Part shown: one piece after another, positions 1 through 64,000 of the stretch | How positions within the stretch are numbered: the stretch's first letter is position 1 | Layout of the letters: every line of letters starts with the position of its first letter | Source of the DNA: Maribacter algarum (ex Zhang et al. 2020) | GTDB lineage: Bacteria; Bacteroidota; Bacteroidia; Flavobacteriales; Flavobacteriaceae | Length of the DNA: 64,000 bases | Assembly: GCF_005885635.1 (NCBI RefSeq) | Contig: NZ_VATY01000001.1 | Coordinates: 1,736,001 to 1,800,000, forward strand | Direction of reading: 5' to 3' | Position numbers and translations under genes: made by a program | The notes under the pieces: model-generated | Told to the model about the DNA's origin: nothing | The model's database searches: none | What the model saw: the letters and a program-made list of their open reading frames with translations, nothing else

Positions 1-2
1 TT

Positions 3-917
3 GCTTTCGCTTTCAACAAAGAAATAATTACCGGTCTACTGCGAGATTCATTGAACTTTCAGGGTGTAATATGTACTGATTGGGGCTTAGTGAGCGATAT
101 GCCTGTAAAAGAAGCATCGGCATGGGGGGTCGAACATCTGTCGGAAAAAGAGCGGGTCAAGAAAATCTTGGACGCCGGTTGCGATATGTTGGGCGGTGAA
201 TCGCGGCCAGATTTGGTATTGCAATTGCTGGAAGAGGGTGCGATTACTGAAGATCGTTTAGATGTTTCCTTACGACGCATTTTTCGCGATAAATTCCGAT
301 TAGGACTTTTTGACAATCCGTATGTTGACACCAAAAATTTGGATGTTGTTGGAAATCCTGATTTTGTGGAAAAAGGTAAAGAGGCCCAACGAAAGGCCCT
401 AGTTTTACTGAAAAATGAGAATAATCTTCTCCCACTTGCCTCTGATAAAAAAGTGTACATCGAAGGTATGGTCGAGGGCCTGGAAAAGTTGTATCCCCAG
501 ATTGTTAGCAATGTTTCGGATGCTGACATCATTATTAAGAAATTGAATACTCCATCTTCGCCCCCAATAGGAGATAATTTGCTGGAACGTTTTTTTCCTC
601 AAGGAAGACTTGATTTTCCTGAGGAGGAAAAGACTGAGATTTTAGAACTTATTTCCTCCAAACCAACGATAACTGTATTGGAGATGCAACGTCCGCCTAT
701 TGTGCCAGATATCAATGTAGCAAGTAAAGCTGTAATTGCCGATTTTGACTGTCAAGATGAAATTATTTTGGAGTTGATTTTTGGAAAATTTAATCCTTCA
801 GGTAAGTTGCCCATTGAAATACCATCATCGGTTGAAGCTGTGGAAAATCAAATGGAAGATGTGCCCTATGATTCTAAAAATCCGCTATACAAATTCGGTC
901 ATGGTCTTTCCTATTGA
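3..917 (+). CDS. Glycoside hydrolase family 3 beta-glucosidase, 3' part only
   Basis: The reading frame is already open at the left edge, so the gene begins outside the window; the TTG at 51 is not a real start. What remains is the end of the GH3 catalytic barrel and the C-terminal alpha/beta sandwich. The VICTDWG motif carries the family's nucleophile Asp (codon 78-80). Further on come the QRKALVLLKNENNLLPL strand typical of the second domain, an NPSGKLPIEIP segment, and the characteristic ending PLYKFGHGLSY. No fibronectin-III tail follows. GH3 enzymes of this layout release terminal beta-linked glucose or N-acetylglucosamine; the exact substrate cannot be told without the N-terminal half. 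NagZ-like function in cell-wall recycling is possible but the presence of the second domain favours a beta-glucosidase. Confidence 0.88.
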   Translation, partial: AFAFNKEIITGLLRDSLNFQGVICTDWGLVSDMPVKEASAWGVEHLSEKERVKKILDAGCDMLGGESRPDLVLQLLEEGAITEDRLDVSLRRIFRDKFRLGLFDNPYVDTKNLDVVGNPDFVEKGKEAQRKALVLLKNENNLLPLASDKKVYIEGMVEGLEKLYPQIVSNVSDADIIIKKLNTPSSPPIGDNLLERFFPQGRLDFPEEEKTEILELISSKPTITVLEMQRPPIVPDINVASKAVIADFDCQDEIILELIFGKFNPSGKLPIEIPSSVEAVENQMEDVPYDSKNPLYKFGHGLSY

Positions 918-982
918 TTTAAAGTTGTAGTTAATTTTCACGTGAAAGGAGCATTGTCTATTTTCGAGTAAAATATTTATAG

Positions 983-1744
983 ATGAAAATAGTATCCTAT
1001 AATGTAAACGGTATTCGAGCCGCATTGAAAAAAGGTTTTATAGAATGGCTACAATCTGTAGACCCTGATGTAATTTGTTTGCAAGAGATTAAGGCACAAG
1101 AAGATCAACTTGATTTGTCAGTTTTTAAAGATGCGGGGTATGGGTACAATTACTGGTATAGTGCCCAAAAGAAAGGATATAGTGGAGTTGCTATTCTATC
1201 AAAAACCAAACCTGATCATATCGAGTTCGGGACAGGAATAGAAACTATGGATTTTGAGGGAAGAAATCTAAGGGCAGATTTTGGAGACCTTTCTATTATG
1301 AGTATGTATTTGCCATCAGGAAGCAACATGGAAAGGTTAGACTTCAAGCTAAACTATATGGCGGAAATTCAAGAATATTTTAATGAACTAAGAAAAGAAA
1401 GACCAAATCTTGTTGTTCTTGGAGATTATAATATCTGTCATGAGGCCATTGATATTCATAATCCTGTAGGACTCAAAAACGTATCTGGCTTTTTACCCGT
1501 GGAGCGAGAATGGATTGGTAATTTAATAAAAAGTGGATTTATTGACAGTTTTAGACACTTCAATAAAGAACCTGATAATTATACTTGGTGGAGTTACCGT
1601 GCGAATGCTAGAAATAATAACAAAGGATGGCGTTTGGATTATGCCATGGTCGCTGATTCTTTGAAAGACCGACTTAAGCGTTCCGTAATTTTATCAGAAG
1701 CAAAGCATAGTGATCATTGTCCGATTTTGGTAGAAGTAGATTAA
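983..1744 (+). CDS. xth: Exodeoxyribonuclease III (AP endonuclease)
   Basis: A 253-residue endonuclease/exonuclease/phosphatase-fold protein, full length for the family. It opens with KIVSYNVNGIRAA, has the metal-binding Glu35 in CLQEIKAQ, the GDYNICH motif (Asp and Asn of the active site) in the middle and SDHCPI near the C-terminus (catalytic Asp-His). It cleaves DNA 5' to abasic sites and has 3'-repair exonuclease activity in base-excision repair, in the cytoplasm. The ATG at 983 is 65 nt after the GH3 gene on the same strand; a strong bidirectional hairpin follows the stop. Assignment is secure at family level. Confidence 0.95.
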   Translation: MKIVSYNVNGIRAALKKGFIEWLQSVDPDVICLQEIKAQEDQLDLSVFKDAGYGYNYWYSAQKKGYSGVAILSKTKPDHIEFGTGIETMDFEGRNLRADFGDLSIMSMYLPSGSNMERLDFKLNYMAEIQEYFNELRKERPNLVVLGDYNICHEAIDIHNPVGLKNVSGFLPVEREWIGNLIKSGFIDSFRHFNKEPDNYTWWSYRANARNNNKGWRLDYAMVADSLKDRLKRSVILSEAKHSDHCPILVEVD

Positions 1745-1758
1745 AATTTTAAATCAAT

Positions 1759-1785
1759 AAAAAGCACCGATATTCGGTGCTTTTT
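1759..1785. terminator. Bidirectional intrinsic terminator
   Basis: AAAAAGCACCGA, a TAT loop, then TCGGTGCTTTTT: a perfect 12-bp stem with A-tract on one side and T-tract on the other. It lies between the convergent xth (+) and the giant T9SS gene (-), so it can end transcripts in both directions. Confidence 0.88.
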
Positions 1786-1805
1786 ATTTTGCAAGAACCA
1801 ATATC

Positions 1806-4800
1806 TTATCTGTAGACAGTAACATTGCCAACAAACTCGCGCCTGTCATTAGGCCCGTTTAGTTTAATGACGTACCAGTAATCACCGGTCGGTAAGTCAA
1901 CCTTGTTATATGAGCCATCCCATTCGCCTTGTCCGATAAACTCTTTTATTGTTCGACCATAGCGATCGTAGATGCGAACATAGATGTCAGGGAATGCTTC
2001 AGTGTTTTTGATAATCCATTTGTCTTTATAACCGTCCCCATCAGGCGTAAAGAAATTTGGTATTTCGATATCGATGAATTCCATCGGTACTTGAACACTT
2101 GCTTCACATCCTTTTCCATCGACAACGCGGACCAGGTAATTTCCATCTTTATTAATGAAGTAAGAGCCAGTACGACTTGGTGTATCTTCGAAGTAGTAGG
2201 TATAATTACCATCACCTCCATTTGCCTCCACTAATATTTCATTGAAAGTTCCATCAAGACTTGTTAGGGTCAATGGAATAATAGCCTCAACTTCAATAGT
2301 ATTTAATTTTTCAATACAGCCGCCTTGATGAATAATACTGATGTAATGCATGCCCGGAGCGATGTTCTCAAATACAGGACTCGTTTGAGCAGCCGCGGGA
2401 TTTTCAGAATCAAGCGCGTAAAGTACTTCACTATTGAGTTCCTCATTTTCAAGTGTAACAGTTGTGGTCTGATATGGTACTCCATCTTTACACTCGTATA
2501 AAGTTTCGTACGATGCTGTTAAATCGACCCCTACTTTTACTTCTTGGACTAATACATCATAACAGCCGTTGGCATCTGTTATATAGATATTGTAGAAACC
2601 ACCATCTAAATTATCCAAAAGTAAATTGCTTCCTGATATTGTTGTAGACGGATCATTCAGTCCAGTGAGGTTGTATTCGTATGGAGTTGTTCCTCCAGAT
2701 ATATTTAGTTCAATCAATCCATTATCATCCGTTGAACATTCTTCATCATCAACTCGTGCTACGTTAATCGCCAATGCGGCAGTTGGTACAACAACAGTAA
2801 TATTATCCAAAAGGAATTCGCATCCGTTGGCATCTTGCACAATAACCGAATACGTTCCGCCATCAAGTCCCTCAAAAACATTCGAATTTTGTGCTTTTTG
2901 AGGTTGTGAAGAGATAATATATTGGTGAGGTGCTACACCACCTTGAGAATTAACGGTAATGCTACCATTGAGTTCTCCAAAACATTGTACATTTTGAACT
3001 GTTCCTAGTGTTGCTGACAATACTGGGGGTTCATCAATGATTATTGGCGTATCATTGTAATCTTCACAGTTTCCAGCTCCAGTTGCTCGGATTCTATAAG
3101 TTCCAGGGCCTAAATTTTCGAAGATTCCCGAATTTTGTACAGCTCCTGTAAGGGTTCCATTTAACTCTAGTTGATACTGATATTCACCAAGACCTCCTAT
3201 GGCAGTTGCTATTAGTACAGCATCAGATTCACCATTGCAATTAATAATGGTATTATTATCGTCTACAGTTACTTCTAAAGGCTCTACCACATTTATTGTG
3301 CGAATAACGGTTAGCGGAGATATACAAGTTGGTGTTGCTAAATCCCTAACTGAGAATTCGTACTTAGCTGATGCCAGAGCTGGGTAAACCGTTTGTGTGC
3401 TCCATCCCGTAACATGTGCTGCTGGAGAAACAATACTAAATTCATAAGCGCCAGACCCGCCGGTCGCCGAAACTGTAATCTCACCAGAGTTGGGAGTACA
3501 ATTAGGCTCTTGCGTAATCGCCGCATCTATTTCTAGAATAGGAGGATCGGTTATTGAGAGGGTAGCCGTGGTGGCGTCACAACCGTATCCGTCAATTACT
3601 GTAACCGTATAATCACCTTGCACTAAACCAGTAAATGTATTGGAAGTTTGAGGTACGCTACTAATTCCAGTTGTGACATTGTCTAAGATAAATTGATATG
3701 CCGTTGGACCGTTCAATCTTGTAGCGACAACCGAAATACTTCCGTTGTCTGCACCTGGACAATCCGTATTGGTAACAGATATAGTTGCTGGGTCTATAGT
3801 AATAAGATCTATTGGGGAAATGGTAAAAGGTTTTGTGACATTTGCGCATCCGCGTAAGTCGCGAAGTGTAATCTCATAGTTTATTCCAGAAGTAAGTCCG
3901 CTGAAAACATTGTTCGGGTCAAAATCTTGAATCGGAGTACCAGGACTAGCCGTATCTATCAATCGGAATTCGTATCCACCCCAACCACCATCAGGAGTTG
4001 CCGTAATTTGAGCATCGTTTCCTGGAATACATGTTAATTCCTGCGTTTGCCCAAAGGTGAAGTCCATTACTTTCACCGGAGATTGTATGGTAATATGGTC
4101 TGTTACAGCAGCACATTTAGGTACGTCGGTTGCCCTTACTTCCACGAAATACGTGCCTACCGGAAGAGTTGTAACCGAAGTACTTCCTGAAGATGTATTG
4201 TCAGAACCATTTACAACCGAAACGGTTGGCGCATTGGTGTTATAAATTTCATAGTCGAAGGCTCCTGAATATCCTGAAACCGTGAATTCAATTCCTCCAT
4301 CTGAACCTCCAAAACAATAAATGTCGTTTAATTTGGCACCAACGACTTCAATAGTGTCAAAAGGTGCAATGGTATGAACTACTTGAGCCGTGCAACGTGT
4401 GACCGTATCGGTTAGTTCAAAAACATAAGTACCCGGATTTCCAGCACCCAAATCAATAGAACCATGACCAGTTCCGTTAATCAAATTGCCGGAAGGAAGC
4501 TCTCTAACTTCATAATTTGGAATTCCAGTACCATCGGCGCCAACAACATTGATAATTTCATTGTCAACGCAATTCATTGGACCAGAACTCACTCGAACTA
4601 TTGAGGCAGTTACTTTTGTAGCAGCAGGTACATTAACTGTTGTTTGGTCCGTACAATTGTTAGCGTCAATTACATCTATGGTAACAATGCGTGCAGTTGT
4701 TAAGTATGGAATATCGTAGGTAGTGCTATTTGTAAAACTACTCCCATTAAAACTATATACATAAGGTGCTTTACCAGTTGCCCCAGCAGATACCGTAATT

Positions 4801-7800
4801 GTGGCCATTCCTAAATTATTGTCACTTGTACAAGTAAAAAGAGATACGGTTGGAGTTGATAATTGTAAAAGTGTGGGTTCACTAATAGCTATTCCCGTTA
4901 AGGATTGAATACAGTTTTTGGAAGAACGAATATCAACATCATGTAAACCAGGGGTTAGCCCTTCAAAAACATTTGAAGATTGATAGGCTCCTCCGTCAAT
5001 TCTGTATTCATAGGCCACATCAAGATTGTCCGCTGTTGGGTTGCGACCAATAATAATCTTACCATCATTCGCTCCATTACAGGTAACAGATTCCTTTGAT
5101 TCCACGATAAAATCAGGAGCCACAGGAACTGTCAATTGAAGTGGAGGAGTATCTTGTGTTGGACATCTTTCAGCAGGTAATATTTGAGGGTCGATATCGG
5201 TAACCGTATACACATAGTTTACTCCAGCCGCCAAACGGTCAAATATACCAGTGGTGTTGGTTTCCTCGCCAGGAGCATAAGAGGCTGGAATAGGGTTAAT
5301 CGTAAATTGGAAAGTTCCTGAACCGCCATATGCTGAGGCCAACATTTCTCCATTATCAGTATTAGACGTATCGCAATCTACCGTTTTAGTAATCTTTGAT
5401 TGCGCTACCAATTGAGGATAGATAAAGATGTTTTGAGATACGGAACATCCGTTTTCGTCACGAATCTCCAAGGTATGGTTCCCTGGGCCTAATTGTTTGT
5501 TTGGCGTTGTCGTAACTTCCCCGTCCCAAATGTATTTTGGTGCCCCATCTACTGGATTGGTTCCTGGGTTTGTAAGAGTCGCAACCACATCATAAATCTC
5601 ATTGGTCGAAGTACATCTATTGGTAACATCAACTTTGTCAATTGCTGGAATAGCATCTTGAGTTATGGTAACAGGAGTTCCCAATTCGGCAATACATCCG
5701 CTTCCATCACGTACATAAACTTGATAAATGTTGTTAGTGCCATCATATGCCGATGGTGTGATTTCTTGGTACGTATCTGCACTCCAAGCTGATGCAGGTA
5801 AAGTTGCTGGATCCGTGCCATCAACTACATAAGCGTACTCATAAGGATGCCAGCTGGTTTGGTCTAGTTTATTTCTTCTATTGAAATAGGTTTGATTGTC
5901 CCAACCTCCGGTAGCATTAACTGCTATTTGCGCACCTACGTGACAGTTAGCCGGAACATATTGCTCCAATTCAATTTGTAGCTTTGCTTTCGGGCGATAA
6001 ATCAAAAACCTTTCACCTGCGGTACATCCCGAGCTATCCTCAACTTCTACGACATACCAAGCTACCCTCATGTTTGGAATATTCAAAGTGAGAGGTGCCC
6101 CTGTTCCTGAAACACTTTGATTATAGTGAAAAGCTGTGTTAGCTGGTCGACCGGCGTTATAGATTTTAATATCCACATTTCCTGGGGCGTAGTTCTCAAT
6201 CGTTAATTGAACCTCACCGTCTTGAGCATTTCTACAGGTTTCACTTTGTGGAACGGCATCTACGGTTATAAATCCTGTAGGCGGTTGAACGATAGGACGA
6301 AGCGATCTCCATCTCACACAACCAGTGTTTAAATCTCTAATGGCAACCGAGTAGGCTACCCCAAATAAAAGTTTACCATATAGTGCGCTATTGGTGAATC
6401 GATAATCACGTTCATTTTCAGGGTCTAGGGGATCATAAAGCGGATTTTCGGCATCGTCGAAAGGTCTCCATCCACTGTTTACGTCATCTTCAATACCATC
6501 GCCATCATCATCGATAAGCTGATATGGGTAAAGCCGTACTTCGAAAGGCCCTTCCAAATCTGGTGTGCCATCATTATCACTATCTATATTCGTAATCGAA
6601 AAATCATAGGTAGCTCCGTTCGCGCAGGTCTGTAATGCTACGGGACTTGTAACTCCGGAGGGAATAGGAGGTGAATCAATGGTATATACAGCTGACTCCC
6701 ATAAACAACCTTTATCATCTTCGATTCGAACAACAAAATGATGCGCCCAGTACATTCTAATATCAAAACCTGTATTTGTGCCATAAAGTGCTGGCTTGCT
6801 AGCGCTGTTATAATTGGAGTTCGTCGCTAAGTCAATATTTTCATAACGCCGGTAGGTCCAAGTTCTGGTCTCATCACCTGCTTCGTATTTTACTCTGTCT
6901 CGTACACGAACCAATGAAATGGTTACTGGACTAGTTGAGTTTTGAATGTTCTTCACTTTGATATTTCCCCAAACGTTCCCACCTGCTACGGGATCACATT
7001 GGATATCAGTTTTTTCGATTTCAGCCGTTATCGCTGATTCTGCACCGATTATTGCTTGAACTCCCGTAAGCTCGCAACCTAAGGCATCTCGAATACTATA
7101 ATTGTATGTTGTAGCGTCTAAATTACTATAGATTGTTTTTGACGTAAATGGACTTCCATCGAAACTATATAAATAAGGTGGAGTACCGCCATTTGCTATT
7201 AATTCAATAGAACCTGTACCGTCCTTTCCACAAGCTGTATCAGAAACACTATGACTTGAAGTCAAGGCTGGAGATAAAACCACATTGACAGGGTCAGTGG
7301 TAAAAATGCATCCTTTGGCATCAGTAACTTCGAAAGTATATGATCCGGCAGCACCTGCGTTAAAAGGCACCGTAGCTGTGGAGTAACCACTTCCACTATC
7401 AACTCTATAGGTATATGGAGGATAACCTTCTTCAGGAGTTACTTCAATTATAGCATCAGGTGTAGCACCACAGCCCAAGGGTTTAGTAATCTGAGCCAAA
7501 GCGAACAGTTGACCCGAAATTTTTGTATCGGCTACAATCGTTTCACAACCATTATTACCAATAACCTTAACGATATACTCATCGGGAGTAAGGTTTGAAA
7601 GTGTAAATGTTCCGCCGGTAATCGGTAGAGGAGTGCCATTATTCACAGAGTAGAAGTATGGAGCTTCGCCAGCTGTAACATCAATTTTAAGTTCTCCTTT
7701 CGTTGCTGTTGAATAGCAGTAGTTAGAGCTTGCGATGTCTACAGTTGAGGTTGGACCTCCTTGGTCAGTTAGATTGAAAGTGGTTGTGTCAAGCAGACAA

Positions 7801-10223
7801 CCATTGACATCCGTTACCCGAATCGTATGTGTGCCAGGTTGACTCAGACCAGTTATGGTTTTGTTGCTTTGAGAAGGAGTTATCGTGTTGTCCGGTTGTT
7901 GAACGGCATAGGTGTAACTTCCCCAGCCACCGGAGGCCTCAATGGTAACCGAACCGGGCATTCCGCAATTCATACTGCCTATGGAAAAAGAATCTACAGT
8001 CAATGGGGACGGTGGGCCACTTACCGTTACAGTTTCTACTTTTTGACAAGTTCCCGATATATCGGTGATGTACAGGGTATAGGTGTCGGCCCATAAGTTG
8101 GAGATGGTCGCTGGTGAGCTTGTTGCTCCATAAACCCCATAACCTGTCGGCAATCCAGCACCATCTACGACATCTATACTGAATGAAGTATCAAAATTGT
8201 TTACGGAGACTTCAATGCTTCCATCGGATGTTCCTGCCGCAGCACAACTTACGTTATTTTTAACTAGTACGTTTGTGGTAAACTGAATCGGATTTGGAAC
8301 AATAAAATTCCGGACTATCTTACATCCGTCATCGGCCGTAACTTCAAAGGTGTAGGTGTTTGGTAGAAGTCCATTGAACGTGTCTCCGGGTGCATTAATA
8401 ACAGTAGGAGCTGTGATTCTAAATGTGAATGGAGCTTCTCCGTTTTGAACGGCAACTTGAACATCGGTTGCACCAGTAGAACAATCGACATTACTTGTTA
8501 TAAAAGTCAAGTCTGATGGATTTGACCCAGCGCTAACAGCTTGGTCTACTGTGGTGGTACAACCGAGAGCATCTTTTATAGTTATGGTGTAATCACCGGC
8601 TCCTAATCCTGTTAAAGCTGCACTGCTTTGAAAATCAACACCATTTAAACTGTATTCAAACGGAGCTGTTCCACCTGCGGTAACTGAAGCTGTGATAGTA
8701 GCCGAGCCATTAGTACAGTCAATTTGCTGCGTTACTGCCGCACTTGCTGTAAATGCTGGACCGGTATTTATATCAACAGGGTTGGCTGTTATGTCGCATG
8801 TACCCCCAGCTTTTTCTTTTCTGATAATTGCTGTGTAGCTTCCGGCAGTTAGATTACTAAAAACATTTGAAGTTTGAAAACTACCTCCTCCATCAATACT
8901 GTATGTGATTGAATAGCCTTGCGTATCAGTAACATCAACGGTTAGACTTCCATCATCGGTACCGTTACAGCTTATATCCTTCGGAATTACGGTGTAAGTG
9001 ATTTCCGTTTCCGTTGTTATGTTCACTGGACTTGCATCTACTTCGCATCCGTTTGCATCTCTTAGGTTAATGGTATAAGCACCTGCTGTTCCCGCGGCAA
9101 TTGTGGTTTGATTACCTGAATTAAAAGGCAGGTAACTTCCCCCGTTATCTAGACTATATTCGAAGGGCGGATTTCCTCCAGTAGGAGATACGGTAATAAT
9201 TCCATCAGTACAATCAATATTTTTAGTAACCACCACATTGGGTTGAATATTTACAAACCCAGGAATAGTTTCAATTGCATTGTAGGTGCAATTTGATACG
9301 CTGGCTAGGGTGACTTCAATATCGTAAGTTCCAGCTCCTAAATTTGGGAAAGTGTAGGAGTTACTGGTCACAGGCCCTGAAGAGTTTATTAAACTTCCAC
9401 CCTGACTAATCTTAAATACATAAGTTGAAGATGCATTGTTAATATCCACTTGAATACCGCCTTGAGCTGCGTTACAGCTAATGGGTAAGACGGTTGTTGT
9501 TGCATCTATACTATTATTTCCAACGGCTAGGTTATCTAGAATGAATACGCATCCATCTGTATCATTTTTTCGACGTATTTGAACATCATAATCGCTTACA
9601 CTACTTATTGAAAATACATTTGAATCTTGCCAAGTAGCGCCACTATTGATACTATATTCATAAGTGGAAGGCACATTGTTGATTGTGATGCTTCCTGAAG
9701 TACCACAATCAATATTTGTTACTACTGCACTTGGATCGAGTCCGTTTGCGTAGACATTGAAATAAAATCTTTCAGACGAATTATCATTGTATTGCACATA
9801 GATACGGTACTGCCCCCCAGCGCTAATATTGTATTGTGTATTGGTACTAACTTGATTCCACGTACATGTAGGAGAAGTGTTAGCGCAATTTAACTGGGCG
9901 GGAGAACAACTTCCTTCTTGCAATTTGGACCAAATAATTTGTTTTAAGTTAGGAATATTCGTTGTCAACAACCGTTGGGCATTTGCTCCGCACAAAAATA
10001 TTTCATGGAGTTCACTACCATCATCGCTACAAATAAGAACATTGTCAGAAATGCCGGAAAGAGGATGCGCAAAAAGAAATGCTGACTCTATTTCAATCTC
10101 ATTTTTTTCTTCAATTACGAATATTTCAGGAACGAAAAATGCAAATAATGACGAAGCTGTAAGAATAAGCATCGAAAAAATAGCAAATTGTTTTGGTCGA
10201 AATGAATACCTAAAAGTAGTCAT
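1806..10223 (-). CDS. Giant SprB-repeat protein with type B T9SS sorting domain
   Basis: A 2805-residue exported protein. A Sec signal peptide is visible (basic N-terminus, then hydrophobic IFSMLILTASSLFAFF). A short Cys-rich leader module (residues about 60-125) precedes about 29 repeat units of roughly 75-95 residues, most shaped as CxxxxGxIxVxxxGGxxPYxYSL...F..L.AGxYxVxVxDxxGC; these match the SprB repeat family. About residues 1090-1330 break the pattern and include a calcium-loop-like stretch (DDDGDGIEDD). The last about 83 residues, from IPNFFTPDGDGYKDKW to the end GNVTVYR, are the gliding-motility-associated type B C-terminal domain that directs secretion through the type IX system. 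By analogy to SprB it is probably a surface adhesin or structural filament; its ligand is unknown. It stands alone between xth and tas with no partner gene. Confidence 0.9.
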   Translation of the reverse strand: MTTFRYSFRPKQFAIFSMLILTASSLFAFFVPEIFVIEEKNEIEIESAFLFAHPLSGISDNVLICSDDGSELHEIFLCGANAQRLLTTNIPNLKQIIWSKLQEGSCSPAQLNCANTSPTCTWNQVSTNTQYNISAGGQYRIYVQYNDNSSERFYFNVYANGLDPSAVVTNIDCGTSGSITINNVPSTYEYSINSGATWQDSNVFSISSVSDYDVQIRRKNDTDGCVFILDNLAVGNNSIDATTTVLPISCNAAQGGIQVDINNASSTYVFKISQGGSLINSSGPVTSNSYTFPNLGAGTYDIEVTLASVSNCTYNAIETIPGFVNIQPNVVVTKNIDCTDGIITVSPTGGNPPFEYSLDNGGSYLPFNSGNQTTIAAGTAGAYTINLRDANGCEVDASPVNITTETEITYTVIPKDISCNGTDDGSLTVDVTDTQGYSITYSIDGGGSFQTSNVFSNLTAGSYTAIIRKEKAGGTCDITANPVDINTGPAFTASAAVTQQIDCTNGSATITASVTAGGTAPFEYSLNGVDFQSSAALTGLGAGDYTITIKDALGCTTTVDQAVSAGSNPSDLTFITSNVDCSTGATDVQVAVQNGEAPFTFRITAPTVINAPGDTFNGLLPNTYTFEVTADDGCKIVRNFIVPNPIQFTTNVLVKNNVSCAAAGTSDGSIEVSVNNFDTSFSIDVVDGAGLPTGYGVYGATSSPATISNLWADTYTLYITDISGTCQKVETVTVSGPPSPLTVDSFSIGSMNCGMPGSVTIEASGGWGSYTYAVQQPDNTITPSQSNKTITGLSQPGTHTIRVTDVNGCLLDTTTFNLTDQGGPTSTVDIASSNYCYSTATKGELKIDVTAGEAPYFYSVNNGTPLPITGGTFTLSNLTPDEYIVKVIGNNGCETIVADTKISGQLFALAQITKPLGCGATPDAIIEVTPEEGYPPYTYRVDSGSGYSTATVPFNAGAAGSYTFEVTDAKGCIFTTDPVNVVLSPALTSSHSVSDTACGKDGTGSIELIANGGTPPYLYSFDGSPFTSKTIYSNLDATTYNYSIRDALGCELTGVQAIIGAESAITAEIEKTDIQCDPVAGGNVWGNIKVKNIQNSTSPVTISLVRVRDRVKYEAGDETRTWTYRRYENIDLATNSNYNSASKPALYGTNTGFDIRMYWAHHFVVRIEDDKGCLWESAVYTIDSPPIPSGVTSPVALQTCANGATYDFSITNIDSDNDGTPDLEGPFEVRLYPYQLIDDDGDGIEDDVNSGWRPFDDAENPLYDPLDPENERDYRFTNSALYGKLLFGVAYSVAIRDLNTGCVRWRSLRPIVQPPTGFITVDAVPQSETCRNAQDGEVQLTIENYAPGNVDIKIYNAGRPANTAFHYNQSVSGTGAPLTLNIPNMRVAWYVVEVEDSSGCTAGERFLIYRPKAKLQIELEQYVPANCHVGAQIAVNATGGWDNQTYFNRRNKLDQTSWHPYEYAYVVDGTDPATLPASAWSADTYQEITPSAYDGTNNIYQVYVRDGSGCIAELGTPVTITQDAIPAIDKVDVTNRCTSTNEIYDVVATLTNPGTNPVDGAPKYIWDGEVTTTPNKQLGPGNHTLEIRDENGCSVSQNIFIYPQLVAQSKITKTVDCDTSNTDNGEMLASAYGGSGTFQFTINPIPASYAPGEETNTTGIFDRLAAGVNYVYTVTDIDPQILPAERCPTQDTPPLQLTVPVAPDFIVESKESVTCNGANDGKIIIGRNPTADNLDVAYEYRIDGGAYQSSNVFEGLTPGLHDVDIRSSKNCIQSLTGIAISEPTLLQLSTPTVSLFTCTSDNNLGMATITVSAGATGKAPYVYSFNGSSFTNSTTYDIPYLTTARIVTIDVIDANNCTDQTTVNVPAATKVTASIVRVSSGPMNCVDNEIINVVGADGTGIPNYEVRELPSGNLINGTGHGSIDLGAGNPGTYVFELTDTVTRCTAQVVHTIAPFDTIEVVGAKLNDIYCFGGSDGGIEFTVSGYSGAFDYEIYNTNAPTVSVVNGSDNTSSGSTSVTTLPVGTYFVEVRATDVPKCAAVTDHITIQSPVKVMDFTFGQTQELTCIPGNDAQITATPDGGWGGYEFRLIDTASPGTPIQDFDPNNVFSGLTSGINYEITLRDLRGCANVTKPFTISPIDLITIDPATISVTNTDCPGADNGSISVVATRLNGPTAYQFILDNVTTGISSVPQTSNTFTGLVQGDYTVTVIDGYGCDATTATLSITDPPILEIDAAITQEPNCTPNSGEITVSATGGSGAYEFSIVSPAAHVTGWSTQTVYPALASAKYEFSVRDLATPTCISPLTVIRTINVVEPLEVTVDDNNTIINCNGESDAVLIATAIGGLGEYQYQLELNGTLTGAVQNSGIFENLGPGTYRIRATGAGNCEDYNDTPIIIDEPPVLSATLGTVQNVQCFGELNGSITVNSQGGVAPHQYIISSQPQKAQNSNVFEGLDGGTYSVIVQDANGCEFLLDNITVVVPTAALAINVARVDDEECSTDDNGLIELNISGGTTPYEYNLTGLNDPSTTISGSNLLLDNLDGGFYNIYITDANGCYDVLVQEVKVGVDLTASYETLYECKDGVPYQTTTVTLENEELNSEVLYALDSENPAAAQTSPVFENIAPGMHYISIIHQGGCIEKLNTIEVEAIIPLTLTSLDGTFNEILVEANGGDGNYTYYFEDTPSRTGSYFINKDGNYLVRVVDGKGCEASVQVPMEFIDIEIPNFFTPDGDGYKDKWIIKNTEAFPDIYVRIYDRYGRTIKEFIGQGEWDGSYNKVDLPTGDYWYVIKLNGPNDRREFVGNVTVYR
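2090..9740 (-). repeat. Array of about 29 SprB-type protein repeats
   Basis: The coding sequence consists of diverged tandem units, each ending in a conserved D-x-x-G-C-like motif (for example DANGC, DALGC, DAKGC, DGKGC). Units differ strongly at the DNA level, so the array looks old rather than recently amplified. Boundaries are approximate and were counted by eye. Confidence 0.75.
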
Positions 10224-10472
10224 ATGTAGGTTTTTAGTTGGCAGTTATTTTTGTCAATAAATTGGGGATGCTATCGACAAAAGGCTTTTTAAATAACGTT
10301 TCAAAACAGGGCCTTAGTATCCCAAAAATTGAGAATAAAACGGTTTTTCGATGTCTGCCTGATAATATAGGACAACAGGCGTATAATTTTTTCTTTGAAA
10401 ATCATAATTATTTGATAAACAGAGTATTATCAATGCGTATGATATTCTGCTTAAAACTGCCTAAAAATTTGA

Positions 10473-10480
10473 TAAATTTG
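10473..10480 (+). promoter_or_regulatory. Bacteroidota -7 element upstream of tas
   Basis: TAAATTTG matches the TAnnTTTG consensus exactly and sits 32 nt before the ATG at 10513. No clear TTG -33 element at the right distance. The 289-nt gap 10224-10512 holds this element and otherwise no gene or strong structure that I can see. Confidence 0.5.
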
Positions 10481-10512
10481 CTTTTCTATAAAAGTGAGAA
10501 CCGACAATTTCT

Positions 10513-11553
10513 ATGGAATATACCAACTTGCCCCATACTGATATCGAGGTCAGTAAAATATGCTTGGGCACCATGACATGGGGTAACCAGAATACTGAGG
10601 CCGAAGGTCATGAACAAATGGACTATGCCCTTGATAAAGGGGTTAATTTTTTTGATACCGCCGAGTTATATCCGATTCCTGCACATCCAGATCGCCATTC
10701 TTTGACCGAAAAGATTATTGGTACCTGGTTTAAGAAAAATGGGAATCGTGACAAGGTGGTTTTAGCATCTAAGATTGTTGGGAAAGCACCTTTCACTAAA
10801 TATATTCGTACTACCGGTTTTTCAAGAGATTCAATTATTGAGGCGGTTGAAGGAAGTTTACAGCGATTGCAGACCGATTATATTGACTTGTATCAGCTAC
10901 ATTGGCCAGAGCGCAATACTAACTATTTTGGTAAACGAGGTTATAAGCACGATGTTTCTGATCACTGGAAAGACAATATTCACCAAGTCTTGGAAACCCT
11001 GAGAGATTTGATTCGAGAAGGTAAAATCCGTCAAGTAGGATTGAGTAATGAAAATCCGTGGGGCATTATGCGCTTTCTTGAAGAAAGTAAGGTGCACGCA
11101 AGTTTACCCAGAATGATTACTGTACAAAACCCATATAGTTTATTAAATCGGCAATTTGAAATTGGCTCATCAGAGATTGCAATGCGCGAGGATATCAAAC
11201 TTTTGGCCTATTCGCCATTAGGATTTGGAGCGCTAACCGGCAAATATTTGGGGGGTAGACTACCTGAGAATTCGCGACTTGCACTTTTCCCTAATTACAA
11301 TAGATACATTCAAGGCAACTCAGTTGTAGCCACTCAAAAGTATTATGAATTGGCGCAGTCTAACGATTTGTCATTGACACATATGGCCTTGGCCTTTGTG
11401 AATACCAGACCTTTTTTGACTAGTAATATTATTGGTGCAACCACTATGAAACAACTTGAGCAAAACATTGCGAGTATCAATGTCAAGTTGAGCACTGAAG
11501 TTTTAGATGGTATTGATGCAATTCACAATGAAATACCTAACCCAGCACCATAA
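10513..11553 (+). CDS. tas: Aldo/keto reductase, Tas family
   Basis: 346 residues, the same length as E. coli Tas and recognisably similar along its whole length (LGTMTWG, DTAELYP, SLQRLQTDYIDLYQLHWPE, QNPYSLLNR, LLAYSPLGFG, ATTMKQLEQNI). The aldo/keto reductase tetrad is present: Asp in FFDTAE, Tyr in AELYP, Lys in LASKI and His in LHWPE. It should be an NADPH-dependent TIM-barrel carbonyl reductase in the cytoplasm. E. coli tas can suppress tyrosine auxotrophy, but the natural substrate is not settled. The stop overlaps the start of a tiny downstream ORF (TAATG), suggesting translational coupling. Confidence 0.9.
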   Translation: MEYTNLPHTDIEVSKICLGTMTWGNQNTEAEGHEQMDYALDKGVNFFDTAELYPIPAHPDRHSLTEKIIGTWFKKNGNRDKVVLASKIVGKAPFTKYIRTTGFSRDSIIEAVEGSLQRLQTDYIDLYQLHWPERNTNYFGKRGYKHDVSDHWKDNIHQVLETLRDLIREGKIRQVGLSNENPWGIMRFLEESKVHASLPRMITVQNPYSLLNRQFEIGSSEIAMREDIKLLAYSPLGFGALTGKYLGGRLPENSRLALFPNYNRYIQGNSVVATQKYYELAQSNDLSLTHMALAFVNTRPFLTSNIIGATTMKQLEQNIASINVKLSTEVLDGIDAIHNEIPNPAP

Positions 11554-11657
11554 TGACTACTCAATTTCTGAAAATAGGTATTTGGCAAATTGGACTAATT
11601 TTAGTCGTAATTGTAATATTTATGATTTTGGCTAGAATTATGAGAGATAAGCGTTAA
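11553..11657 (+). CDS. Putative 34-residue single-span membrane protein
   Basis: The ATG overlaps the tas stop codon (TAATG at 11551-11555). The product begins MTTQFLKIGIWQ and continues as one hydrophobic helix (IGLILVVIVIFMILA), then a basic tail ending MRDKR. This is a plausible inner-membrane microprotein with positive-inside topology. Its stop overlaps the 3' end of radA on the other strand by four nucleotides. I do not recognise a family; the tight coupling and clean helix are the only support, and chance cannot be excluded. Confidence 0.45.
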   Translation: MTTQFLKIGIWQIGLILVVIVIFMILARIMRDKR

Positions 11658-13015
11658 CCGAATAAACCACTCACTACATCTTCAATTCTTGAAGCCGGTT
11701 CAATATGTATCTTGGAGTTATGAAGACCAATTTTATTGTTTTTAGATACGTAAATGGTTTTGAAACCTAATTTTTCAGCTTCTAATATGCGCTGTTCTAT
11801 ACGTTGAACAGGCCTGATTTCACCTGCGAGTCCGACTTCAGCTGCAAAACATACTCCTTTTTCAATCGGAATATCTTCGTTGCTCGAAAGTATGGCCGCA
11901 ATAACGGCCAAATCGATAGCGGGATCATCTACAGAAATTCCACCTGTAATATTTAAGAATACATCTTTTGCGCCCAATTTAAAACCCGCCCGTTTTTCCA
12001 ATACCGCTAAAAGCATGTTGAGCCTTTTTGCATTATAACCGGTTGTAGATCTTTGTGGAGTTCCGTATACAGCAGTACTTACCAAGGCTTGAATTTCAAT
12101 CATTAACGGTCGCATTCCTTCGACCGTAGACGCAATTGCCGTACCACTTAATCCTTCGTCGCTTTTTGAGATTAGTATTTCGGATGGATTATTCACTTGT
12201 CGCAATCCTCCCCCTTGCATTTCGTAAATACCTAATTCGGCCGTAGAACCGAAACGATTTTTCAAAGCGCGTAAGATGCGGTATACATAATTCCGGTCCC
12301 CTTCGAATTGTAAAACCGTATCGACCATATGCTCTAAGATCTTTGGGCCGGCAATTGAGCCATCTTTGGTAATATGGCCAATTAGTATCACAGGAGTATT
12401 AGTTTCTTTTGCAAATTTTATCAGCTCAGCAGTACATTCGCGGACTTGTGAAATGCTTCCGGCCGCCGATTCAATATAATCTGAATGCAAAGTCTGGATT
12501 GAATCTATGACCACAATATCGGGTTCTGTAGCTTCTATCTGTTGAAAGATGTTTTGGGTTTTTGTTTCCGTTAGGATAAGGCAAGTTTCACTATTCGGAT
12601 GAATACGATCTGCGCGCATCTTGATTTGTTTCTGGCTTTCTTCCCCTGAAACATAAAGCGTTTTATACGGAAGCTTTAATGCAATTTGAAGCAGCAATGT
12701 ACTCTTTCCAACACCTGGTTCACCACCTAAAAGAACCAACGCACCTGGTACTAAGCCACCACCCAGAACACGATTGAATTCCAAGTCGAAAGTGTTTAGG
12801 CGTAGTTCTTTTTCAGTACTTATTTCATTTACACGGAGGGGTTTAGCAACTTTTCGTTTGCTATTCGAGGCAGGCTTCCAACTCTTTTTTTGTTCTTTCT
12901 GAACAACTTCTTCTACAACAGTATTCCATTCTTTACAGGCTGAACACTGCCCTACCCATTTGGCATATTGAGTACCGCAGTTTTGACAGAAAAATGCTGT
13001 TTTTGTTTTCGCCAT
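11654..13015 (-). CDS. radA: DNA repair protein RadA
   Basis: 453 residues, full length. An N-terminal C4 zinc finger (FFCQNCGT...CSAC) is followed by a RecA-like ATPase with Walker A GGEPGVGKST, the RadA-specific KNRFGSTAE motif, and a C-terminal Lon-protease-like domain. RadA promotes branch migration of recombination intermediates during homologous repair. The gene is convergent with tas and its 34-codon follower. The start at 13015 fits the usual MAKTKTAFFCQNCG beginning of the family. Confidence 0.96.
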   Translation of the reverse strand: MAKTKTAFFCQNCGTQYAKWVGQCSACKEWNTVVEEVVQKEQKKSWKPASNSKRKVAKPLRVNEISTEKELRLNTFDLEFNRVLGGGLVPGALVLLGGEPGVGKSTLLLQIALKLPYKTLYVSGEESQKQIKMRADRIHPNSETCLILTETKTQNIFQQIEATEPDIVVIDSIQTLHSDYIESAAGSISQVRECTAELIKFAKETNTPVILIGHITKDGSIAGPKILEHMVDTVLQFEGDRNYVYRILRALKNRFGSTAELGIYEMQGGGLRQVNNPSEILISKSDEGLSGTAIASTVEGMRPLMIEIQALVSTAVYGTPQRSTTGYNAKRLNMLLAVLEKRAGFKLGAKDVFLNITGGISVDDPAIDLAVIAAILSSNEDIPIEKGVCFAAEVGLAGEIRPVQRIEQRILEAEKLGFKTIYVSKNNKIGLHNSKIHIEPASRIEDVVSGLFG

Positions 13016-13081
13016 TGCTTCATTTGAAGGTTGGCGTTAAAGGTAATAAGAAGTTTGAAAAGGCGAGAACTTTAAGTTTCC

Positions 13082-14224
13082 TTAAAAACCGAAATCAGCT
13101 TTTAAAGCATCGATTTTTTCCAAAGCCATTTCTTTGGTCAAGAAATCAATCTCATCCATAATGAAAGCTTTTTCAAAAGTTTTAAGTGCTTTTTTAGGTT
13201 CTCCAGCTTGTTCGTAATATTCCCCCTCAAAATAAAAGCCTAGCATAGTACCGGGAAATTCTAACTTACACATATCAGAAAGTGGCTTTAAAGATTCGAA
13301 GTCTTCTTTTTTGCGACTTGCTGCGTAGATTGCCATTATGTCGTTAAGGTCTACAGTTTTTGTGAATCCGAATAAATCTTCTATGGTTTTATATTTGGTA
13401 GTCAAATACTGCATTACGGGTTCTTCGGAGGTCAGGATTTGAGTTTTATATTCTTTCGGACTAATTGGCTTAAAAATTCCGAAGATATTATCAAAGGATT
13501 TACCTATTCCATACGTAGAAATCGAGATATGATCAGCATCAGCGTATTCGTCAAAAAAGTAGTGCAACGATTCTTTATCGATGGCTTCAATAGCCTTATT
13601 CATTTCTTTGATTCTAGGTGTATCCCTAGTTTTCTCTTCTTCCAAAATTAATTGGTAGAAAATCTGTTTATCAAAAGCACCCAAACGAGATGGAACTCTT
13701 GTTTCCATTTGAGGAGCCAAAGTAGGAGAAATACTTACATAAGCATTGAAGAGCGAGTTTTCCTTGAAAAGCCAATAGTTTTGGAAGTTTGCCGTAATGT
13801 CATAACCTACAATCATTTTAAATGGGGCAGTGTTATAAGTTAGGTCTAAATATGGAATTAGTTCCATTCCTAAAAATTCAAAAAACTTTTTCCCCTTTTC
13901 ACTTGGCAAACCATTTTCTTCATCCCATGCACAATCATCTAATCGGATACTATTCTCACTTTGATTTATTCCAACAACAATCATTTCGGGCATACCATGA
14001 AATCTGCTATATACCTTTGATGTTGCTACTACTTGATCAAATAAATATTCCCCATCAAGAACTATGATTAAGGGATGTTTCTTCTCTTCATCATAATTTT
14101 CCGGAATATAGTATTGTACTTCTCTGCGCTCTTGTAATTTAAAAGACTCAAAAATTTCTTGCGTTACTTGAGCTCCTAAGTTAATGCACAAAAAAAGTGT
14201 GAAAATGGTAAATGAAAGTTTCAT
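13082..14224 (-). CDS. Exported esterase-D-like alpha/beta protein lacking nucleophile Ser
   Basis: 380 residues with a signal peptide (MKLSFTIFTLFLCINLGAQ). The body resembles the esterase D / enterochelin esterase family: IPENYDEEKKHPLIIVLDGEYLFDQ, then EMIVVGINQSENSIRLDD. Where the family has its GxSxGG nucleophile elbow, this protein reads VGYDITANF: Asp (codon 13799-13801) replaces the Ser. The C-terminal about 50 residues (EYYEQAGEPKKALKTFEKAF) look like a TPR helix pair. Probably a periplasmic protein that has lost hydrolase chemistry and may bind a ligand or partner instead. It follows the flippase-like gene on the same strand by 25 nt. Confidence 0.75.
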   Translation of the reverse strand: MKLSFTIFTLFLCINLGAQVTQEIFESFKLQERREVQYYIPENYDEEKKHPLIIVLDGEYLFDQVVATSKVYSRFHGMPEMIVVGINQSENSIRLDDCAWDEENGLPSEKGKKFFEFLGMELIPYLDLTYNTAPFKMIVGYDITANFQNYWLFKENSLFNAYVSISPTLAPQMETRVPSRLGAFDKQIFYQLILEEEKTRDTPRIKEMNKAIEAIDKESLHYFFDEYADADHISISTYGIGKSFDNIFGIFKPISPKEYKTQILTSEEPVMQYLTTKYKTIEDLFGFTKTVDLNDIMAIYAASRKKEDFESLKPLSDMCKLEFPGTMLGFYFEGEYYEQAGEPKKALKTFEKAFIMDEIDFLTKEMALEKIDALKADFGF

Positions 14225-14249
14225 GGTGTTTTGGCTTGGATAGCTGTCG

Positions 14250-15215
14250 CTATCGGTTTCGATTTAATAACGGTAATAAGAGAAAAGATATTGCCCCAAA
14301 AACCACTACCATAAGGGTTTGCGCTATCCACATAATCCAACCAAATCCCTGGGCAGCTTCAAAGTTAATTCCATAAACCTGCAAGGCCGTACCAACGAAT
14401 ATCGGATAAGCAAGAAACCCCCCGTTGGTTGTTGTCATGGCGATGGCTCCACCTACAAATGCCAAAAGCATGGGACCCAGATCTACTTCAGTCATTTCTG
14501 GTACTGTATATTTTATAACATAAAACATGGCGATATAAGCGAACCAGATATAAAGGGTATGAAATAGAAATGCCCCTTTTCGCTTCATCTTAAAAATACT
14601 GGTAATACCTGCAAGCATGTTGTTTAAGAACGTCTTTATTTTTTCAGCAAAAGGATGAGATGATTTTTTTATAACCTGAATTGAAATCACTAATCCGACA
14701 ACGCCTGCAATCAAAATACCAAGACCTGCATATATGCCAAAACCAGCTTCATTTAGAAAACCCAGAATTAGGTCCGCTTGAAAAAGCACTGAAATAAAAA
14801 TTATCAATAATAGCATAATTACGTCTACAATTCGTTCCGTAACTATGGTGCCAAAACCTATTTCAAAAGGAACATTTTCATAGGTGGCTAACTCAGTGGG
14901 GCGCAAGAATTCACCGGAACGAGGAATGCCTAAATTTGACAAATAGGTTGTGAAAATCATCATGCTGTTATTCAATATAGATGGCGTATAGCCTAATGGC
15001 TCTAATAGATAGTTCCATCTAATGGCTCTTGAAACATGACTTGAAACTCCAATCAAAACAGAAAGGCTCACCCAATAAGGATTTGCATCCTTAATATAGT
15101 TCCAAATCATACTACGTTGATCTGAGGTTGTAGAATAGTAGAGATACCAAAGCAAAAAAACTCCCAATAGAATTGGGAGTAAAATTTTTAAGGCTTTTTT
15201 GGCCGAATTGCTCAT
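14250..15215 (-). CDS. Flippase-like integral membrane protein (LPG synthase TM region family)
   Basis: 321 residues with about eight hydrophobic helices. The motifs SHVSRAIRWNYLL, GIPRSGEFLRPTELATYE and GTIVTERIVDVIML are typical of the lysylphosphatidylglycerol synthase transmembrane region / UPF0104 (YbhN-like) family. The catalytic aminoacyl-transfer domain of MprF is absent, so this is the membrane part alone. Members are linked to lipid movement, but no substrate can be assigned here. The start (15215) is one nucleotide from the panD stop (15217), which suggests one panC-panD-flippase transcript. Confidence 0.82.
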   Translation of the reverse strand: MSNSAKKALKILLPILLGVFLLWYLYYSTTSDQRSMIWNYIKDANPYWVSLSVLIGVSSHVSRAIRWNYLLEPLGYTPSILNNSMMIFTTYLSNLGIPRSGEFLRPTELATYENVPFEIGFGTIVTERIVDVIMLLLIIFISVLFQADLILGFLNEAGFGIYAGLGILIAGVVGLVISIQVIKKSSHPFAEKIKTFLNNMLAGITSIFKMKRKGAFLFHTLYIWFAYIAMFYVIKYTVPEMTEVDLGPMLLAFVGGAIAMTTTNGGFLAYPIFVGTALQVYGINFEAAQGFGWIMWIAQTLMVVVFGAISFLLLPLLNRNR

Positions 15216-15216
15216 T

Positions 15217-15567
15217 TTAGTTGAGCAGATTATTCTCCTCGTTTGGGAAAACTAATGAGGGATTGAATGTTTTGGCTTTTTCAATATCCATGCGAGCATA
15301 GGTGATTAATATCAAAATATCGCCCACGGCAACTCTTCGAGATGCAGCACCGTTTAAAGTGATTTCACCGCTTCCACGGGGCCCGGGAATAGCGTAGGTT
15401 TCAAGACGTTCACCGTTATTATTATTGACGATTTGCACCTTTTCACCTTGAATTATATTAGCGGCATCCATCAAGTCCTCGTCAATGGTAATACTGCCTA
15501 TGTAATTTAGGTCCGCTCCGGTAACTTTTACGCGATGTATTTTAGATTTTACAACTTCAATTTGCAT
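15217..15567 (-). CDS. panD: Aspartate 1-decarboxylase
   Basis: 116 residues. The self-cleavage site is Gly24-Ser25 (NYIGS), which generates the pyruvoyl cofactor from Ser25; the N-terminal [20 protein letters not shown] is typical. It makes beta-alanine from aspartate for pantothenate synthesis. The gene lies 23 nt downstream of panC on the same strand, so beta-alanine production and its use are co-expressed. Like other PanD it should assemble as a tetramer in the cytoplasm. Confidence 0.97.
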
Positions 15568-15590
15568 GAGGCAAAGTTAATTAATTGTGT

Positions 15591-16436
15591 TCAGTTAAGC
15601 GCTATGTTGTCGATGAGTCGTATGTCTTCCGTGTAAACCGCAACAAAAGCCCTGTATTTTCTGTTTTTCTGTTTTTTCTGTATGGGTGTGAGGGTATCTA
15701 CATCGGTGATTGCGATATATTCCAAATCTAAATCAGGATGTTTGAGAAATTCACTTTCTACCCATTCCAAAACATCTTTAGCACTTTCTATGCCAAATTT
15801 ATTTTTGGCAGTAGTTAAAGTTTTATAAATAAATGAAGCTTCTTTGCGCATTTTAGATGAGAGTCTCTCATTTCGAGAACTCATGGCAAGACCACTTGGT
15901 TCTCTAACAATTGGGCAACCAATAATTTCTACATCAATGTTCTCTACTGCGACTAATTTTTTAATAATCTGTAATTGCTGAAAGTCTTTTTCACCGAAAT
16001 ACGCCTTATCAGGTTTAACCAAAATGAGTAAGGCTTCTACTATGGTACCTACTCCGTTGAAGTGATCATCTCGAAATTCGCCCTCCATGACTTTGTCCAA
16101 TCCCTCAAAATCATACACTTTGGTTTTTACCTTATCTGCATAAATTTCTTCAACATTTGGGGCGAATACACAAATTTTATCTGACACCTCCTTTAAAAGA
16201 GCAATGTCAGCTTGAAGGGTTTGTGGATACTTCTCCAAATCTTCCTTATTGTTAAATTGGGTGGGGTTGACAAAAATGCTAACAATAACATTTTCATTTT
16301 GAGATATAGCCTCCTTGACTAAGGTCATATGCCCTTGATGTAGGGCTCCCATGGTTGGTACCAAACCTAAACCTTTGGTTTTTCTAAATGACGAAAGAAG
16401 TGATGCTAGCTCTTTTTTTGTTCGTACTAGTACCAT
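15591..16436 (-). CDS. panC: Pantothenate synthetase
   Basis: 281 residues, family-typical. The nucleotide-binding HxGH is in PTMGALHQGH (His33, His36) and the KMSKS-like loop is GLAMSSRNERLS. FVNPTQF and GEKDFQQL are also characteristic. It joins pantoate and beta-alanine using ATP. It leads the minus-strand panC-panD-flippase run and is divergent from a glycogen-synthase-like gene, the two start codons being 114 nt apart with a -7 element for each direction between them. Confidence 0.97.
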   Translation of the reverse strand: MVLVRTKKELASLLSSFRKTKGLGLVPTMGALHQGHMTLVKEAISQNENVIVSIFVNPTQFNNKEDLEKYPQTLQADIALLKEVSDKICVFAPNVEEIYADKVKTKVYDFEGLDKVMEGEFRDDHFNGVGTIVEALLILVKPDKAYFGEKDFQQLQIIKKLVAVENIDVEIIGCPIVREPSGLAMSSRNERLSSKMRKEASFIYKTLTTAKNKFGIESAKDVLEWVESEFLKHPDLDLEYIAITDVDTLTPIQKKQKNRKYRAFVAVYTEDIRLIDNIALN

Positions 16437-16456
16437 GTAATTGATTTAAAAGCGAG

Positions 16457-16464
16457 CAAACTTA
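16457..16464 (-). promoter_or_regulatory. panC: -7 element for panC
   Basis: On the minus strand this reads TAAGTTTG, an exact TAnnTTTG match, 20 nt before the panC ATG. A -33 TTG at standard spacing is not obvious. Confidence 0.5.
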
Positions 16465-16495
16465 CTATAAATAAGGCTAATCTACATAATTTTTG

Positions 16496-16503
16496 TAATT
16501 TTG
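16496..16503 (+). promoter_or_regulatory. -7 element for the glycogen-synthase-like gene
   Basis: TAATTTTG matches TAnnTTTG exactly and lies 47 nt before the ATG at 16551. Together with the panC element it makes a compact divergent promoter region. Confidence 0.45.
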
Positions 16504-16550
16504 CAGCTGCGCTCAGATTTTGAGAGGACACTAAATCAAACACAGCTTTT

Positions 16551-17360
16551 ATGAACGGTAAAAAGATATTATTTGTATCTTCAGAATTAGTCCCTTACTT
16601 GCCAGAGAATGAAGTTTCCCTAATGTCGTATGAGACCCCTCGTATGGTCAACAGCAAAGGAGGTCAAATACGAATCTTTATGCCTCGCTACGGCAATATC
16701 AACGAGCGTAGACATCAGCTTCATGAGGTAATTCGTTTATCGGGGATGAACCTTGTAATCAATGATATGGATATGCCATTGATTATCAAAGTAGCTTCCA
16801 TTCCGCGCGAGCGAATTCAGGTTTATTTTATAGATAATGACGAATATTTTAAAAGAAAGTCAACCTTCACAGATGAAAATGGAAATTTGTACGCTGATAA
16901 TGACCAACGTGCTATTTTCTTTGCCAAAGGCGTTGTAGAAACGGTCAAAAAGTTGAATTGGTCACCTGATATTATTCATGTTCATGGATGGTTAGCTTCA
17001 CTTCTTCCATTATATCTTAAAAAGTTCTATGCGGATGAACCCCTTTTTGGAGATAGCAAGATTGTTACATCGGTATACGGAAAAGCTTTTGATGGTGAGC
17101 TTGATAAAGACATGGTCAATAAAATAGCATTTGATGGTGTTGAAGAAGAGAGTATAGCTCCTCTTGTAAACCCCAACTATAATAATTTGTTAAAAGTAGC
17201 GGTAGATTTTTCAGATGCAGTTATTTTAGCCTCAGAAGAAATTCCTGAAGATTTAAAAAACCATATTTCCAGCCTAGAAAAACCAGTGTTGCCTTATGTT
17301 TCTTTGCAAGAATTTGAAGAAGCCTATTCTAATTTTTATGACACCGAAGTTTTAAAATAA
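16551..17360 (+). CDS. Glycogen/starch synthase-like protein, N-terminal domain only
   Basis: 269 residues matching the starch synthase catalytic (GT5) domain: KILFVSSELVPYLPE at the start, QIRIFMPRYGNINERRHQL, and PDIIHVHGWLASLLPLYLK in the middle. Full glycogen synthases are about 470 residues with a second GT1-type domain; that domain is absent here. The KxGGL-type ADP-glucose motif appears altered (MVNSKGGQIR). Short proteins of this type occur between panC and DUF4270 genes in other flavobacteria, so it is not a fresh truncation. Whether it synthesises glycogen is doubtful. Confidence 0.8.
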   Translation: MNGKKILFVSSELVPYLPENEVSLMSYETPRMVNSKGGQIRIFMPRYGNINERRHQLHEVIRLSGMNLVINDMDMPLIIKVASIPRERIQVYFIDNDEYFKRKSTFTDENGNLYADNDQRAIFFAKGVVETVKKLNWSPDIIHVHGWLASLLPLYLKKFYADEPLFGDSKIVTSVYGKAFDGELDKDMVNKIAFDGVEEESIAPLVNPNYNNLLKVAVDFSDAVILASEEIPEDLKNHISSLEKPVLPYVSLQEFEEAYSNFYDTEVLK

Positions 17361-17365
17361 TCTAA

Positions 17366-19183
17366 ATGAACTTATTGAATCGATTTAAACTTCCTGCAAT
17401 AGCGGGAATTTTACTTGTTGTGGGCTTTATGTCATCTTGTGAGCAAGAATTAACATCCATAGGTGAAGGGGTTATAGGTGGTGAGCCTTTTATTACCAAC
17501 AAACGTGTATATAATGTTTTTGCCTTCAATAAGAAGATAGAGGCCGTACAAACGAATCAACTTCCTGTTTATCAACTGGGAGTCTTTAATGATCCCGTTT
17601 ATGGTAAAACTGAAGCCAGTATTACTTCTCAGGTTCAGTTAAGTGTTTATAATCCGACTTTTGGGGATTTATCAGCCTCTAATGAGCTGAGTAATGCCTT
17701 TGACGAAAAAGAAAGAATTGACAGTATCTTTATCTATATACCATATCAGAACAATCAGACAGATACCGATAATGATGGAGTTGTCGATGCATTAGATTCA
17801 GATCCTGATGATGCTACAAATGATGATGATGGAGACACGGTGCCCAATAATGAAGAAGCAGCTAACAATACAGACCCATTAAACCCTGACACAGACGGAG
17901 ATGGTATAAATGATAATGTTGATGATTCTACTTTAGGAGATCGTTTTGCAAAACGTTTTAGACTAGACAGTATTTACGGTGACCGCACAAGGCCTTTTAA
18001 TTTTAAAGTTGAACGTTCTACGTTTTTTCTAAGAGATTTAGACCCGAACTCAAATTTTCAAGAATCACAAGAATATTTTTCTTCACAAGAGTTTTCACCT
18101 GCTTTTACACAAGGAACATTGGTTGATACGGTAATAACAATTAATGATTATGAGATTCTAAATACAGTGCAGGAAGATGATCCTGACACCGAAGATGTTG
18201 ATGAAAAAGGAACCATTACGAGTAGAGAAAGTCCAGGTATTTATGTTAGGCTGAATAGAGATGGGAAGGAGTTTTTTCAACAAAGTATTCTTGATAAAGA
18301 GGGAGGTACGGAGTTATTGAGCGCATCAAATTTTAAAGAATTTTTAAGGGGAATACACATTTCTGTAATGCCAGAAATGAATCAGGAGCTAATGTTTCTA
18401 ATGGATATTACAGACGCTAAAATTATTATGTACTATTCACATGATAAGGATAATGATGGAGTTACTGAGGTCGTACAAAAAACACTTGAGATGAGATTAA
18501 TTACTCAAGTAGGAACCAATCCTATTGTTGGGAATGCAGTGAACACATTTATTAATGCAGACTATCCGGTTGATATAACAAGTACCATGGATTCAGGAGA
18601 AGACACCGATAGAGTATATCTTAAGGGAGGTGCTGGCTCATATGCGGAGATAAAACTTTTTGACGAAATTGATAGTGAAGCGGAGATATTAATTAATGAA
18701 ATCAAAGCCAATAATTGGATAATTAATGAGGCGAATTTGGTCTTTAATATCGACACGGATGCGCTTCCGATGAACGCAATTGAGCCCCCTAGGTTGTATC
18801 TTTACAACGCGGAAACCAATGCGCCTTTATATAATGTTTTTACTGAAGATAACGCAGCAAATACACCATTGGGGGTCTATCTTAATTATGATGGCCTTTT
18901 AGAAGAAGATGGTGGTCGCGGAATCAGGTATACTGTGAAAATAACAGAATATCTCAATGATATTATTGTACGAGATTCTACGAACGCTACACTTGGCCTC
19001 GCGATTACGGCTGATATAAGATTGGAGGGAGCGAACAATGTTATGCTATCAGGAAATATTGAAAAAGAACTTCCAGCGGCTTCAATTTTGAGTCCATTAG
19101 GTACAGTTCTCTTTGGAAGTGATTTACCTGAAGGAGATGCTAACAAATTGAAACTTGAAATATCTTATACTGAAACGAACTGA
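17366..19183 (+). CDS. DUF4270 outer-membrane lipoprotein with calcium-loop insert
   Basis: 605 residues. The signal peptide ends in a lipobox (GFMSSC), so it should be a lipoprotein. The body (ELTSIGEGVIGGEPF, YQLGVFNDPVYGKTEASI) matches DUF4270, a Bacteroidota family of unknown role. Around residues 130-190 lies an insert with thrombospondin type-3-like calcium loops (DTDNDGVVDALDSDPDD, DTDGDGINDNVDD). It starts 5 nt after the glycogen-synthase-like gene, so the two are probably co-transcribed. Function unknown; surface or periplasmic location inferred. Confidence 0.85.
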   Translation: MNLLNRFKLPAIAGILLVVGFMSSCEQELTSIGEGVIGGEPFITNKRVYNVFAFNKKIEAVQTNQLPVYQLGVFNDPVYGKTEASITSQVQLSVYNPTFGDLSASNELSNAFDEKERIDSIFIYIPYQNNQTDTDNDGVVDALDSDPDDATNDDDGDTVPNNEEAANNTDPLNPDTDGDGINDNVDDSTLGDRFAKRFRLDSIYGDRTRPFNFKVERSTFFLRDLDPNSNFQESQEYFSSQEFSPAFTQGTLVDTVITINDYEILNTVQEDDPDTEDVDEKGTITSRESPGIYVRLNRDGKEFFQQSILDKEGGTELLSASNFKEFLRGIHISVMPEMNQELMFLMDITDAKIIMYYSHDKDNDGVTEVVQKTLEMRLITQVGTNPIVGNAVNTFINADYPVDITSTMDSGEDTDRVYLKGGAGSYAEIKLFDEIDSEAEILINEIKANNWIINEANLVFNIDTDALPMNAIEPPRLYLYNAETNAPLYNVFTEDNAANTPLGVYLNYDGLLEEDGGRGIRYTVKITEYLNDIIVRDSTNATLGLAITADIRLEGANNVMLSGNIEKELPAASILSPLGTVLFGSDLPEGDANKLKLEISYTETN

Positions 19184-19323
19184 TTCCTAGCTTTAGCCGA
19201 CATTTTGAAACAGTTTATCTAGGAATCCAATCCAGTTACATGAAAATTCAGTGACGGATTATACCACTTATAGATATTTTACGTTCTACACCTATACTAG
19301 TGGATTAACATTAAAAGTGTGAT

Positions 19324-19331
19324 TAAATTTG
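19324..19331 (+). promoter_or_regulatory. glmS: -7 element upstream of glmS
   Basis: TAAATTTG is an exact TAnnTTTG match 41 nt before the glmS ATG. The 189-nt gap shows no ribozyme-like structure that I can recognise. Confidence 0.5.
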
Positions 19332-19372
19332 CACTATAATTACGAATATACCCCAATAAAAAACTAAAACTT

Positions 19373-21220
19373 ATGTGCGGAATTGTAGGATATATTGGCC
19401 ATAGAGATGCCTATCCGATAATTGTTAAGGGACTTCAACGACTTGAATATAGAGGTTATGATAGTGCAGGTGTTGCCATTTTTGATGGTAACGAAATAAA
19501 CCTTGCGAAAACCAAGGGTAAGGTCGAGGACCTAAAAAAGAAGGCTGAAAGTTCTATTTCGGTTGGAGGAAACCTCGGAATAGGCCATACTAGATGGGCA
19601 ACTCATGGTGTGCCCAATGATGTAAATTCGCACCCGCATTATTCTAACTCCGGCAATCTGGTTATTATTCATAATGGAATTATTGAAAATTATGAATCAG
19701 TAAAAAAGGAGTTGACCAAAAGGGGATATATATTCCATTCTGATACTGATACAGAAGTTCTTGTTAATCTAATTGAGGAAGTTCAAAAAACAGAAGATGT
19801 AAAGCTTGGAAAGGCCGTTCAAATTGCCCTAAACCAGGTAGTGGGCGCCTATGCAATAGCGGTTTTCGATAAAAGAAAACCTGATGAAATTGTTGTTGCT
19901 AAGTTAGGTAGTCCTTTAGCGATAGGTGTTGGAGAAAATGAGTTTTTCATTGCTTCTGATGCTTCTCCATTTATAGAATTCACAAATAATGCAGTTTACT
20001 TGGAGGATGAAGAAATGGCAATCATCCGTTTAGGAAAAGAAATCAAGCTTCGTAAGATAAAAGATGATGCAATAGCTTATCCAAATATTCTAGAGCTTCA
20101 AATGAATTTGGAGGAAATAGAAAAAGGAGGTTATGATCACTTTATGCTTAAGGAAATCTATGAGCAACCAAGAGCAATATTAGATACTTATAGAGGTAGA
20201 TTAAGAGTTGATCAAGGTATAGTGAAGATGGCTGGAATTGATGAGCACCTTGAAAAATTCATAAATGCGGATCGCATCATAATCGTGGCTTGTGGTACTT
20301 CTTGGCATGCAGGTTTGGTAGCTGAATATATTTTTGAAGATTTAGCGCGTATACCGGTTGAAGTAGAATATGCATCGGAATTTAGATATCGAAATCCAGT
20401 AATAACAAACAAGGATGTTTTAATTGCTATTTCACAATCTGGTGAAACGGCTGATACATTAGCCGCAATAAAATTGGCTAAAGAAAACGGAGCTTTTGTT
20501 TTCGGAGTTTGTAATGTAGTTGGTTCTTCTATTGCACGTGAAACACATGCTGGGGCCTACACACATGCAGGACCAGAAATCGGGGTAGCTTCTACAAAAG
20601 CGTTTACCACCCAGATAACCGTATTGACATTGATTGCCTTAAAGCTTGCAAAAGAGAAGGGTAAATTTTCAGAATCGAAATTCCATGAATATTTAACGGA
20701 ATTGGAGACAATTCCCGGAAAAGTGGAGAAGGCACTTGAGTCGAACCCATTAATTGAAATTATCTCTGAAGTTTATAAGGACTCTACAAATTGTTTGTAT
20801 TTAGGTAGGGGATATAATTTCCCAGTCGCTCTTGAGGGCGCTTTGAAATTAAAGGAAATCAGTTACATTCATGCGGAAGGATATCCGGCTGCTGAAATGA
20901 AGCACGGCCCCATTGCCCTAATCGATGAGCAAATGCCTGTTTTTGTAATTGCGACTAAAAAAGGACATTATGAAAAGGTAGTAAGTAACATTCAGGAAAT
21001 CAAATCTCGTAAGGGAAAAATCATCGCAATTGTCACGGAAGGTGATGAACAGGTTACCGAATTAGCAGATCACGTTATTGAAGTTCCCGAAACTTTAGAG
21101 AGCCTTACACCGTTATTGACAACGATACCTTTGCAATTGTTATCCTATCACATTGCGGTAATGCGAGGATGTAATGTAGATCAACCAAGAAATTTGGCAA
21201 AATCGGTTACAGTAGAATAG
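19373..21220 (+). CDS. glmS: Glutamine--fructose-6-phosphate aminotransferase
   Basis: 615 residues, full length. Cys2 (MCGIVGYIG) is the N-terminal glutaminase nucleophile. GHTRWATHG follows, then two SIS domains with ISQSGETADT and the C-terminal QPRNLAKSVTVE. It forms glucosamine-6-phosphate from fructose-6-phosphate and glutamine, the first step to UDP-GlcNAc for peptidoglycan and lipopolysaccharide. It is a single-gene unit: a -7 element precedes it and a strong hairpin terminator follows. Confidence 0.97.
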   Translation: MCGIVGYIGHRDAYPIIVKGLQRLEYRGYDSAGVAIFDGNEINLAKTKGKVEDLKKKAESSISVGGNLGIGHTRWATHGVPNDVNSHPHYSNSGNLVIIHNGIIENYESVKKELTKRGYIFHSDTDTEVLVNLIEEVQKTEDVKLGKAVQIALNQVVGAYAIAVFDKRKPDEIVVAKLGSPLAIGVGENEFFIASDASPFIEFTNNAVYLEDEEMAIIRLGKEIKLRKIKDDAIAYPNILELQMNLEEIEKGGYDHFMLKEIYEQPRAILDTYRGRLRVDQGIVKMAGIDEHLEKFINADRIIIVACGTSWHAGLVAEYIFEDLARIPVEVEYASEFRYRNPVITNKDVLIAISQSGETADTLAAIKLAKENGAFVFGVCNVVGSSIARETHAGAYTHAGPEIGVASTKAFTTQITVLTLIALKLAKEKGKFSESKFHEYLTELETIPGKVEKALESNPLIEIISEVYKDSTNCLYLGRGYNFPVALEGALKLKEISYIHAEGYPAAEMKHGPIALIDEQMPVFVIATKKGHYEKVVSNIQEIKSRKGKIIAIVTEGDEQVTELADHVIEVPETLESLTPLLTTIPLQLLSYHIAVMRGCNVDQPRNLAKSVTVE

Positions 21221-21244
21221 CAACAACTTCTTGAAATTAATTTT

Positions 21245-21277
21245 AAGGCCTTGGAAACGCTCCAAGGCCTTGTTTTT
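21245..21277 (+). terminator. Intrinsic terminator of glmS
   Basis: AAGGCCTTGGA, loop AACGC, TCCAAGGCCTT followed by GTTTTTT: a perfect 11-bp stem and T-run 24 nt after the glmS stop. Confidence 0.88.
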
Positions 21278-21429
21278 TGGCGATATTTAGTGAATCTTTA
21301 AAATTGAGAGGGGCATTTTGCTAAAAAAGTACTATGCATGCATAATTTTTTTCATTTTATGATTATCGATTTAAAAAAATCGGTATCTTGCCGGTGACTA
21401 AGTAACTAACTTAACTTAATAAACACAGA

Positions 21430-24192
21430 ATGAAAAAAATACTGTTTTTAGCGTTGCTGTTAAGCGGATTTATTGGGATTTCGCAAACCACAGTAAACGG
21501 AAAAGTTGTTGACCAGAACAATGAACCCATCCCCGGAGCGAATGTTGTGATTGTAGGAAAAGCAATCGGTACTACTGCTGATTTTGATGGTTTGTTTAAC
21601 CTGGAAACTTCTGAAGTGCCCCCCTTTCAGTTAAAAATAACAAGCGTAGGTTATTCAGAGGCTACTGAAAATGTAACAGAAAATAACCAAACCTTTACAG
21701 TTGTGCTGAATGAGGCACAGACCTTTTTAGATGAGGTTGTTATTTCTGCTTCTAGAACACCAGAACGTATATTTGAATCTCCTGTTTCGGTTGAACGTTT
21801 TGGGCTAAAGGAAATTAAGAATACATCTTCTGCTTCTTTTTACAGTGGTCTAGAAAATCTAAAGGGAGTAGATATCAACAAAGCTAGTTTAACTTTTCAA
21901 TCATTGAATACAAGAGGTTTTGCAACTTTTGCCAACACTAGGTTCTTACAGTTAATTGATGGTATGGACAACTCTGCGCCAGGATTAAACTTTGTTCTTG
22001 GAAACTTGGTGGGTATGAACGAACTCGAAGTACAAAGCGTAGAGATTTTACCGGGTGCATCTTCAGCCCTTTATGGTGCAGGTGCCTTCAATGGCCTACT
22101 TTACATGAATAGTAAAAACCCTTTTGATTTCCAAGGTATTAGTACTTATTTAAGAGGAGGTGTTACCTCTCAAGAAGCTGCTGGCTCAAATCAATATTAT
22201 GATATTGGCATTCGAGCTGCACATGCTTTTAGTGATAAGTTTGCAGTGAAGGCAAATTTTTCAATCTTAAAGGGTGAAGATTGGCATGCTGTGGATAGGG
22301 GAGATTTTGACAATCCAACCTTTACACGAGCAGACCCAAGCTATGATGGTTTAAATGTATATGGTGATGAGGTAGGCATTGTTTTAAATTTTGATACTCC
22401 CCTGAACCTTGCCCCAGGCACTCTTGGTTCGGCCTTTGTGTCAAGAACTGGTTATGATGAGTCTGATTTGACAACCTATGATGCCGAAAGTGTAAAATTT
22501 GATGGTTCTATTCATTACAGACCTTTTGCAAATGATTTTGAGATTGTATATAATGGTAGAGTAGGTAGGGGAAATACGATTTATCCTGGCGCTAACCGTT
22601 ATGCAATCACCAATTTTATTATGCAACAGCATAAGTTAGAGTTTAGAAACGATAACTTCTTTTTAAGAGGTTATATTACAACGGAAAACTCGGGTGACTC
22701 CTATGATACTCGATTTGCTGCGATTAATGTAAACAGAGCATGGAAAGGAGACGTACAATGGTTTACTGAATATACAGGAGCTTACATTGGATCTCGATTA
22801 GGCAATACAGCTTTGCCAGGTATAACAACGCGTTTGGATGATACTGCTGCACATGCATATGCTCGCCAAGCTGCTGATTCAGGTAGGTTGGTTCCAGGTA
22901 CGCCTGGGTTCGAATCTGCTTTTAATCAAGTTATCTCTGATGGAGACTTAGCCACTGGTGCTAAGTTTATCGATAATACGAAATTACGCCATGTAGATGC
23001 GAATTACAATTTTACCCATCTTACGAAAGATATCGCTGAAATTCAGGTGGGAGGGTCTTTTAGGGAATATGTTTTAAACTCTGGTGGAACAATTTTCACG
23101 GATTTTGACAAACCTATTACATATGGAGAATACGGCGCGTATCTCCAGGTTCAAAAGAAATTAGTGGATGACCGTTTGAAACTAACAGGTTCAGTACGTT
23201 ATGATAAGAATGAGTTTTTTGATGGCTTCTTTTCACCGAGGTTGTCAGCTGTTTTCACCGCAGGTGAAAAAAGAAATCAGAATTTTAGAGCATCTATTCA
23301 GAGAGGTTTTAGAAACCCAACAACACAAGATTTATTTATTGGTTTGGATGCGGGAGCTGCTATTCTAGTTGGTTCAGCTCCAAACAACTTAGATAGAGAT
23401 GTGAGAACCTTTGATATTTCAGCGGAAGGTCAGGCATTGACTGGACTGCAAACAAGTACTATTGTTGGCAGGGCAGCCTATGAGGGTGGTTATTCTCTAA
23501 GTTCAGTTTTAGCCGGAGCCCCTACAGCTGCAGATGTTCCTATTGTAAAACCGGAGGAAATCACAGCCTATGAATTAGGATATCGAGCCCAGTTCGGAAA
23601 AGTGGCCATAGATTTAAGTGCTTATTACAATGCCTATACTGATTTCTTGTCCATCCAAAGAGTACTAGTGCCTCTTTATGGTGAGGTAGGTGATGGAGGA
23701 TTATCTTTACTGGCACTTCAAAATGGTGATAGAAAAGTATATCAGGCATATACAAATTCTCCGGCCGATATTGGTGCTTATGGAGGTACTCTAGGTATAG
23801 ATGCTAAGATTTTCGGAAATTTCGATATTGGAGCAAATTACACTTATGCAGAAATTGACTTCAATCAAGCTGCTTTCCCTGATTTTCAAACGCAATTCAA
23901 TACACCTAGACATAAGGTCAAAGCTTCTTTTGGAAATACAGAGTTATTCAAAAATTTTGGGTTCAATGTGAATTATAGATGGAGTGATGATTATGAATGG
24001 CAATCTACCTTCCAAAACGGCCCAATCCCCTCTTTTAGCGTCTTAGATGCACAATTGAATTATAGTGTGCCAAGCATCAAATCAGTATTTAAACTTGGAG
24101 GGTCTAACCTTTTAGGGGAAGAGTATTTCACTGCTGTCGGTACTGGTCTTATTGGTTCGATGTATTACCTGTCATGGACAATAAATAATTAA
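21430..24192 (+). CDS. TonB-dependent outer-membrane receptor
   Basis: 920 residues. A signal peptide (MKKILFLALLLSGFIGISQ) is followed by a carboxypeptidase-regulatory-like domain (TTVNGKVVDQNNEPIPGANVVI, shortened here by DxDGLFNL), a plug (SLNTRGFATFANTRFLQLIDG, VEILPGASSALYGAGAFNG) and a beta-barrel. The plug motif ALYGxGAFNG is diagnostic. No SusD-like gene is adjacent, so this is not a typical polysaccharide utilisation pair; the substrate (siderophore, vitamin, peptide or sugar) cannot be predicted. A single-gene unit with its own terminator. Confidence 0.92.
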   Translation: MKKILFLALLLSGFIGISQTTVNGKVVDQNNEPIPGANVVIVGKAIGTTADFDGLFNLETSEVPPFQLKITSVGYSEATENVTENNQTFTVVLNEAQTFLDEVVISASRTPERIFESPVSVERFGLKEIKNTSSASFYSGLENLKGVDINKASLTFQSLNTRGFATFANTRFLQLIDGMDNSAPGLNFVLGNLVGMNELEVQSVEILPGASSALYGAGAFNGLLYMNSKNPFDFQGISTYLRGGVTSQEAAGSNQYYDIGIRAAHAFSDKFAVKANFSILKGEDWHAVDRGDFDNPTFTRADPSYDGLNVYGDEVGIVLNFDTPLNLAPGTLGSAFVSRTGYDESDLTTYDAESVKFDGSIHYRPFANDFEIVYNGRVGRGNTIYPGANRYAITNFIMQQHKLEFRNDNFFLRGYITTENSGDSYDTRFAAINVNRAWKGDVQWFTEYTGAYIGSRLGNTALPGITTRLDDTAAHAYARQAADSGRLVPGTPGFESAFNQVISDGDLATGAKFIDNTKLRHVDANYNFTHLTKDIAEIQVGGSFREYVLNSGGTIFTDFDKPITYGEYGAYLQVQKKLVDDRLKLTGSVRYDKNEFFDGFFSPRLSAVFTAGEKRNQNFRASIQRGFRNPTTQDLFIGLDAGAAILVGSAPNNLDRDVRTFDISAEGQALTGLQTSTIVGRAAYEGGYSLSSVLAGAPTAADVPIVKPEEITAYELGYRAQFGKVAIDLSAYYNAYTDFLSIQRVLVPLYGEVGDGGLSLLALQNGDRKVYQAYTNSPADIGAYGGTLGIDAKIFGNFDIGANYTYAEIDFNQAAFPDFQTQFNTPRHKVKASFGNTELFKNFGFNVNYRWSDDYEWQSTFQNGPIPSFSVLDAQLNYSVPSIKSVFKLGGSNLLGEEYFTAVGTGLIGSMYYLSWTINN

Positions 24193-24216
24193 AAAATTAG
24201 GATTTAAATAAAATTC

Positions 24217-24245
24217 AAAGGCGTCCAATTAGGGCGCCTTTTTTT
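24217..24245 (+). terminator. Intrinsic terminator of the TonB receptor gene
   Basis: AAAGGCGTCC, loop AATTA, GGGCGCCTTT, then a T-run; the stem has one mismatch. It lies 24 nt after the stop. Confidence 0.8.
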
Positions 24246-24292
24246 ATGCTAAAAAAGAACGAAAAGTAGTTTTCAATTTAAGAGTAATACCA

Positions 24293-24300
24293 TATCTTTG
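24293..24300 (+). promoter_or_regulatory. atpD: -7 element upstream of atpD
   Basis: TATCTTTG is an exact TAnnTTTG match followed by C; a TTTTC run at about 24270 may stand in for the -33 TTG. The predicted leader is about 65 nt, longer than most in this window. Confidence 0.5.
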
Positions 24301-24354
24301 CAGCCTGAAAATCAGCCTTGTTTAGGGTTGTTTTTCACTAAATAGTAATCCTAA

Positions 24355-25881
<1,527 letters not shown>

Positions 25882-25892
25882 TACCCATAAAG

Positions 25893-26171
25893 ATGTATTT
25901 AGAAATAGTATCACCAGAGGCCACATTGTTCGCAGGAGAAGTAACTTCGGTAACCGTCCCAGGAATTAATGGTGAGTTTCAAATGTTATCAGATCACGCA
26001 CCAATTGTTTCCTTACTTCAAGAAGGTAACGTTCAGATTGACGGAAACGTTTCTATTGATGAAGCTTATGAAAGTAAGTTTTCTACGGATGCTAATGGGA
26101 AGACCATTTTGCCTATCTCAAGTGGGACTATTGAAATGAAAGATAATAAGGTGATTGTGTTGGCGGATTGA
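25893..26171 (+). CDS. atpC: ATP synthase F1 subunit epsilon, short form
   Basis: 92 residues: only the N-terminal beta-sandwich (MYLEIVSPEATLFAGEVTSV, GEFQMLSDHAPIVSLL) is present. The C-terminal helical hairpin that inhibits ATP hydrolysis in E. coli epsilon (139 residues) is missing, as in other Bacteroidota. It connects the F1 rotor to the c-ring. The gene starts 11 nt after atpD and ends before a strong bidirectional terminator. Confidence 0.93.
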   Translation: MYLEIVSPEATLFAGEVTSVTVPGINGEFQMLSDHAPIVSLLQEGNVQIDGNVSIDEAYESKFSTDANGKTILPISSGTIEMKDNKVIVLAD

Positions 26172-26192
26172 ATAGCTGAGGCAATTGAATAG

Positions 26193-26231
26193 AATTAAAA
26201 GAGCCATACAATTTGTATGGCTCTTTTAATT
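26193..26231. terminator. Bidirectional intrinsic terminator after atpC
   Basis: A perfect 18-bp stem (26193-26210 with 26214-26231, 3-nt loop) containing AAAAGAGCCATACA / TGTATGGCTCTTTT, flanked by A and T tracts. It separates the convergent atpC (+) and GNAT gene (-). Confidence 0.9.
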
Positions 26232-26251
26232 TTTAATCAATCCCTTGATTA

Positions 26252-26788
26252 CTATTTCCAATCCCAACTAATCAGCTCCCAAGAAATGCCATCGGTAACT
26301 TGCGTTTTAAGCACTTTAAACCCTATGCTTTTGTGTGCTTCTAAAGAACGTTTGTTTTCTGTTGCCACTTCGGTAAGTAAACAATCGAATTCATCTTGTA
26401 GCTCTTCTTTGTAGAAAGTATACATTCCCCTAAAAATGCCACGTTTGCGATATGCTTTAGAAATACATATTTGGCCCATGGCTAAAAAATGTTTGTCACC
26501 AAGCAATTCTTCAGCGGTTTCAAACATAGCTGATAGAACTGATATCTCATCTCTAAACTCTTTTAACATTACCAGGGCATAGCCGACAACTTTGTTGGCA
26601 TCTTTGGCAATGACATGCGCACAAGCATCATTCATTTGCTTTAGAACCCCAAAGGAATGCGATACGGTAACAAAGCCTTCGTTTTGTTTTTCAATAGATG
26701 ATACGACATCTAAAGCGTTTTTTTTCTGTAGTGCTAAAATTTGGAGCAGTTCACCTTCACATGATACTCGAGAAAAGGTAACTTCCAT
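26252..26788 (-). CDS. GNAT family N-acetyltransferase
   Basis: 178 residues with the GNAT fold: motif A at QICISKAYRKRGIFRGMY (acetyl-CoA pyrophosphate loop RKRGIF), followed by LLTEVATENKRSLEAHKSIGF, the usual motif B. It transfers an acetyl group from acetyl-CoA to an amine; no substrate can be inferred. Its start lies directly against the M61 peptidase stop (26789), so the two minus-strand genes are probably co-transcribed. Confidence 0.85.
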   Translation of the reverse strand: MEVTFSRVSCEGELLQILALQKKNALDVVSSIEKQNEGFVTVSHSFGVLKQMNDACAHVIAKDANKVVGYALVMLKEFRDEISVLSAMFETAEELLGDKHFLAMGQICISKAYRKRGIFRGMYTFYKEELQDEFDCLLTEVATENKRSLEAHKSIGFKVLKTQVTDGISWELISWDWK

Positions 26789-28591
26789 TTAGTCTACTTT
26801 AAGCCAACTTTTTCTTTTTGATAGTACTTCCTTTGAAGGAATAATGCCCTCCTTTTCTGAAAGTAATATTTTGTATGACGGATTAGGTTCTAGAGTTACT
26901 ACAGTTGTTTTTTCAACGTCAAACCGTATATAATTAAAGGAAAGCGTGTCACCAACTGCATACTGTTTGATTACGTCATCAAACTTTTGGCCTTCTTCAA
27001 ATTCCTTGTTATTGATTGCAGTTATGACATCTCCTTTCGCTAATCCAGCTTTGTATGCCGGACTCCCTATTTTCACGTTTCGTTGAATATTTCCTTTAGA
27101 ATCATGGACTTTAACACTTGCCCCAAAATATGGATTTTCCTTATATTGCCGTAAAGCAACACCAACAGAACCCAGTAAAGTTTCGTAGTCTGGCATTCCG
27201 CTTTTATAAATGAAACTGTTGAAAAAGCTATCTCCAAAAGATTTCCCAGCAAAGGCATTAAGTGTTTTATGGAGGTCTTCTATTGTGTACGGCACTTCAT
27301 TTTTACCGTATATTTCCCAAACGAGTTTCATGTAATCATCAAGGTTGAGTCCTTTTACCCTAAGTGATAGATCAAGTGCCAATCCTAAAACACTCCCGTA
27401 TGAGTAATACGATATAAAAGTATTTTCTCGATTAACCGGATCAACCGAAGTTGAGGCATCAACGAAAGGCGCTTGATAACTCATTTCAATAGGATTGAAA
27501 AACTGTCTTGCAGGAGAATTCCAAACGTAGTTAAATGTTCCAGTTAGTCCTTCTACGTATTTTTCGGGAGTAATGAGTCCTGCTCTACAGAGAATAAGAT
27601 TGGTATAGTAACTAGTAAATCCTTCTGCAAACCAAAGCTCTCCGCTCATATTAGCTTCTTCAAAATCAAAAGGTTTTAAGGACTTTGGACGTATACGCTC
27701 TACATTCCATGCATGAAAGAATTCATGGGATACGGTACCAATATTCCGTTCCATCCCTCCATCTGCTAAGCTTCTAGTGCTAGTTAAAATGGTAGAGTTC
27801 CGGTGCTCCATTCCATCTCCTGAAGCATTTGGAATGTAGCAGGCTAAAAAAGTATATTTTTCATAATCGAAAACGGGAAGTTCTCCATATACTTCTTTTT
27901 CAGCTAAGACTACTTTTTTCACTTTATCAAAGTATTCATCCGTTTCTTGCTCTGTTCCCTTGTGATGTAATACCAATTGAATGGTCTGGTTATTATCTTT
28001 GGAACCAACTTGAAATTCGCGTAGTTGAAAATTGCTCAATTCTGTTGGGGAATCCATAAAATAGGATAGGTTAGGAGCGCTATAGGTTGTTCCTGACACC
28101 AAGTGAAGTTGTGTGGCTACTTTCCAATTCAAGTCTTCACGGGGCTTGAAATTCACTTCAACAGGTCGATTACTTAGAGTTGGCGCGTACATAAACGTAG
28201 CAGGAATGTTCAAGTGCGCATGGGTCTCGTCAATCTGCGAATAGGTACCATCACCGCGATTGGCAAATAGAGTGTAATTCAAATGAATTGTTCCATTGTG
28301 GCCCGTTATACTCCACTCATAGGGGTTAGGACGTGTAATTTTCAATTTTTTTCCTGTACCATCGGTAGCTCTTATTGCATATATATTCTTGGCAAACTCA
28401 TGAAGTGCATAACGACCAGGGGAGGTTCTACTCATTCGGACCAACAGGGTGTCTTCTATAATTTCAGGAAAGGTAACCTTAATTTCTGCTTCATGGTGTA
28501 CAGCATTTTCAAAGAAAATCTCATAACTATTTGTTTGAGAAAACCCGATTAGTGAGAGGTAAAAGAAAAGAATTAAAAAGGATGTTTTCAT
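26789..28591 (-). CDS. M61 family metallopeptidase with PDZ domain
   Basis: 600 residues with a signal peptide (MKTSFLILFFYLSLIGFSQ). An N-terminal beta domain leads to the zinc site HEFFH (His289-His293) in TVSHEFFHAWNVERIRP, with the downstream Glu in GELWFAEGFTSYY. A PDZ domain follows near residues 480-560 (IGSPAYKAGLAKGDVITAINN). The M61 type enzyme is glycyl aminopeptidase. It should act in the periplasm or at the outer membrane on peptides. It is divergent from bioF. Confidence 0.93.
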   Translation of the reverse strand: MKTSFLILFFYLSLIGFSQTNSYEIFFENAVHHEAEIKVTFPEIIEDTLLVRMSRTSPGRYALHEFAKNIYAIRATDGTGKKLKITRPNPYEWSITGHNGTIHLNYTLFANRGDGTYSQIDETHAHLNIPATFMYAPTLSNRPVEVNFKPREDLNWKVATQLHLVSGTTYSAPNLSYFMDSPTELSNFQLREFQVGSKDNNQTIQLVLHHKGTEQETDEYFDKVKKVVLAEKEVYGELPVFDYEKYTFLACYIPNASGDGMEHRNSTILTSTRSLADGGMERNIGTVSHEFFHAWNVERIRPKSLKPFDFEEANMSGELWFAEGFTSYYTNLILCRAGLITPEKYVEGLTGTFNYVWNSPARQFFNPIEMSYQAPFVDASTSVDPVNRENTFISYYSYGSVLGLALDLSLRVKGLNLDDYMKLVWEIYGKNEVPYTIEDLHKTLNAFAGKSFGDSFFNSFIYKSGMPDYETLLGSVGVALRQYKENPYFGASVKVHDSKGNIQRNVKIGSPAYKAGLAKGDVITAINNKEFEEGQKFDDVIKQYAVGDTLSFNYIRFDVEKTTVVTLEPNPSYKILLSEKEGIIPSKEVLSKRKSWLKVD

Positions 28592-28756
28592 TGTTGAAAT
28601 ACTTTGTCAACGAAGATACCAATTCTACCTATTTTAATAGCATGGGGTAGAAGACCTCGACAAGAATGAAAATCGATTGTTCTTAACCTAGTCAAATGGA
28701 CCACTTTGTATGGATGATTACTTCCCTTTTTTCTTTGGATGCCTTACCTTTAACCC

Positions 28757-29920
28757 ATGCCAAATTTCCCAAAAAAACTACAGCAAAAACTTGTAGAACG
28801 AGAGCATTCAAAAGCATTAAGGAGCTTACCTTTCCCAACAAATTTGGTTGATTTTTCGAGCAACGATTATCTGGGTTTTGCAAAAAACGAAACCATTTAT
28901 GCGGATACATTTCAGTATTTATTAAAAACTGAAATAACCCAGAATGGAGCCACAGGCTCGAGGCTATTAACCGGAAATCATAAGCTGTATCGGGAACTAG
29001 AGGAGCTGATAACCGAATTTCATAATGTCGAAAGGGCATTGGTTTTTAACTCTGGTTATGATGCCAATATTGGCTTTTTTAGTGCCGTTCCACAGCGGGG
29101 TGATGTGGTTTTTTATGATGAATATATTCATGCCAGCATTCGTGATGGTATAAAAATGGGAAATGCCAGAAACTACAAGTTCAAGCACAATGATATAGAG
29201 GATCTAAAATCAAAAATAGAGCTATCAGTTCGAGCGGAGTCTAGAACGTCGGACACTGATATTTATGTCGTGACTGAGTCGGTTTTTTCAATGGACGGTG
29301 ATTCCCCAGACTTAAAAAGCCTGGCCAAATTCTGTGCTAAGCAAAATATACATCTAATTGTTGATGAGGCACATGCTATGGGAGTTCTGGGTAAAAATGG
29401 AAAGGGCTTAGTGCAAGATTTAAAAATCGAAAAACAAATTTTTGCGCGTATTATTACTTTTGGCAAAGCCTTGGGATGTCATGGTGCTGCTATTTTAGGT
29501 GAGAAATCACTAATTGACTATTTGGTGAATTTTGCCCGAAGTTTTATTTATACTACCGGACTACCGCCACATAATGTGGCATCGATATTGAGTGCCTATC
29601 GGTACTGGAATGCCGCCATTGGCGAAGAGGAAATTCAACAACTACTTAGGAACATACAACACTTTAAGTCAAAACTTTTAAAATTAGGTCTTTCTTCGTT
29701 TTTTACACCAAGCGATTCGGCGATACAGTGTTGTTTGATTTCAGGAAATGAGAAGGTAAAATCCATTTCTAAGAAATTATATGACAAAAGTTTTGAGATA
29801 AAGGCTATTTTATCACCAACAGTTCCTGAAGGACAAGAACGTCTTCGATTTTGTCTACATAGTTATAATTCCGAAGAAGAAATTGGGTTGGCACTTCAGT
29901 TGTTGAAAAGGTATCTTTGA
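28757..29920 (+). CDS. bioF: 8-amino-7-oxononanoate synthase
   Basis: 387 residues of the alpha-oxoamine synthase family. DFSSNDYLG, TGSRLLTGN, IVDEAHAMG (PLP-contacting Asp) and the PLP lysine Lys237 in TFGKALG are present. It condenses pimeloyl-ACP (or CoA) with alanine, the first committed step of biotin-ring formation. Residues about 155-167 (ELSVRAESRTSDT) form an insert that the family lacks; at DNA level it is a copy of a short repeat also found in the ketoacyl synthase gene at 36051. A related oxoamine synthase (kbl) is possible, but the neighbouring bioD, bioA and bioB make bioF the better call. Confidence 0.92.
   Translation: MPNFPKKLQQKLVEREHSKALRSLPFPTNLVDFSSNDYLGFAKNETIYADTFQYLLKTEITQNGATGSRLLTGNHKLYRELEELITEFHNVERALVFNSGYDANIGFFSAVPQRGDVVFYDEYIHASIRDGIKMGNARNYKFKHNDIEDLKSKIELSVRAESRTSDTDIYVVTESVFSMDGDSPDLKSLAKFCAKQNIHLIVDEAHAMGVLGKNGKGLVQDLKIEKQIFARIITFGKALGCHGAAILGEKSLIDYLVNFARSFIYTTGLPPHNVASILSAYRYWNAAIGEEEIQQLLRNIQHFKSKLLKLGLSSFFTPSDSAIQCCLISGNEKVKSISKKLYDKSFEIKAILSPTVPEGQERLRFCLHSYNSEEEIGLALQLLKRYL
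29223..29258 (+). repeat. Short dispersed repeat inside bioF
   Basis: The core TCAGTTCGAGCGGAGTCTAG matches the copy at 36051-36082 (TCACTTCGAGCGGAGTCGAG) with two differences in 20 nt. It is in frame and encodes LSVRAESRT. It resembles the short imperfectly palindromic element that is common between genes in Flavobacteriaceae. Confidence 0.7.
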
Positions 29921-29924
29921 ATTC

Positions 29925-30308
29925 ATGGAAGAAAAATTTTATCAGATAAGTTCTTTTGAGTATGCGGCAGATGTTCAAATTATCAAAAGCAAATTGGAAT
30001 CTGAAGGTATTCCTGTTTTCCTACGTGATGAAAACACCTTAAACGCTGACCCTTTAATTAGTAATGCTATTGGAGGTGTTAAACTACAAGTATATTCAAA
30101 AGACAAAGACAGAGCAATTGAAATTTACAATGAAATAAGGGCCTATGCCCTAGACGAAGATGGAAACCCTGTCATTTGCCCTAACTGTAGGGCAGCAAAA
30201 TCGGAAGCTTATTACGAACGAAAAAGCCTATTTCATAAACTTTTTCCCTTTTTAGAACCTAGAAAATACAAATGTTTACATTGTGGAATCATAACAAAAC
30301 CTGAATAA
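29925..30308 (+). CDS. DUF2007 protein with C-terminal zinc ribbon
   Basis: 127 residues. The N-terminal half (FYQISSFEYAADVQIIKSKLESEGIPVFLRDE) is a DUF2007 signal-transducing/PII-like small domain. The C-terminal half has two Cys pairs, CPNCR and CLHCG, about 43 residues apart, likely one zinc site. No signal peptide, so cytoplasmic. It lies 4 nt after bioF and 1 nt before bioD, so it must be translated with them, yet no biotin function is known for the family. Role unknown. Confidence 0.78.
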   Translation: MEEKFYQISSFEYAADVQIIKSKLESEGIPVFLRDENTLNADPLISNAIGGVKLQVYSKDKDRAIEIYNEIRAYALDEDGNPVICPNCRAAKSEAYYERKSLFHKLFPFLEPRKYKCLHCGIITKPE

Positions 30309-30309
30309 G

Positions 30310-30927
30310 ATGCAGCAAATTTTCATAACCGGAATATCTACAGAAGTTGGAAAGACAATTGCTTCGGCAATTATAACGGAATCGCTTGAAGCCGATTACT
30401 GGAAACCAATTCAAGCAGGTGATTTAGACAATTCGGACAGCCATAAAGTGGCTGATTTAATTACCAATTCAAAGAGCAAAATCCACCAGAGCAGTTACGA
30501 ACTTCAAACTCCTATGAGTCCTCATGCAGCAGCGGATATTGATGGTATTCGTATAGATACTCAAAAAATAGTTGCTCCCTTAACCGAAAATCATTTGGTT
30601 ATTGAAGGAGCAGGAGGCTTGCTGGTTCCCCTGAATGAAGATGATACTATTCTAGATATTATAATGCCTAATTATAAAGTAATCGTCGTTTCAAGACACT
30701 ATTTAGGGAGTATAAATCATACCTTATTAACCGTAAATTGGTTGAAACAAAAAGGCTATGATGTGTCTCTATTATTTAGTGGAGATGAACATCCGACTAC
30801 CGAACAAATCATACTTCATAAAACAGGAGTTCCTTTAATAGGAAGAATTGACGAAGAGGCAATTTTTAATAAGGTCGTGATTCAAAAATATGCGGAGAAG
30901 TTTCGAGGTAGCTTACTATCACTCTAA
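30310..30927 (+). CDS. bioD: ATP-dependent dethiobiotin synthetase
   Basis: 205 residues. The P-loop is GISTEVGKT (residues 8-16; the usual form is GTDTEVGKT), followed by YWKPIQAG and EGAGGLLVPLNE. It carboxylates and closes 7,8-diaminononanoate to dethiobiotin with ATP. Third gene of the bioF-DUF2007-bioD run. Its 3' end overlaps the 3' end of the minus-strand glycosyltransferase gene by 9 nt. Confidence 0.95.
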   Translation: MQQIFITGISTEVGKTIASAIITESLEADYWKPIQAGDLDNSDSHKVADLITNSKSKIHQSSYELQTPMSPHAAADIDGIRIDTQKIVAPLTENHLVIEGAGGLLVPLNEDDTILDIIMPNYKVIVVSRHYLGSINHTLLTVNWLKQKGYDVSLLFSGDEHPTTEQIILHKTGVPLIGRIDEEAIFNKVVIQKYAEKFRGSLLSL

Positions 30928-32406
30928 ACGCCTATATATTTCTGCTTCATCGACTGTTGTCAAGAGCTGATAGTGCTTTTCGATAAAGGTATCGATATAG
31001 GCATTGGGTTCAGTCTGTTTTGCATCAAAAACCAGCCTGTCTTTTCGTCTAACTAGGGTATTTGGTTTCAAGTCTTCCATGATAAATCGAAGTTCTTCCA
31101 TCGGAGTCTTTCGTGGATTGTCGTAGGCGGCAAACATCTCTGGTTTGCATATATTGCTTGGGTGGGTAGCAGCTTTCGTTGGTGGTTTTTCATTCAATAC
31201 CCAATACCCGATATGATATTCAAGAAATAGGATGTTGTGTGTGTCAATTTTGTTTTTTAGAAGATATTGGGGAACGGTAATTCCTTCCCCATTAGGAAAG
31301 CTTCCTCTTTCGATTTTATGTTTTACAATTCGATAATATTCCAAATAGCTTTCCGCGGGAATTATTAGTAATAACAATAGAAAACCTTTGGATATTTTAA
31401 GTTTCGAAGTAGCAAAAAGCCTGCTAAAGACAATCCCTACTAAAACAACCAGAATAGGATAAAGTTGAATCAAATAATGGCTATTGATTCTTCCTCCTTT
31501 GTAGAAAGCGTACAATATCCCTAGAATGGCAATCAATAGTAATCGCACAGATGAATTTTTAAAATCCAGATAGTTTTTCTTCCATGCGAAAAAGAAGAAA
31601 GCACCAATTAAAATAAAGGTTGGCATTAAATTCAAGATAGAATTCTGACTTGCGCCGGCATAATCTAACGGTGCAATGACCACCGATTTCCACCAGAGCT
31701 CCTGAATTCCAGAAAGGTAATACGGTAACCAGGTAAGCAGTACAATACCAATAATCCCTAATCCATAGGCTGTAGCGCCAACGATTCCATTTTTATATTT
31801 CTTCTCTCTAATAAAAAAGTAGATTAAATAAATTCCAACGAATAGAAGGGTGTAGGCCATATTCAACTTGACCATTATCGAAATACCCATTAATACTCCA
31901 GCTAGCCCTAACCAATGCCACTCCTTTTTCGTCATCATTATATAAATAGCAGGTACCAAAAACACCATACAAATATGCTCTGACATTACACCCTGTATAC
32001 TGCCGAACATACTTTGAAATGCGACACAAATTATCCCAACCCAGAAAGCTGTTTTTTTTGCAGCTAGATTTTCTGTTATTCGATATGAAAAAAAAGCGGT
32101 CAATGCTACGATGACAACGCCTGCTAAACGAATGGCTATAAAGCTCTTTCCAAATAGGTAGATAATAACCGCAAAGAAGAGAAAGGCAATAGGTGGTTTT
32201 AAATCCCATAACTCTGTGTAAGGTAGGTTTCCATCAACCCAAGATTGCGCCATTAAAATAAATGTACTTTCATCGCGGTCGATATAGTCTCTAAAGAAAA
32301 AAGGAAGGCGGACAAAGAGAGATATTGCGAATAAAATGCCGAAAACTGTTCTAAGTTTTAGGTCATTGTATTTGGGAATAAGTTTGTCTAAAAGCCGATT
32401 GAGCAT
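30919..32406 (-). CDS. GT39/ArnT-like membrane glycosyltransferase
   Basis: I place the start at the ATG 32404-32406 (MLNRLLDKLIPKYNDL), giving 495 residues; a longer frame opening at 32601 would run through bioA and has no homologous character. About ten hydrophobic helices follow. The first periplasmic loop has RDYIDRDESTF, the acidic pair used by GT-C enzymes, and YTELWDLKPPIAF, both typical of the dolichyl-phosphate-mannose/ArnT (PMT_2) family. It should transfer a lipid-linked sugar at the periplasmic face; acceptor unknown. It sits inside the biotin locus in the opposite orientation. Confidence 0.83.
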   Translation of the reverse strand: MLNRLLDKLIPKYNDLKLRTVFGILFAISLFVRLPFFFRDYIDRDESTFILMAQSWVDGNLPYTELWDLKPPIAFLFFAVIIYLFGKSFIAIRLAGVVIVALTAFFSYRITENLAAKKTAFWVGIICVAFQSMFGSIQGVMSEHICMVFLVPAIYIMMTKKEWHWLGLAGVLMGISIMVKLNMAYTLLFVGIYLIYFFIREKKYKNGIVGATAYGLGIIGIVLLTWLPYYLSGIQELWWKSVVIAPLDYAGASQNSILNLMPTFILIGAFFFFAWKKNYLDFKNSSVRLLLIAILGILYAFYKGGRINSHYLIQLYPILVVLVGIVFSRLFATSKLKISKGFLLLLLIIPAESYLEYYRIVKHKIERGSFPNGEGITVPQYLLKNKIDTHNILFLEYHIGYWVLNEKPPTKAATHPSNICKPEMFAAYDNPRKTPMEELRFIMEDLKPNTLVRRKDRLVFDAKQTEPNAYIDTFIEKHYQLLTTVDEAEIYRRLE

Positions 32407-32409
32407 ACT

Positions 32410-32437
32410 TTGATTTAGGATGAATTCCTCATCTTTG
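32410..32437 (+). promoter_or_regulatory. bioA: Possible promoter of bioA
   Basis: TTG (32410-32412), 17 nt, then CATCTTTG (32430-32437), one mismatch from TAnnTTTG. If used, transcription would begin near 32444, downstream of the ATG at 32420, and translation would have to begin later, for example at the in-frame TTG 32477. Confidence 0.4.
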
Positions 32438-33745
32438 CAAGATAAAGAAATCCGTTGTTCAATTAATTCTTCTGCCTTGAAAAATCTTTCTGAAAGAGAT
32501 AAAAAGCACTTGTGGCATCCGCTGACACAGCACAAATTGAATCCTGAAATGTTGCCTATTGTAAAGGCCAAAGGAGCTGTTTTATATGATGAAGATGGCA
32601 ATCAGTATATAGATGGAATCGCATCATGGTACACCGCCATGTATGGGCATTGCAATCCTGTTATTTCGGATGCTATAACAAAACAAATGAAAGAGCTGGA
32701 CTTTGTGATGTTCAGTGGTTTTACCCATCGCCCGGCCATAGAACTTTCCGAACAATTAATTGCCATTTTACCAGATAATCAAGAAAAGATTTTCTTTAAT
32801 GATAACGGGTCTACAGCCATTGAGGCTGGTATTAAAATGGCATTGCAGTACTATTATAATCAAGGTGATAAAAGAGATACCTTGATTGCTTTTGAAGATG
32901 GATTTCATGGCGATACTTTTGGTGCTATGAGCGCTTCGGGACTTTCATCTTACAATGGACCATTTGAAGATTTTCTTTTGAAGGTGGAGCGTATTCCTGT
33001 TCCAAAAGACGATACCATTGATGAGGTGATTCAGCAATTGGAATCCATCCTAAAGAATAATTCATGCGCAGCCTTTGTTTTTGAACCTCTAGTACAAGGT
33101 GCTGCCGGTATGAAATTTCACTCAGCAAATGGACTCGATAGGCTGATAGAGAAGTGCAGGCAATACGATGTATTGACCATTGCTGATGAAATCATGACCA
33201 GCTTCGGGAAAACAGGAAAAGACTTTGCTTGCGATTATTTGGAGAACAAACCAGATATTATATGCCTCAGTAAGGCCTTAACTGCGGGAATGTTTCCATT
33301 GAGTATTACCAGTTGTTCCTTAGAAGTGTATAATGCTTTTTTAAGTGATGAGGTTTCAAAAGGTTTTTTTCATGCACATACGTTTAGTGCACATCCCATA
33401 GGTTGTGCGGCCGCTTTAGCGGGAATAGCACTTCTGAATTCCCCTGAAATTCTAGAACGACGCAATTATATTGAAAAGGCGCATCAAGACTTTGCTGCAG
33501 AAATCAAAAATCATAATTCGGTTCAAGAAGTCCGTTGTATGGGAGTAATTCTAGCCGTTGATTTAAAAGTGCAAACCGATAGATATGGTGCTCTAAGAGA
33601 TAAATTGTACAAGTATTTTATGGAGCAAGGTGTAAATCTTCGTCCGCTTGGAAACACTGTGTATACTTTGCCACCTTATGTGATAACGGATGAGCAGTTA
33701 GAAAAGGTCTACAATTCGATAAAAAGTATATTAGAAATTATTTAG
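32420..33745 (+). CDS. bioA: Adenosylmethionine--8-amino-7-oxononanoate aminotransferase
   Basis: 441 residues from the ATG at 32420. The BioA-type DKKHLWHPLTQHK, GIASWYTAMYGH, DGFHGDTFG, ADEIMTSFGKTG and the PLP lysine in CLSKALTAG are present. It converts KAPA to 7,8-diaminononanoate using S-adenosylmethionine as amino donor. The first about 19 residues are not conserved in character, and the ATG is only 13 nt from the start codon of the divergent glycosyltransferase gene. The in-frame TTG at 32477 (LKNLSERDKKHLWHP) gives a more family-like N-terminus and agrees with the promoter above, so the true start may be there. Confidence 0.95.
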   Translation: MNSSSLQDKEIRCSINSSALKNLSERDKKHLWHPLTQHKLNPEMLPIVKAKGAVLYDEDGNQYIDGIASWYTAMYGHCNPVISDAITKQMKELDFVMFSGFTHRPAIELSEQLIAILPDNQEKIFFNDNGSTAIEAGIKMALQYYYNQGDKRDTLIAFEDGFHGDTFGAMSASGLSSYNGPFEDFLLKVERIPVPKDDTIDEVIQQLESILKNNSCAAFVFEPLVQGAAGMKFHSANGLDRLIEKCRQYDVLTIADEIMTSFGKTGKDFACDYLENKPDIICLSKALTAGMFPLSITSCSLEVYNAFLSDEVSKGFFHAHTFSAHPIGCAAALAGIALLNSPEILERRNYIEKAHQDFAAEIKNHNSVQEVRCMGVILAVDLKVQTDRYGALRDKLYKYFMEQGVNLRPLGNTVYTLPPYVITDEQLEKVYNSIKSILEII

Positions 33746-33785
33746 GTACGCTTTTTGTTCTACAAAGTAAAAACCACCACTCGTT

Positions 33786-34937
33786 ATGGAAAAATTTTTA
33801 CTTGTATCACTTGCACTTTTATGTAGTCTTGGATGTAAACTTGATAACTCTAAAGAAGATTTACGGATTTTTTTAAAGGAGCACGAGCCCGAAACGCAGA
33901 TTTTCAAAATTAATTCAGATTCTACAGTTGAATTAACAGGAAAAAAGGGAACTGTTTTAAAAATTGACCCTGGTGTTCTACAACATCAAGATGGTAGTAT
34001 TCCAAAGGGAGAACTTGAAATACATTTATTAGAATTGACCTCCACAGAAGATTTATTAAGAGCAAACGCTCAAACTGTTTCTGATGAAAAATGGTTAATA
34101 TCCGGTGGTGCTTATAAAATTCAAATCTTTTCGGAAAATAAAGAATTGAAAATAGACGAAGGGGAAAGTATAGACGTGAGTTTTCCTAAGATCTCTTCTG
34201 AGGAAATGCAGCTATTTGAGGGAAATAGAGATGCTCAAGGAAATATGAATTGGGAAAAGTCAAAAGAAGTTTTGCAAAACCGAAAGTATCCTGTCTTGAT
34301 TCAAAAGGACACTAGTTTCATGAGGTATAATATTACTTTTGCGATTGATATGCCTGTGGATTCAGTTATTTTGAAAACATTGGATAAAAAATTTACTGTA
34401 GGTGATTTTAAACAGAAATACCAAGGGATTGATTCTTTAGCAATAGTATCTGATACTATTAAAGCATTTAAGTTTGATTATATTTTATTTGAAACGGGAA
34501 TAATTGATACCGCTTGGGTTAATAAACATCCAAAGTATCACCATATGTTAAGGTCAAAGGTTACAACCTTAGTTAATGATTTATATCAATCAATAAGTAT
34601 TAATAAATTGGGTTGGATTAATGTAGACCGTTTTTATCCAGAAATTACGGATAGAGTTACGTTTGAATTGGTGTCTGATACTGAGCTGGATTTCGCCCAA
34701 TTGTATGCTGCCAATAATGAAAATAATGCCTTACTTAATTTGTATTCAGATGAAAAAGGAAATATTTCTTTCGACGCCCCTCTAGGTAAGCGTTTTACTA
34801 TTATCGCATTTGGAATAAAAGGAGAACAAATTTACGGGTATAAGAAAAGTGTATTAATTGAAAAGGGCGTGAAGCATCAAATCAAATATAGAAAAGCGGA
34901 TAAGAATAAAATGGACGCTTATTTCAGGTTGGATTAA
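33786..34937 (+). CDS. Hypothetical lipoprotein
   Basis: 383 residues, with a clear lipobox (LLCSLGC, Cys17). The first domain (residues about 45-135: GTVLKIDPGVLQHQDGSIPKG, GGAYKIQIFSENKELKIDEG) looks like the ZU5-like beta domain found in many Bacteroidota exported proteins. The remainder is unassigned, with a possible carboxypeptidase-like beta segment at the end (ISFDAPLGKRFTIIAFG). It follows bioA by 40 nt on the same strand but has no evident role in biotin synthesis. Probably an outer-membrane or periplasmic lipoprotein of unknown function. Confidence 0.7.
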   Translation: MEKFLLVSLALLCSLGCKLDNSKEDLRIFLKEHEPETQIFKINSDSTVELTGKKGTVLKIDPGVLQHQDGSIPKGELEIHLLELTSTEDLLRANAQTVSDEKWLISGGAYKIQIFSENKELKIDEGESIDVSFPKISSEEMQLFEGNRDAQGNMNWEKSKEVLQNRKYPVLIQKDTSFMRYNITFAIDMPVDSVILKTLDKKFTVGDFKQKYQGIDSLAIVSDTIKAFKFDYILFETGIIDTAWVNKHPKYHHMLRSKVTTLVNDLYQSISINKLGWINVDRFYPEITDRVTFELVSDTELDFAQLYAANNENNALLNLYSDEKGNISFDAPLGKRFTIIAFGIKGEQIYGYKKSVLIEKGVKHQIKYRKADKNKMDAYFRLD

Positions 34938-35368
34938 AACTCTTCTGATTCCTCCTCCAACAAATCAATACTCTCGTCATCAGTAATCTTTACACGAATG
35001 ACATTATAGGTCCAATCGTCATCTTCGCCGGTAGCTTCAACGAACAAGGTACCTGAGCCATTTGGTCCTGAAATGGGAATTTTCATATCGGCTGATTTCT
35101 TACCATTGGTATAATTGTAACTCCCTTGAATCATGCCATCTTTTTCAATGGGAGAACCTAAAACACCAGTAATTTCTTCGTCTTGATTTATTTTCTCTAA
35201 AGCATATTCATAAGGTTGGGAACCCTCCAGGGCCGAAGTGACTCCCCAGAAAATTGAGCCGATAAATAGGACAAAAATTATGATTAGGCTCAGGCAGCCC
35301 GCTACCGGAACCACCCATTTCCAATTTCGTTTCCACCAACTGGGGTATTCTACCAATTCATTGTTCAT
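34934..35368 (-). CDS. Coa1/Tim21-like membrane protein
   Basis: I choose the ATG at 35366-35368 (MNNELVEYPSWWKRNWKW); the longer frame to 35494 runs into the ketoacyl synthase gene. 144 residues: a WWKRNWKWVVP entry, one transmembrane helix, then a small alpha/beta domain with GVLGSPIEKDGMIQGSYNY and ISGPNGSGTLFVEA. This matches the cytochrome-oxidase-assembly-factor-1 (Coa1) like family seen in bacteria. A paralogue is encoded at 62311. Function in bacteria is not established. The 3' end overlaps the lipoprotein gene by 4 nt. Confidence 0.72.
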   Translation of the reverse strand: MNNELVEYPSWWKRNWKWVVPVAGCLSLIIIFVLFIGSIFWGVTSALEGSQPYEYALEKINQDEEITGVLGSPIEKDGMIQGSYNYTNGKKSADMKIPISGPNGSGTLFVEATGEDDDWTYNVIRVKITDDESIDLLEEESEEF

Positions 35369-35383
35369 GCTTTCTTGATTTTC

Positions 35384-35417
35384 TTGTGTAAGATGAAGAT
35401 AAGAACTTTTACATTTG
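35384..35417 (+). promoter_or_regulatory. Probable promoter of the ketoacyl synthase gene
   Basis: TTG at 35384-35386, 23-nt spacer, then TACATTTG (35410-35417), an exact TAnnTTTG match. The expected leader before the GTG at 35436 is about 12 nt, which suits a Bacteroidota gene that does not use a Shine-Dalgarno. Confidence 0.5.
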
Positions 35418-35435
35418 TCAAATAATTCATTTTGA

Positions 35436-36626
35436 GTGACGCAACCGATTTCCATAACAGCTATTAGTTCTATTTCTGCTTTGGGCACTTCCAATGAAGA
35501 GGTATGGGCGAACTACAAGAAAGCAATACATCTTTTTGAGCGAAGAAAATTTGATGAAAATCAAGAGTGGGTTGCGCCTTTGAATACAAATGCTAAAAAA
35601 GAGATTGAACAACTTCGAAATTCTGATTCCAAATACAAGAAGCTTGATGATTCGGTATTGTTTGCTATCTATGTTTCCAGAAATGCAATCAAAAATGCTA
35701 ACTGGAAAAATGAAAACTTTGGAATAAATATTGGGTCTTCCCGTGGGGCAACGGCTCTTTTTGAGTCCTATCACTCAGAATATGTGAAAAACAAAAAGGC
35801 GGCCACTTTAACATCTCCAACTACAACCCTGGGAAATATTTCCTCTTGGGTAGCGCACGATTTAAATTCCCAGGGCCCTGAAATATCGCATTCCATTACC
35901 TGTTCTACAGCACTACATGCCATGATAAACGGAATAGCTTGGCTGCAATCAGGCATGGCAGAAACTTTCTTGGTCGGTGGAAGTGAAGCACCACTAACAC
36001 CATTTACGATTGCCCAAATGAGGGCATTGAAGATATATGCTTCACCTAAACTGTCACTTCGAGCGGAGTCGAGAAGCGATAGCCTTGAAAACTATCCCTG
36101 CCAAGCTCTAAACCTAGACAAAAAACAAAACACCATGGTTTTGGGAGAAGGTGCTGCGGTCGCCTGTCTTGAAAAAGGAAATCCTAAAAGTGCATTAGCG
36201 CAAATCATAGGGGTAGGATATGCAACGGAAATCTTAAAACACAACATTTCCATTTCTTCAGATGCGGAATGTTTTCAACGTTCCATGCAAATGGCTTTGG
36301 GTGAAGTGGATTCAGACGAAGTAGATACTATCGTTATGCATGCTCCCGGAACAATTAAAGGAGATTTATCAGAGTATAAGGCCATTCAGAAGGTTTTTGG
36401 AGATAATCATCCAGCATTAACATCAAATAAATGGCAAGTGGGTCACACTTTTGGTGCATCTGGTATGCTAAGTGTGGAATTGGCCATTCTCATGCTAAAG
36501 TACCAAGAATTTATTGGTGTGATCTATAATGAGCAGCCACCTGAATTAAATCGCATTCGAAAAGTTATGGTCAATGCCGTAGGTTTTGGAGGAAATGCTG
36601 TTAGTATACTACTTTCTAAAACCTAA
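35436..36626 (+). CDS. Beta-ketoacyl synthase linked to biotin genes
   Basis: 396 residues from a GTG start. Thiolase fold of the KAS I/II type with the Cys-His-His triad: Cys156 (SITCSTALHAM), His302 (MHAPGT) and His337 (WQVGHTFGASGM). The protein ends with the usual NAVGFGGNAVSILL. It lies between bioA and bioB, and the locus has no bioC, bioH or other pimeloyl-making gene, so it may extend the acyl chain that becomes pimeloyl-ACP; this is inference from context. Residues about 204-220 carry a repeat-derived insert (KLSLRAESRSDS). A general fatty-acid role remains possible. Confidence 0.88.
   Translation: MTQPISITAISSISALGTSNEEVWANYKKAIHLFERRKFDENQEWVAPLNTNAKKEIEQLRNSDSKYKKLDDSVLFAIYVSRNAIKNANWKNENFGINIGSSRGATALFESYHSEYVKNKKAATLTSPTTTLGNISSWVAHDLNSQGPEISHSITCSTALHAMINGIAWLQSGMAETFLVGGSEAPLTPFTIAQMRALKIYASPKLSLRAESRSDSLENYPCQALNLDKKQNTMVLGEGAAVACLEKGNPKSALAQIIGVGYATEILKHNISISSDAECFQRSMQMALGEVDSDEVDTIVMHAPGTIKGDLSEYKAIQKVFGDNHPALTSNKWQVGHTFGASGMLSVELAILMLKYQEFIGVIYNEQPPELNRIRKVMVNAVGFGGNAVSILLSKT
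36051..36082 (+). repeat. Short dispersed repeat inside the ketoacyl synthase gene
   Basis: CTGTCACTTCGAGCGGAGTC followed by GAGAAGCGATAG. In frame it encodes KLSLRAESRSDS. It pairs with the copy in bioF at 29223; both copies are in the same orientation and the same reading frame relative to the repeat (LS-V/L-RAESR). Confidence 0.72.
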
Positions 36627-36670
36627 GCATTTTTCCTTAGCAGCAGTTTAGAATTTGTACTTTTCTTTCA

Positions 36671-36701
36671 TTGGCTTTTGATTCCGAATAGCTTATTTTT
36701 G
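36671..36701 (+). promoter_or_regulatory. bioB: Promoter of bioB
   Basis: TTG at 36671-36673, a 20-nt spacer, then TATTTTTG (36694-36701): exact match to the Bacteroidota consensus. The ATG follows at 36721, giving a leader of about 13 nt. Confidence 0.62.
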
Positions 36702-36720
36702 ACCTAATATATTCGAGCAT

Positions 36721-37815
36721 ATGAGTGAAATGAGACACAATTGGACGAAACAGGAAATCCTAGATATTTATAACAAACCTTTAATGGAATTGCTTTACGA
36801 AGCAGCAACCATCCATAGGGAAAATCACGATCCAAATACGGTTCAAGTTTCTACACTTTTGTCTATCAAAACCGGAGGTTGCCCTGAAGATTGTGGGTAT
36901 TGTCCTCAAGCAGCTCGTTATCATACCGATATCGAAGGCAATGATTTGATGACCGTTTCACATGTGAAAGCCCAAGCGTTACGCGCTAAAGCTTCTGGAA
37001 GTTCTCGGGTTTGTATGGGTGCGGCCTGGCGTAATGTAAAAGACGGACCGGAGTTTGACCAAGTGCTAGAGATGGTACGAACCATCAACAAACTTGATAT
37101 GGAAGTTTGTTGTACATTGGGTATGATTACCGAAAACCAAGCGAACCGTCTGGCAGAAGCAGGTCTATATGCTTATAACCACAATCTAGATACATCTGAA
37201 GATTACTATAAAGATGTGATTTCCACACGTGCTTTTGAAGATCGTTTGGAAACTATTGACAATGTTCGAAAAAGTAATGTAACCGTTTGTAGTGGTGGAA
37301 TAATAGGCATGGGTGAGGAATTGGAAGATCGCGCCGGAATGTTAGTTGCACTTACTTCTTTGAACCCTCAGCCCGAATCAGTTCCGATTAATGCTTTGGT
37401 TGCCATTGAAGGTACACCTATGGAAGACATGGAGCCTATTGCCATTTGGGATATGATTCGCATGGTGGCAACCACACGTATTGTAATGCCTGAAACACAA
37501 GTCCGTCTTTCGGCCGGCCGTACTGAAATGAGTAGAGAAGGGCAAGCCATGTGCTTCTTTGCAGGCGCGAATTCCATTTTTGCCGGAGATAAATTATTGA
37601 CTACTCCAAATCCCGATGTGAATGAGGATATGGAAATGTTTAAACTCTTAGGTTTAAATCCTCAAAAACCTTTTACCAAGGTATCGCAGCCAAAAACGGT
37701 AGAAGCCGAAGACTCACAATTACAACCTTTAGGTGAAAAGCCAAAATGGACAAGACCAAATCATAAAATTGAACGAAACGAGGAGGCTAAAGAAAAATCA
37801 AAAGTCTTGAAATAG
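36721..37815 (+). CDS. bioB: Biotin synthase
   Basis: 364 residues. The radical-SAM cluster motif is Cys54, Cys58, Cys61 (CPEDCGYC); later CMGAAWR, YNHNLDTS, VCSGGIIGMGE and RLSAGR provide the residues around the 2Fe-2S cluster. It inserts sulfur into dethiobiotin. The C-terminal about 45 residues, rich in Lys and Glu, extend beyond the catalytic barrel. It has its own promoter and is the last enzyme of the pathway encoded here. Confidence 0.97.
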   Translation: MSEMRHNWTKQEILDIYNKPLMELLYEAATIHRENHDPNTVQVSTLLSIKTGGCPEDCGYCPQAARYHTDIEGNDLMTVSHVKAQALRAKASGSSRVCMGAAWRNVKDGPEFDQVLEMVRTINKLDMEVCCTLGMITENQANRLAEAGLYAYNHNLDTSEDYYKDVISTRAFEDRLETIDNVRKSNVTVCSGGIIGMGEELEDRAGMLVALTSLNPQPESVPINALVAIEGTPMEDMEPIAIWDMIRMVATTRIVMPETQVRLSAGRTEMSREGQAMCFFAGANSIFAGDKLLTTPNPDVNEDMEMFKLLGLNPQKPFTKVSQPKTVEAEDSQLQPLGEKPKWTRPNHKIERNEEAKEKSKVLK

Positions 37816-37863
37816 ACCTTTTACATTAGCTTTATTTTAAGAAAATAATCCATCAGGGATACT

Positions 37864-37871
37864 TAAATTTG
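37864..37871 (+). promoter_or_regulatory. -7 element upstream of the cupin-like gene
   Basis: TAAATTTG, exact TAnnTTTG match, 23 nt before the TTG start at 37895; no clear -33 element. Confidence 0.42.
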
Positions 37872-37894
37872 GTCTTTAAAATAACCCAATTCCA

Positions 37895-38752
37895 TTGCAA
37901 CTAGTTGATATTCCTAGGGTAAAAACCATTTCCAAAGAAGATTTCGTACGCTTTTATCTGAAGCCGCAAAAACCTGTTATTATAGAGGAATTTGATGGTG
38001 GTTGGGATGCCCATTCCAAATGGAATTTGGACTACATCAAGCAAGTAGCAGGGGATAAGCTGGTTCCCCTTTATGATGATAGACCCGTTCATCATGATGA
38101 TGGTTTTAACGAACCGCATGCTGAAATGAAGATGTCCGACTACATCGATTTGTTAAAGAGAGAGCCTACCAAATTCAGAATTTTTCTATGGAATGTTTTA
38201 AAGGAAGTTCCCGTTCTACAGAAAGACTTCTCGTATCCTGATTTTGGAATTCGACTTTTAAAAGGTGTACCAATGTTATTCTTTGGAGGGAAAGATTCCC
38301 ATACCTTCATGCACCACGATATTGATTTTGCGAATATTTTTCACTTTCACTTTGAAGGAGAAAAACTCTGTATTCTGTTTCCGCAATCTGAGAACAAATA
38401 TTTGTATCGCGTACCGCATTCGATTATTACGCATGAAAGTATTGACTTTTCGAATCCGGATTTTGAGAAGTGGCCGGCTTTGCGAAAAGCAAAAGGCTTC
38501 AAATCAATCTTAAAGCATGGTGAAGTACTCTATATGCCAGAAGGGTATTGGCATTATATGAAATATTTAACTCCAGGTTTTTCGATGAGTTTAAGGGCTT
38601 TGGCAAGGAATCCTTTGAACTTTTTAGAAGCTGCCTATAACATTTTCTTGATGCGACATTTCGATGTTTTAATGCGAAAATTACAAGGCCAAAAATGGAT
38701 AGAGCGAAAGAATAGAAGGGCCATAGAGCGAACGAATCGAGCCCTCACCTAA
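37895..38752 (+). CDS. Cupin-like (JmjC/FIH-type) protein
   Basis: 285 residues with a TTG start. VIIEEFDGGWDAHSKWNLDYI near the N-terminus and the iron site HHDIDFANIFHFHFEGEK (HxD) with a distal His in EVLYMPEGYWHYM match the cupin_8 / JmjC-like 2-oxoglutarate-dependent oxygenase family. It may hydroxylate a protein or small molecule; no target is indicated by context. The basic C-terminal tail (RKNRRAIERTNR) is unusual. It is not required for biotin synthesis as far as known. Confidence 0.82.
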   Translation: MQLVDIPRVKTISKEDFVRFYLKPQKPVIIEEFDGGWDAHSKWNLDYIKQVAGDKLVPLYDDRPVHHDDGFNEPHAEMKMSDYIDLLKREPTKFRIFLWNVLKEVPVLQKDFSYPDFGIRLLKGVPMLFFGGKDSHTFMHHDIDFANIFHFHFEGEKLCILFPQSENKYLYRVPHSIITHESIDFSNPDFEKWPALRKAKGFKSILKHGEVLYMPEGYWHYMKYLTPGFSMSLRALARNPLNFLEAAYNIFLMRHFDVLMRKLQGQKWIERKNRRAIERTNRALT

Positions 38753-38757
38753 GTTTT

Positions 38758-39237
38758 TCAGGGAATAAGTTCCTTTACCTTTTTGTACACCAAATGACTT
38801 TCCCAACCTCGATATAGTAAGTAATCGGCAAGTTTTTTTCTTCTTTTTTGCAGGTTAGTTTCTTTAATGGCTTCTAGGCGTTTTAAAGAAAGTGCATCCA
38901 AAGCGCTTAAGTATGCTCCATCTTCAATTTCCTTCAAAGCTGTTTTAATATTGTATTTTGAAATCCCCCGAAACTTCAATTCATTGACAATTCTATTTCT
39001 ACCCCACTTTTTAATATTGAATTTACCTCTGGCATAGCTTTGCGCAAAACGTTCTTCGTTAAGGTAATTCTCTTGAATTAAATGTGTAACGATTTCATCT
39101 ATGGCCTCAGGAATCATATTCATGCTCCTAAGTTTGTGCAACACGTCCTTGTGGCAACGCTCTTGATAGGTGCAATACCCTTCTAGCTTTCTTGTAGCTT
39201 CTTTTAGGGTGTAGGTTTCTGTGTTTTGAAATTGCAT
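38758..39237 (-). CDS. recX: Regulatory protein RecX
   Basis: 159 residues of three-helix repeats: YCTYQERCHKDVLHKL, EEIVxxL-type segment and ENYLNEERFAQSYARGKFNIKKWGRNRI, all RecX-typical. RecX restrains RecA filament growth. It is minus-strand and convergent with the cupin gene (5 nt between stops); recA is not in the window. Its 5' side faces the rng terminator. Confidence 0.9.
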   Translation of the reverse strand: MQFQNTETYTLKEATRKLEGYCTYQERCHKDVLHKLRSMNMIPEAIDEIVTHLIQENYLNEERFAQSYARGKFNIKKWGRNRIVNELKFRGISKYNIKTALKEIEDGAYLSALDALSLKRLEAIKETNLQKRRKKLADYLLYRGWESHLVYKKVKELIP

Positions 39238-39254
39238 TTCTCAAAAGTAAGGAA

Positions 39255-39290
39255 ATAAAAAAAGCGACCCCATTCATTTGAGGTCGCTTA
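39255..39290 (-). terminator. Intrinsic terminator of rng
   Basis: On the minus strand: AAGCGACC, a 12-nt interior, GGTCGCTT, then a run of T. It lies 23 nt beyond the rng stop and just upstream of recX. Confidence 0.8.
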
Positions 39291-39312
39291 AATTTTAAAT
39301 AGCCGTTGAGGC

Positions 39313-40860
39313 TTAATAAATGGTTTTACCGTCTTTATCCTTAAAACGATATTCGAGATACGTGTAGGCATCTCTAGGTTGTATTTTGATCCACTTTTTG
39401 TGTTCCATAAACCACTTGGAACGCATAGATGGGAAGCCTTTCGTAATATAGGCAGCAATAAACGGATGTATATTTAGCGTAATACCATTATTTGCTTTAG
39501 GACCCTTTAAAAGGCGTTCTAGGTCGGCATTAATCTTGTCTACTAAAACAATTGGAGCTTCAACCTCCTGGCCGTTACCATTTGGATTTTCCTCTGTTGT
39601 TTTAATATTCATTTCGGGCCGAACCCTTTGTCTAGTAATCTGTATAAGTCCAAATTTACTCGGAGGTAGTATTTTGTGTTTGGCGCGATCATCTTTCATT
39701 TCATCACGAAGATGATCAAAAAGTTTTCTTCGATGCGGTGCTTTTACCATATCGATAAAATCTACTACTATAATTCCTCCCATATCACGCAAGCGCAATT
39801 GTCTTGCGATTTCAGAAGCTGCCAATAAATTTACTTCTAAGGCAGTATCCTCTTGATTTTTGGCTTTGTTTGAACGGTTACCACTGTTTACGTCTATAAC
39901 GTGCAAAGCTTCGGTATGCTCTATAATAAGGTAAGCACCCTTACTCATAGTGGCAGTACGGCCAAAAGAGGTTTTAATTTGTCTTTCTATTCCAAATTTT
40001 TCAAAAATAGGAATAGACGAACTATACAGTTTTACTATTGATTCTTTGGCTGGTGCAATTTCCAGCACGTAATCTTTAATTTGGTTATAAAGCGTTTTGT
40101 CGTCTACATGTATTCCTGTATAGGAATCGTTAAAAACGTCTCTTAAAATACTTGAAGCCCTATTGAGTTCTACAAGTACTTTAGAAGGGGTTGGCGCTTT
40201 ATATAATTTCTTGCACATTGCTGACCATTTGTCAAGCAAGTTTTCTAGATCTTTGTCCAGTTCTGCTACTTTCTTGCCTTCTGCAACTGTTCGGATAATT
40301 ACTCCAAAACCTTTTGGCTTAATACTTTTTACAAGCCTTTTTAATCTGTCTTTTTCTTGTCTACTAGCAATCTTTTGAGAGACTGATACGCGATCAGAAA
40401 AAGGTACCATGACCAAATAGCGCCCGGCTAATGAAAGTTCGGAGCTTATTCTTGGTCCTTTGGTTGATATGGGTTCTTTAACAATTTGCACTAATAAAGA
40501 TTGGTTGGCTTTAATAACATCAGTTATTACACCATGCTTATCGATATCTTTTTCAGTTGGGAAGTTTTTCAGGGAATAATCTCTTAATTTTCCTGTACTC
40601 ACTTGCTTAATGAATTTTAGCATTGAAGATAATTGCGGCCCAAGGTCATGATAATGCAAAAAAGCATCTTTTTCATAACCCACATTAACGAAAGCTGCAT
40701 TCAGGCCGGTAACCGGTTTTCTGACTTTGGCGAGAAATATATCACCAACTGAGAAATCGTTATTGTCCTCTTCTTTATGTAATTCAGTAAGTTTCCCATC
40801 TTTTAGTAAGGCAAAATCTACGGCATCAGAACTAGATCTTACGATTAATTCTCTATTCAC
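39313..40860 (-). CDS. rng: Ribonuclease G/E family protein
   Basis: 515 residues. An S1-like RNA-binding segment near the N-terminus (VGDIFLAKVRKPVTGLNAAFVNVGYEKDAFLHYHDL) is followed by the catalytic domain with the metal-site motifs VIDVNSGNRS and GGIIVVDFIDM. The length fits RNase G rather than the scaffold-bearing RNase E, and the Zn-link CPxC motif of E. coli RNase E is not visible. It cleaves single-stranded AU-rich RNA in rRNA maturation and mRNA decay. It is third in a HU - small basic protein - rng series, after a hairpin that may reduce read-through. Confidence 0.94.
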   Translation of the reverse strand: MNRELIVRSSSDAVDFALLKDGKLTELHKEEDNNDFSVGDIFLAKVRKPVTGLNAAFVNVGYEKDAFLHYHDLGPQLSSMLKFIKQVSTGKLRDYSLKNFPTEKDIDKHGVITDVIKANQSLLVQIVKEPISTKGPRISSELSLAGRYLVMVPFSDRVSVSQKIASRQEKDRLKRLVKSIKPKGFGVIIRTVAEGKKVAELDKDLENLLDKWSAMCKKLYKAPTPSKVLVELNRASSILRDVFNDSYTGIHVDDKTLYNQIKDYVLEIAPAKESIVKLYSSSIPIFEKFGIERQIKTSFGRTATMSKGAYLIIEHTEALHVIDVNSGNRSNKAKNQEDTALEVNLLAASEIARQLRLRDMGGIIVVDFIDMVKAPHRRKLFDHLRDEMKDDRAKHKILPPSKFGLIQITRQRVRPEMNIKTTEENPNGNGQEVEAPIVLVDKINADLERLLKGPKANNGITLNIHPFIAAYITKGFPSMRSKWFMEHKKWIKIQPRDAYTYLEYRFKDKDGKTIY

Positions 40861-40878
40861 CTGAATTTATTTATACTC

Positions 40879-40896
40879 ATCCGTCAGTTGACGGAT
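40879..40896 (-). promoter_or_regulatory. rng: Perfect palindrome in the rng leader
   Basis: ATCCGTCA, GT, TGACGGAT: an 8-bp perfect inverted repeat with a 2-nt centre, 19 nt before the rng ATG. It could be an RNA hairpin in the leader or an operator. Confidence 0.5.
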
Positions 40897-40981
40897 AAAT
40901 GGATTAAACAATACATAAACAGGCGTATTCACCTGCCGAAATCCACTTTTGGAATTTCTATGTCAATGAACGTATAAAGTG

Positions 40982-41008
40982 AAAAAGTAGTTATAACAAC
41001 TACTTTTT
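40982..41008 (-). terminator. AT-rich hairpin overlapping the small basic gene's stop
   Basis: AAAAAGTAGTT, loop ATAAC, AACTACTTTTT: a perfect 11-bp stem ending in T5 on either strand. On the minus strand it contains the last codons and TAG stop of the 29-residue gene, so it may end that transcript or act as an attenuator before rng. Confidence 0.6.
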
Positions 41009-41089
41009 CTTGTGACGGTTAGCTCTTCTACGCTTCTTGCGTTTGTGAGTAGCTACCTTATGTCTTTTTCTTTTCTTACCACTCGGCAT
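41000..41089 (-). CDS. 29-residue Lys/Arg-rich protein (AURKAIP1/COX24-like)
   Basis: ATG at 41087-41089, stop TAG at 41000-41002. The product starts MPSGKKRKRHKVATHKRKK and ends RRRANRHKKK; about two thirds of its residues are Lys, Arg or His. Such peptides are conserved at this place in Bacteroidota and resemble the C-terminal AURKAIP1/COX24 domain of mitochondrial ribosomal protein mS38, so a ribosome-bound role is likely. It lies 27 nt after HU on the same strand and is too short for a 60-codon ORF search. Family recognition is from memory; the composition and the intact frame are seen directly. Confidence 0.8.
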   Translation of the reverse strand: MPSGKKRKRHKVATHKRKKRRRANRHKKK

Positions 41090-41116
41090 AAAGGGTTACT
41101 TTTTATGATTAGTATT

Positions 41117-41407
41117 TTATTTAACTTGAACGTTGCTCTTAACACCTTCAACAAAAACCTTCGCAGGTTTAAATGCCGGTATGTTGTGTGCAGGTATTTT
41201 AATTGTTGTGTTTTTCGAAATGTTTCTTCCTGTTTTTTCGGCTCTAGTTTTAATAATAAAACTTCCAAAACCTCTGAGGTAAACATTATCTCCACTTTCT
41301 AAAGAAGATTTCACTTCTTCCATAAATGATTCTACTGTTGCTTGTACATCACCTTTTTCAATTCCCAGTTTATCTGAGATTTTCGATACAATTTCCGCTT
41401 TCGTCAT
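41117..41407 (-). CDS. hup: HU family DNA-binding protein
   Basis: 96 residues. MTKAEIVSKISDKLGIEKGDV starts the helical body; GDNVYLRGFGSFIIKTRAEKTGRN gives the beta arm, and IPAHNIPAFKPAK the tip and closing strand (Pro in NIPAFKP). It bends and packages DNA as a dimer. A -7 element lies about 38 nt upstream. The gene leads the HU - basic peptide - rng series on the minus strand. Confidence 0.94.
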   Translation of the reverse strand: MTKAEIVSKISDKLGIEKGDVQATVESFMEEVKSSLESGDNVYLRGFGSFIIKTRAEKTGRNISKNTTIKIPAHNIPAFKPAKVFVEGVKSNVQVK

Positions 41408-41444
41408 CTTTTAAATTAAGTTTTAGGTATAAAATTTTGGCGTG

Positions 41445-41452
41445 CAAATATA
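41445..41452 (-). promoter_or_regulatory. -7 element upstream of HU
   Basis: On the minus strand TATATTTG followed by C: exact TAnnTTTG match, leader about 31 nt. No TTG at standard spacing. Confidence 0.5.
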
Positions 41453-41584
41453 TAAATTTAATTTATTCTTTTAGTCTTAAACAACTAATTTTAAGTGAAT
41501 TCATTAGGCTTTTGGTGTTAAAGTTAAATTTTCAAAATTCTAGTGAAATTGAGAAGTCTGAAAAGAATTCTATTAATAATCCCT

Positions 41585-41592
41585 TACTTTTG
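41585..41592 (+). promoter_or_regulatory. mutY: -7 element upstream of mutY
   Basis: TACTTTTG, exact TAnnTTTG match, 19 nt before the mutY ATG at 41612. The -33 element is unclear. The 204-nt gap between HU and mutY holds this and the HU element. Confidence 0.48.
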
Positions 41593-41611
41593 ACAGAACG
41601 ATTTCGCGTTA

Positions 41612-42670
41612 ATGACTTTTTCCCAAAATATTCTTATCTGGTACGCACAAAATAAGCGCACTTTACCCTGGCGCCGAACTAGAGACCCATACAAGATTTG
41701 GCTTTCAGAAATTATGCTACAACAAACTCGAGTGGTACAAGGAACTCCTTACTACTTAAAGTTTGTTGCTAATTTTCCCACGGTATACGATTTGGCAGCC
41801 TCATCAGAAGAGGAAGTCTTAAAGCTTTGGCAAGGTCTTGGTTATTATTCAAGAGCACGTAACTTGCATGCTACCGCAAAAATGGTAGTTGAAGAGTATG
41901 AAGGAAACTTTCCAAATACCTATGAAGGACTTTTAAAACTAAAGGGTGTAGGGGATTATACGGCCAGTGCCATTGCCTCGATTTGTTTTGATGAAGCACA
42001 ACCGGTAGTAGACGGAAACGTTTATCGTGTTCTAGCTCGTTACTTTGGCGTTGATATAGCGATCAATAGTACTGAGGGGGTCAAGTATTTTAAAGAACTG
42101 GCACGTGAAGTGATGGATACAGAAAATATTAGGGACTACAATCAGGGTATCATGGAGTTTGGTGCAATTCAATGTGCTCCGAAAAAGCCATACTGTCTGC
42201 ATTGTCCTTTAAATGAAAGTTGTGTTGCTTTGCAAGGAAATAAAATCGAGAAACTTCCGGTGAAATTGAACAAAACCAAAGTACGAAATCGATACTTCAA
42301 CTATTTGGTGCCAGTTATTGAAGCTAAAGACGGCGATCTGAGAACAGTACTAGCCCAACGAAAGGGCAAAGGGATTTGGCAAAACCTATGGGAATTTCCT
42401 CTTTTAGAATGTCAGGCAGAAGCGAATTTAGAGAAGGTAAAGCAGTTTTTGCCGGAGATTTTGGAATTGAAAGATATACCCGAAGTGACTCCTTTAAATG
42501 AGCAATTAATCGTTCATAAATTGTCTCATCAGCATTTACATACCCGTTTTTGGAAAGTAAAGACCAAAACAGATTTGACCAATTCTATTCCAATCAAAAA
42601 TCTTGAAGATTACCCTGTTCCCGTCCTGATTGCCGATTTTATAGAAAGACTTAAAAATTCGTATTTTTGA
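41612..42670 (+). CDS. mutY: A/G-specific adenine glycosylase
   Basis: 352 residues. Catalytic Glu33 (SEIMLQQT), helix-hairpin-helix LKGVGDYTASA (about 110-120), catalytic Asp134 (PVVDGNVYRV) and the 4Fe-4S motif CAPKKPYCLHCPLNESC are intact. A Nudix-like C-terminal domain follows, used to recognise 8-oxoguanine. It removes adenine mispaired with 8-oxoG. First gene of the mutY-ssb-gldE-gldD arrangement that is conserved in flavobacteria. Confidence 0.95.
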   Translation: MTFSQNILIWYAQNKRTLPWRRTRDPYKIWLSEIMLQQTRVVQGTPYYLKFVANFPTVYDLAASSEEEVLKLWQGLGYYSRARNLHATAKMVVEEYEGNFPNTYEGLLKLKGVGDYTASAIASICFDEAQPVVDGNVYRVLARYFGVDIAINSTEGVKYFKELAREVMDTENIRDYNQGIMEFGAIQCAPKKPYCLHCPLNESCVALQGNKIEKLPVKLNKTKVRNRYFNYLVPVIEAKDGDLRTVLAQRKGKGIWQNLWEFPLLECQAEANLEKVKQFLPEILELKDIPEVTPLNEQLIVHKLSHQHLHTRFWKVKTKTDLTNSIPIKNLEDYPVPVLIADFIERLKNSYF

Positions 42671-42762
42671 ACTATATTATTGTTCTTTTTGGAAGACTAG
42701 ATATGTCTTCTATGGAGCGGTTAGATAAAGGTATTCTTCTTAATTGAAAAACAATATTAACC

Positions 42763-43221
42763 ATGAGCGGAACTCTAAATAAAGTAATGTTGATAGGGCA
42801 TTTGGGCGACGAAGTGAAAATGCACTATTTTGATGGTGGAGGTAGTATTGGCCGCTTTCCTATTGCCACTAATGAGAGCTATACGAACAAGCAAACCGGT
42901 GAACGGGTTACGAACACTGACTGGCATAATATTGTGGTACGTAACAAAGCTGCTGAAATTTGCGAGAAATACCTTAGTAAAGGAGATAAAATCTATGTTG
43001 AAGGGCGTTTGAAAAACCGACAATGGCAGGGTGAAGACGGTAACACCCGTTATTCCACTGAAGTACAGGTGCAAGAATTTACTTTTTTATCGACAAAGAA
43101 AGAGAGCATGGCCAATGCCCAAACAAATGCTCAGCCACAACAGACTCAGGTACAAAAGCCTGCTGCGACTAATGAAATTCCTCAGGCGACCCCTACTGAG
43201 GAGGATGATTTGCCATTCTAA
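42763..43221 (+). CDS. ssb: Single-stranded DNA-binding protein
   Basis: 152 residues. The OB fold is at residues 1-110 (LNKVMLIGHLGDEVKMHYFDGG, TDWHNIVVRNKAAEICEKYLSKGDKIYVEGRL). A Gln-rich linker leads to the acidic tip EEDDLPF, the standard SSB tail that recruits repair and replication partners. It coats single-stranded DNA as a tetramer. Located 92 nt after mutY. Confidence 0.96.
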   Translation: MSGTLNKVMLIGHLGDEVKMHYFDGGGSIGRFPIATNESYTNKQTGERVTNTDWHNIVVRNKAAEICEKYLSKGDKIYVEGRLKNRQWQGEDGNTRYSTEVQVQEFTFLSTKKESMANAQTNAQPQQTQVQKPAATNEIPQATPTEEDDLPF

Positions 43222-43246
43222 TTAATTGAATTTTAAATAATAACTA

Positions 43247-44575
43247 TTGGACCCTGACCCCCTTAGTTTTCTTCCAGCTTATGTAGTTTTTGATGGTGCT
43301 TTTGCACTAAAAGTAGCTGTTTTAGTACTACTGCTTTTTTGCTCCGCATTGATTTCTGGAGCAGAGGTTGCCTTATTCGGACTTTCGCCTACTGATGTGA
43401 ACGAAATGGATAACCAAAAAACGACAAGAGGTTCTATTATTGTCAAGCTTTTAGAACGACCGAAAAAGTTATTGGCCACAATTTTAATAGCTAATAATGC
43501 AATTAATATCGGTATTGTTTTACTATTTAACGCTATTGGCGACACTCTATTTTCAGACATTACTTATAAGCTTTTTGACTTTGTTTCTGTTCGGTTCTTG
43601 CTTGAGGTGGTGCTTATTACCTTCATGATTCTGATGTTTGGAGAAATACTTCCTAAAGTATACGCTAATAGAAATCGAGTAAGCTTTTCACAATTCATGG
43701 GGTACCCTCTCAAAGTATTGGATTTTGTTTTTTCCCCGTTGAGTCTACCGATGCGTTCAGGTACGACTTTTATATATAACAAATTGGGAAAAGAGAAATC
43801 CAGCCTAAGTGTTGACCATCTTTCACAGGCCTTAGAGCTAACAACTGAAGGAGATACGACCAAAGAAGAACAAAAAATTTTAGAGGGCATCGTTTCTTTT
43901 GGAAATACGGATACCAAACAGGTGATGCGCCCTCGTATCGACATTTTTGCCTTGAACGAAGGAATGAAATTTCTTGATGTTTTGGAAGAAATAAAAAAAC
44001 ACGGTTACTCTAGAATACCTGTTTTCACCGAAAGTATTGATACTGTTCAAGGAGTTCTTTACGTTAAAGATATCTTGCCCTACATTGACCGAAAAACGTT
44101 TAATTGGATGTCTTTGATTCGTGAACCTTATTTTGTTCCGGAGAACAAAAAATTGGATGATTTGTTGTCGGAATTCCAAGAGAAGAAAAATCACCTTGCT
44201 GTTGTTGTGGATGAATATGGAGGTACATCGGGAATTGTTACCTTAGAAGATATCATAGAAGAAATTGTCGGCGATATTAGCGATGAATTTGATGATGAAG
44301 ATCTGGTATTCTCAAAATTGGATGATTTGAATTACGTTTTTGAAGGAAAGACGGCGTTAAAGGATTTTTATCGTGTCGTCAAAATTGAAAATCAAGAAGA
44401 GTTTGAAGACCAAAAAGGAGAGTCAGAGACCATTGCCGGATTCGTTCTCGAAATAGCCGGAAGCTTTCCAAAAAAAGGCGAAAAAGTACAATTTAATGAC
44501 TACCAGTTTAAAGTAGAAAGCTTAGATAAAAAGAGATTGAAGCAAATAAAAGTAACGTTGCCAAATGAGAACTAA
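43247..44575 (+). CDS. gldE: Gliding motility-associated protein GldE
   Basis: 442 residues from a TTG start. An N-terminal DUF21/CNNM membrane domain with three to four helices (LVLLLFCSALISGAEVALFG, LLATILIANNAINIGIVLLF) is followed by two CBS domains (MRPRIDIFALNEG, HLAVVVDEYGGTSGIVTLEDI) and a CorC/HlyC-type C-terminal domain. The protein is related to CorB/HlyC ion-transport regulators. In flavobacteria it assists gliding and stabilises GldD. It overlaps gldD by 11 nt, so the two are co-translated. Confidence 0.93.
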   Translation: MDPDPLSFLPAYVVFDGAFALKVAVLVLLLFCSALISGAEVALFGLSPTDVNEMDNQKTTRGSIIVKLLERPKKLLATILIANNAINIGIVLLFNAIGDTLFSDITYKLFDFVSVRFLLEVVLITFMILMFGEILPKVYANRNRVSFSQFMGYPLKVLDFVFSPLSLPMRSGTTFIYNKLGKEKSSLSVDHLSQALELTTEGDTTKEEQKILEGIVSFGNTDTKQVMRPRIDIFALNEGMKFLDVLEEIKKHGYSRIPVFTESIDTVQGVLYVKDILPYIDRKTFNWMSLIREPYFVPENKKLDDLLSEFQEKKNHLAVVVDEYGGTSGIVTLEDIIEEIVGDISDEFDDEDLVFSKLDDLNYVFEGKTALKDFYRVVKIENQEEFEDQKGESETIAGFVLEIAGSFPKKGEKVQFNDYQFKVESLDKKRLKQIKVTLPNEN

Positions 44576-45131
44576 AATAATACTTGCTTTCTTAGGATGC
44601 GCCTTTTTTTTCAATGGATGTGGTGAAGAGAACGTTTTGCCAAAACCTAAGGCAATGTTACGTTTGGAATATCAAAGACCAACTTCGGAACCCGTAGACA
44701 CAGAATATTTCACCTTTGATTCGAATTTAGCGGCGCAAGTTGTTAAGAAAAACCGCAGGTCGATAATTGTTGAATATCCTGAGATGAAGGCTGCAATATT
44801 TTTGAGTTATCGAAATGTTCGAAATGATTTAAATAAATTAATTAGAGATGCACATAAATTGAGCGGAGAGCACGCTGCAAAAGCGGATGGGATTCAGCAA
44901 AAGATCTTTGAAAACACTGAAAACAAAGTTTATGGGGCTTTTTACGAAGTGAGTGGTGATGCCGCTTCGCAGGCCCAGTTTTTTGTAACTGATAGCCTTA
45001 ACCATTTCGTGACAGGGGCCTTGTACTTCAAAACAAAGCCGAATTATGATTCTATTTATCCTGCGGCAAAATATCTTCAAAACGATATGGGACGGATTAT
45101 GGAATCACTTAGATGGAAAGACAAAGATTAG
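44565..45131 (+). CDS. gldD: Gliding motility lipoprotein GldD
   Basis: 188 residues. Signal peptide with lipobox FFNGC, then PKPKAMLRLEYQRPTSEPVDTEYFTFD, characteristic of GldD. The protein is required for gliding and for type IX secretion in Flavobacterium johnsoniae. It is encoded with gldE (11-nt overlap) and in turn overlaps the next ORF by 19 nt. Confidence 0.93.
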   Translation: MRTKIILAFLGCAFFFNGCGEENVLPKPKAMLRLEYQRPTSEPVDTEYFTFDSNLAAQVVKKNRRSIIVEYPEMKAAIFLSYRNVRNDLNKLIRDAHKLSGEHAAKADGIQQKIFENTENKVYGAFYEVSGDAASQAQFFVTDSLNHFVTGALYFKTKPNYDSIYPAAKYLQNDMGRIMESLRWKDKD

Positions 45132-45760
45132 ATTTAAAATACCTCAAAAAAGTAATTGTAGTACTTGTCGTTCTCGTATTGGGGAGCACCTGGTTAATGG
45201 AATTCTTTTTTGATGAGAAGTATACTGCGCCAATTTATACATACGTTGAATTCTGGCTGTATATTATAACCCCTTTTGTAATTTGTATCATTATCTACAG
45301 TTTAAACTCTTTCATGGACACGGATAAAGCTAATCGAAAGTCAGATAGACGTGAATTCATTAAGGATTTTAAATCTCAATCACGAGCAATAAAGGTAAAT
45401 TTTGAAGACTGCGATATTGATCATCATGAATATGAAAAAGAAATAATATTGCGAAAGGATACGCGCTATCAAGAGAGAATAATAGTCCGATATTCAGAAT
45501 GTAAAATTAAGTACGTTGTCCTTGAAAATGACTTACCCATTCTTTACGAATCTCCTACTCTCTATATGGAATTGATTAACCTCAGGTATAAGTTGTATCA
45601 GCAAAAAGAAACTACAATCTATATTGATGAAAGGGAAGAAGAGCGATTTATATTTGAAGATGGCAAATCATATGAACTTGATGAAAAGGCAAATCCTTTT
45701 TATTATTTTGATATTGAATTTTTGGGTGAATCTGTTTTAGAGCGCCCCAAAGCGGAGTGA
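45113..45760 (+). CDS. Two-span membrane protein of unknown function
   Basis: 215 residues. Two transmembrane helices (VIVVLVVLVLGSTWL and FWLYIITPFVICIIIYSL) precede a charged C-terminal domain of about 150 residues with several beta-strand-like stretches. It overlaps gldD by 19 nt, so it is probably made with gldE and gldD, but I do not recognise a family and cannot say it takes part in gliding. Confidence 0.68.
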   Translation: MERQRLDLKYLKKVIVVLVVLVLGSTWLMEFFFDEKYTAPIYTYVEFWLYIITPFVICIIIYSLNSFMDTDKANRKSDRREFIKDFKSQSRAIKVNFEDCDIDHHEYEKEIILRKDTRYQERIIVRYSECKIKYVVLENDLPILYESPTLYMELINLRYKLYQQKETTIYIDEREEERFIFEDGKSYELDEKANPFYYFDIEFLGESVLERPKAE

Positions 45761-45857
45761 TTAAGAGAATTAGGGAATACTATTTTAGAGACAATACAAA
45801 CTAACTAACTTTCATCGCTATGAATTTTCCTATTTTTATGGAAATCTTTGATTGATT

Positions 45858-46901
45858 ATGAACGTATCTGATGAGCTATTGTTCTTTTTTAGCGCCTTAG
45901 GTGTTTTCAATGCCTTGCTAATCAGTTTTTATTTTTTCTTTTTTAAAAAGCCCAAGAATGTTTCCAACTTCTTTTTAGGGCTCTTACTCTTAATGCTTGC
46001 AATTAGAGTAGGGAAATCGGTATTTTACTATTTCAATGATGACCTTGCGCAAATATTTATTAAGGTTGGTCTCGCGGCTTGTATATTAATCGGCCCAGCG
46101 CTCTATTTTTATATGAAATCTTGTGTACGGTCAGATTCTAAAACGCGCTTCTGGACACTTCACTTTTTGGTATTGCTGACCTTATCTATTTTAGTAGGCG
46201 TTTCGTTCCCAGAAACGCATGACCCATGGGTTATCGGCCGCAGCCTTAGTTGGGTTGAAATAATCTATTTGGTTTGGTTAGGCTATATCCTTGCATCGGG
46301 TTGGGTTATTAGGAGTACAATCAATAAATTATTCAATAAGAACGAGAAACTGTCTGATTTTGACTTTTGGGTGTTGAGCGTTTTTATAGGTAATGTAATC
46401 ATTTGGGTTGCCTACAAAACCTGTTCTTATACTTCCTATATAGTGGGGGCATTATCATTCTCCTTCATTTTTTATTTACTATTTCTTTTGATTCATTTTC
46501 GAAGAACTAAAGGTGCTATTTTTGATAAGAACCATAAGTACTCCAATAAGAAAATAGAAGCAGCTGAAGCTGAAAACCTCGTAGAACAATTGAACCATCT
46601 AATGGTGAACGAGAAAATTTATACTGATGCGGATCTTAAGCTTTCCGATGTAGCAAGTAAAATGAATATTCTACCTCATACACTCTCTCAATTGATTAAT
46701 GATAATTTGGGGAAAAGCTTTACCTCCTTGGTCAATGAGTATCGTGTTCAGGAGGCCAAAAACTTGATTCAATCAAATACTCATATTAAATTGGAGGCCG
46801 TAGGTTATGATTGTGGCTTCAATTCTAAATCAACCTTTTATTCAGTTTTCAAAAAGATGACGAAGACTACACCCGCGAAATACAAGGAAAGCATTTCCTA
46901 A
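45858..46901 (+). CDS. AraC-family regulator with seven-helix membrane domain
   Basis: I start at the ATG 45858 (MNVSDELLFFFSALG); a TTG six bases earlier is also in frame. 347 residues: about seven hydrophobic helices fill residues 1-215, then a cytosolic AraC/XylS domain with two helix-turn-helix units (LKLSDVASKMNILPHTLSQLIN and IKLEAVGYDCGFNSKSTFYSVFKK). The layout implies a membrane-bound sensor that binds DNA directly. The likely targets are the genes just downstream, since a long inverted repeat lies between it and them. Confidence 0.86.
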   Translation: MNVSDELLFFFSALGVFNALLISFYFFFFKKPKNVSNFFLGLLLLMLAIRVGKSVFYYFNDDLAQIFIKVGLAACILIGPALYFYMKSCVRSDSKTRFWTLHFLVLLTLSILVGVSFPETHDPWVIGRSLSWVEIIYLVWLGYILASGWVIRSTINKLFNKNEKLSDFDFWVLSVFIGNVIIWVAYKTCSYTSYIVGALSFSFIFYLLFLLIHFRRTKGAIFDKNHKYSNKKIEAAEAENLVEQLNHLMVNEKIYTDADLKLSDVASKMNILPHTLSQLINDNLGKSFTSLVNEYRVQEAKNLIQSNTHIKLEAVGYDCGFNSKSTFYSVFKKMTKTTPAKYKESIS

Positions 46902-46967
46902 AAATTCCTTAAATCCCTTCCCAATTTATAAATCCGTACTCCAGATTTATAAGTAAGACCTACTTTC

Positions 46968-47004
46968 ATTTTGATTCAATATAGTATTGTTATTGAATCA
47001 AAAT
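46968..47004 (+). promoter_or_regulatory. 14-bp inverted repeat upstream of the DJ-1-like gene
   Basis: ATTTTGATTCAATA (46968-46981), 9-nt spacer TAGTATTGT... centre, TATTGAATCAAAAT (46991-47004): both arms match perfectly. It sits 9 nt before the ATG at 47014. It may be an operator for the adjacent AraC-type protein or a leader hairpin. Confidence 0.65.
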
Positions 47005-47013
47005 AGCCTTAGC

Positions 47014-47799
47014 ATGAAAAATACTATGTACGCACTTTTTGCTATCCTTTTTCTACTTGTAGGATGTAAGCAAAATCCAGAAAAATTAACTAGCAAAACT
47101 GAAATTACCCAGCAAGCAGAACGAATTTTGTTTATTGTTTCGAATGCCCATTTTTATGGAGATTCTGATATCGCTGCTTCGAATCACTTTTCTGAAATAG
47201 TTCAAGCTTATGAAGTCTTTAAAAAGAAAGGTTATTCAATCGATTTTGTTAGCCCTCAGGGTGGGGCAATTCCCATTGGTTATATCAGTACTTCAGATCC
47301 GCTTCAAAAGAAATACATTTATGATAATGAGTTTATGGATGATTTGGAGACAACAAAAAAACCAACTGAAATTGTGGCATCTGATTATAAGGCGGTGTAT
47401 TACGGAGGAGGTGGAGCTGCAATGTTCGGAGTGGCTGAAAACGAGGCCATCCAAAAAATAGTAATGGAATTGTACGAGCAGCACAATGGAATAGTCTCAG
47501 CCATTTGCCATGGCACCGCTGGTATAGTAAACCTCAAGACTCAGTATGGTTCTTACCTATTTACTGGGAAAAAAGTAAACGGGTTCCCTGATATTTTCGA
47601 AAATAAAGATGCTGAATATTACAAGACCTTCCCTTTTTCAATTCAAGAAACCATCAATAAAAGAGGTGGCGATTTTCAATTTTCCGAAAAAGGTTGGGAC
47701 GGTTTTTATCAGGTGGATGGACGTTTGATTACGGGTCAAGATCCATCTGCAGCAGCTACTGTTGCAGAAAAAGTTATTGAAACATTACAACAATCATAA
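47014..47799 (+). CDS. DJ-1/PfpI family lipoprotein
   Basis: Start chosen at ATG 47014 because it gives a signal peptide and lipobox at once (MKNTMYALFAILFLLVGC); the TTG at 46987 would lie inside the inverted repeat. 261 residues. The class I glutamine amidotransferase-like core shows the nucleophile elbow AICHGTAGIV (Cys) and GGGGAAMFG. Related to Hsp31/DJ-1 proteins, which include glyoxalases and chaperones; here it is exported and lipid-anchored, which is unusual for DJ-1 proteins of cytoplasm. Substrate unknown. Confidence 0.83.
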   Translation: MKNTMYALFAILFLLVGCKQNPEKLTSKTEITQQAERILFIVSNAHFYGDSDIAASNHFSEIVQAYEVFKKKGYSIDFVSPQGGAIPIGYISTSDPLQKKYIYDNEFMDDLETTKKPTEIVASDYKAVYYGGGGAAMFGVAENEAIQKIVMELYEQHNGIVSAICHGTAGIVNLKTQYGSYLFTGKKVNGFPDIFENKDAEYYKTFPFSIQETINKRGGDFQFSEKGWDGFYQVDGRLITGQDPSAAATVAEKVIETLQQS

Positions 47800-47818
47800 A
47801 TCATCAAAAAACGAACAG
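47798..47818 (+). repeat. Leader repeat copy 1
   Basis: AAATCATCAAAAAACGAACA followed by G. It is identical, except for one base (C here, T there), to 49996-50016, in front of the paralogous gene. Confidence 0.6.
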
Positions 47819-47821
47819 GAC

Positions 47822-49528
47822 ATGAAAAGTTTATTCACGGCATTATTATTATTTGCAATTACGATCTCTTTTTCTCAGGAGGTAAAAAAAAGACAAATTA
47901 CACCAGCTCAAATAGATGACGTTTTTTCCCAATGGGATACAGCTGATAGACCCGGAATTGCTGTGGGGGTTCTTAACGATGGAGAGATTGTCTACACTAA
48001 GGGGTACGGTCTCGCCAATTTGGAACACAAGATTCCCATAAGTGCGGAAACTAGATTTCATATTGGTGACATAGCCAAGGAGTTCACTGTTTATTCACTT
48101 TTACTTTTAGAACAACGTGGTCAACTTTCATTGAAAGATGATATACGGATGCATATGCCCAAATTAAAGTCCTTTCCCAACTCCATAAGTATTGAACAAT
48201 TGACACATCACACCGGTGGATTAAACAACGATGAGGTTTTCAAAGCCCTCGCAGGATGGAGAGCTGAAGATGTTTTCACCAAGGAACAGGCATATACCAT
48301 GATTCAGAACCAGGCAAGATCAGTACCCAATAGTGGGAGTGTACAACGCTTTTCGGATGCTGGTTTTTTGATACTCGAAGACCTTATTGCTAAGATTTCT
48401 AAAATGTCATATACTGATTTTGTGACCAAGGAGATTTTTGAACCACTAGGAATGAAGAATTCAATATATGATACTCAAGGTGCCGTAATCGCAAACAAGG
48501 CCCAGGGGTATTTTGCCCAAAACGATGGTTTTATCAGTTCAAACATGAGCCATAGTCACACGCTTTTATCAGATGTCTACACCACCGTGGGAGATATGTG
48601 CCTTTGGGCAAAGGAGCTGGGAGATCCTAAAATTGGTACGACCCAAATGGTTGAAAAATTTGATAGACTTTCAGTTGTTGACGGAAGAACGCTTGAGGAA
48701 GTCAATACTTCATTGTATACAGGAGGCCACCGGTATTGGAATTTTAGAGGAGCTAAAAAACTATACCATGTCGAGGTTGCTGGGGGATATGCCAGTAAAT
48801 TGATTCGCTATCCCGATTATTACCTTGCTGTTGTTATTATGGGAAATGATGGTGCCTATAACGGATATGCGGGCACAGGAGCCAGTGCGCTATATATTGA
48901 AGATTTTTTGGATTCATCATCTGGTGAAGCGTCTGCCAGTATCAACTCCAAAGTATTGTCAAAAAAGCAACTTGCTAACTTTGAGGGTGATTATTGGGAC
49001 GTTACAAACTACTCCACCCGAAAAATTCATATCGTCAACGATACCTTGAGATATTCCAGAGGCCCTGGTAATGAAAGTGCCCTAGTGCCCTTGACCAAGA
49101 ACTCCTTCAAAATGATTTCCCCGGTAGAGGTATCGGTTAATTTTGATACAAGAGCTGTACCCAAAACTATGAATGTAACTGTTGGTGATGACAGTTTTCA
49201 TTTAGTTGCATTTGATGCGAATGCGAGTTGGGCCAAAAACCTTGATATGTTTACAGGAAATTATTATGCAAACACCTTGGATACTTCATATTCCCTAACT
49301 ATTGATCAAGGAAAGCTCGCATTAATTCATCCAAGGTTAGAGCCGGTTCAATTGAGTCCAAGAGTACAAGATTTGTTTGCAGGAAATCAAAGACATTTTT
49401 CATCTCTAGCATTTGAAAGGGATTTAAACGGAATTGTCAAAGGGTTTCGCTTAGCGACCAATGGAGTTTCCGATATTTGGTTTCAAAAGGAAGAATCCTC
49501 AAGCCAGAATTTGGAAAAAACTAAATAA
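47822..49528 (+). CDS. Exported serine-hydrolase-fold protein lacking the catalytic Ser (1)
   Basis: Start chosen at ATG 47822, which gives the signal peptide MKSLFTALLLFAITISFSQ; 568 residues. Residues about 25-385 follow the beta-lactamase/serine hydrolase (PF00144) fold: GIAVGVLNDGEIVYTKGYGLANLE, HHTGGLNND, FEPLGMKNS. The SxxK motif reads DIAK (Asp83, codon 48068-48070; Lys86), YxN reads FSD, and no HxG/KTG motif is clear. The last about 170 residues form a DUF3471-like beta domain. It is therefore probably not an active penicillin-binding protein or beta-lactamase; a binding role is likelier. Part of a run from the DJ-1 gene to 51721. Confidence 0.85.
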   Translation: MKSLFTALLLFAITISFSQEVKKRQITPAQIDDVFSQWDTADRPGIAVGVLNDGEIVYTKGYGLANLEHKIPISAETRFHIGDIAKEFTVYSLLLLEQRGQLSLKDDIRMHMPKLKSFPNSISIEQLTHHTGGLNNDEVFKALAGWRAEDVFTKEQAYTMIQNQARSVPNSGSVQRFSDAGFLILEDLIAKISKMSYTDFVTKEIFEPLGMKNSIYDTQGAVIANKAQGYFAQNDGFISSNMSHSHTLLSDVYTTVGDMCLWAKELGDPKIGTTQMVEKFDRLSVVDGRTLEEVNTSLYTGGHRYWNFRGAKKLYHVEVAGGYASKLIRYPDYYLAVVIMGNDGAYNGYAGTGASALYIEDFLDSSSGEASASINSKVLSKKQLANFEGDYWDVTNYSTRKIHIVNDTLRYSRGPGNESALVPLTKNSFKMISPVEVSVNFDTRAVPKTMNVTVGDDSFHLVAFDANASWAKNLDMFTGNYYANTLDTSYSLTIDQGKLALIHPRLEPVQLSPRVQDLFAGNQRHFSSLAFERDLNGIVKGFRLATNGVSDIWFQKEESSSQNLEKTK

Positions 49529-49559
49529 AAACACGAACAGAAATTAAACAATTGAAATC

Positions 49560-49985
49560 ATGAAAATGAACATAATCTTATTGATGACTTTTTTCTTTAT
49601 AGGAATTCATGCGGTCAGTGCACAAACAGATTTAGAATTGATTACCAGTACTCTAAACGATTATCTGGAAGGAACCGCCAATGGAGAACCAGAACGTGTA
49701 AAAAGAGCTTTTCACCCTGAACTCAACCTATATAGTGTGGCAAACGACAGCCTAAAAGTTTGGAACGGTCAGGATTATGTTGGAGGAATAAAACAAGGAA
49801 AAAAAAGCAATCGTATTGGCAGGATTGTGTCAATTGATTATGAAAACGACGCTGCAGTAGGTAAGATTGAAATTATCATGCCAGGGCCAAAAAGAATTTA
49901 TACGGACTATCTAATGCTCTTAAAATATCAAGGGAGCTGGAAAATTATTCATAAGAGTTACACGTATGTGAATTATCCAGAGTGA
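49560..49985 (+). CDS. Exported NTF2-like (lumazine-binding-type) protein
   Basis: 141 residues. Signal peptide MKMNIILLMTFFFIGIHAVSAQ; the mature part is one cone-shaped NTF2 fold (LITSTLNDYLEGTANGEPERVKRAFHPELNLY, AAVGKIEIIMPG, YLMLLKYQGSWKIIHKSY) similar to the putative lumazine-binding family. Probably periplasmic and possibly a ligand carrier. It sits between two related degenerate serine-hydrolase-fold genes and ends 3 nt inside a possible GTG start of the second. Confidence 0.82.
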   Translation: MKMNIILLMTFFFIGIHAVSAQTDLELITSTLNDYLEGTANGEPERVKRAFHPELNLYSVANDSLKVWNGQDYVGGIKQGKKSNRIGRIVSIDYENDAAVGKIEIIMPGPKRIYTDYLMLLKYQGSWKIIHKSYTYVNYPE

Positions 49986-49995
49986 AAACTAGAAC

Positions 49996-50016
49996 AAATC
50001 ATCAAAAAATGAACAG
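49996..50016 (+). repeat. Leader repeat copy 2, containing the start codon
   Basis: AAATCATCAAAAAATGAACA followed by G, matching 47798-47818 at 20 of 21 positions. The single C-to-T difference creates the ATG (50009) used here. Confidence 0.6.
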
Positions 50017-51721
50017 ACAATTAATTCATATACTCTTAACATCACTTTTATTTAATGTTTGCTCCGCTCAACTGCCTAGTAGTTTTGAAAAGAAAACGGA
50101 TTCTATTTTTAAAGCCTGGAATACCAAAAGCCAGCCTGGCGGAGCGGCAGGGATACTTAAAGATGGAAAAATTTTATACTTAAAAGGATTCGGTGTTGCT
50201 AATTTGGAAACAAACGAATTAATTACGCCACAAACTAAGTTTCAACTGGGCGAAATGTCCAAGCAATTTACTACACTGGCTATTCTCCTTTTAGAAGAGC
50301 AAGGAAAAATTGCTCGGAATGAAGATATATGCAAGTATTTGCCAGAATTGCCTACGTATGTTCATACAGTGACAATAGGGCATTTGTTGAACCATTCAAG
50401 TGGTCTTTATGATATAAACAAAATACATACTGTGATTAATGGTTCTGGAGAAGTAAGAACCCAAGCGGAGGCTTTAAAATTGATTGCTTCTCAAAAATCA
50501 CTTTCTTTTGAACCAGGCACCGATTTTTCGTTTCATGAATCTGTTACGGAATCAGTGCTAATGGCCGAAATTGTTACTAGAAGTTCAGGTTTGTCATTTG
50601 CAGAATTTGTTAAATCTAATATTTTTGAACCTCTAGGAATGAATAGTTCCATCATAAGAGATGATAGCAATTCCATGCTTACCAAGGTTGCTCAACCGTA
50701 TCAAAAAGAAGAAGATAAGGGTTATATGAAACTTGAAGTTCGTAGCGGTGTTATAGGTGCTATCAATGCATATTGCTCCGCTGAAGATCTTGCAAAGTGG
50801 TATTTGAATTACTCAAAACCTCAAGGTAAGCTTGGAAACCTGATTCAAAAATTAGATACGCCAGTTCAACTATCCAACGGCAAGAAGTTCGTTTATTATT
50901 GGGGAGAAATGGCAATCGGTCGCGAGTTTACGCACCCAGAAAGAGGGCTTCCCATTTTTTGGAATTATGGCCTACAAGGAGGTTATGGTACTAACGTATT
51001 TCGATACCTTGATCAAAACATCATTTCCTTTGCTTTAGGAAATAACAATCAATATAATGGAGCTTTGGCTCAGGGTGCCATTGTTCCACTTGTAAAGGAT
51101 TTATACCCGTTGCCAGCAAACATAGATTTCAAGGCTAAGAGAATAAAGAATTTAAGTGTTAGGAAACTTAAGACTTTTGAAGGGAACTATTGGTTTAAAG
51201 AAGGCTATGCCTCTCAGATATTTGTTGAAAACGATACACTGCGAACTAAATGGTTGTTTGGAAAAGGGCATCAAACTTTGGTACCACTATCTGACAATAT
51301 ATTTCAGCAATATGCAAAAATGGAAGACACACGACTTTTTGAATTTAAAGAAGGAGATGATGGTATGACACTCTATTTTACCTACAATGAAAGTAGACCT
51401 GATGTTATGGAACGGTATGAACCAGTACAACTATCTGTACAGGATTTGCAGGCATATGCCGGAGCATACTATAATAAGGAGTATGCAACACTATTCTCTT
51501 TTCGTGTAGAAGAGGGTCAGTTGGTTGCAAAGAATTTGAATCACCCAGACATTATATTTAGGCCGGTGAAAAAAGATATATTTACAAGTACTTCCCTGTT
51601 CTTTAATGCGCTAGAATTTCTTCGGGATAACTCGAACGTATTAAAAGGATTTTCAATGGTAACAGATGGAATACATAATCTAGTATTTGAAAAAATTCCT
51701 GGTATGACAACCTCAAAGTAA
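50009..51721 (+). CDS. Exported serine-hydrolase-fold protein lacking the catalytic Ser (2)
   Basis: Start chosen at ATG 50009 (signal peptide MNRQLIHILLTSLLFNVCSAQ) rather than the GTG at 49982; 570 residues. It is a paralogue of the 47822 protein with the same order: serine-hydrolase fold (GGAAGILKDGKILYLKGFGVANLE, LNHSSGLYDI, FEPLGMNSS) and a C-terminal beta domain. SxxK has become EMSK (Glu82, codon 50252-50254; Lys85) and the YxN position reads FHE. Both copies having lost the nucleophile argues for a conserved non-enzymatic role rather than decay of one gene. Confidence 0.85.
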   Translation: MNRQLIHILLTSLLFNVCSAQLPSSFEKKTDSIFKAWNTKSQPGGAAGILKDGKILYLKGFGVANLETNELITPQTKFQLGEMSKQFTTLAILLLEEQGKIARNEDICKYLPELPTYVHTVTIGHLLNHSSGLYDINKIHTVINGSGEVRTQAEALKLIASQKSLSFEPGTDFSFHESVTESVLMAEIVTRSSGLSFAEFVKSNIFEPLGMNSSIIRDDSNSMLTKVAQPYQKEEDKGYMKLEVRSGVIGAINAYCSAEDLAKWYLNYSKPQGKLGNLIQKLDTPVQLSNGKKFVYYWGEMAIGREFTHPERGLPIFWNYGLQGGYGTNVFRYLDQNIISFALGNNNQYNGALAQGAIVPLVKDLYPLPANIDFKAKRIKNLSVRKLKTFEGNYWFKEGYASQIFVENDTLRTKWLFGKGHQTLVPLSDNIFQQYAKMEDTRLFEFKEGDDGMTLYFTYNESRPDVMERYEPVQLSVQDLQAYAGAYYNKEYATLFSFRVEEGQLVAKNLNHPDIIFRPVKKDIFTSTSLFFNALEFLRDNSNVLKGFSMVTDGIHNLVFEKIPGMTTSK

Positions 51722-51818
51722 AAATTTCCTGAATCCAACTTGGATTGTTTTTTATGCCTAATCCGTAACCATTTTCAAAAAGCGGAGTTTACCATGGTAT
51801 ACATCAAAAAACGATATC

Positions 51819-52883
51819 ATGAAAACTACAATCAATCTTTACGCTAGTCTTTTATTTGCATTTTTATTTGTGTGCCAAGCCTCTTTTGGGCAAAAAGAAG
51901 AAAAAGAAGAACATACTATTTCATTTTCTTCATTTAATCATAGAGCCGAAATCGATAAGGGAATTTGGTTTGGTACCATCGAGGAGGAAAAAGTCTGCAT
52001 CCAATTGATGGATTCTAAGAATAGGAGCAATCCTTCTTTTATGATTAGTCTATGTATTCCGGTTGAGGAATTTACCTTGAATACAGCTGAAGGTTTTGAG
52101 TTGAATAAACCTTCAGGCAGCATAAAATTTCAAGGCGCATTCCCGAATGATAAAGGAAATGGGGATTTCACTTTTGCAAAAAATCGCGAGTTTGAAGCTT
52201 TCTTAAATAAAGAGGGGATTAGCACTAACAATGATGACCGTTACAAATATTTTAAATTGTTTTTGGGTGATGTCTCAAAAGAATATGTTCTTGGATTGAA
52301 AAGACATGGGTACAAACCAACGTTGAAGCAACTTGGCAGACTTGGAATCCATGATGTGGAGATAGAGTATATAAATTCGATTGCCAATACGAATTACAAA
52401 GGTTTAGAATTGGACATGCTCTTGAAATTTGCAATTCATGACATATCAATAGATTATATCAAAGACTTGGAGAAAGCTGGTTATGGTAATATCGATGCCA
52501 ATATGCTCAAGAAATTTGCAATTCACGATGTAAGTATTGATTATATTAACGGCCTCACTCGTGCCGGCTATAGTAATTTAGACCCCAACATGATTAAAAA
52601 CTTCGCCGTTCATGATATTACACTTGATTATATTCAAGACTTATCTAGAGTGGGGTTTGCAAATTTAGAACCAAGAATGTTAAAGAATTTTGCCGTTCAT
52701 GACATAAGCCCAAAATATATTAAATCCTTACAAGATACTGGCATCAGTGATGTAAATCCAAATAGCTACAAGAAGGCTAAAATTCATGGATTAACAGCTC
52801 GATATATCAAGAGTGCTCAGGCCGATGGTCATAATTCAAATGAATTGTCAGATTATATCAAGCTAAAAATTCATGGGAAGTAA
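51819..52883 (+). CDS. Exported protein of 29-residue tandem repeats
   Basis: 354 residues with signal peptide (MKTTINLYASLLFAFLFVCQASFGQ). Residues about 25-145 are a non-repetitive domain of unknown type. Residues 176-349 are six units of exactly 29 residues, each starting with an HD- or HG- motif (GIHDVEIEYI, AIHDISIDYI, AIHDVSIDYI, AVHDITLDYI, AVHDISPKYI, KIHGLTARYI), with an imperfect unit before and a partial one after. Similar HGVTxxYI repeats occur in the C-terminal parts of BlaR1-like sensors and anti-sigma proteins. Function unknown; the location beside beta-lactamase-fold proteins is suggestive. Confidence 0.8.
   Translation: MKTTINLYASLLFAFLFVCQASFGQKEEKEEHTISFSSFNHRAEIDKGIWFGTIEEEKVCIQLMDSKNRSNPSFMISLCIPVEEFTLNTAEGFELNKPSGSIKFQGAFPNDKGNGDFTFAKNREFEAFLNKEGISTNNDDRYKYFKLFLGDVSKEYVLGLKRHGYKPTLKQLGRLGIHDVEIEYINSIANTNYKGLELDMLLKFAIHDISIDYIKDLEKAGYGNIDANMLKKFAIHDVSIDYINGLTRAGYSNLDPNMIKNFAVHDITLDYIQDLSRVGFANLEPRMLKNFAVHDISPKYIKSLQDTGISDVNPNSYKKAKIHGLTARYIKSAQADGHNSNELSDYIKLKIHGK
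52344..52865 (+). repeat. Six 87-bp units encoding the 29-residue repeats
   Basis: Period 87 bp, six full units. The DNA of neighbouring units shares words such as AAATTTGCAATTCA and TTTGCCGTTCATGA, so amplification is probably fairly recent for units 2-5, while the first and last are more diverged. Confidence 0.8.
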
Positions 52884-52951
52884 CTTTTACTCTTTAAAAA
52901 GGAGTTTGCACTAAGCATTTAGAAAAATTAATCTTGTATTTTGTAGTCCGT

Positions 52952-53890
52952 ATGATACAAAAACAAGAACTACTAGATTGTCATAGAAGAATAAAACCCT
53001 TTATCCATAGAACGACTGTATTGTCTTCTAAATTGATCAATAAGATTGCAGGCGCTGAGGTATTCTTCAAATGTGAGAATTTTCAAAGAGGAGGTGCTTA
53101 CAAAATGCGAGGTGCTACCAATGCCATCTTGCAGCTAAGCGATGAACAAAGGGGTAACGGGGTTGTTACACATTCCTCTGGCAATTTTGCACAGGCAGTT
53201 TCCTTAGGCGCAAAAAGTTTGGGAGTTACTGCACATATTGTGATGCCCACTTCAGCTCCTGAAGTAAAGAAAACGGGAGTAAAAGAATACGAGGGAATAA
53301 TCTATGAATGTGAACCTACATTAGATGCTCGTGAATACAATGCGAATAAAATTGCACAAGATACAGGCGCAACCTTATTACACCCATCAAATGATATTGA
53401 TGTTATCATAGGTCAAGGTACAGCGGCAATGGAGCTACTTGAAGATTATCCTGATTTAAATGCAATATTTTGCCCTGTTGGGGGTGGGGGGTTAATCGCA
53501 GGCTCAGCATTGGCGGCTCATTATTTTGGGAATGATTGCAAAGTATTTGGCGGAGAACCCTTTGAAGCCGACGATGCCTACCGCTCATTACAAAGTGGAA
53601 AAATTGAGGGAAACGAAAGCACTAACACTCTAGCTGACGGACTCAAAACTACTTTGGGGAGTAACAATTTCCCTATCATAAAAGAACATGTTAGCGGAAT
53701 CATTCGAGTAACCGAAGAAGAAATTGTCTCCGCCATGCAACTCATTTGGGAACGAATGAAAATCATCGTAGAACCCTCTAGTGCAGTGACCTTGGCAGCT
53801 CTTTTAACTGACAAAGAAAACTTCAAAAACCAAAAAGTAGGTATTATTATTTCGGGTGGGAATGTCGACTTGAGTAAACTTCCTTTTTAA
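52952..53890 (+). CDS. PLP-dependent serine/threonine dehydratase or racemase
   Basis: I start at ATG 52952 (MIQKQELLDCHRRI), 312 residues; a TTG 18 nt earlier is in frame but would add only six residues. Fold type II PLP enzyme: Lys51 in GGAYKMRGA, SSGNFAQA, and the glycine-rich phosphate loop VGGGGLIAG. It resembles serine racemase and short threonine/serine dehydratases without an ACT domain, so ammonia release from L-serine/L-threonine is expected; racemase activity cannot be excluded from sequence. Probably cytoplasmic. Confidence 0.9.
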   Translation: MIQKQELLDCHRRIKPFIHRTTVLSSKLINKIAGAEVFFKCENFQRGGAYKMRGATNAILQLSDEQRGNGVVTHSSGNFAQAVSLGAKSLGVTAHIVMPTSAPEVKKTGVKEYEGIIYECEPTLDAREYNANKIAQDTGATLLHPSNDIDVIIGQGTAAMELLEDYPDLNAIFCPVGGGGLIAGSALAAHYFGNDCKVFGGEPFEADDAYRSLQSGKIEGNESTNTLADGLKTTLGSNNFPIIKEHVSGIIRVTEEEIVSAMQLIWERMKIIVEPSSAVTLAALLTDKENFKNQKVGIIISGGNVDLSKLPF

Positions 53891-53958
53891 GACAATTCGA
53901 AATAACTTTCAATTTCTCTTCGATTACCTTATAATTGCCCTTTGAGATTCCTCAATAC

Positions 53959-55095
53959 ATGCGAAAATTTAAAAAAGTACTCAAGAAAATGGGATTACTC
54001 CTTGGTGGATTGTTATTGATTCTAGTCATTTTTGTTGCCCTATTTGTAAATATAAGTCCTGAGTTTGGTGGCACTATAACAAAAGAACAAAAGTTGCGAT
54101 ATGCCCAATCCAAGAACTACAAGGATGGTGTTTTTATCAATAAAGGAGACATAAAAATGAGCATGGGTTTTGGTAAGATGATGAAGATTATTGGTCAATC
54201 CCTAGGTGCTCAACCCAATTCAAAGCCTGAAAAAAGAATAGCTGTTGAAAAAATTGATTCAATAAGCGTAGCAGATTATCAAGGGGCAAGTCGGTTGGTT
54301 TGGTTCGGACATTCTTCTTTTCTGCTGCAAATGGAAGGTAAAAATATATTGATAGACCCAATGTTCGGGGCGGTTCCTGCTCCACATCCACTGCTTGGGG
54401 TGAAACGATTTAGTGGAAGCCTGCCTATTGAAATCAAGAAGTTACCAAAAATAGATGCCGTCCTATTTTCTCATGACCATTACGACCATCTTGATTATGG
54501 TTCTATTCAATTATTGAAAGGAAAAGTGGATATGTTTTATACACCACTAGGTGTTGGCGTTCATCTTTCAGAATGGGGTGTCGCCGAAGCGCAAATAGTT
54601 GAAATGGATTGGTGGGAGGAAACTCAATTTCATGGATTGCGCTTTACATGTACTCCAGCACAACACTTTTCAGGAAGGGGATTTACCGACCGGGGGAAAA
54701 CCCTATGGAGCTCTTGGGCAATTCAATCTTCGACCGAGAACATTTTCTTTAGCGGTGACAGCGGATACGGCTCCCATTTCAAGGAAATAGGCAAAAAACT
54801 CGGGCCTTTCGATTTTGCAATGCTAGAATGTGGACAGTACAATGAACTTTGGAGTGAAATTCACATGATGCCTGAGGAAACCGCACAAGCGGGTTTGGAT
54901 GTGAAAGCAAATAAGATAATGCCAATCCATTGGGGTGCTTTCAAACTAGCGATGCATCCTTGGACAGAACCTGTGGAAAGAGTTTCTAAAAAAGCTACAG
55001 CATTGGGAATTGCAACTACAACTCCGAAAATTGGGGAATATATTTATTTGGAAGCGGACCAAATTTCAAATGAACGCTGGTGGGAAGAATTTTAA
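53959..55095 (+). CDS. Membrane-anchored MBL-fold hydrolase (UlaG/NAPE-PLD-like)
   Basis: Start chosen at ATG 53959, 378 residues; an upstream in-frame TTG (53935) is less likely. One N-terminal helix (MGLLLGGLLLILVIFVALFV) anchors it. The metal site is SHDHYDHLD (HxHxDH), with WFGHSSFLL, DPMFG, TPAQHFSGRG, GDSGYG and PIHWGAFKLA downstream, like UlaG/NAPE-PLD-type hydrolases. Substrate unknown; a phosphodiester or lactone is likely by family. Convergent with the 55099 gene, 3 nt apart. Confidence 0.88.
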   Translation: MRKFKKVLKKMGLLLGGLLLILVIFVALFVNISPEFGGTITKEQKLRYAQSKNYKDGVFINKGDIKMSMGFGKMMKIIGQSLGAQPNSKPEKRIAVEKIDSISVADYQGASRLVWFGHSSFLLQMEGKNILIDPMFGAVPAPHPLLGVKRFSGSLPIEIKKLPKIDAVLFSHDHYDHLDYGSIQLLKGKVDMFYTPLGVGVHLSEWGVAEAQIVEMDWWEETQFHGLRFTCTPAQHFSGRGFTDRGKTLWSSWAIQSSTENIFFSGDSGYGSHFKEIGKKLGPFDFAMLECGQYNELWSEIHMMPEETAQAGLDVKANKIMPIHWGAFKLAMHPWTEPVERVSKKATALGIATTTPKIGEYIYLEADQISNERWWEEF

Positions 55096-55098
55096 CTT

Positions 55099-55521
55099 TT
55101 ATTCCACAAGTAGCGCCTCGGCGTTGGCAATACTTGAATTCATCTTCTCAGCCACAATCTTTACTTTTTCCTCCTCTTCATTCAGCCACTGTTTTTTCTC
55201 TTCGGTCAGTTCTTTGCCATTCGCAATTTCTTCATAATCAAAACGTTTGTTAAATCCTTGCATCCAATCCATCATGCTTTTATTGGCGTCTTGTAACGCT
55301 TCCATGGCCTTTTTTTCTTCAATTCCTCCCTGGTCAGAATCAATTTTCTTTCTCAATTGGGTTACCAAGCTTCCTATTTTGCCCATTTTAGGCATTACTT
55401 CATCATGCACGGCCATAACCTGTTCCATTTGCTTTGATTCAGGAGATTCCTTTTTTTCTTCCTTACATGATATGGAAACTGCAAAAACTATGGTTGCTAG
55501 AATTAGGATATATTTTTTCAT
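55099..55521 (-). CDS. Small helical lipoprotein
   Basis: 140 residues. Signal peptide with a lipobox (VFAVSISC), then a Lys/Glu-rich mostly helical body with coiled-coil character (MEQVMAVHDEVMPKMGKIGSLV, EEKKQWLNEEEEKVKIVAEKM). Resembles a family of Bacteroidota lipoproteins sometimes labelled viral A-type-inclusion-like, with no known role. Its start overlaps the preceding HMA gene by 4 nt, so the two are co-translated. Confidence 0.75.
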   Translation of the reverse strand: MKKYILILATIVFAVSISCKEEKKESPESKQMEQVMAVHDEVMPKMGKIGSLVTQLRKKIDSDQGGIEEKKAMEALQDANKSMMDWMQGFNKRFDYEEIANGKELTEEKKQWLNEEEEKVKIVAEKMNSSIANAEALLVE

Positions 55522-55853
55522 TCTTCAATTTCATTAGTAATGGCGCGTACTTCTTTTACTATGTACACATAGTTTTTTACTTTGGTATCTGTAATTATCT
55601 TTTTCAAACCGTCAATTGAAATCAAACGGTTATCATATTCAATTAAAGCTTCTCCGTTTTTATAACTCACTTCAGCAGTATTAATGCCTTCTACCTTTCT
55701 TAGATTTTCAGCAATGGTATCAGCACAACCCTCTTGACAAGCCATTCCTTCGATGGTTACTGATATTTTAATGCTTTCTTCCCTATGTTGCGCTGCTAAA
55801 ATAGCACTTGAAAAAGCCATAAAAAGTAATAGCCAACTAGTTTTTATTCTCAT
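55518..55853 (-). CDS. Exported heavy-metal-associated (HMA) domain protein
   Basis: I start at ATG 55851-55853 (MRIKTSWLLLFMAFSSAILAAQ, a signal peptide), 111 residues; the longer frame to 55919 adds an unlikely N-terminus. One HMA domain with the metal loop EGMACQEGCADTI. The two cysteines are separated by three residues (CxxxC), not the usual two, as in some Bacteroidota periplasmic HMA proteins. It may carry copper or a similar ion, or pass it to the lipoprotein encoded next. Confidence 0.8.
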   Translation of the reverse strand: MRIKTSWLLLFMAFSSAILAAQHREESIKISVTIEGMACQEGCADTIAENLRKVEGINTAEVSYKNGEALIEYDNRLISIDGLKKIITDTKVKNYVYIVKEVRAITNEIEE

Positions 55854-55954
55854 GTTATAGAAAATTTGATTTGAAACAAATTTACAACCTGGAGTGCAAA
55901 GTGAAATGAGAATAGTCATAAAAAAGTACCATTTTTGCTAAAATTTTTCATCCC

Positions 55955-56839
55955 TTGAGTGACTATCAAAAAAAGTGGTTTTATCTCGTATTGCTTTCCT
56001 TTATTTGGGGGTCTTCCTTCATACTGATTAAAAAGGCGCTTATAGGTTTTACTCCTCTTCAACTTGGAGGTTTGAGGATTGTGTTTGCTTCATTAACCTT
56101 ATTCGCGTTTGGTTTTCGGAGTATGTCTCAAATTAAATCAGCGGATTGGAAATGGTTAATAATCGCAGGATTTACGAGTTCCTTTTTTCCACCTTTTTTG
56201 TTTGCATTGGCCCAAACACAATTAGATAGTGGAATTACCTCTATTTTCAATTCCATAGTACCCTTAATGACAACTCTAGTTGGAATCGCCCTTTTTGGAG
56301 CAATTATTTCTAAACGACAAGTATTAGGAGTTTTCATTGGACTTTTTGGCACGGTTGCCTTGATATTAGCGGGAATGGAATTCACACCAGACCAAAATTA
56401 TTGGTATGCTATTTTCATTTTGTTATCAGCCCTTGGCTACGCTTTTAACATCAATATCATAAAGAGGCATCTAGCACACTTAGGTCCATTGTCAATTACC
56501 ACGGCTAGTTTTGCAGTTGCCTTTGTGCCTGCCATATTTCTGGTAAGCTATTCGGGCTTTTTTGGGGAGATTACAAACAATGTACAAATGCACGATACCA
56601 TTTGGTACTTGTTGGCACTCGCTATTTTAGGTACTGCATGGGCAAACATTCTTTTTAATAAGTTGATTCATATATCGAGTGCGGTTTTTGCAGCATCGGT
56701 TACCTATACGATTCCATTAGTTGCTGTTTTATGGGGAGTTTGGGATGGAGAGCGTATTAATATTTACCAACTTTTAGGCGGTGCTATTATTCTTTTTGGA
56801 GTTTGGCTAGTGAATAAAAAGAAGAAAGTGACCAATTAA
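55955..56839 (+). CDS. EamA/DMT family transporter
   Basis: 294 residues from a TTG start (no ATG in frame nearby). Ten hydrophobic helices in two EamA halves (WGSSFILIKKALIGFTPLQLGGLRI; VTYTIPLVAVLWGVWDGERI). The drug/metabolite transporter superfamily exports amino acids, nucleosides or other metabolites; no substrate evidence here. A near-consensus CATTTTTG lies before it. Divergent from the HMA gene. Confidence 0.86.
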   Translation: MSDYQKKWFYLVLLSFIWGSSFILIKKALIGFTPLQLGGLRIVFASLTLFAFGFRSMSQIKSADWKWLIIAGFTSSFFPPFLFALAQTQLDSGITSIFNSIVPLMTTLVGIALFGAIISKRQVLGVFIGLFGTVALILAGMEFTPDQNYWYAIFILLSALGYAFNINIIKRHLAHLGPLSITTASFAVAFVPAIFLVSYSGFFGEITNNVQMHDTIWYLLALAILGTAWANILFNKLIHISSAVFAASVTYTIPLVAVLWGVWDGERINIYQLLGGAIILFGVWLVNKKKKVTN

Positions 56840-56893
56840 CTGTAACAATTCTCTTTTAATATACTCATTGAAGTAACTAAAAAACGAACAATC

Positions 56894-57643
56894 ATGAAAA
56901 AATCAATTTTATTGACAATAGTATTATGCGCATTTTTATTACTTCCTAAAAGCAGTAGTGCGCAAGAAATAACCAATGTAAAATCTTTTGACAAAGTAAT
57001 CGTAAGTCCGCATATCGAAGTTGTTTTGGTAGAAGGTAACGAGGAATCTGTAAAGATTGAAAACGCGAAAGTTTCCGAAGATAAAATCAATATCAAAGTA
57101 GAAGGAAAAACGCTGCGACTGTATTTGGATGGAGCGAAAACCGTTACCAAGCAAGAACGGGTTAGTACCGATAAGTGGAAAGGAAAGCGTGACATTTATC
57201 AAGGTACAATGGCAAGAGCTACAATCACCTATAAAAATTTAAGAGCACTTTCTATCCGAGGTGAGGAAATCGTGAAATGTGAAAGTCCCATTGAACAGCA
57301 AGAACTTAAACTTACCATCTATGGTGAATCAAAAGTGTATTTTAATTCAATTACTACAGAAGAATTAACAGTTTCTATTTATGGAGAAAGCTATTTAGAG
57401 ATTCAGGGAGGCGATGTCGGTCGACAAGTGTATCGTGCTTATGGAGAAAGTGAAGTAAACACCTTGGATATGGAAAACACATCCACAAAAATAACGGCTT
57501 ACGGAGAAAGTAATTTCAGGGTCAATGTTTCAGACCGTTTGAAGGTAACTTGTTATGGAGAAACCAAAATCAATTATAAAGGTGATGCTGATGTTGACAA
57601 AGGAATTGTAATTGGGGAAGCCAGGATACGAAAAATCGGATAG
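56894..57643 (+). CDS. DUF2807 (head GIN domain) exported protein
   Basis: 249 residues with signal peptide MKKSILLTIVLCAFLLLPKSSSAQ. The body is a right-handed beta-solenoid-like repeat in which YGE[S/T] recurs five times every 20-23 residues (TIYGESKVY, SIYGESYLE, RAYGESEVN, TAYGESNFR, TCYGETKIN), typical of DUF2807, a domain annotated as putative autotransporter adhesin. Probably surface or periplasmic. Ends before a terminator. Confidence 0.85.
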   Translation: MKKSILLTIVLCAFLLLPKSSSAQEITNVKSFDKVIVSPHIEVVLVEGNEESVKIENAKVSEDKINIKVEGKTLRLYLDGAKTVTKQERVSTDKWKGKRDIYQGTMARATITYKNLRALSIRGEEIVKCESPIEQQELKLTIYGESKVYFNSITTEELTVSIYGESYLEIQGGDVGRQVYRAYGESEVNTLDMENTSTKITAYGESNFRVNVSDRLKVTCYGETKINYKGDADVDKGIVIGEARIRKIG

Positions 57644-57666
57644 ACCGACTGAACAAAAAACAATCC

Positions 57667-57697
57667 AAATCCTGATGCGAAACCATCAGGATTTTTT
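57667..57697 (+). terminator. Intrinsic terminator of the DUF2807 gene
   Basis: AAATCCTGATG, loop CGAAAC, CATCAGGATTT followed by TTTT: an 11-bp perfect stem 23 nt after the stop. Confidence 0.86.
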
Positions 57698-57773
57698 TGT
57701 GTTAAAGTAGCCGTTTTCATTCAGTTCAATTCGAATATTTTGTAACTTAAGGAGAATCTGAAAATCAATTGCT

Positions 57774-58229
57774 ATGGGACTTTACGCTTTACCTATTCGT
57801 TTTGGGATAGCCACAAGTGGTTGCCTTATTATTTATTTTTTGATGCTCTCTCTATTCGGGCTACATACTAATGTCTTCTTTAGTCTGTTCAATGCGGTAA
57901 TTACCGGAGTTGGCATTTTCTTTGCCATAAAGATGTTTCGTGAACGAATAGAACATGATTTTAATTACGGAGAGGGCTTTATTGCCGGGATGGTAACAGG
58001 TGGAACCGCCACGCTAATTTTCACTATGTTCTTCACCTTATATGCGACAGAATTGAATGCTGAATTTTTGGCCAACTTATCGACCACATGGTTTCAGCAA
58101 TATCAGTCCTTTGAGGCCATTGTTTTCTTTACGGTAGCCATTATGGGTTTTGCAACAACCTTAGTACTTACGCTGTCATTTATGCAGCTTTTTAAGACTT
58201 CGAACAACCTAGCTAAAAAAACAGCTTAA
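57774..58229 (+). CDS. DUF4199 membrane protein
   Basis: 151 residues with four transmembrane helices (starting IRFGIATSGCLIIYFLML and VFFSLFNAVITGVGIFFAIKMF), ending in a short basic tail. DUF4199 is widespread in Bacteroidota with no known function. It is the gene immediately before the rplU promoter. Confidence 0.84.
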   Translation: MGLYALPIRFGIATSGCLIIYFLMLSLFGLHTNVFFSLFNAVITGVGIFFAIKMFRERIEHDFNYGEGFIAGMVTGGTATLIFTMFFTLYATELNAEFLANLSTTWFQQYQSFEAIVFFTVAIMGFATTLVLTLSFMQLFKTSNNLAKKTA

Positions 58230-58245
58230 ATTCTAGCTAAATCTC

Positions 58246-58275
58246 TTGCAGATTACCTATTTACATGTATATTTG
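58246..58275 (+). promoter_or_regulatory. rplU: Promoter of rplU-rpmA
   Basis: TTG (58246-58248), 19-nt spacer, TATATTTG (58268-58275): the best complete match to the Bacteroidota consensus in the window. The leader to the ATG at 58343 is about 60 nt. Confidence 0.75.
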
Positions 58276-58306
58276 CATCCGCTTAAAGAAAATTTGAGCG
58301 ATTAAT

Positions 58307-58319
58307 CTCGATTATCGAG
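58307..58319 (+). promoter_or_regulatory. rplU: Small hairpin in the rplU leader
   Basis: CTCGA, TTA, TCGAG: a 5-bp stem in the leader RNA. It could be the remnant of a ribosomal-protein autoregulatory structure; too short to be sure. Confidence 0.3.
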
Positions 58320-58342
58320 TAAATTTAAATCATATACACGCT

Positions 58343-59041
58343 ATGTACGCAATTGTAGAGATGGCAGGGCAGCAATTTAAAGTTGCAAAAGACCAAAAAG
58401 TATATGTTCACCGTTTGCAAACAGAAGAAGGTAAAAAGGTAACTTTTAACAATGTACTTCTTTTAGACGACGGAAAGAACATAACTATTGGCGCCCCGGC
58501 TATAGACGGAGCCGCTGTTGAGGCCAAAGTCATTAAGCACCTAAGAGGTGACAAAGTAATCGTCTTTCATAAGAAAAGGCGTAAAGGGTACCGTAAGAAA
58601 AACGGACACCGCCAGTCGTTGACTGAAATCGTAATCGAAAGCATCGTTGCTAAAGGTGCTAAAAAAGCCAAAGCAGAAGCCCCAAAGAAAGCCGCTCCTA
58701 AAAAAGAAGCAGCGCCAAAGGCAGAAACTAAAGCTAAAGCAGCCCCAAAGGCAAAAGCAGCTGAGCCAAAAAAGGCAGCAGCTCCTAAAAAGGCAAAAGC
58801 CGACGATTTGAAAAAGATTGAAGGTATTGGCCCAAAAATCGCTTCAACTTTAGTAGAAGCAGGTATTGCAACTTTCGCTGACTTAGCAAAAGCAAAACCA
58901 GCTAAAATTTCTGAAATCATTGCAGATGTCCGTGGAAACCACGTTACAGACACATGGCCAGCACAAGCGAAACTAGCTGCTGATGGCAAATGGGATGAGT
59001 TGAAGAAATGGCAAGACGAATTAGACGGCGGAAAAGCGTAA
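58343..59041 (+). CDS. rplU: Ribosomal protein bL21 with HhH C-terminal extension
   Basis: 232 residues, more than twice the usual about 103. Residues 1-103 are an ordinary bL21 (MYAIVEMAGQQFKVAKDQKV, KKRRKGYRKKNGHRQ). Then comes a Lys/Ala/Pro-rich linker (about 104-153) and a helix-hairpin-helix-like domain from residue 154 (DDLKKIEGIGPKIASTLVEAG), ending in a short acidic tail. Other flavobacteria share this layout. The extra domain might contact rRNA or another protein on the 50S surface. Followed by rpmA. Confidence 0.93.
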   Translation: MYAIVEMAGQQFKVAKDQKVYVHRLQTEEGKKVTFNNVLLLDDGKNITIGAPAIDGAAVEAKVIKHLRGDKVIVFHKKRRKGYRKKNGHRQSLTEIVIESIVAKGAKKAKAEAPKKAAPKKEAAPKAETKAKAAPKAKAAEPKKAAAPKKAKADDLKKIEGIGPKIASTLVEAGIATFADLAKAKPAKISEIIADVRGNHVTDTWPAQAKLAADGKWDELKKWQDELDGGKA

Positions 59042-59095
59042 TTTTAGAATTAATAACCAGACCCTGAAAAAGGTTCAGGGTGTAAACAATATATC

Positions 59096-59356
59096 ATGGC
59101 ACACAAAAAAGGTGTAGGTAGTTCGAAAAACGGTAGAGAGTCAGAATCGAAACGATTAGGAGTTAAGATTTTTGGTGGTCAGGCTGCGATTGCAGGTAAT
59201 ATCATCGTAAGACAACGTGGTACCAAGCACAACCCTGGTGAGAACGTATATGCTGGTAAAGACCATACATTACATGCTAAGGTTGACGGAATTGTACAAT
59301 TTACAAAGAAAGCTGGCGGAAAGTCCTTTGTTTCTATTGAGCCTTTTGAAGCTTAA
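59096..59356 (+). CDS. rpmA: Ribosomal protein bL27
   Basis: 86 residues. [24 protein letters not shown] at the N-terminus and [26 protein letters not shown] in the core are bL27. The N-terminus reaches the peptidyl-transferase centre directly; no cleaved extension is present. Standard partner of rplU, 54 nt downstream. A strong terminator follows. Confidence 0.97.
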
Positions 59357-59380
59357 GAAATTCTTTCTTTATCATATTGA

Positions 59381-59415
59381 AAAACCCCTCTCCAGATATG
59401 GAGAGGGGTTTTTTG
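59381..59415 (+). terminator. Intrinsic terminator of rplU-rpmA
   Basis: AAAACCCCTCTCC, loop AGATAT, GGAGAGGGGTTTT and then TT: a perfect 13-bp stem, the strongest in the window, 24 nt after rpmA. Confidence 0.92.
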
Positions 59416-59493
59416 TTTAAGCATGTCATTTAAGTCTGTTGTAATTAGTAGTTTTAAAAATCAAGTTTAAAATAACCCAAGGATAAAAATTAA

Positions 59494-60072
59494 ATGAAAA
59501 CCCAACTAATTGCAATCATCGTAACTTTTCTTTTCAGTAGTTGCAAGACCAATACTTCCCAAAAGACATCTGGTTCAGAAGCTGATGTTACGAATAAAGT
59601 TAGCAGTGAAATCACCTTTCAAGTTAAGGCCGTTGAGAAAGAAGACTTAGAGATTTTTGAAGATGGAATAATCCCTTGGATTTCGATTAAAAAGCCTGAA
59701 TTAGAAATTAAAAATTTAATAGGAAAAAATGATATCGTACTAAAAACAGCTAAAGCGAGTTTAGTTATAGACTATCCATTGGAAAAACCCGTTCTGATTG
59801 AAATCAAATCTGCAAATGCTTCTGGCTTTACAAGAAAGGAGTTAGTTGAAATCATTAGCAAGGTATATCACCGAATTTATCAGGAAGAGGAAGATTCTGC
59901 TCAAACCAAAACTGTTCCTATTAGCGAACGACAAGGCTTAATAAACCGGAATAAAACGGATGGAAAGTATGGTATTTGGGGCCATGATATTGATGACCTT
60001 GACCTCAGCTCTATTGTTGTTAAGGAAAAAGAAAATGGTCGAATCGAATTAGAATTATTTATTGAATCTTAG
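59494..60072 (+). CDS. Hypothetical lipoprotein
   Basis: 192 residues with a lipobox (FLFSSC). The C-terminal half holds a stretch recurrent in uncharacterised Bacteroidota proteins (ELVEIISKVYHRIYQEEED, then GKYGIWGHDIDDLDLSS). I cannot assign a function. Begins a run of hypothetical same-strand genes after the ribosomal terminator. Confidence 0.68.
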   Translation: MKTQLIAIIVTFLFSSCKTNTSQKTSGSEADVTNKVSSEITFQVKAVEKEDLEIFEDGIIPWISIKKPELEIKNLIGKNDIVLKTAKASLVIDYPLEKPVLIEIKSANASGFTRKELVEIISKVYHRIYQEEEDSAQTKTVPISERQGLINRNKTDGKYGIWGHDIDDLDLSSIVVKEKENGRIELELFIES

Positions 60073-60148
60073 GATACCTAAAATACTAAATAGGGAAAGT
60101 TCGAATAAAGAATTGTTAAACAAATCGAACTAGATAAGAGTAGTTGAA

Positions 60149-61342
60149 ATGAAAAGAATAGTTTATTTAGTCTTGATTTTAAGTTTGGTTTCTTGCAATT
60201 CGAGAGGTACTAAAAAAACAAAATACGAGAGGGATTCAATCCAAGTTTCAGATGAGAATGAATTACCTAAAGGTAATGAAGAAGCACAGGTTGAAAAGCC
60301 CAAATTAAATACTACTGCAATACAAAAATATGCTCAGTTGATTCTTGAAAACAAAGTTAGCCCCTCAGATAACAATGAGACTTTCGAATGTCTAGATCAA
60401 CTATTCCAAGAAAATAAGAAAGATTTGAACTTCTATTTTGAAGTTTTCCGAGTGATAGTCAAGAAATCAGATGGAGCTCTATCTGAGGTGATTGGACAAT
60501 ATATTGTCACTTTTCTGAGGTCTTACCCTAATTACTTTATTGAAAGGTACACAGATTTCGAATTTGAAGAAAAAATGCGGTTTATTGATTTTATGGCCTA
60601 TGAATTCTACTTTGCTGGAACCGATTTCAAGGTTGAAATTAATGAGTTCTTTGCGGGGATTAACAATGCTCAAAATTTAGATTCTGATGACCAAATAAGG
60701 ACTCTATCTGAAATTAAGGAGTTGGTGACGAAAGCTACTGAAGGCATTATAGCAGGGTCAAACTTGAAGAATAACTCGATTTTGGATTCAGTAGAGTTTG
60801 ATAGTAATTATATAAGATCGAAAACTTCTCCATTATCAAAAACAATCGATATAGAAAAAATCAATGTTGCCCTGTTGGAAAAATTGCCAAAAAAGTTTAT
60901 CAGCGAACATCTTTCTCCTTATAAAATTGAAATTGGTTATCCAGAACACCTAACAGATGATTATCCCGATGAATATGTATTTCTTGAATTTAAAGTGTTC
61001 GAGAATTTTAACCTCTATACTTTCGTACATGATAACGAAACTTGTTGCAGAACTCTTTACGCAGTAACAATTGGAAAAGAAAATAACAACACAATAAACA
61101 TAGGTGTCATTGGATACGAAGGAGGTGATGGTGGTTGGGTAGGGAAGCAGTATGGGAGTTGGACAAGCGAAGCAATAATTGAAACGACTACAACGTCTGA
61201 TTATGATGAAGATTTAATTGAAAGCAATAACAATACGGAGGTTGACACAACTTGGTCATTTATTAAAATTGACCAAAACGGTTATTTTGAAAAAACAGAT
61301 TCTCTTGCTGTAAAATATATTGGAGATAAAAAAGTTGAATGA
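60149..61342 (+). CDS. Hypothetical lipoprotein
   Basis: 397 residues, lipobox LSLVSC. A helical central region (residues about 55-200, DNNETFECLDQLFQENKKDLNFY) precedes a beta-rich C-terminal part (EVDTTWSFIKIDQNGYFEKTD) that resembles a small exported beta domain. No family recognised. 76 nt after the previous lipoprotein gene. Confidence 0.65.
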   Translation: MKRIVYLVLILSLVSCNSRGTKKTKYERDSIQVSDENELPKGNEEAQVEKPKLNTTAIQKYAQLILENKVSPSDNNETFECLDQLFQENKKDLNFYFEVFRVIVKKSDGALSEVIGQYIVTFLRSYPNYFIERYTDFEFEEKMRFIDFMAYEFYFAGTDFKVEINEFFAGINNAQNLDSDDQIRTLSEIKELVTKATEGIIAGSNLKNNSILDSVEFDSNYIRSKTSPLSKTIDIEKINVALLEKLPKKFISEHLSPYKIEIGYPEHLTDDYPDEYVFLEFKVFENFNLYTFVHDNETCCRTLYAVTIGKENNNTINIGVIGYEGGDGGWVGKQYGSWTSEAIIETTTTSDYDEDLIESNNNTEVDTTWSFIKIDQNGYFEKTDSLAVKYIGDKKVE

Positions 61343-61480
61343 ATCCAGAGTTGAATTAAGAACCCATACCAGAATAAAGTTCAAATAATGAATAATATTT
61401 TGTTTTAAATAAATTATTGTGGTTGGTCTCCAAGTGGCGAATGACAATATTAACCGCTAAATGAAAATCTAAATTAAAAA

Positions 61481-61879
61481 ATGACACTTGATGAAAGACT
61501 AGTTTTTTGTAAAATATGCGCAAACCGAAAAATTGATTTTAAAACCGGACTTGTATGTAGTTTAACAAATCAAAAACCCGAATTTGAAAATGAGTGTGAA
61601 TATTTTGTCATTGACGAGAAAGAAGCTGAAAGAAAATTGAATCTTAGCCTTGATGCAGCTGGACCTTCCAGAAGCCAAAAAGGTTCTTTGAAGCCATCAA
61701 AAAATATAAATTATGGTGCTTTTCTCGCTGTAGCTGGAATTATTGTTCTACTATTTTTGTCAATTTTATTCGGTGCAATGATCTTAATAACTGGTATTTC
61801 ATTCTTAATTAGAGGTTATTCACAGAAAAAAATCCTGGCAGAAAATGTATCCTTTAAGGAAAGGTTGAAGAAAAATTGA
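61481..61879 (+). CDS. Membrane protein with N-terminal Cys-rich motif
   Basis: 132 residues. The N-terminus has four cysteines (CKIC, then VCSL and ECEYF) spaced like a small zinc site, found in other flavobacterial proteins beginning with a similar LVFCKICANRK phrase. One or two hydrophobic helices (FLAVAGIIVLLFLSILFGAMILIT) follow. Unknown role. Its ATG is 138 nt after the preceding stop. Confidence 0.68.
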   Translation: MTLDERLVFCKICANRKIDFKTGLVCSLTNQKPEFENECEYFVIDEKEAERKLNLSLDAAGPSRSQKGSLKPSKNINYGAFLAVAGIIVLLFLSILFGAMILITGISFLIRGYSQKKILAENVSFKERLKKN

Positions 61880-61942
61880 CATGTGTCAAACATCTTGTTT
61901 TATAAAATACATTCGGACAATTATTTCAAAAGTTTAAAAAGG

Positions 61943-62323
61943 ATGAGAAAATGGATCGAAGATAGATTAATCATCATCATTGTTTTAATTCTTATTACCT
62001 ATGGACTTTTTACTGTTGAACTAACTCCCACCTGGGGTATCAACAAAACGGTAAATTGGATATGGGATATAACTAATTTACTTTTTTTGATACCAATAAT
62101 TTTTTGGGTGGCGTTAATGTTGATTTATAGTTTGCTTGCAATTTTCAAGATTTCGACTAACTTAATCTTATCTAGCATTCAATTAATTCTGTTACTAGTT
62201 TTATTATTTGTAGTTCAGAATCATTTGCATGATTTGTACCTGCACTTTTCATTGTCCATGGTTGGATTATTGGTGTTAATCATCAATACAATCACATCCA
62301 TTAGAAAAAAGTGGGTTTTATAA
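61943..62323 (+). CDS. Four-span membrane protein of unknown function
   Basis: I prefer ATG 61943 (MRKWIEDRLIIIIVLILIT), 126 residues; a GTG at 61883 adds 20 residues of unconvincing sequence. Four hydrophobic helices with little soluble part. Unknown function. It overlaps the next gene by 13 nt if that gene uses its GTG. Confidence 0.6.
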   Translation: MRKWIEDRLIIIIVLILITYGLFTVELTPTWGINKTVNWIWDITNLLFLIPIIFWVALMLIYSLLAIFKISTNLILSSIQLILLLVLLFVVQNHLHDLYLHFSLSMVGLLVLIINTITSIRKKWVL

Positions 62324-62802
62324 AGTTTAAAGAAAGGATAGATATTGTAATATTAAAAGTGGACGAATTAATTGTGCATAAAAGTTGGTGGAAGCGGAAT
62401 AGGAAATGGTTTGTTCCTCTAGTTGGCGTACTTTTCGTCTTTGTTATTTCGATTGCATCTTCACCAATTGTAGGTAGAATATCCGATGTTGCAAAAGCTT
62501 ATCTGGACCCAAATCTAATGAGAACCGCCATATTGAAAGCCCAAGCAAATGAAGATGTAGTAGGGCTTTTCGGTAGCTTAGAACCGGTAAGTGGATTGGA
62601 TATGATGCGAGGAATCGTGAACTATTCAAATAATGATATGACAATTGATATTTACGTTCATGTCAAGGGTTCCAAGGGGAAAGGTAGAATGAGAGTTTTT
62701 GCGGATTGGAATAATGATAAATGGATATATAATAATATTTCGGTTGTGGGTGAAAATGTTGAGGAACCGATTGTTGTCGTTGAAAAAACAGTAAATAACT
62801 AA
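62311..62802 (+). CDS. Coa1/Tim21-like membrane protein, paralogue
   Basis: 163 residues from a GTG start (an ATG start within the first residues is not available). WWKRNRKWFVPLVG enters the membrane; the domain after it shares GLFGSLEP, GIVNYSNN, VKGSKGKG and KWIYNNISV with the protein at 34934-35368 (WWKRNWKWVVP, GVLGSPIE, GSYNYTNG, ISGPNGSG). The pair are clear paralogues of the Coa1-like family. Function unknown. Confidence 0.7.
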   Translation: MGFIKFKERIDIVILKVDELIVHKSWWKRNRKWFVPLVGVLFVFVISIASSPIVGRISDVAKAYLDPNLMRTAILKAQANEDVVGLFGSLEPVSGLDMMRGIVNYSNNDMTIDIYVHVKGSKGKGRMRVFADWNNDKWIYNNISVVGENVEEPIVVVEKTVNN

Positions 62803-62822
62803 TCACAAGACTCAAATAAAAG

Positions 62823-63026
62823 ATGATAAAATTTGTAAAATATTGTTATTCTCTTTTAGTAGTAATGTTGGCATTTGGCCTGCTTACATTATTGGGTTTA
62901 TGCTTTGGATATGGTTTGGACAGTTTAATTTCTAACTGGATTTCATTTGCCATCTTATTTGGTAGTTTGGCCCTTGGTTTAATCATAGTGGGACGTATTT
63001 TAAGAAGCCTAGAAAATAAACTATAA
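62823..63026 (+). CDS. Small two-span membrane protein
   Basis: 67 residues with two helices (LLVVMLAFGLLTLLGLCFG and FAILFGSLALGLIIVG). It follows the Coa1-like gene by 20 nt. No family recognised. Confidence 0.55.
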   Translation: MIKFVKYCYSLLVVMLAFGLLTLLGLCFGYGLDSLISNWISFAILFGSLALGLIIVGRILRSLENKL

Positions 63027-63064
63027 ATAAGGATAATTCAATTATGTTATAAGAAAATAGGTAA

Positions 63065-63982
63065 ATGAAAAGGAAATTAATCATCCTAAAACTCATAATC
63101 GTTACGTCGATAGGGTTCTTAATTGCTTATTTATCGCCAAAAGTAGTTCCCGGATTAACGAAGTATGGTAGTGACAATGAAATCGAATCTCTTCATCAAC
63201 CTCTAAAAAAGGCATTGCCTGGAGAGTGGCTGAGTATTGTGAAAGAACCGGGTCAAACTTTTGAGCAATATTCTAACAGTAATCCTAACGGGAAAACCAA
63301 GAACAGGAATAAGATTTATATAAGACCTATTGGCAACTTCTCATACACTGAGAAAAAAGTACTGAAATCGACTTCAGAATATTTAGAGAACTTTTATGAA
63401 CTCCCAGTTGAAATATTGGATTCAATATCCATAGCACTGATTCCTAAAACCTCTTTTAGAATTCATCAAGGTAATCGACAAACAAGCGCAAAATACATTC
63501 TAAACAATTTACTTGCGTCAAATATACCCAATGATGCCGCCGCTTATATTGCATTCACAAAGATTGATTTATATAATGAAGCCAAGAAAAATTTTGTTTT
63601 GGGACTAGGCAATCTTGTTAACCGCTCGGGAGTTTATTCGATGGCTAGGTTCGGGAATCCTGATAATAGTGATTTAGCTTACAAGATGTTTGTTTCTAGA
63701 ACGTTTAAGATTGCTTCCCATGAATTGGGGCATATATTCGGCGTTAAGCATTGTATTGACTATAGGTGCATAATGAATGGAAGCAACAGTTTGATCGAAA
63801 GTGATTCAAAACCTGTGTACTTTTGTCCTATCGATTTGAAGAAGGTTTGCTGGAACTTGAAAATCGACCCAGCCGAAAGATTTATGAAATTGAAGACTTT
63901 TTGGTCCAAAAATAGATTTGAAGAAAATTCAAATTTTTATCATAAAAGTGAAATCCTTATTAATTCGAACGTTTTGGAATGA
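63065..63982 (+). CDS. Archaemetzincin-like zinc metalloprotease
   Basis: 305 residues with an N-terminal helix acting as signal anchor (LIILKLIIVTSIGFLIAYL). The metal motif SHELGHIFGVKHC (HExxHxxGxxHC) is followed by IDYRCIM, the archaemetzincin Cys-x-Met pattern, then FCPIDLKKVC. The family's last CxxC is altered (Cys then Asp at the CxxC position; a Cys comes later). Archaemetzincins are metzincin peptidases; an exported, anchored one would act in the periplasm. The stop is 18 nt before the window's end. Confidence 0.78.
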   Translation: MKRKLIILKLIIVTSIGFLIAYLSPKVVPGLTKYGSDNEIESLHQPLKKALPGEWLSIVKEPGQTFEQYSNSNPNGKTKNRNKIYIRPIGNFSYTEKKVLKSTSEYLENFYELPVEILDSISIALIPKTSFRIHQGNRQTSAKYILNNLLASNIPNDAAAYIAFTKIDLYNEAKKNFVLGLGNLVNRSGVYSMARFGNPDNSDLAYKMFVSRTFKIASHELGHIFGVKHCIDYRCIMNGSNSLIESDSKPVYFCPIDLKKVCWNLKIDPAERFMKLKTFWSKNRFEENSNFYHKSEILINSNVLE

Positions 63983-64000
63983 CTAATCTAGAGGTATTAA

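Follow-up and report, generated by a model that had tools for sequence, protein, structure and literature searches.

RseB and CpxP are periplasmic regulators of envelope-stress systems, and RseB tunes the envelope-stress response through RseA. The protein encoded at 51819-52883 on the plus strand of the window (the whole 64,000-nucleotide stretch of Maribacter algarum DNA analysed here), which we call HDrep, resembles such regulators in being a predicted exported protein, in having a promoter element in common with a sigma gene and in lying next to a sigma operon in two genera. It differs from them in its sequence relations: searched as a single protein against PDB sequences it gives no match at E 10, and its profile finds IcmE alone, at E 1.3. 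RseB, CpxP and other named regulators are also missing from its fold-match lists, an absence that is compatible with a relation.

The BlaR1/MecR1-type M56 sensor-transducers (PF05569) are the second system with which HDrep can be compared. In a Bacteroidota subset whose sensor gene follows BlaI, the C-terminal ectodomain is homologous, by profile comparison, to mature HDrep. In contrast to these sensors, HDrep has no PF05569 match, no HExxH, no transmembrane bundle ahead of the ectodomain (its hydrophobic stretch, residues 1-19, is N-terminal only) and no BlaI gene found nearby. A third comparison is with Toastrack domains, under which DUF4097 and DUF2807 are described in the sections of PMC11237479 drawn on here, as partners of membrane-stress systems. 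The likeness lies in gene order: two DUF4097 genes follow the sigma and anti-sigma genes of the Maribacter algarum genome, and a DUF2807-type homolog lies beside a stand-alone HDrep relative in another locus (L013). Those sections predict Toastrack to be intracellular and do not mention HD repeats, whereas both of our DUF4097 proteins have, by eye, signal-peptide-like starts.

The HDrep protein and its distribution

HDrep is an open reading frame with an ATG start encoding 354 residues, and all of its features lie on the plus strand. A signal peptide was read by eye over residues 1-25 (51819..51893) with a putative cleavage site, and the N-terminus is hydrophobic by computation. An N-terminal beta domain of eight strands (51924..52181; DSSP on models), common to the BlaR1-HD ectodomains, is followed by six gapless 29-residue units placed by spacing analysis at 52344..52430, 52431..52517, 52518..52604, 52605..52691, 52692..52778 and 52779..52865, each starting A/G/K-I/V-H-D/G, and by a cut seventh (KIHGK). 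There are seven instances of the motif [IV]H[DG], and all six successive spacings are exactly 29 residues; comparing the protein with itself at offset 29 gives a mean BLOSUM62 score of 1.91, against a best of 0.014 at any offset in 2000 shuffles. Spacings and shuffles together confirm the six exact-length units that had been proposed. Tandem Repeats Finder saw no DNA-level repeat of the unit period, so the repeat is one of protein only. At repeat position 4 the residues G, D, N and K predominate (57 units from relatives), the repeat His is frequently substituted in sensors of family f17, and the "HD" of the units is simply a frequent dipeptide. Aligned HDrep orthologs differ in copy number, in steps of whole 29-residue units.

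Structure prediction, proposed as a check on this protein, returned the beta domain and a helical solenoid. The AlphaFold2 model of residues 35-354, built from 12 aligned sequences (pLDDT 89.7, pTM 0.76), is predicted by DSSP to hold eight strands followed by sixteen helices. Foldseek found no match to it at E 0.001, and the best VIA-align Z was 8.0 with the full model and 4.5 when the N-domain was taken by itself. The best chain, 4cj9_A (Z 8.0, rmsd 7.1, 240 aligned), may reflect a common repeat-protein arrangement only; it recalls the alpha-superhelices of TAL effectors, BurrH and mTERF, which like the HDrep model are superhelices of two-helix repeats, although HDrep differs from them in its 29-residue unit, its predicted export and the missing Foldseek match. 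HDrep reaches the cut-off of no Pfam family, is listed under no NCBIfam family, and received neither a ligand nor a function from the sequence and fold searches. A PHROGs search gave one 16-residue match at E 9.7e-4 with no stretch passing alone, which we disregarded. The arrangement found in HDrep, a beta N-domain and then 29-residue two-helix units, is what we define here as the HD-type ectodomain; for the terms tried, titles and abstract openings in the literature held nothing on it.

HDrep is sporadic in flavobacteria. A search of 98 genomes turned it up in 4, including that of Maribacter algarum, and a survey of 349 Flavobacteriaceae genomes in 5. Flavobacterial patterns run against named genomes led to 11 loci, with Flavobacteriaceae, Spongiivirga, Croceitalea and Saprospiraceae in their titles. 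Profile relatives occur in 46 of 395 genomes of the phylum, in 14 of 151 genomes of one family of the same class, and in 63 of 195 genomes of another class, where 50 of the 63 belong to family f38 and match mainly in the repeat part. Loci were fetched for 18 of the 45 other phylum genomes and, per survey, for 14 of 14, 15 of 63 and 5 of 5; the locus fetched from G161 is a different place from the match listed in the 63-of-195 survey, and the matches left unfetched are those of family f38 and one of f36, with similarity mainly in the repeat part. L105 is the same as L010 (Spongiivirga citrea) and was left out, and L015, cut at a contig end, was counted for the promoter only. Outside the Bacteroidota, coverage consists of the named-genome scan and a plasmid search with two family members, the latter without a match. 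In L069, L071, L072 and L073 (the last three from f38) we observed proteins with related-looking helical repeats and, by eye, an apparent transmembrane stretch; they have no full N-domain, and each matched genome has one or two of them.

Relation to the ectodomains of BlaR1-type sensors

The resemblance to repeats in BlaR1-type sensors that had been pointed out proved sound, and similar repeats form the ectodomain of these sensors. A profile search matched M56 sensors over the whole length of HDrep with E down to 5.8e-50 (749-aa frame). By this measure mature HDrep, beta N-domain and repeats together, and the ectodomain of one class of Bacteroidota BlaR1-type M56 sensors are homologous. One of them, the 926-aa sensor of L013, has M56, a BlaI gene upstream and an N-domain plus repeats as in HDrep, to which it is 29% identical in the alignment. 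Among the fetched loci there are 31 such M56-HD proteins, of which 29 matched M56 references by blast, the other two (L065, L068) being classed by HExxH and BlaI alone. All 31 carry HExxH, and BlaI lies directly upstream, at -31 to +32 nt, of 29 of the genes. The N-domain is full-length in 20 of the 31, and all 20 have their last hydrophobic segment ahead of it, the position to be expected if the ectodomain lies outside the cytoplasm. Pfam found no penicillin-binding domain in the four M56-HD sensors scanned, and no known ligand came to light for the ectodomains of this group of Bacteroidota receptors.

Free copies of the ectodomain are found outside the flavobacteria as well. Eleven of them have a full N-domain, and nine of these stand downstream of a BlaR1-HD gene that has the same orientation. 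In L057, L058, L059, L085, L087 and L095 the first copy is 14-185 nt away, a second stands behind it in L057 and L085, and the copy of L013 is 3.8 kb away. The two remaining copies are cut at contig ends (L014, L102), and L096 falls outside the 11, its match to the refined N-domain model covering repeats only. An unrooted tree was built from the 42 rows whose N-domain was of sufficient length, and it places neither the free nor the fused form first; in it the stand-alone copies of flavobacteria and of Saprospiraceae group together in a single clade (support 99/95). Blast with BlaI and M56 references from four loci gave no match at E 1e-3 in the 64-kb window or in the 10 other full flavobacterial HDrep loci. 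Judged by its gene neighbourhood, the flavobacterial stand-alone HDrep is thus an orphan, outside any BlaI/BlaR1 operon in the loci seen.

Two observations on the genes around the sensors may be added. A gene for a DUF5916 plus CBM9-like protein directly follows the BlaR1-HD sensor in at least 7 of the 31 loci (L013, L088, L089, L090, L091, L093 and L094; 10 downstream genes scanned), and this protein is a candidate for control by BlaI. In L064 and L067 the HD genes have as direct neighbour a PF00144 gene in which SxxK was read by eye. We considered serine-hydrolase adjacency as a meaningful link to HD genes and rejected it: the Maribacter algarum genome alone has 39 PF00144 matches and most HD loci have none, so adjacency was given no weight.

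A promoter element common to HDrep and an ECF sigma gene

An ECF-type promoter element, GTAAC-N17-GTTTA, lies 54 nt before the HDrep start codon (51765..51793, plus strand; pattern match). The form GTAAC-N17-GT[AT][AT] is present 51-72 nt upstream of the start in all 12 flavobacterial HDrep genes examined, and upstream DNA of the window, L006 and L005 can be aligned, by eye, mainly over the last 70 nt. Within the window, GTAAC-N17-GTWTA stands upstream of 1 of 55 open reading frames, which is HDrep. Among 83 other HD or BlaI genes, 2 are preceded by the pattern GTAACNNTT, and within 160 nt it arises in 1.5-2.1% of shuffles per sequence. A promoter matrix built from 7 of the 11 other HDrep sites scored the window HDrep site at 37.2 on our own DNA (134 kb), the site before the ECF sigma gene described below, as next best, at 27.0 and the one after it at 12.0. 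A sigma-70 promoter scan gave 8 sites, against 7.0 in shuffles.

A strict form of the pattern has two matches in the 5.1-Mb Maribacter algarum genome, one before HDrep and one before an ECF sigma gene, while its reversed control has none. Across 18 genomes it has 10 matches against 3 in the reversed control: three before HDrep, four placed 51-52 nt ahead of ECF sigma orthologs, one before a gene that by eye is of CarboxypepD_reg/TonB type, and two inside opposite-strand open reading frames. It recovers HDrep in 3 of the 7 searched genomes that possess the gene; in G013, G884, G761 and G820 the -10 half or the edge differs and the looser form is present. In the portion of PMC9723704 drawn on here, the flavobacterial ECF motif SM6 has a CGT box, and GTAAC is absent from the main text. 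A GTAAC-N17-GTATA element also stands 69 nt before the rpoD-type sigma gene of the Maribacter algarum genome (L111 5345-5414, G000:C14); we regard it as weak, since the reversed control of the looser pattern gave 4 matches against 2.

The sigma gene of the Maribacter algarum genome lies at G000:C1:590.3-590.9 kb with the strict element 51 nt upstream, and HDrep shares both its element and its spacing, which points to a common regulon. Downstream of it are a gene for a 269-aa protein with HEAT repeats, a weak anti-sigma match and, by eye, a hydrophobic segment, and then the two DUF4097 genes. In two other genera (L106, L107) HDrep stands directly before sigma, anti-sigma and two DUF4097-like genes that are 52-53%, 44-45% and 43-48% identical to our own, respectively, with a second copy of the element between HDrep and sigma. 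Pfam confirmed sigma and HEAT in both loci. The scan of the DUF4097-type genes covered those of L106, where the first or second of the pair falls narrowly short of the DUF4097 cut-off and its partner matches nothing. L107 has a different, second ECF pair nearby, and ECF genes are frequent in these genomes. The sigma operon adjoins HDrep in 2 of the 11 full flavobacterial loci, and in the other 9 it is not within the DNA examined. Since the sigma gene and the element also occur in G006 and G031, where HDrep has no match, HDrep would be an accessory of this system. Judged from gene order and promoters, the ECF sigma system is a better partner for HDrep than the genes next to it in the window; the original prediction had missed both this system and the gene's own promoter.

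A related arrangement was observed at L086 8502-12073, where BlaI and a BlaR1-HD gene are divergent from an operon of ECF sigma, HEAT anti-sigma-like and DUF4097-like genes, the last below the DUF4097 cut-off.

The neighbouring cassette and possible roles of HDrep

Upstream of HDrep, at 45858-51721 on the plus strand, lies a cassette of its own, encoding an AraC-type membrane regulator, a DJ-1 lipoprotein in which the AICHG nucleophile elbow is kept, two serine-hydrolase-fold proteins and an NTF2-like protein. Both serine-hydrolase-fold proteins match PF00144 and, unlike class C beta-lactamases and serine hydrolases, lack SxxK (DIAK, EMSK) and YxN (FSD, FHES), with the same losses in L006, in agreement with their earlier designation as pseudoenzymes. 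No intrinsic terminator was found by scan between the second pseudoenzyme gene and HDrep, and a weak hairpin there, which folds no better than shuffles (z -0.27), was left unused.

The reading first proposed, that the AraC-type regulator, the DJ-1 lipoprotein, the two pseudoenzymes, the NTF2-like protein and HDrep form a single exported sensing set, draws on an order that is the same in the window genome and in G013 (L006: gldD, AraC, DJ1, pseudoenzyme 1, NTF2-like, pseudoenzyme 2, HDrep, dehydratase), with all genes on the plus strand, and on the motif losses that both pseudoenzymes share with L006. Gene order elsewhere already contradicts this reading, which we hold to be extremely improbable. 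A survey of co-occurrence, based on the 98 genomes searched, placed the cassette adjacent to HDrep in 2 of the 4 HDrep genomes, the window genome and G013; beyond those two, the condition first named as a refutation, genes that fail to co-occur, applies. In G007, of the same genus, the site reads gldD, HDrep, dehydratase (L005) with none of the five cassette genes, and AraC, DJ1 and pseudoenzyme 1, cut by a contig end, lie on a different contig (L084). HDrep stands among other genes with no cassette in L007-L012, from other genera, and a related cassette (AraC-DJ1-hydrolase-NTF2-hydrolase, L083; AraC 45%, DJ1 63% and hydrolases 22-32% identical to the window's, SxxK intact by eye) is found in G057, where the 98-genome search gave no HDrep match. 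Cassette and HDrep are therefore separable, and the HDrep promoter is conserved whether or not the cassette lies upstream. Stand-alone copies downstream of BlaR1-HD genes in other lineages would fit a role as decoy or co-receptor, serving a BlaR1-type sensor whose gene lies in another part of the genome. The three M56 proteins found in the Maribacter algarum genome, however, have other ectodomains and match neither the repeat nor the N-domain model, and genome searches gave HDrep alone (single-sequence, 6 of 6 candidates scored; profile, 5 of 13 scored), which makes this role distinctly unlikely.

The remaining two readings both place HDrep with the ECF system. We give an even chance to HDrep being a sensor or a feedback protein that works in the periplasm for an ECF envelope-stress system. 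HDrep would be a soluble exported ectodomain, a beta domain followed by an alpha-solenoid of two-helix units. Envelope stress would release the ECF sigma factor, which would most likely recognise the common element and transcribe its own gene and HDrep; periplasmic HDrep might then bind either a stress ligand or the HEAT portion of the anti-sigma factor and so tune the response, in a manner comparable to RseB on RseA. We infer that the sigma factor recognises the element, that HDrep acts in the periplasm, that it binds a ligand and that it feeds back, in one direction or the other, on the HEAT anti-sigma factor. Alternatively, the ECF response may have HDrep as one of its products, in which case the exported solenoid would bind a polymer or protein of the envelope and either protect it or serve it as a scaffold. 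This role is possible but less probable than the first. In its favour, HDrep keeps its own promoter copy even directly before sigma (L106, L107), it gives no match where the sigma gene and element are kept (G006, G031), and DUF4097 and DUF2807 are described as Toastrack domains, partners of membrane-stress systems, in the sections of PMC11237479 used here. Against it, the nearest relatives of HDrep are receptor ectodomains or are encoded in receptor operons, which suggests ligand detection for HDrep.

We also propose, tentatively, that Bacteroidota have in the beta plus 29-residue-solenoid ectodomain an exchangeable module for sensing at the envelope that has not been described before, acting in some lineages on BlaI via a BlaR1-type protease and in others, as a soluble protein, with a system of ECF sigma, HEAT anti-sigma and DUF4097 proteins. 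HDrep thereby suggests an unannotated sensing unit common to two regulatory architectures; if true, one ligand-detecting unit would feed two unrelated kinds of transcription control. The soluble natural copy, which promoter and gene order tie to one ECF system, would make the ligand question testable without a membrane protease.

In the window itself, 4 kb from HDrep, we observed a DUF2807 (Toastrack-type) gene at 56894-57643. It has no upstream site above the threshold of the promoter matrix, and a homolog of its product is encoded in L013 between the sensor and the stand-alone HD copy.
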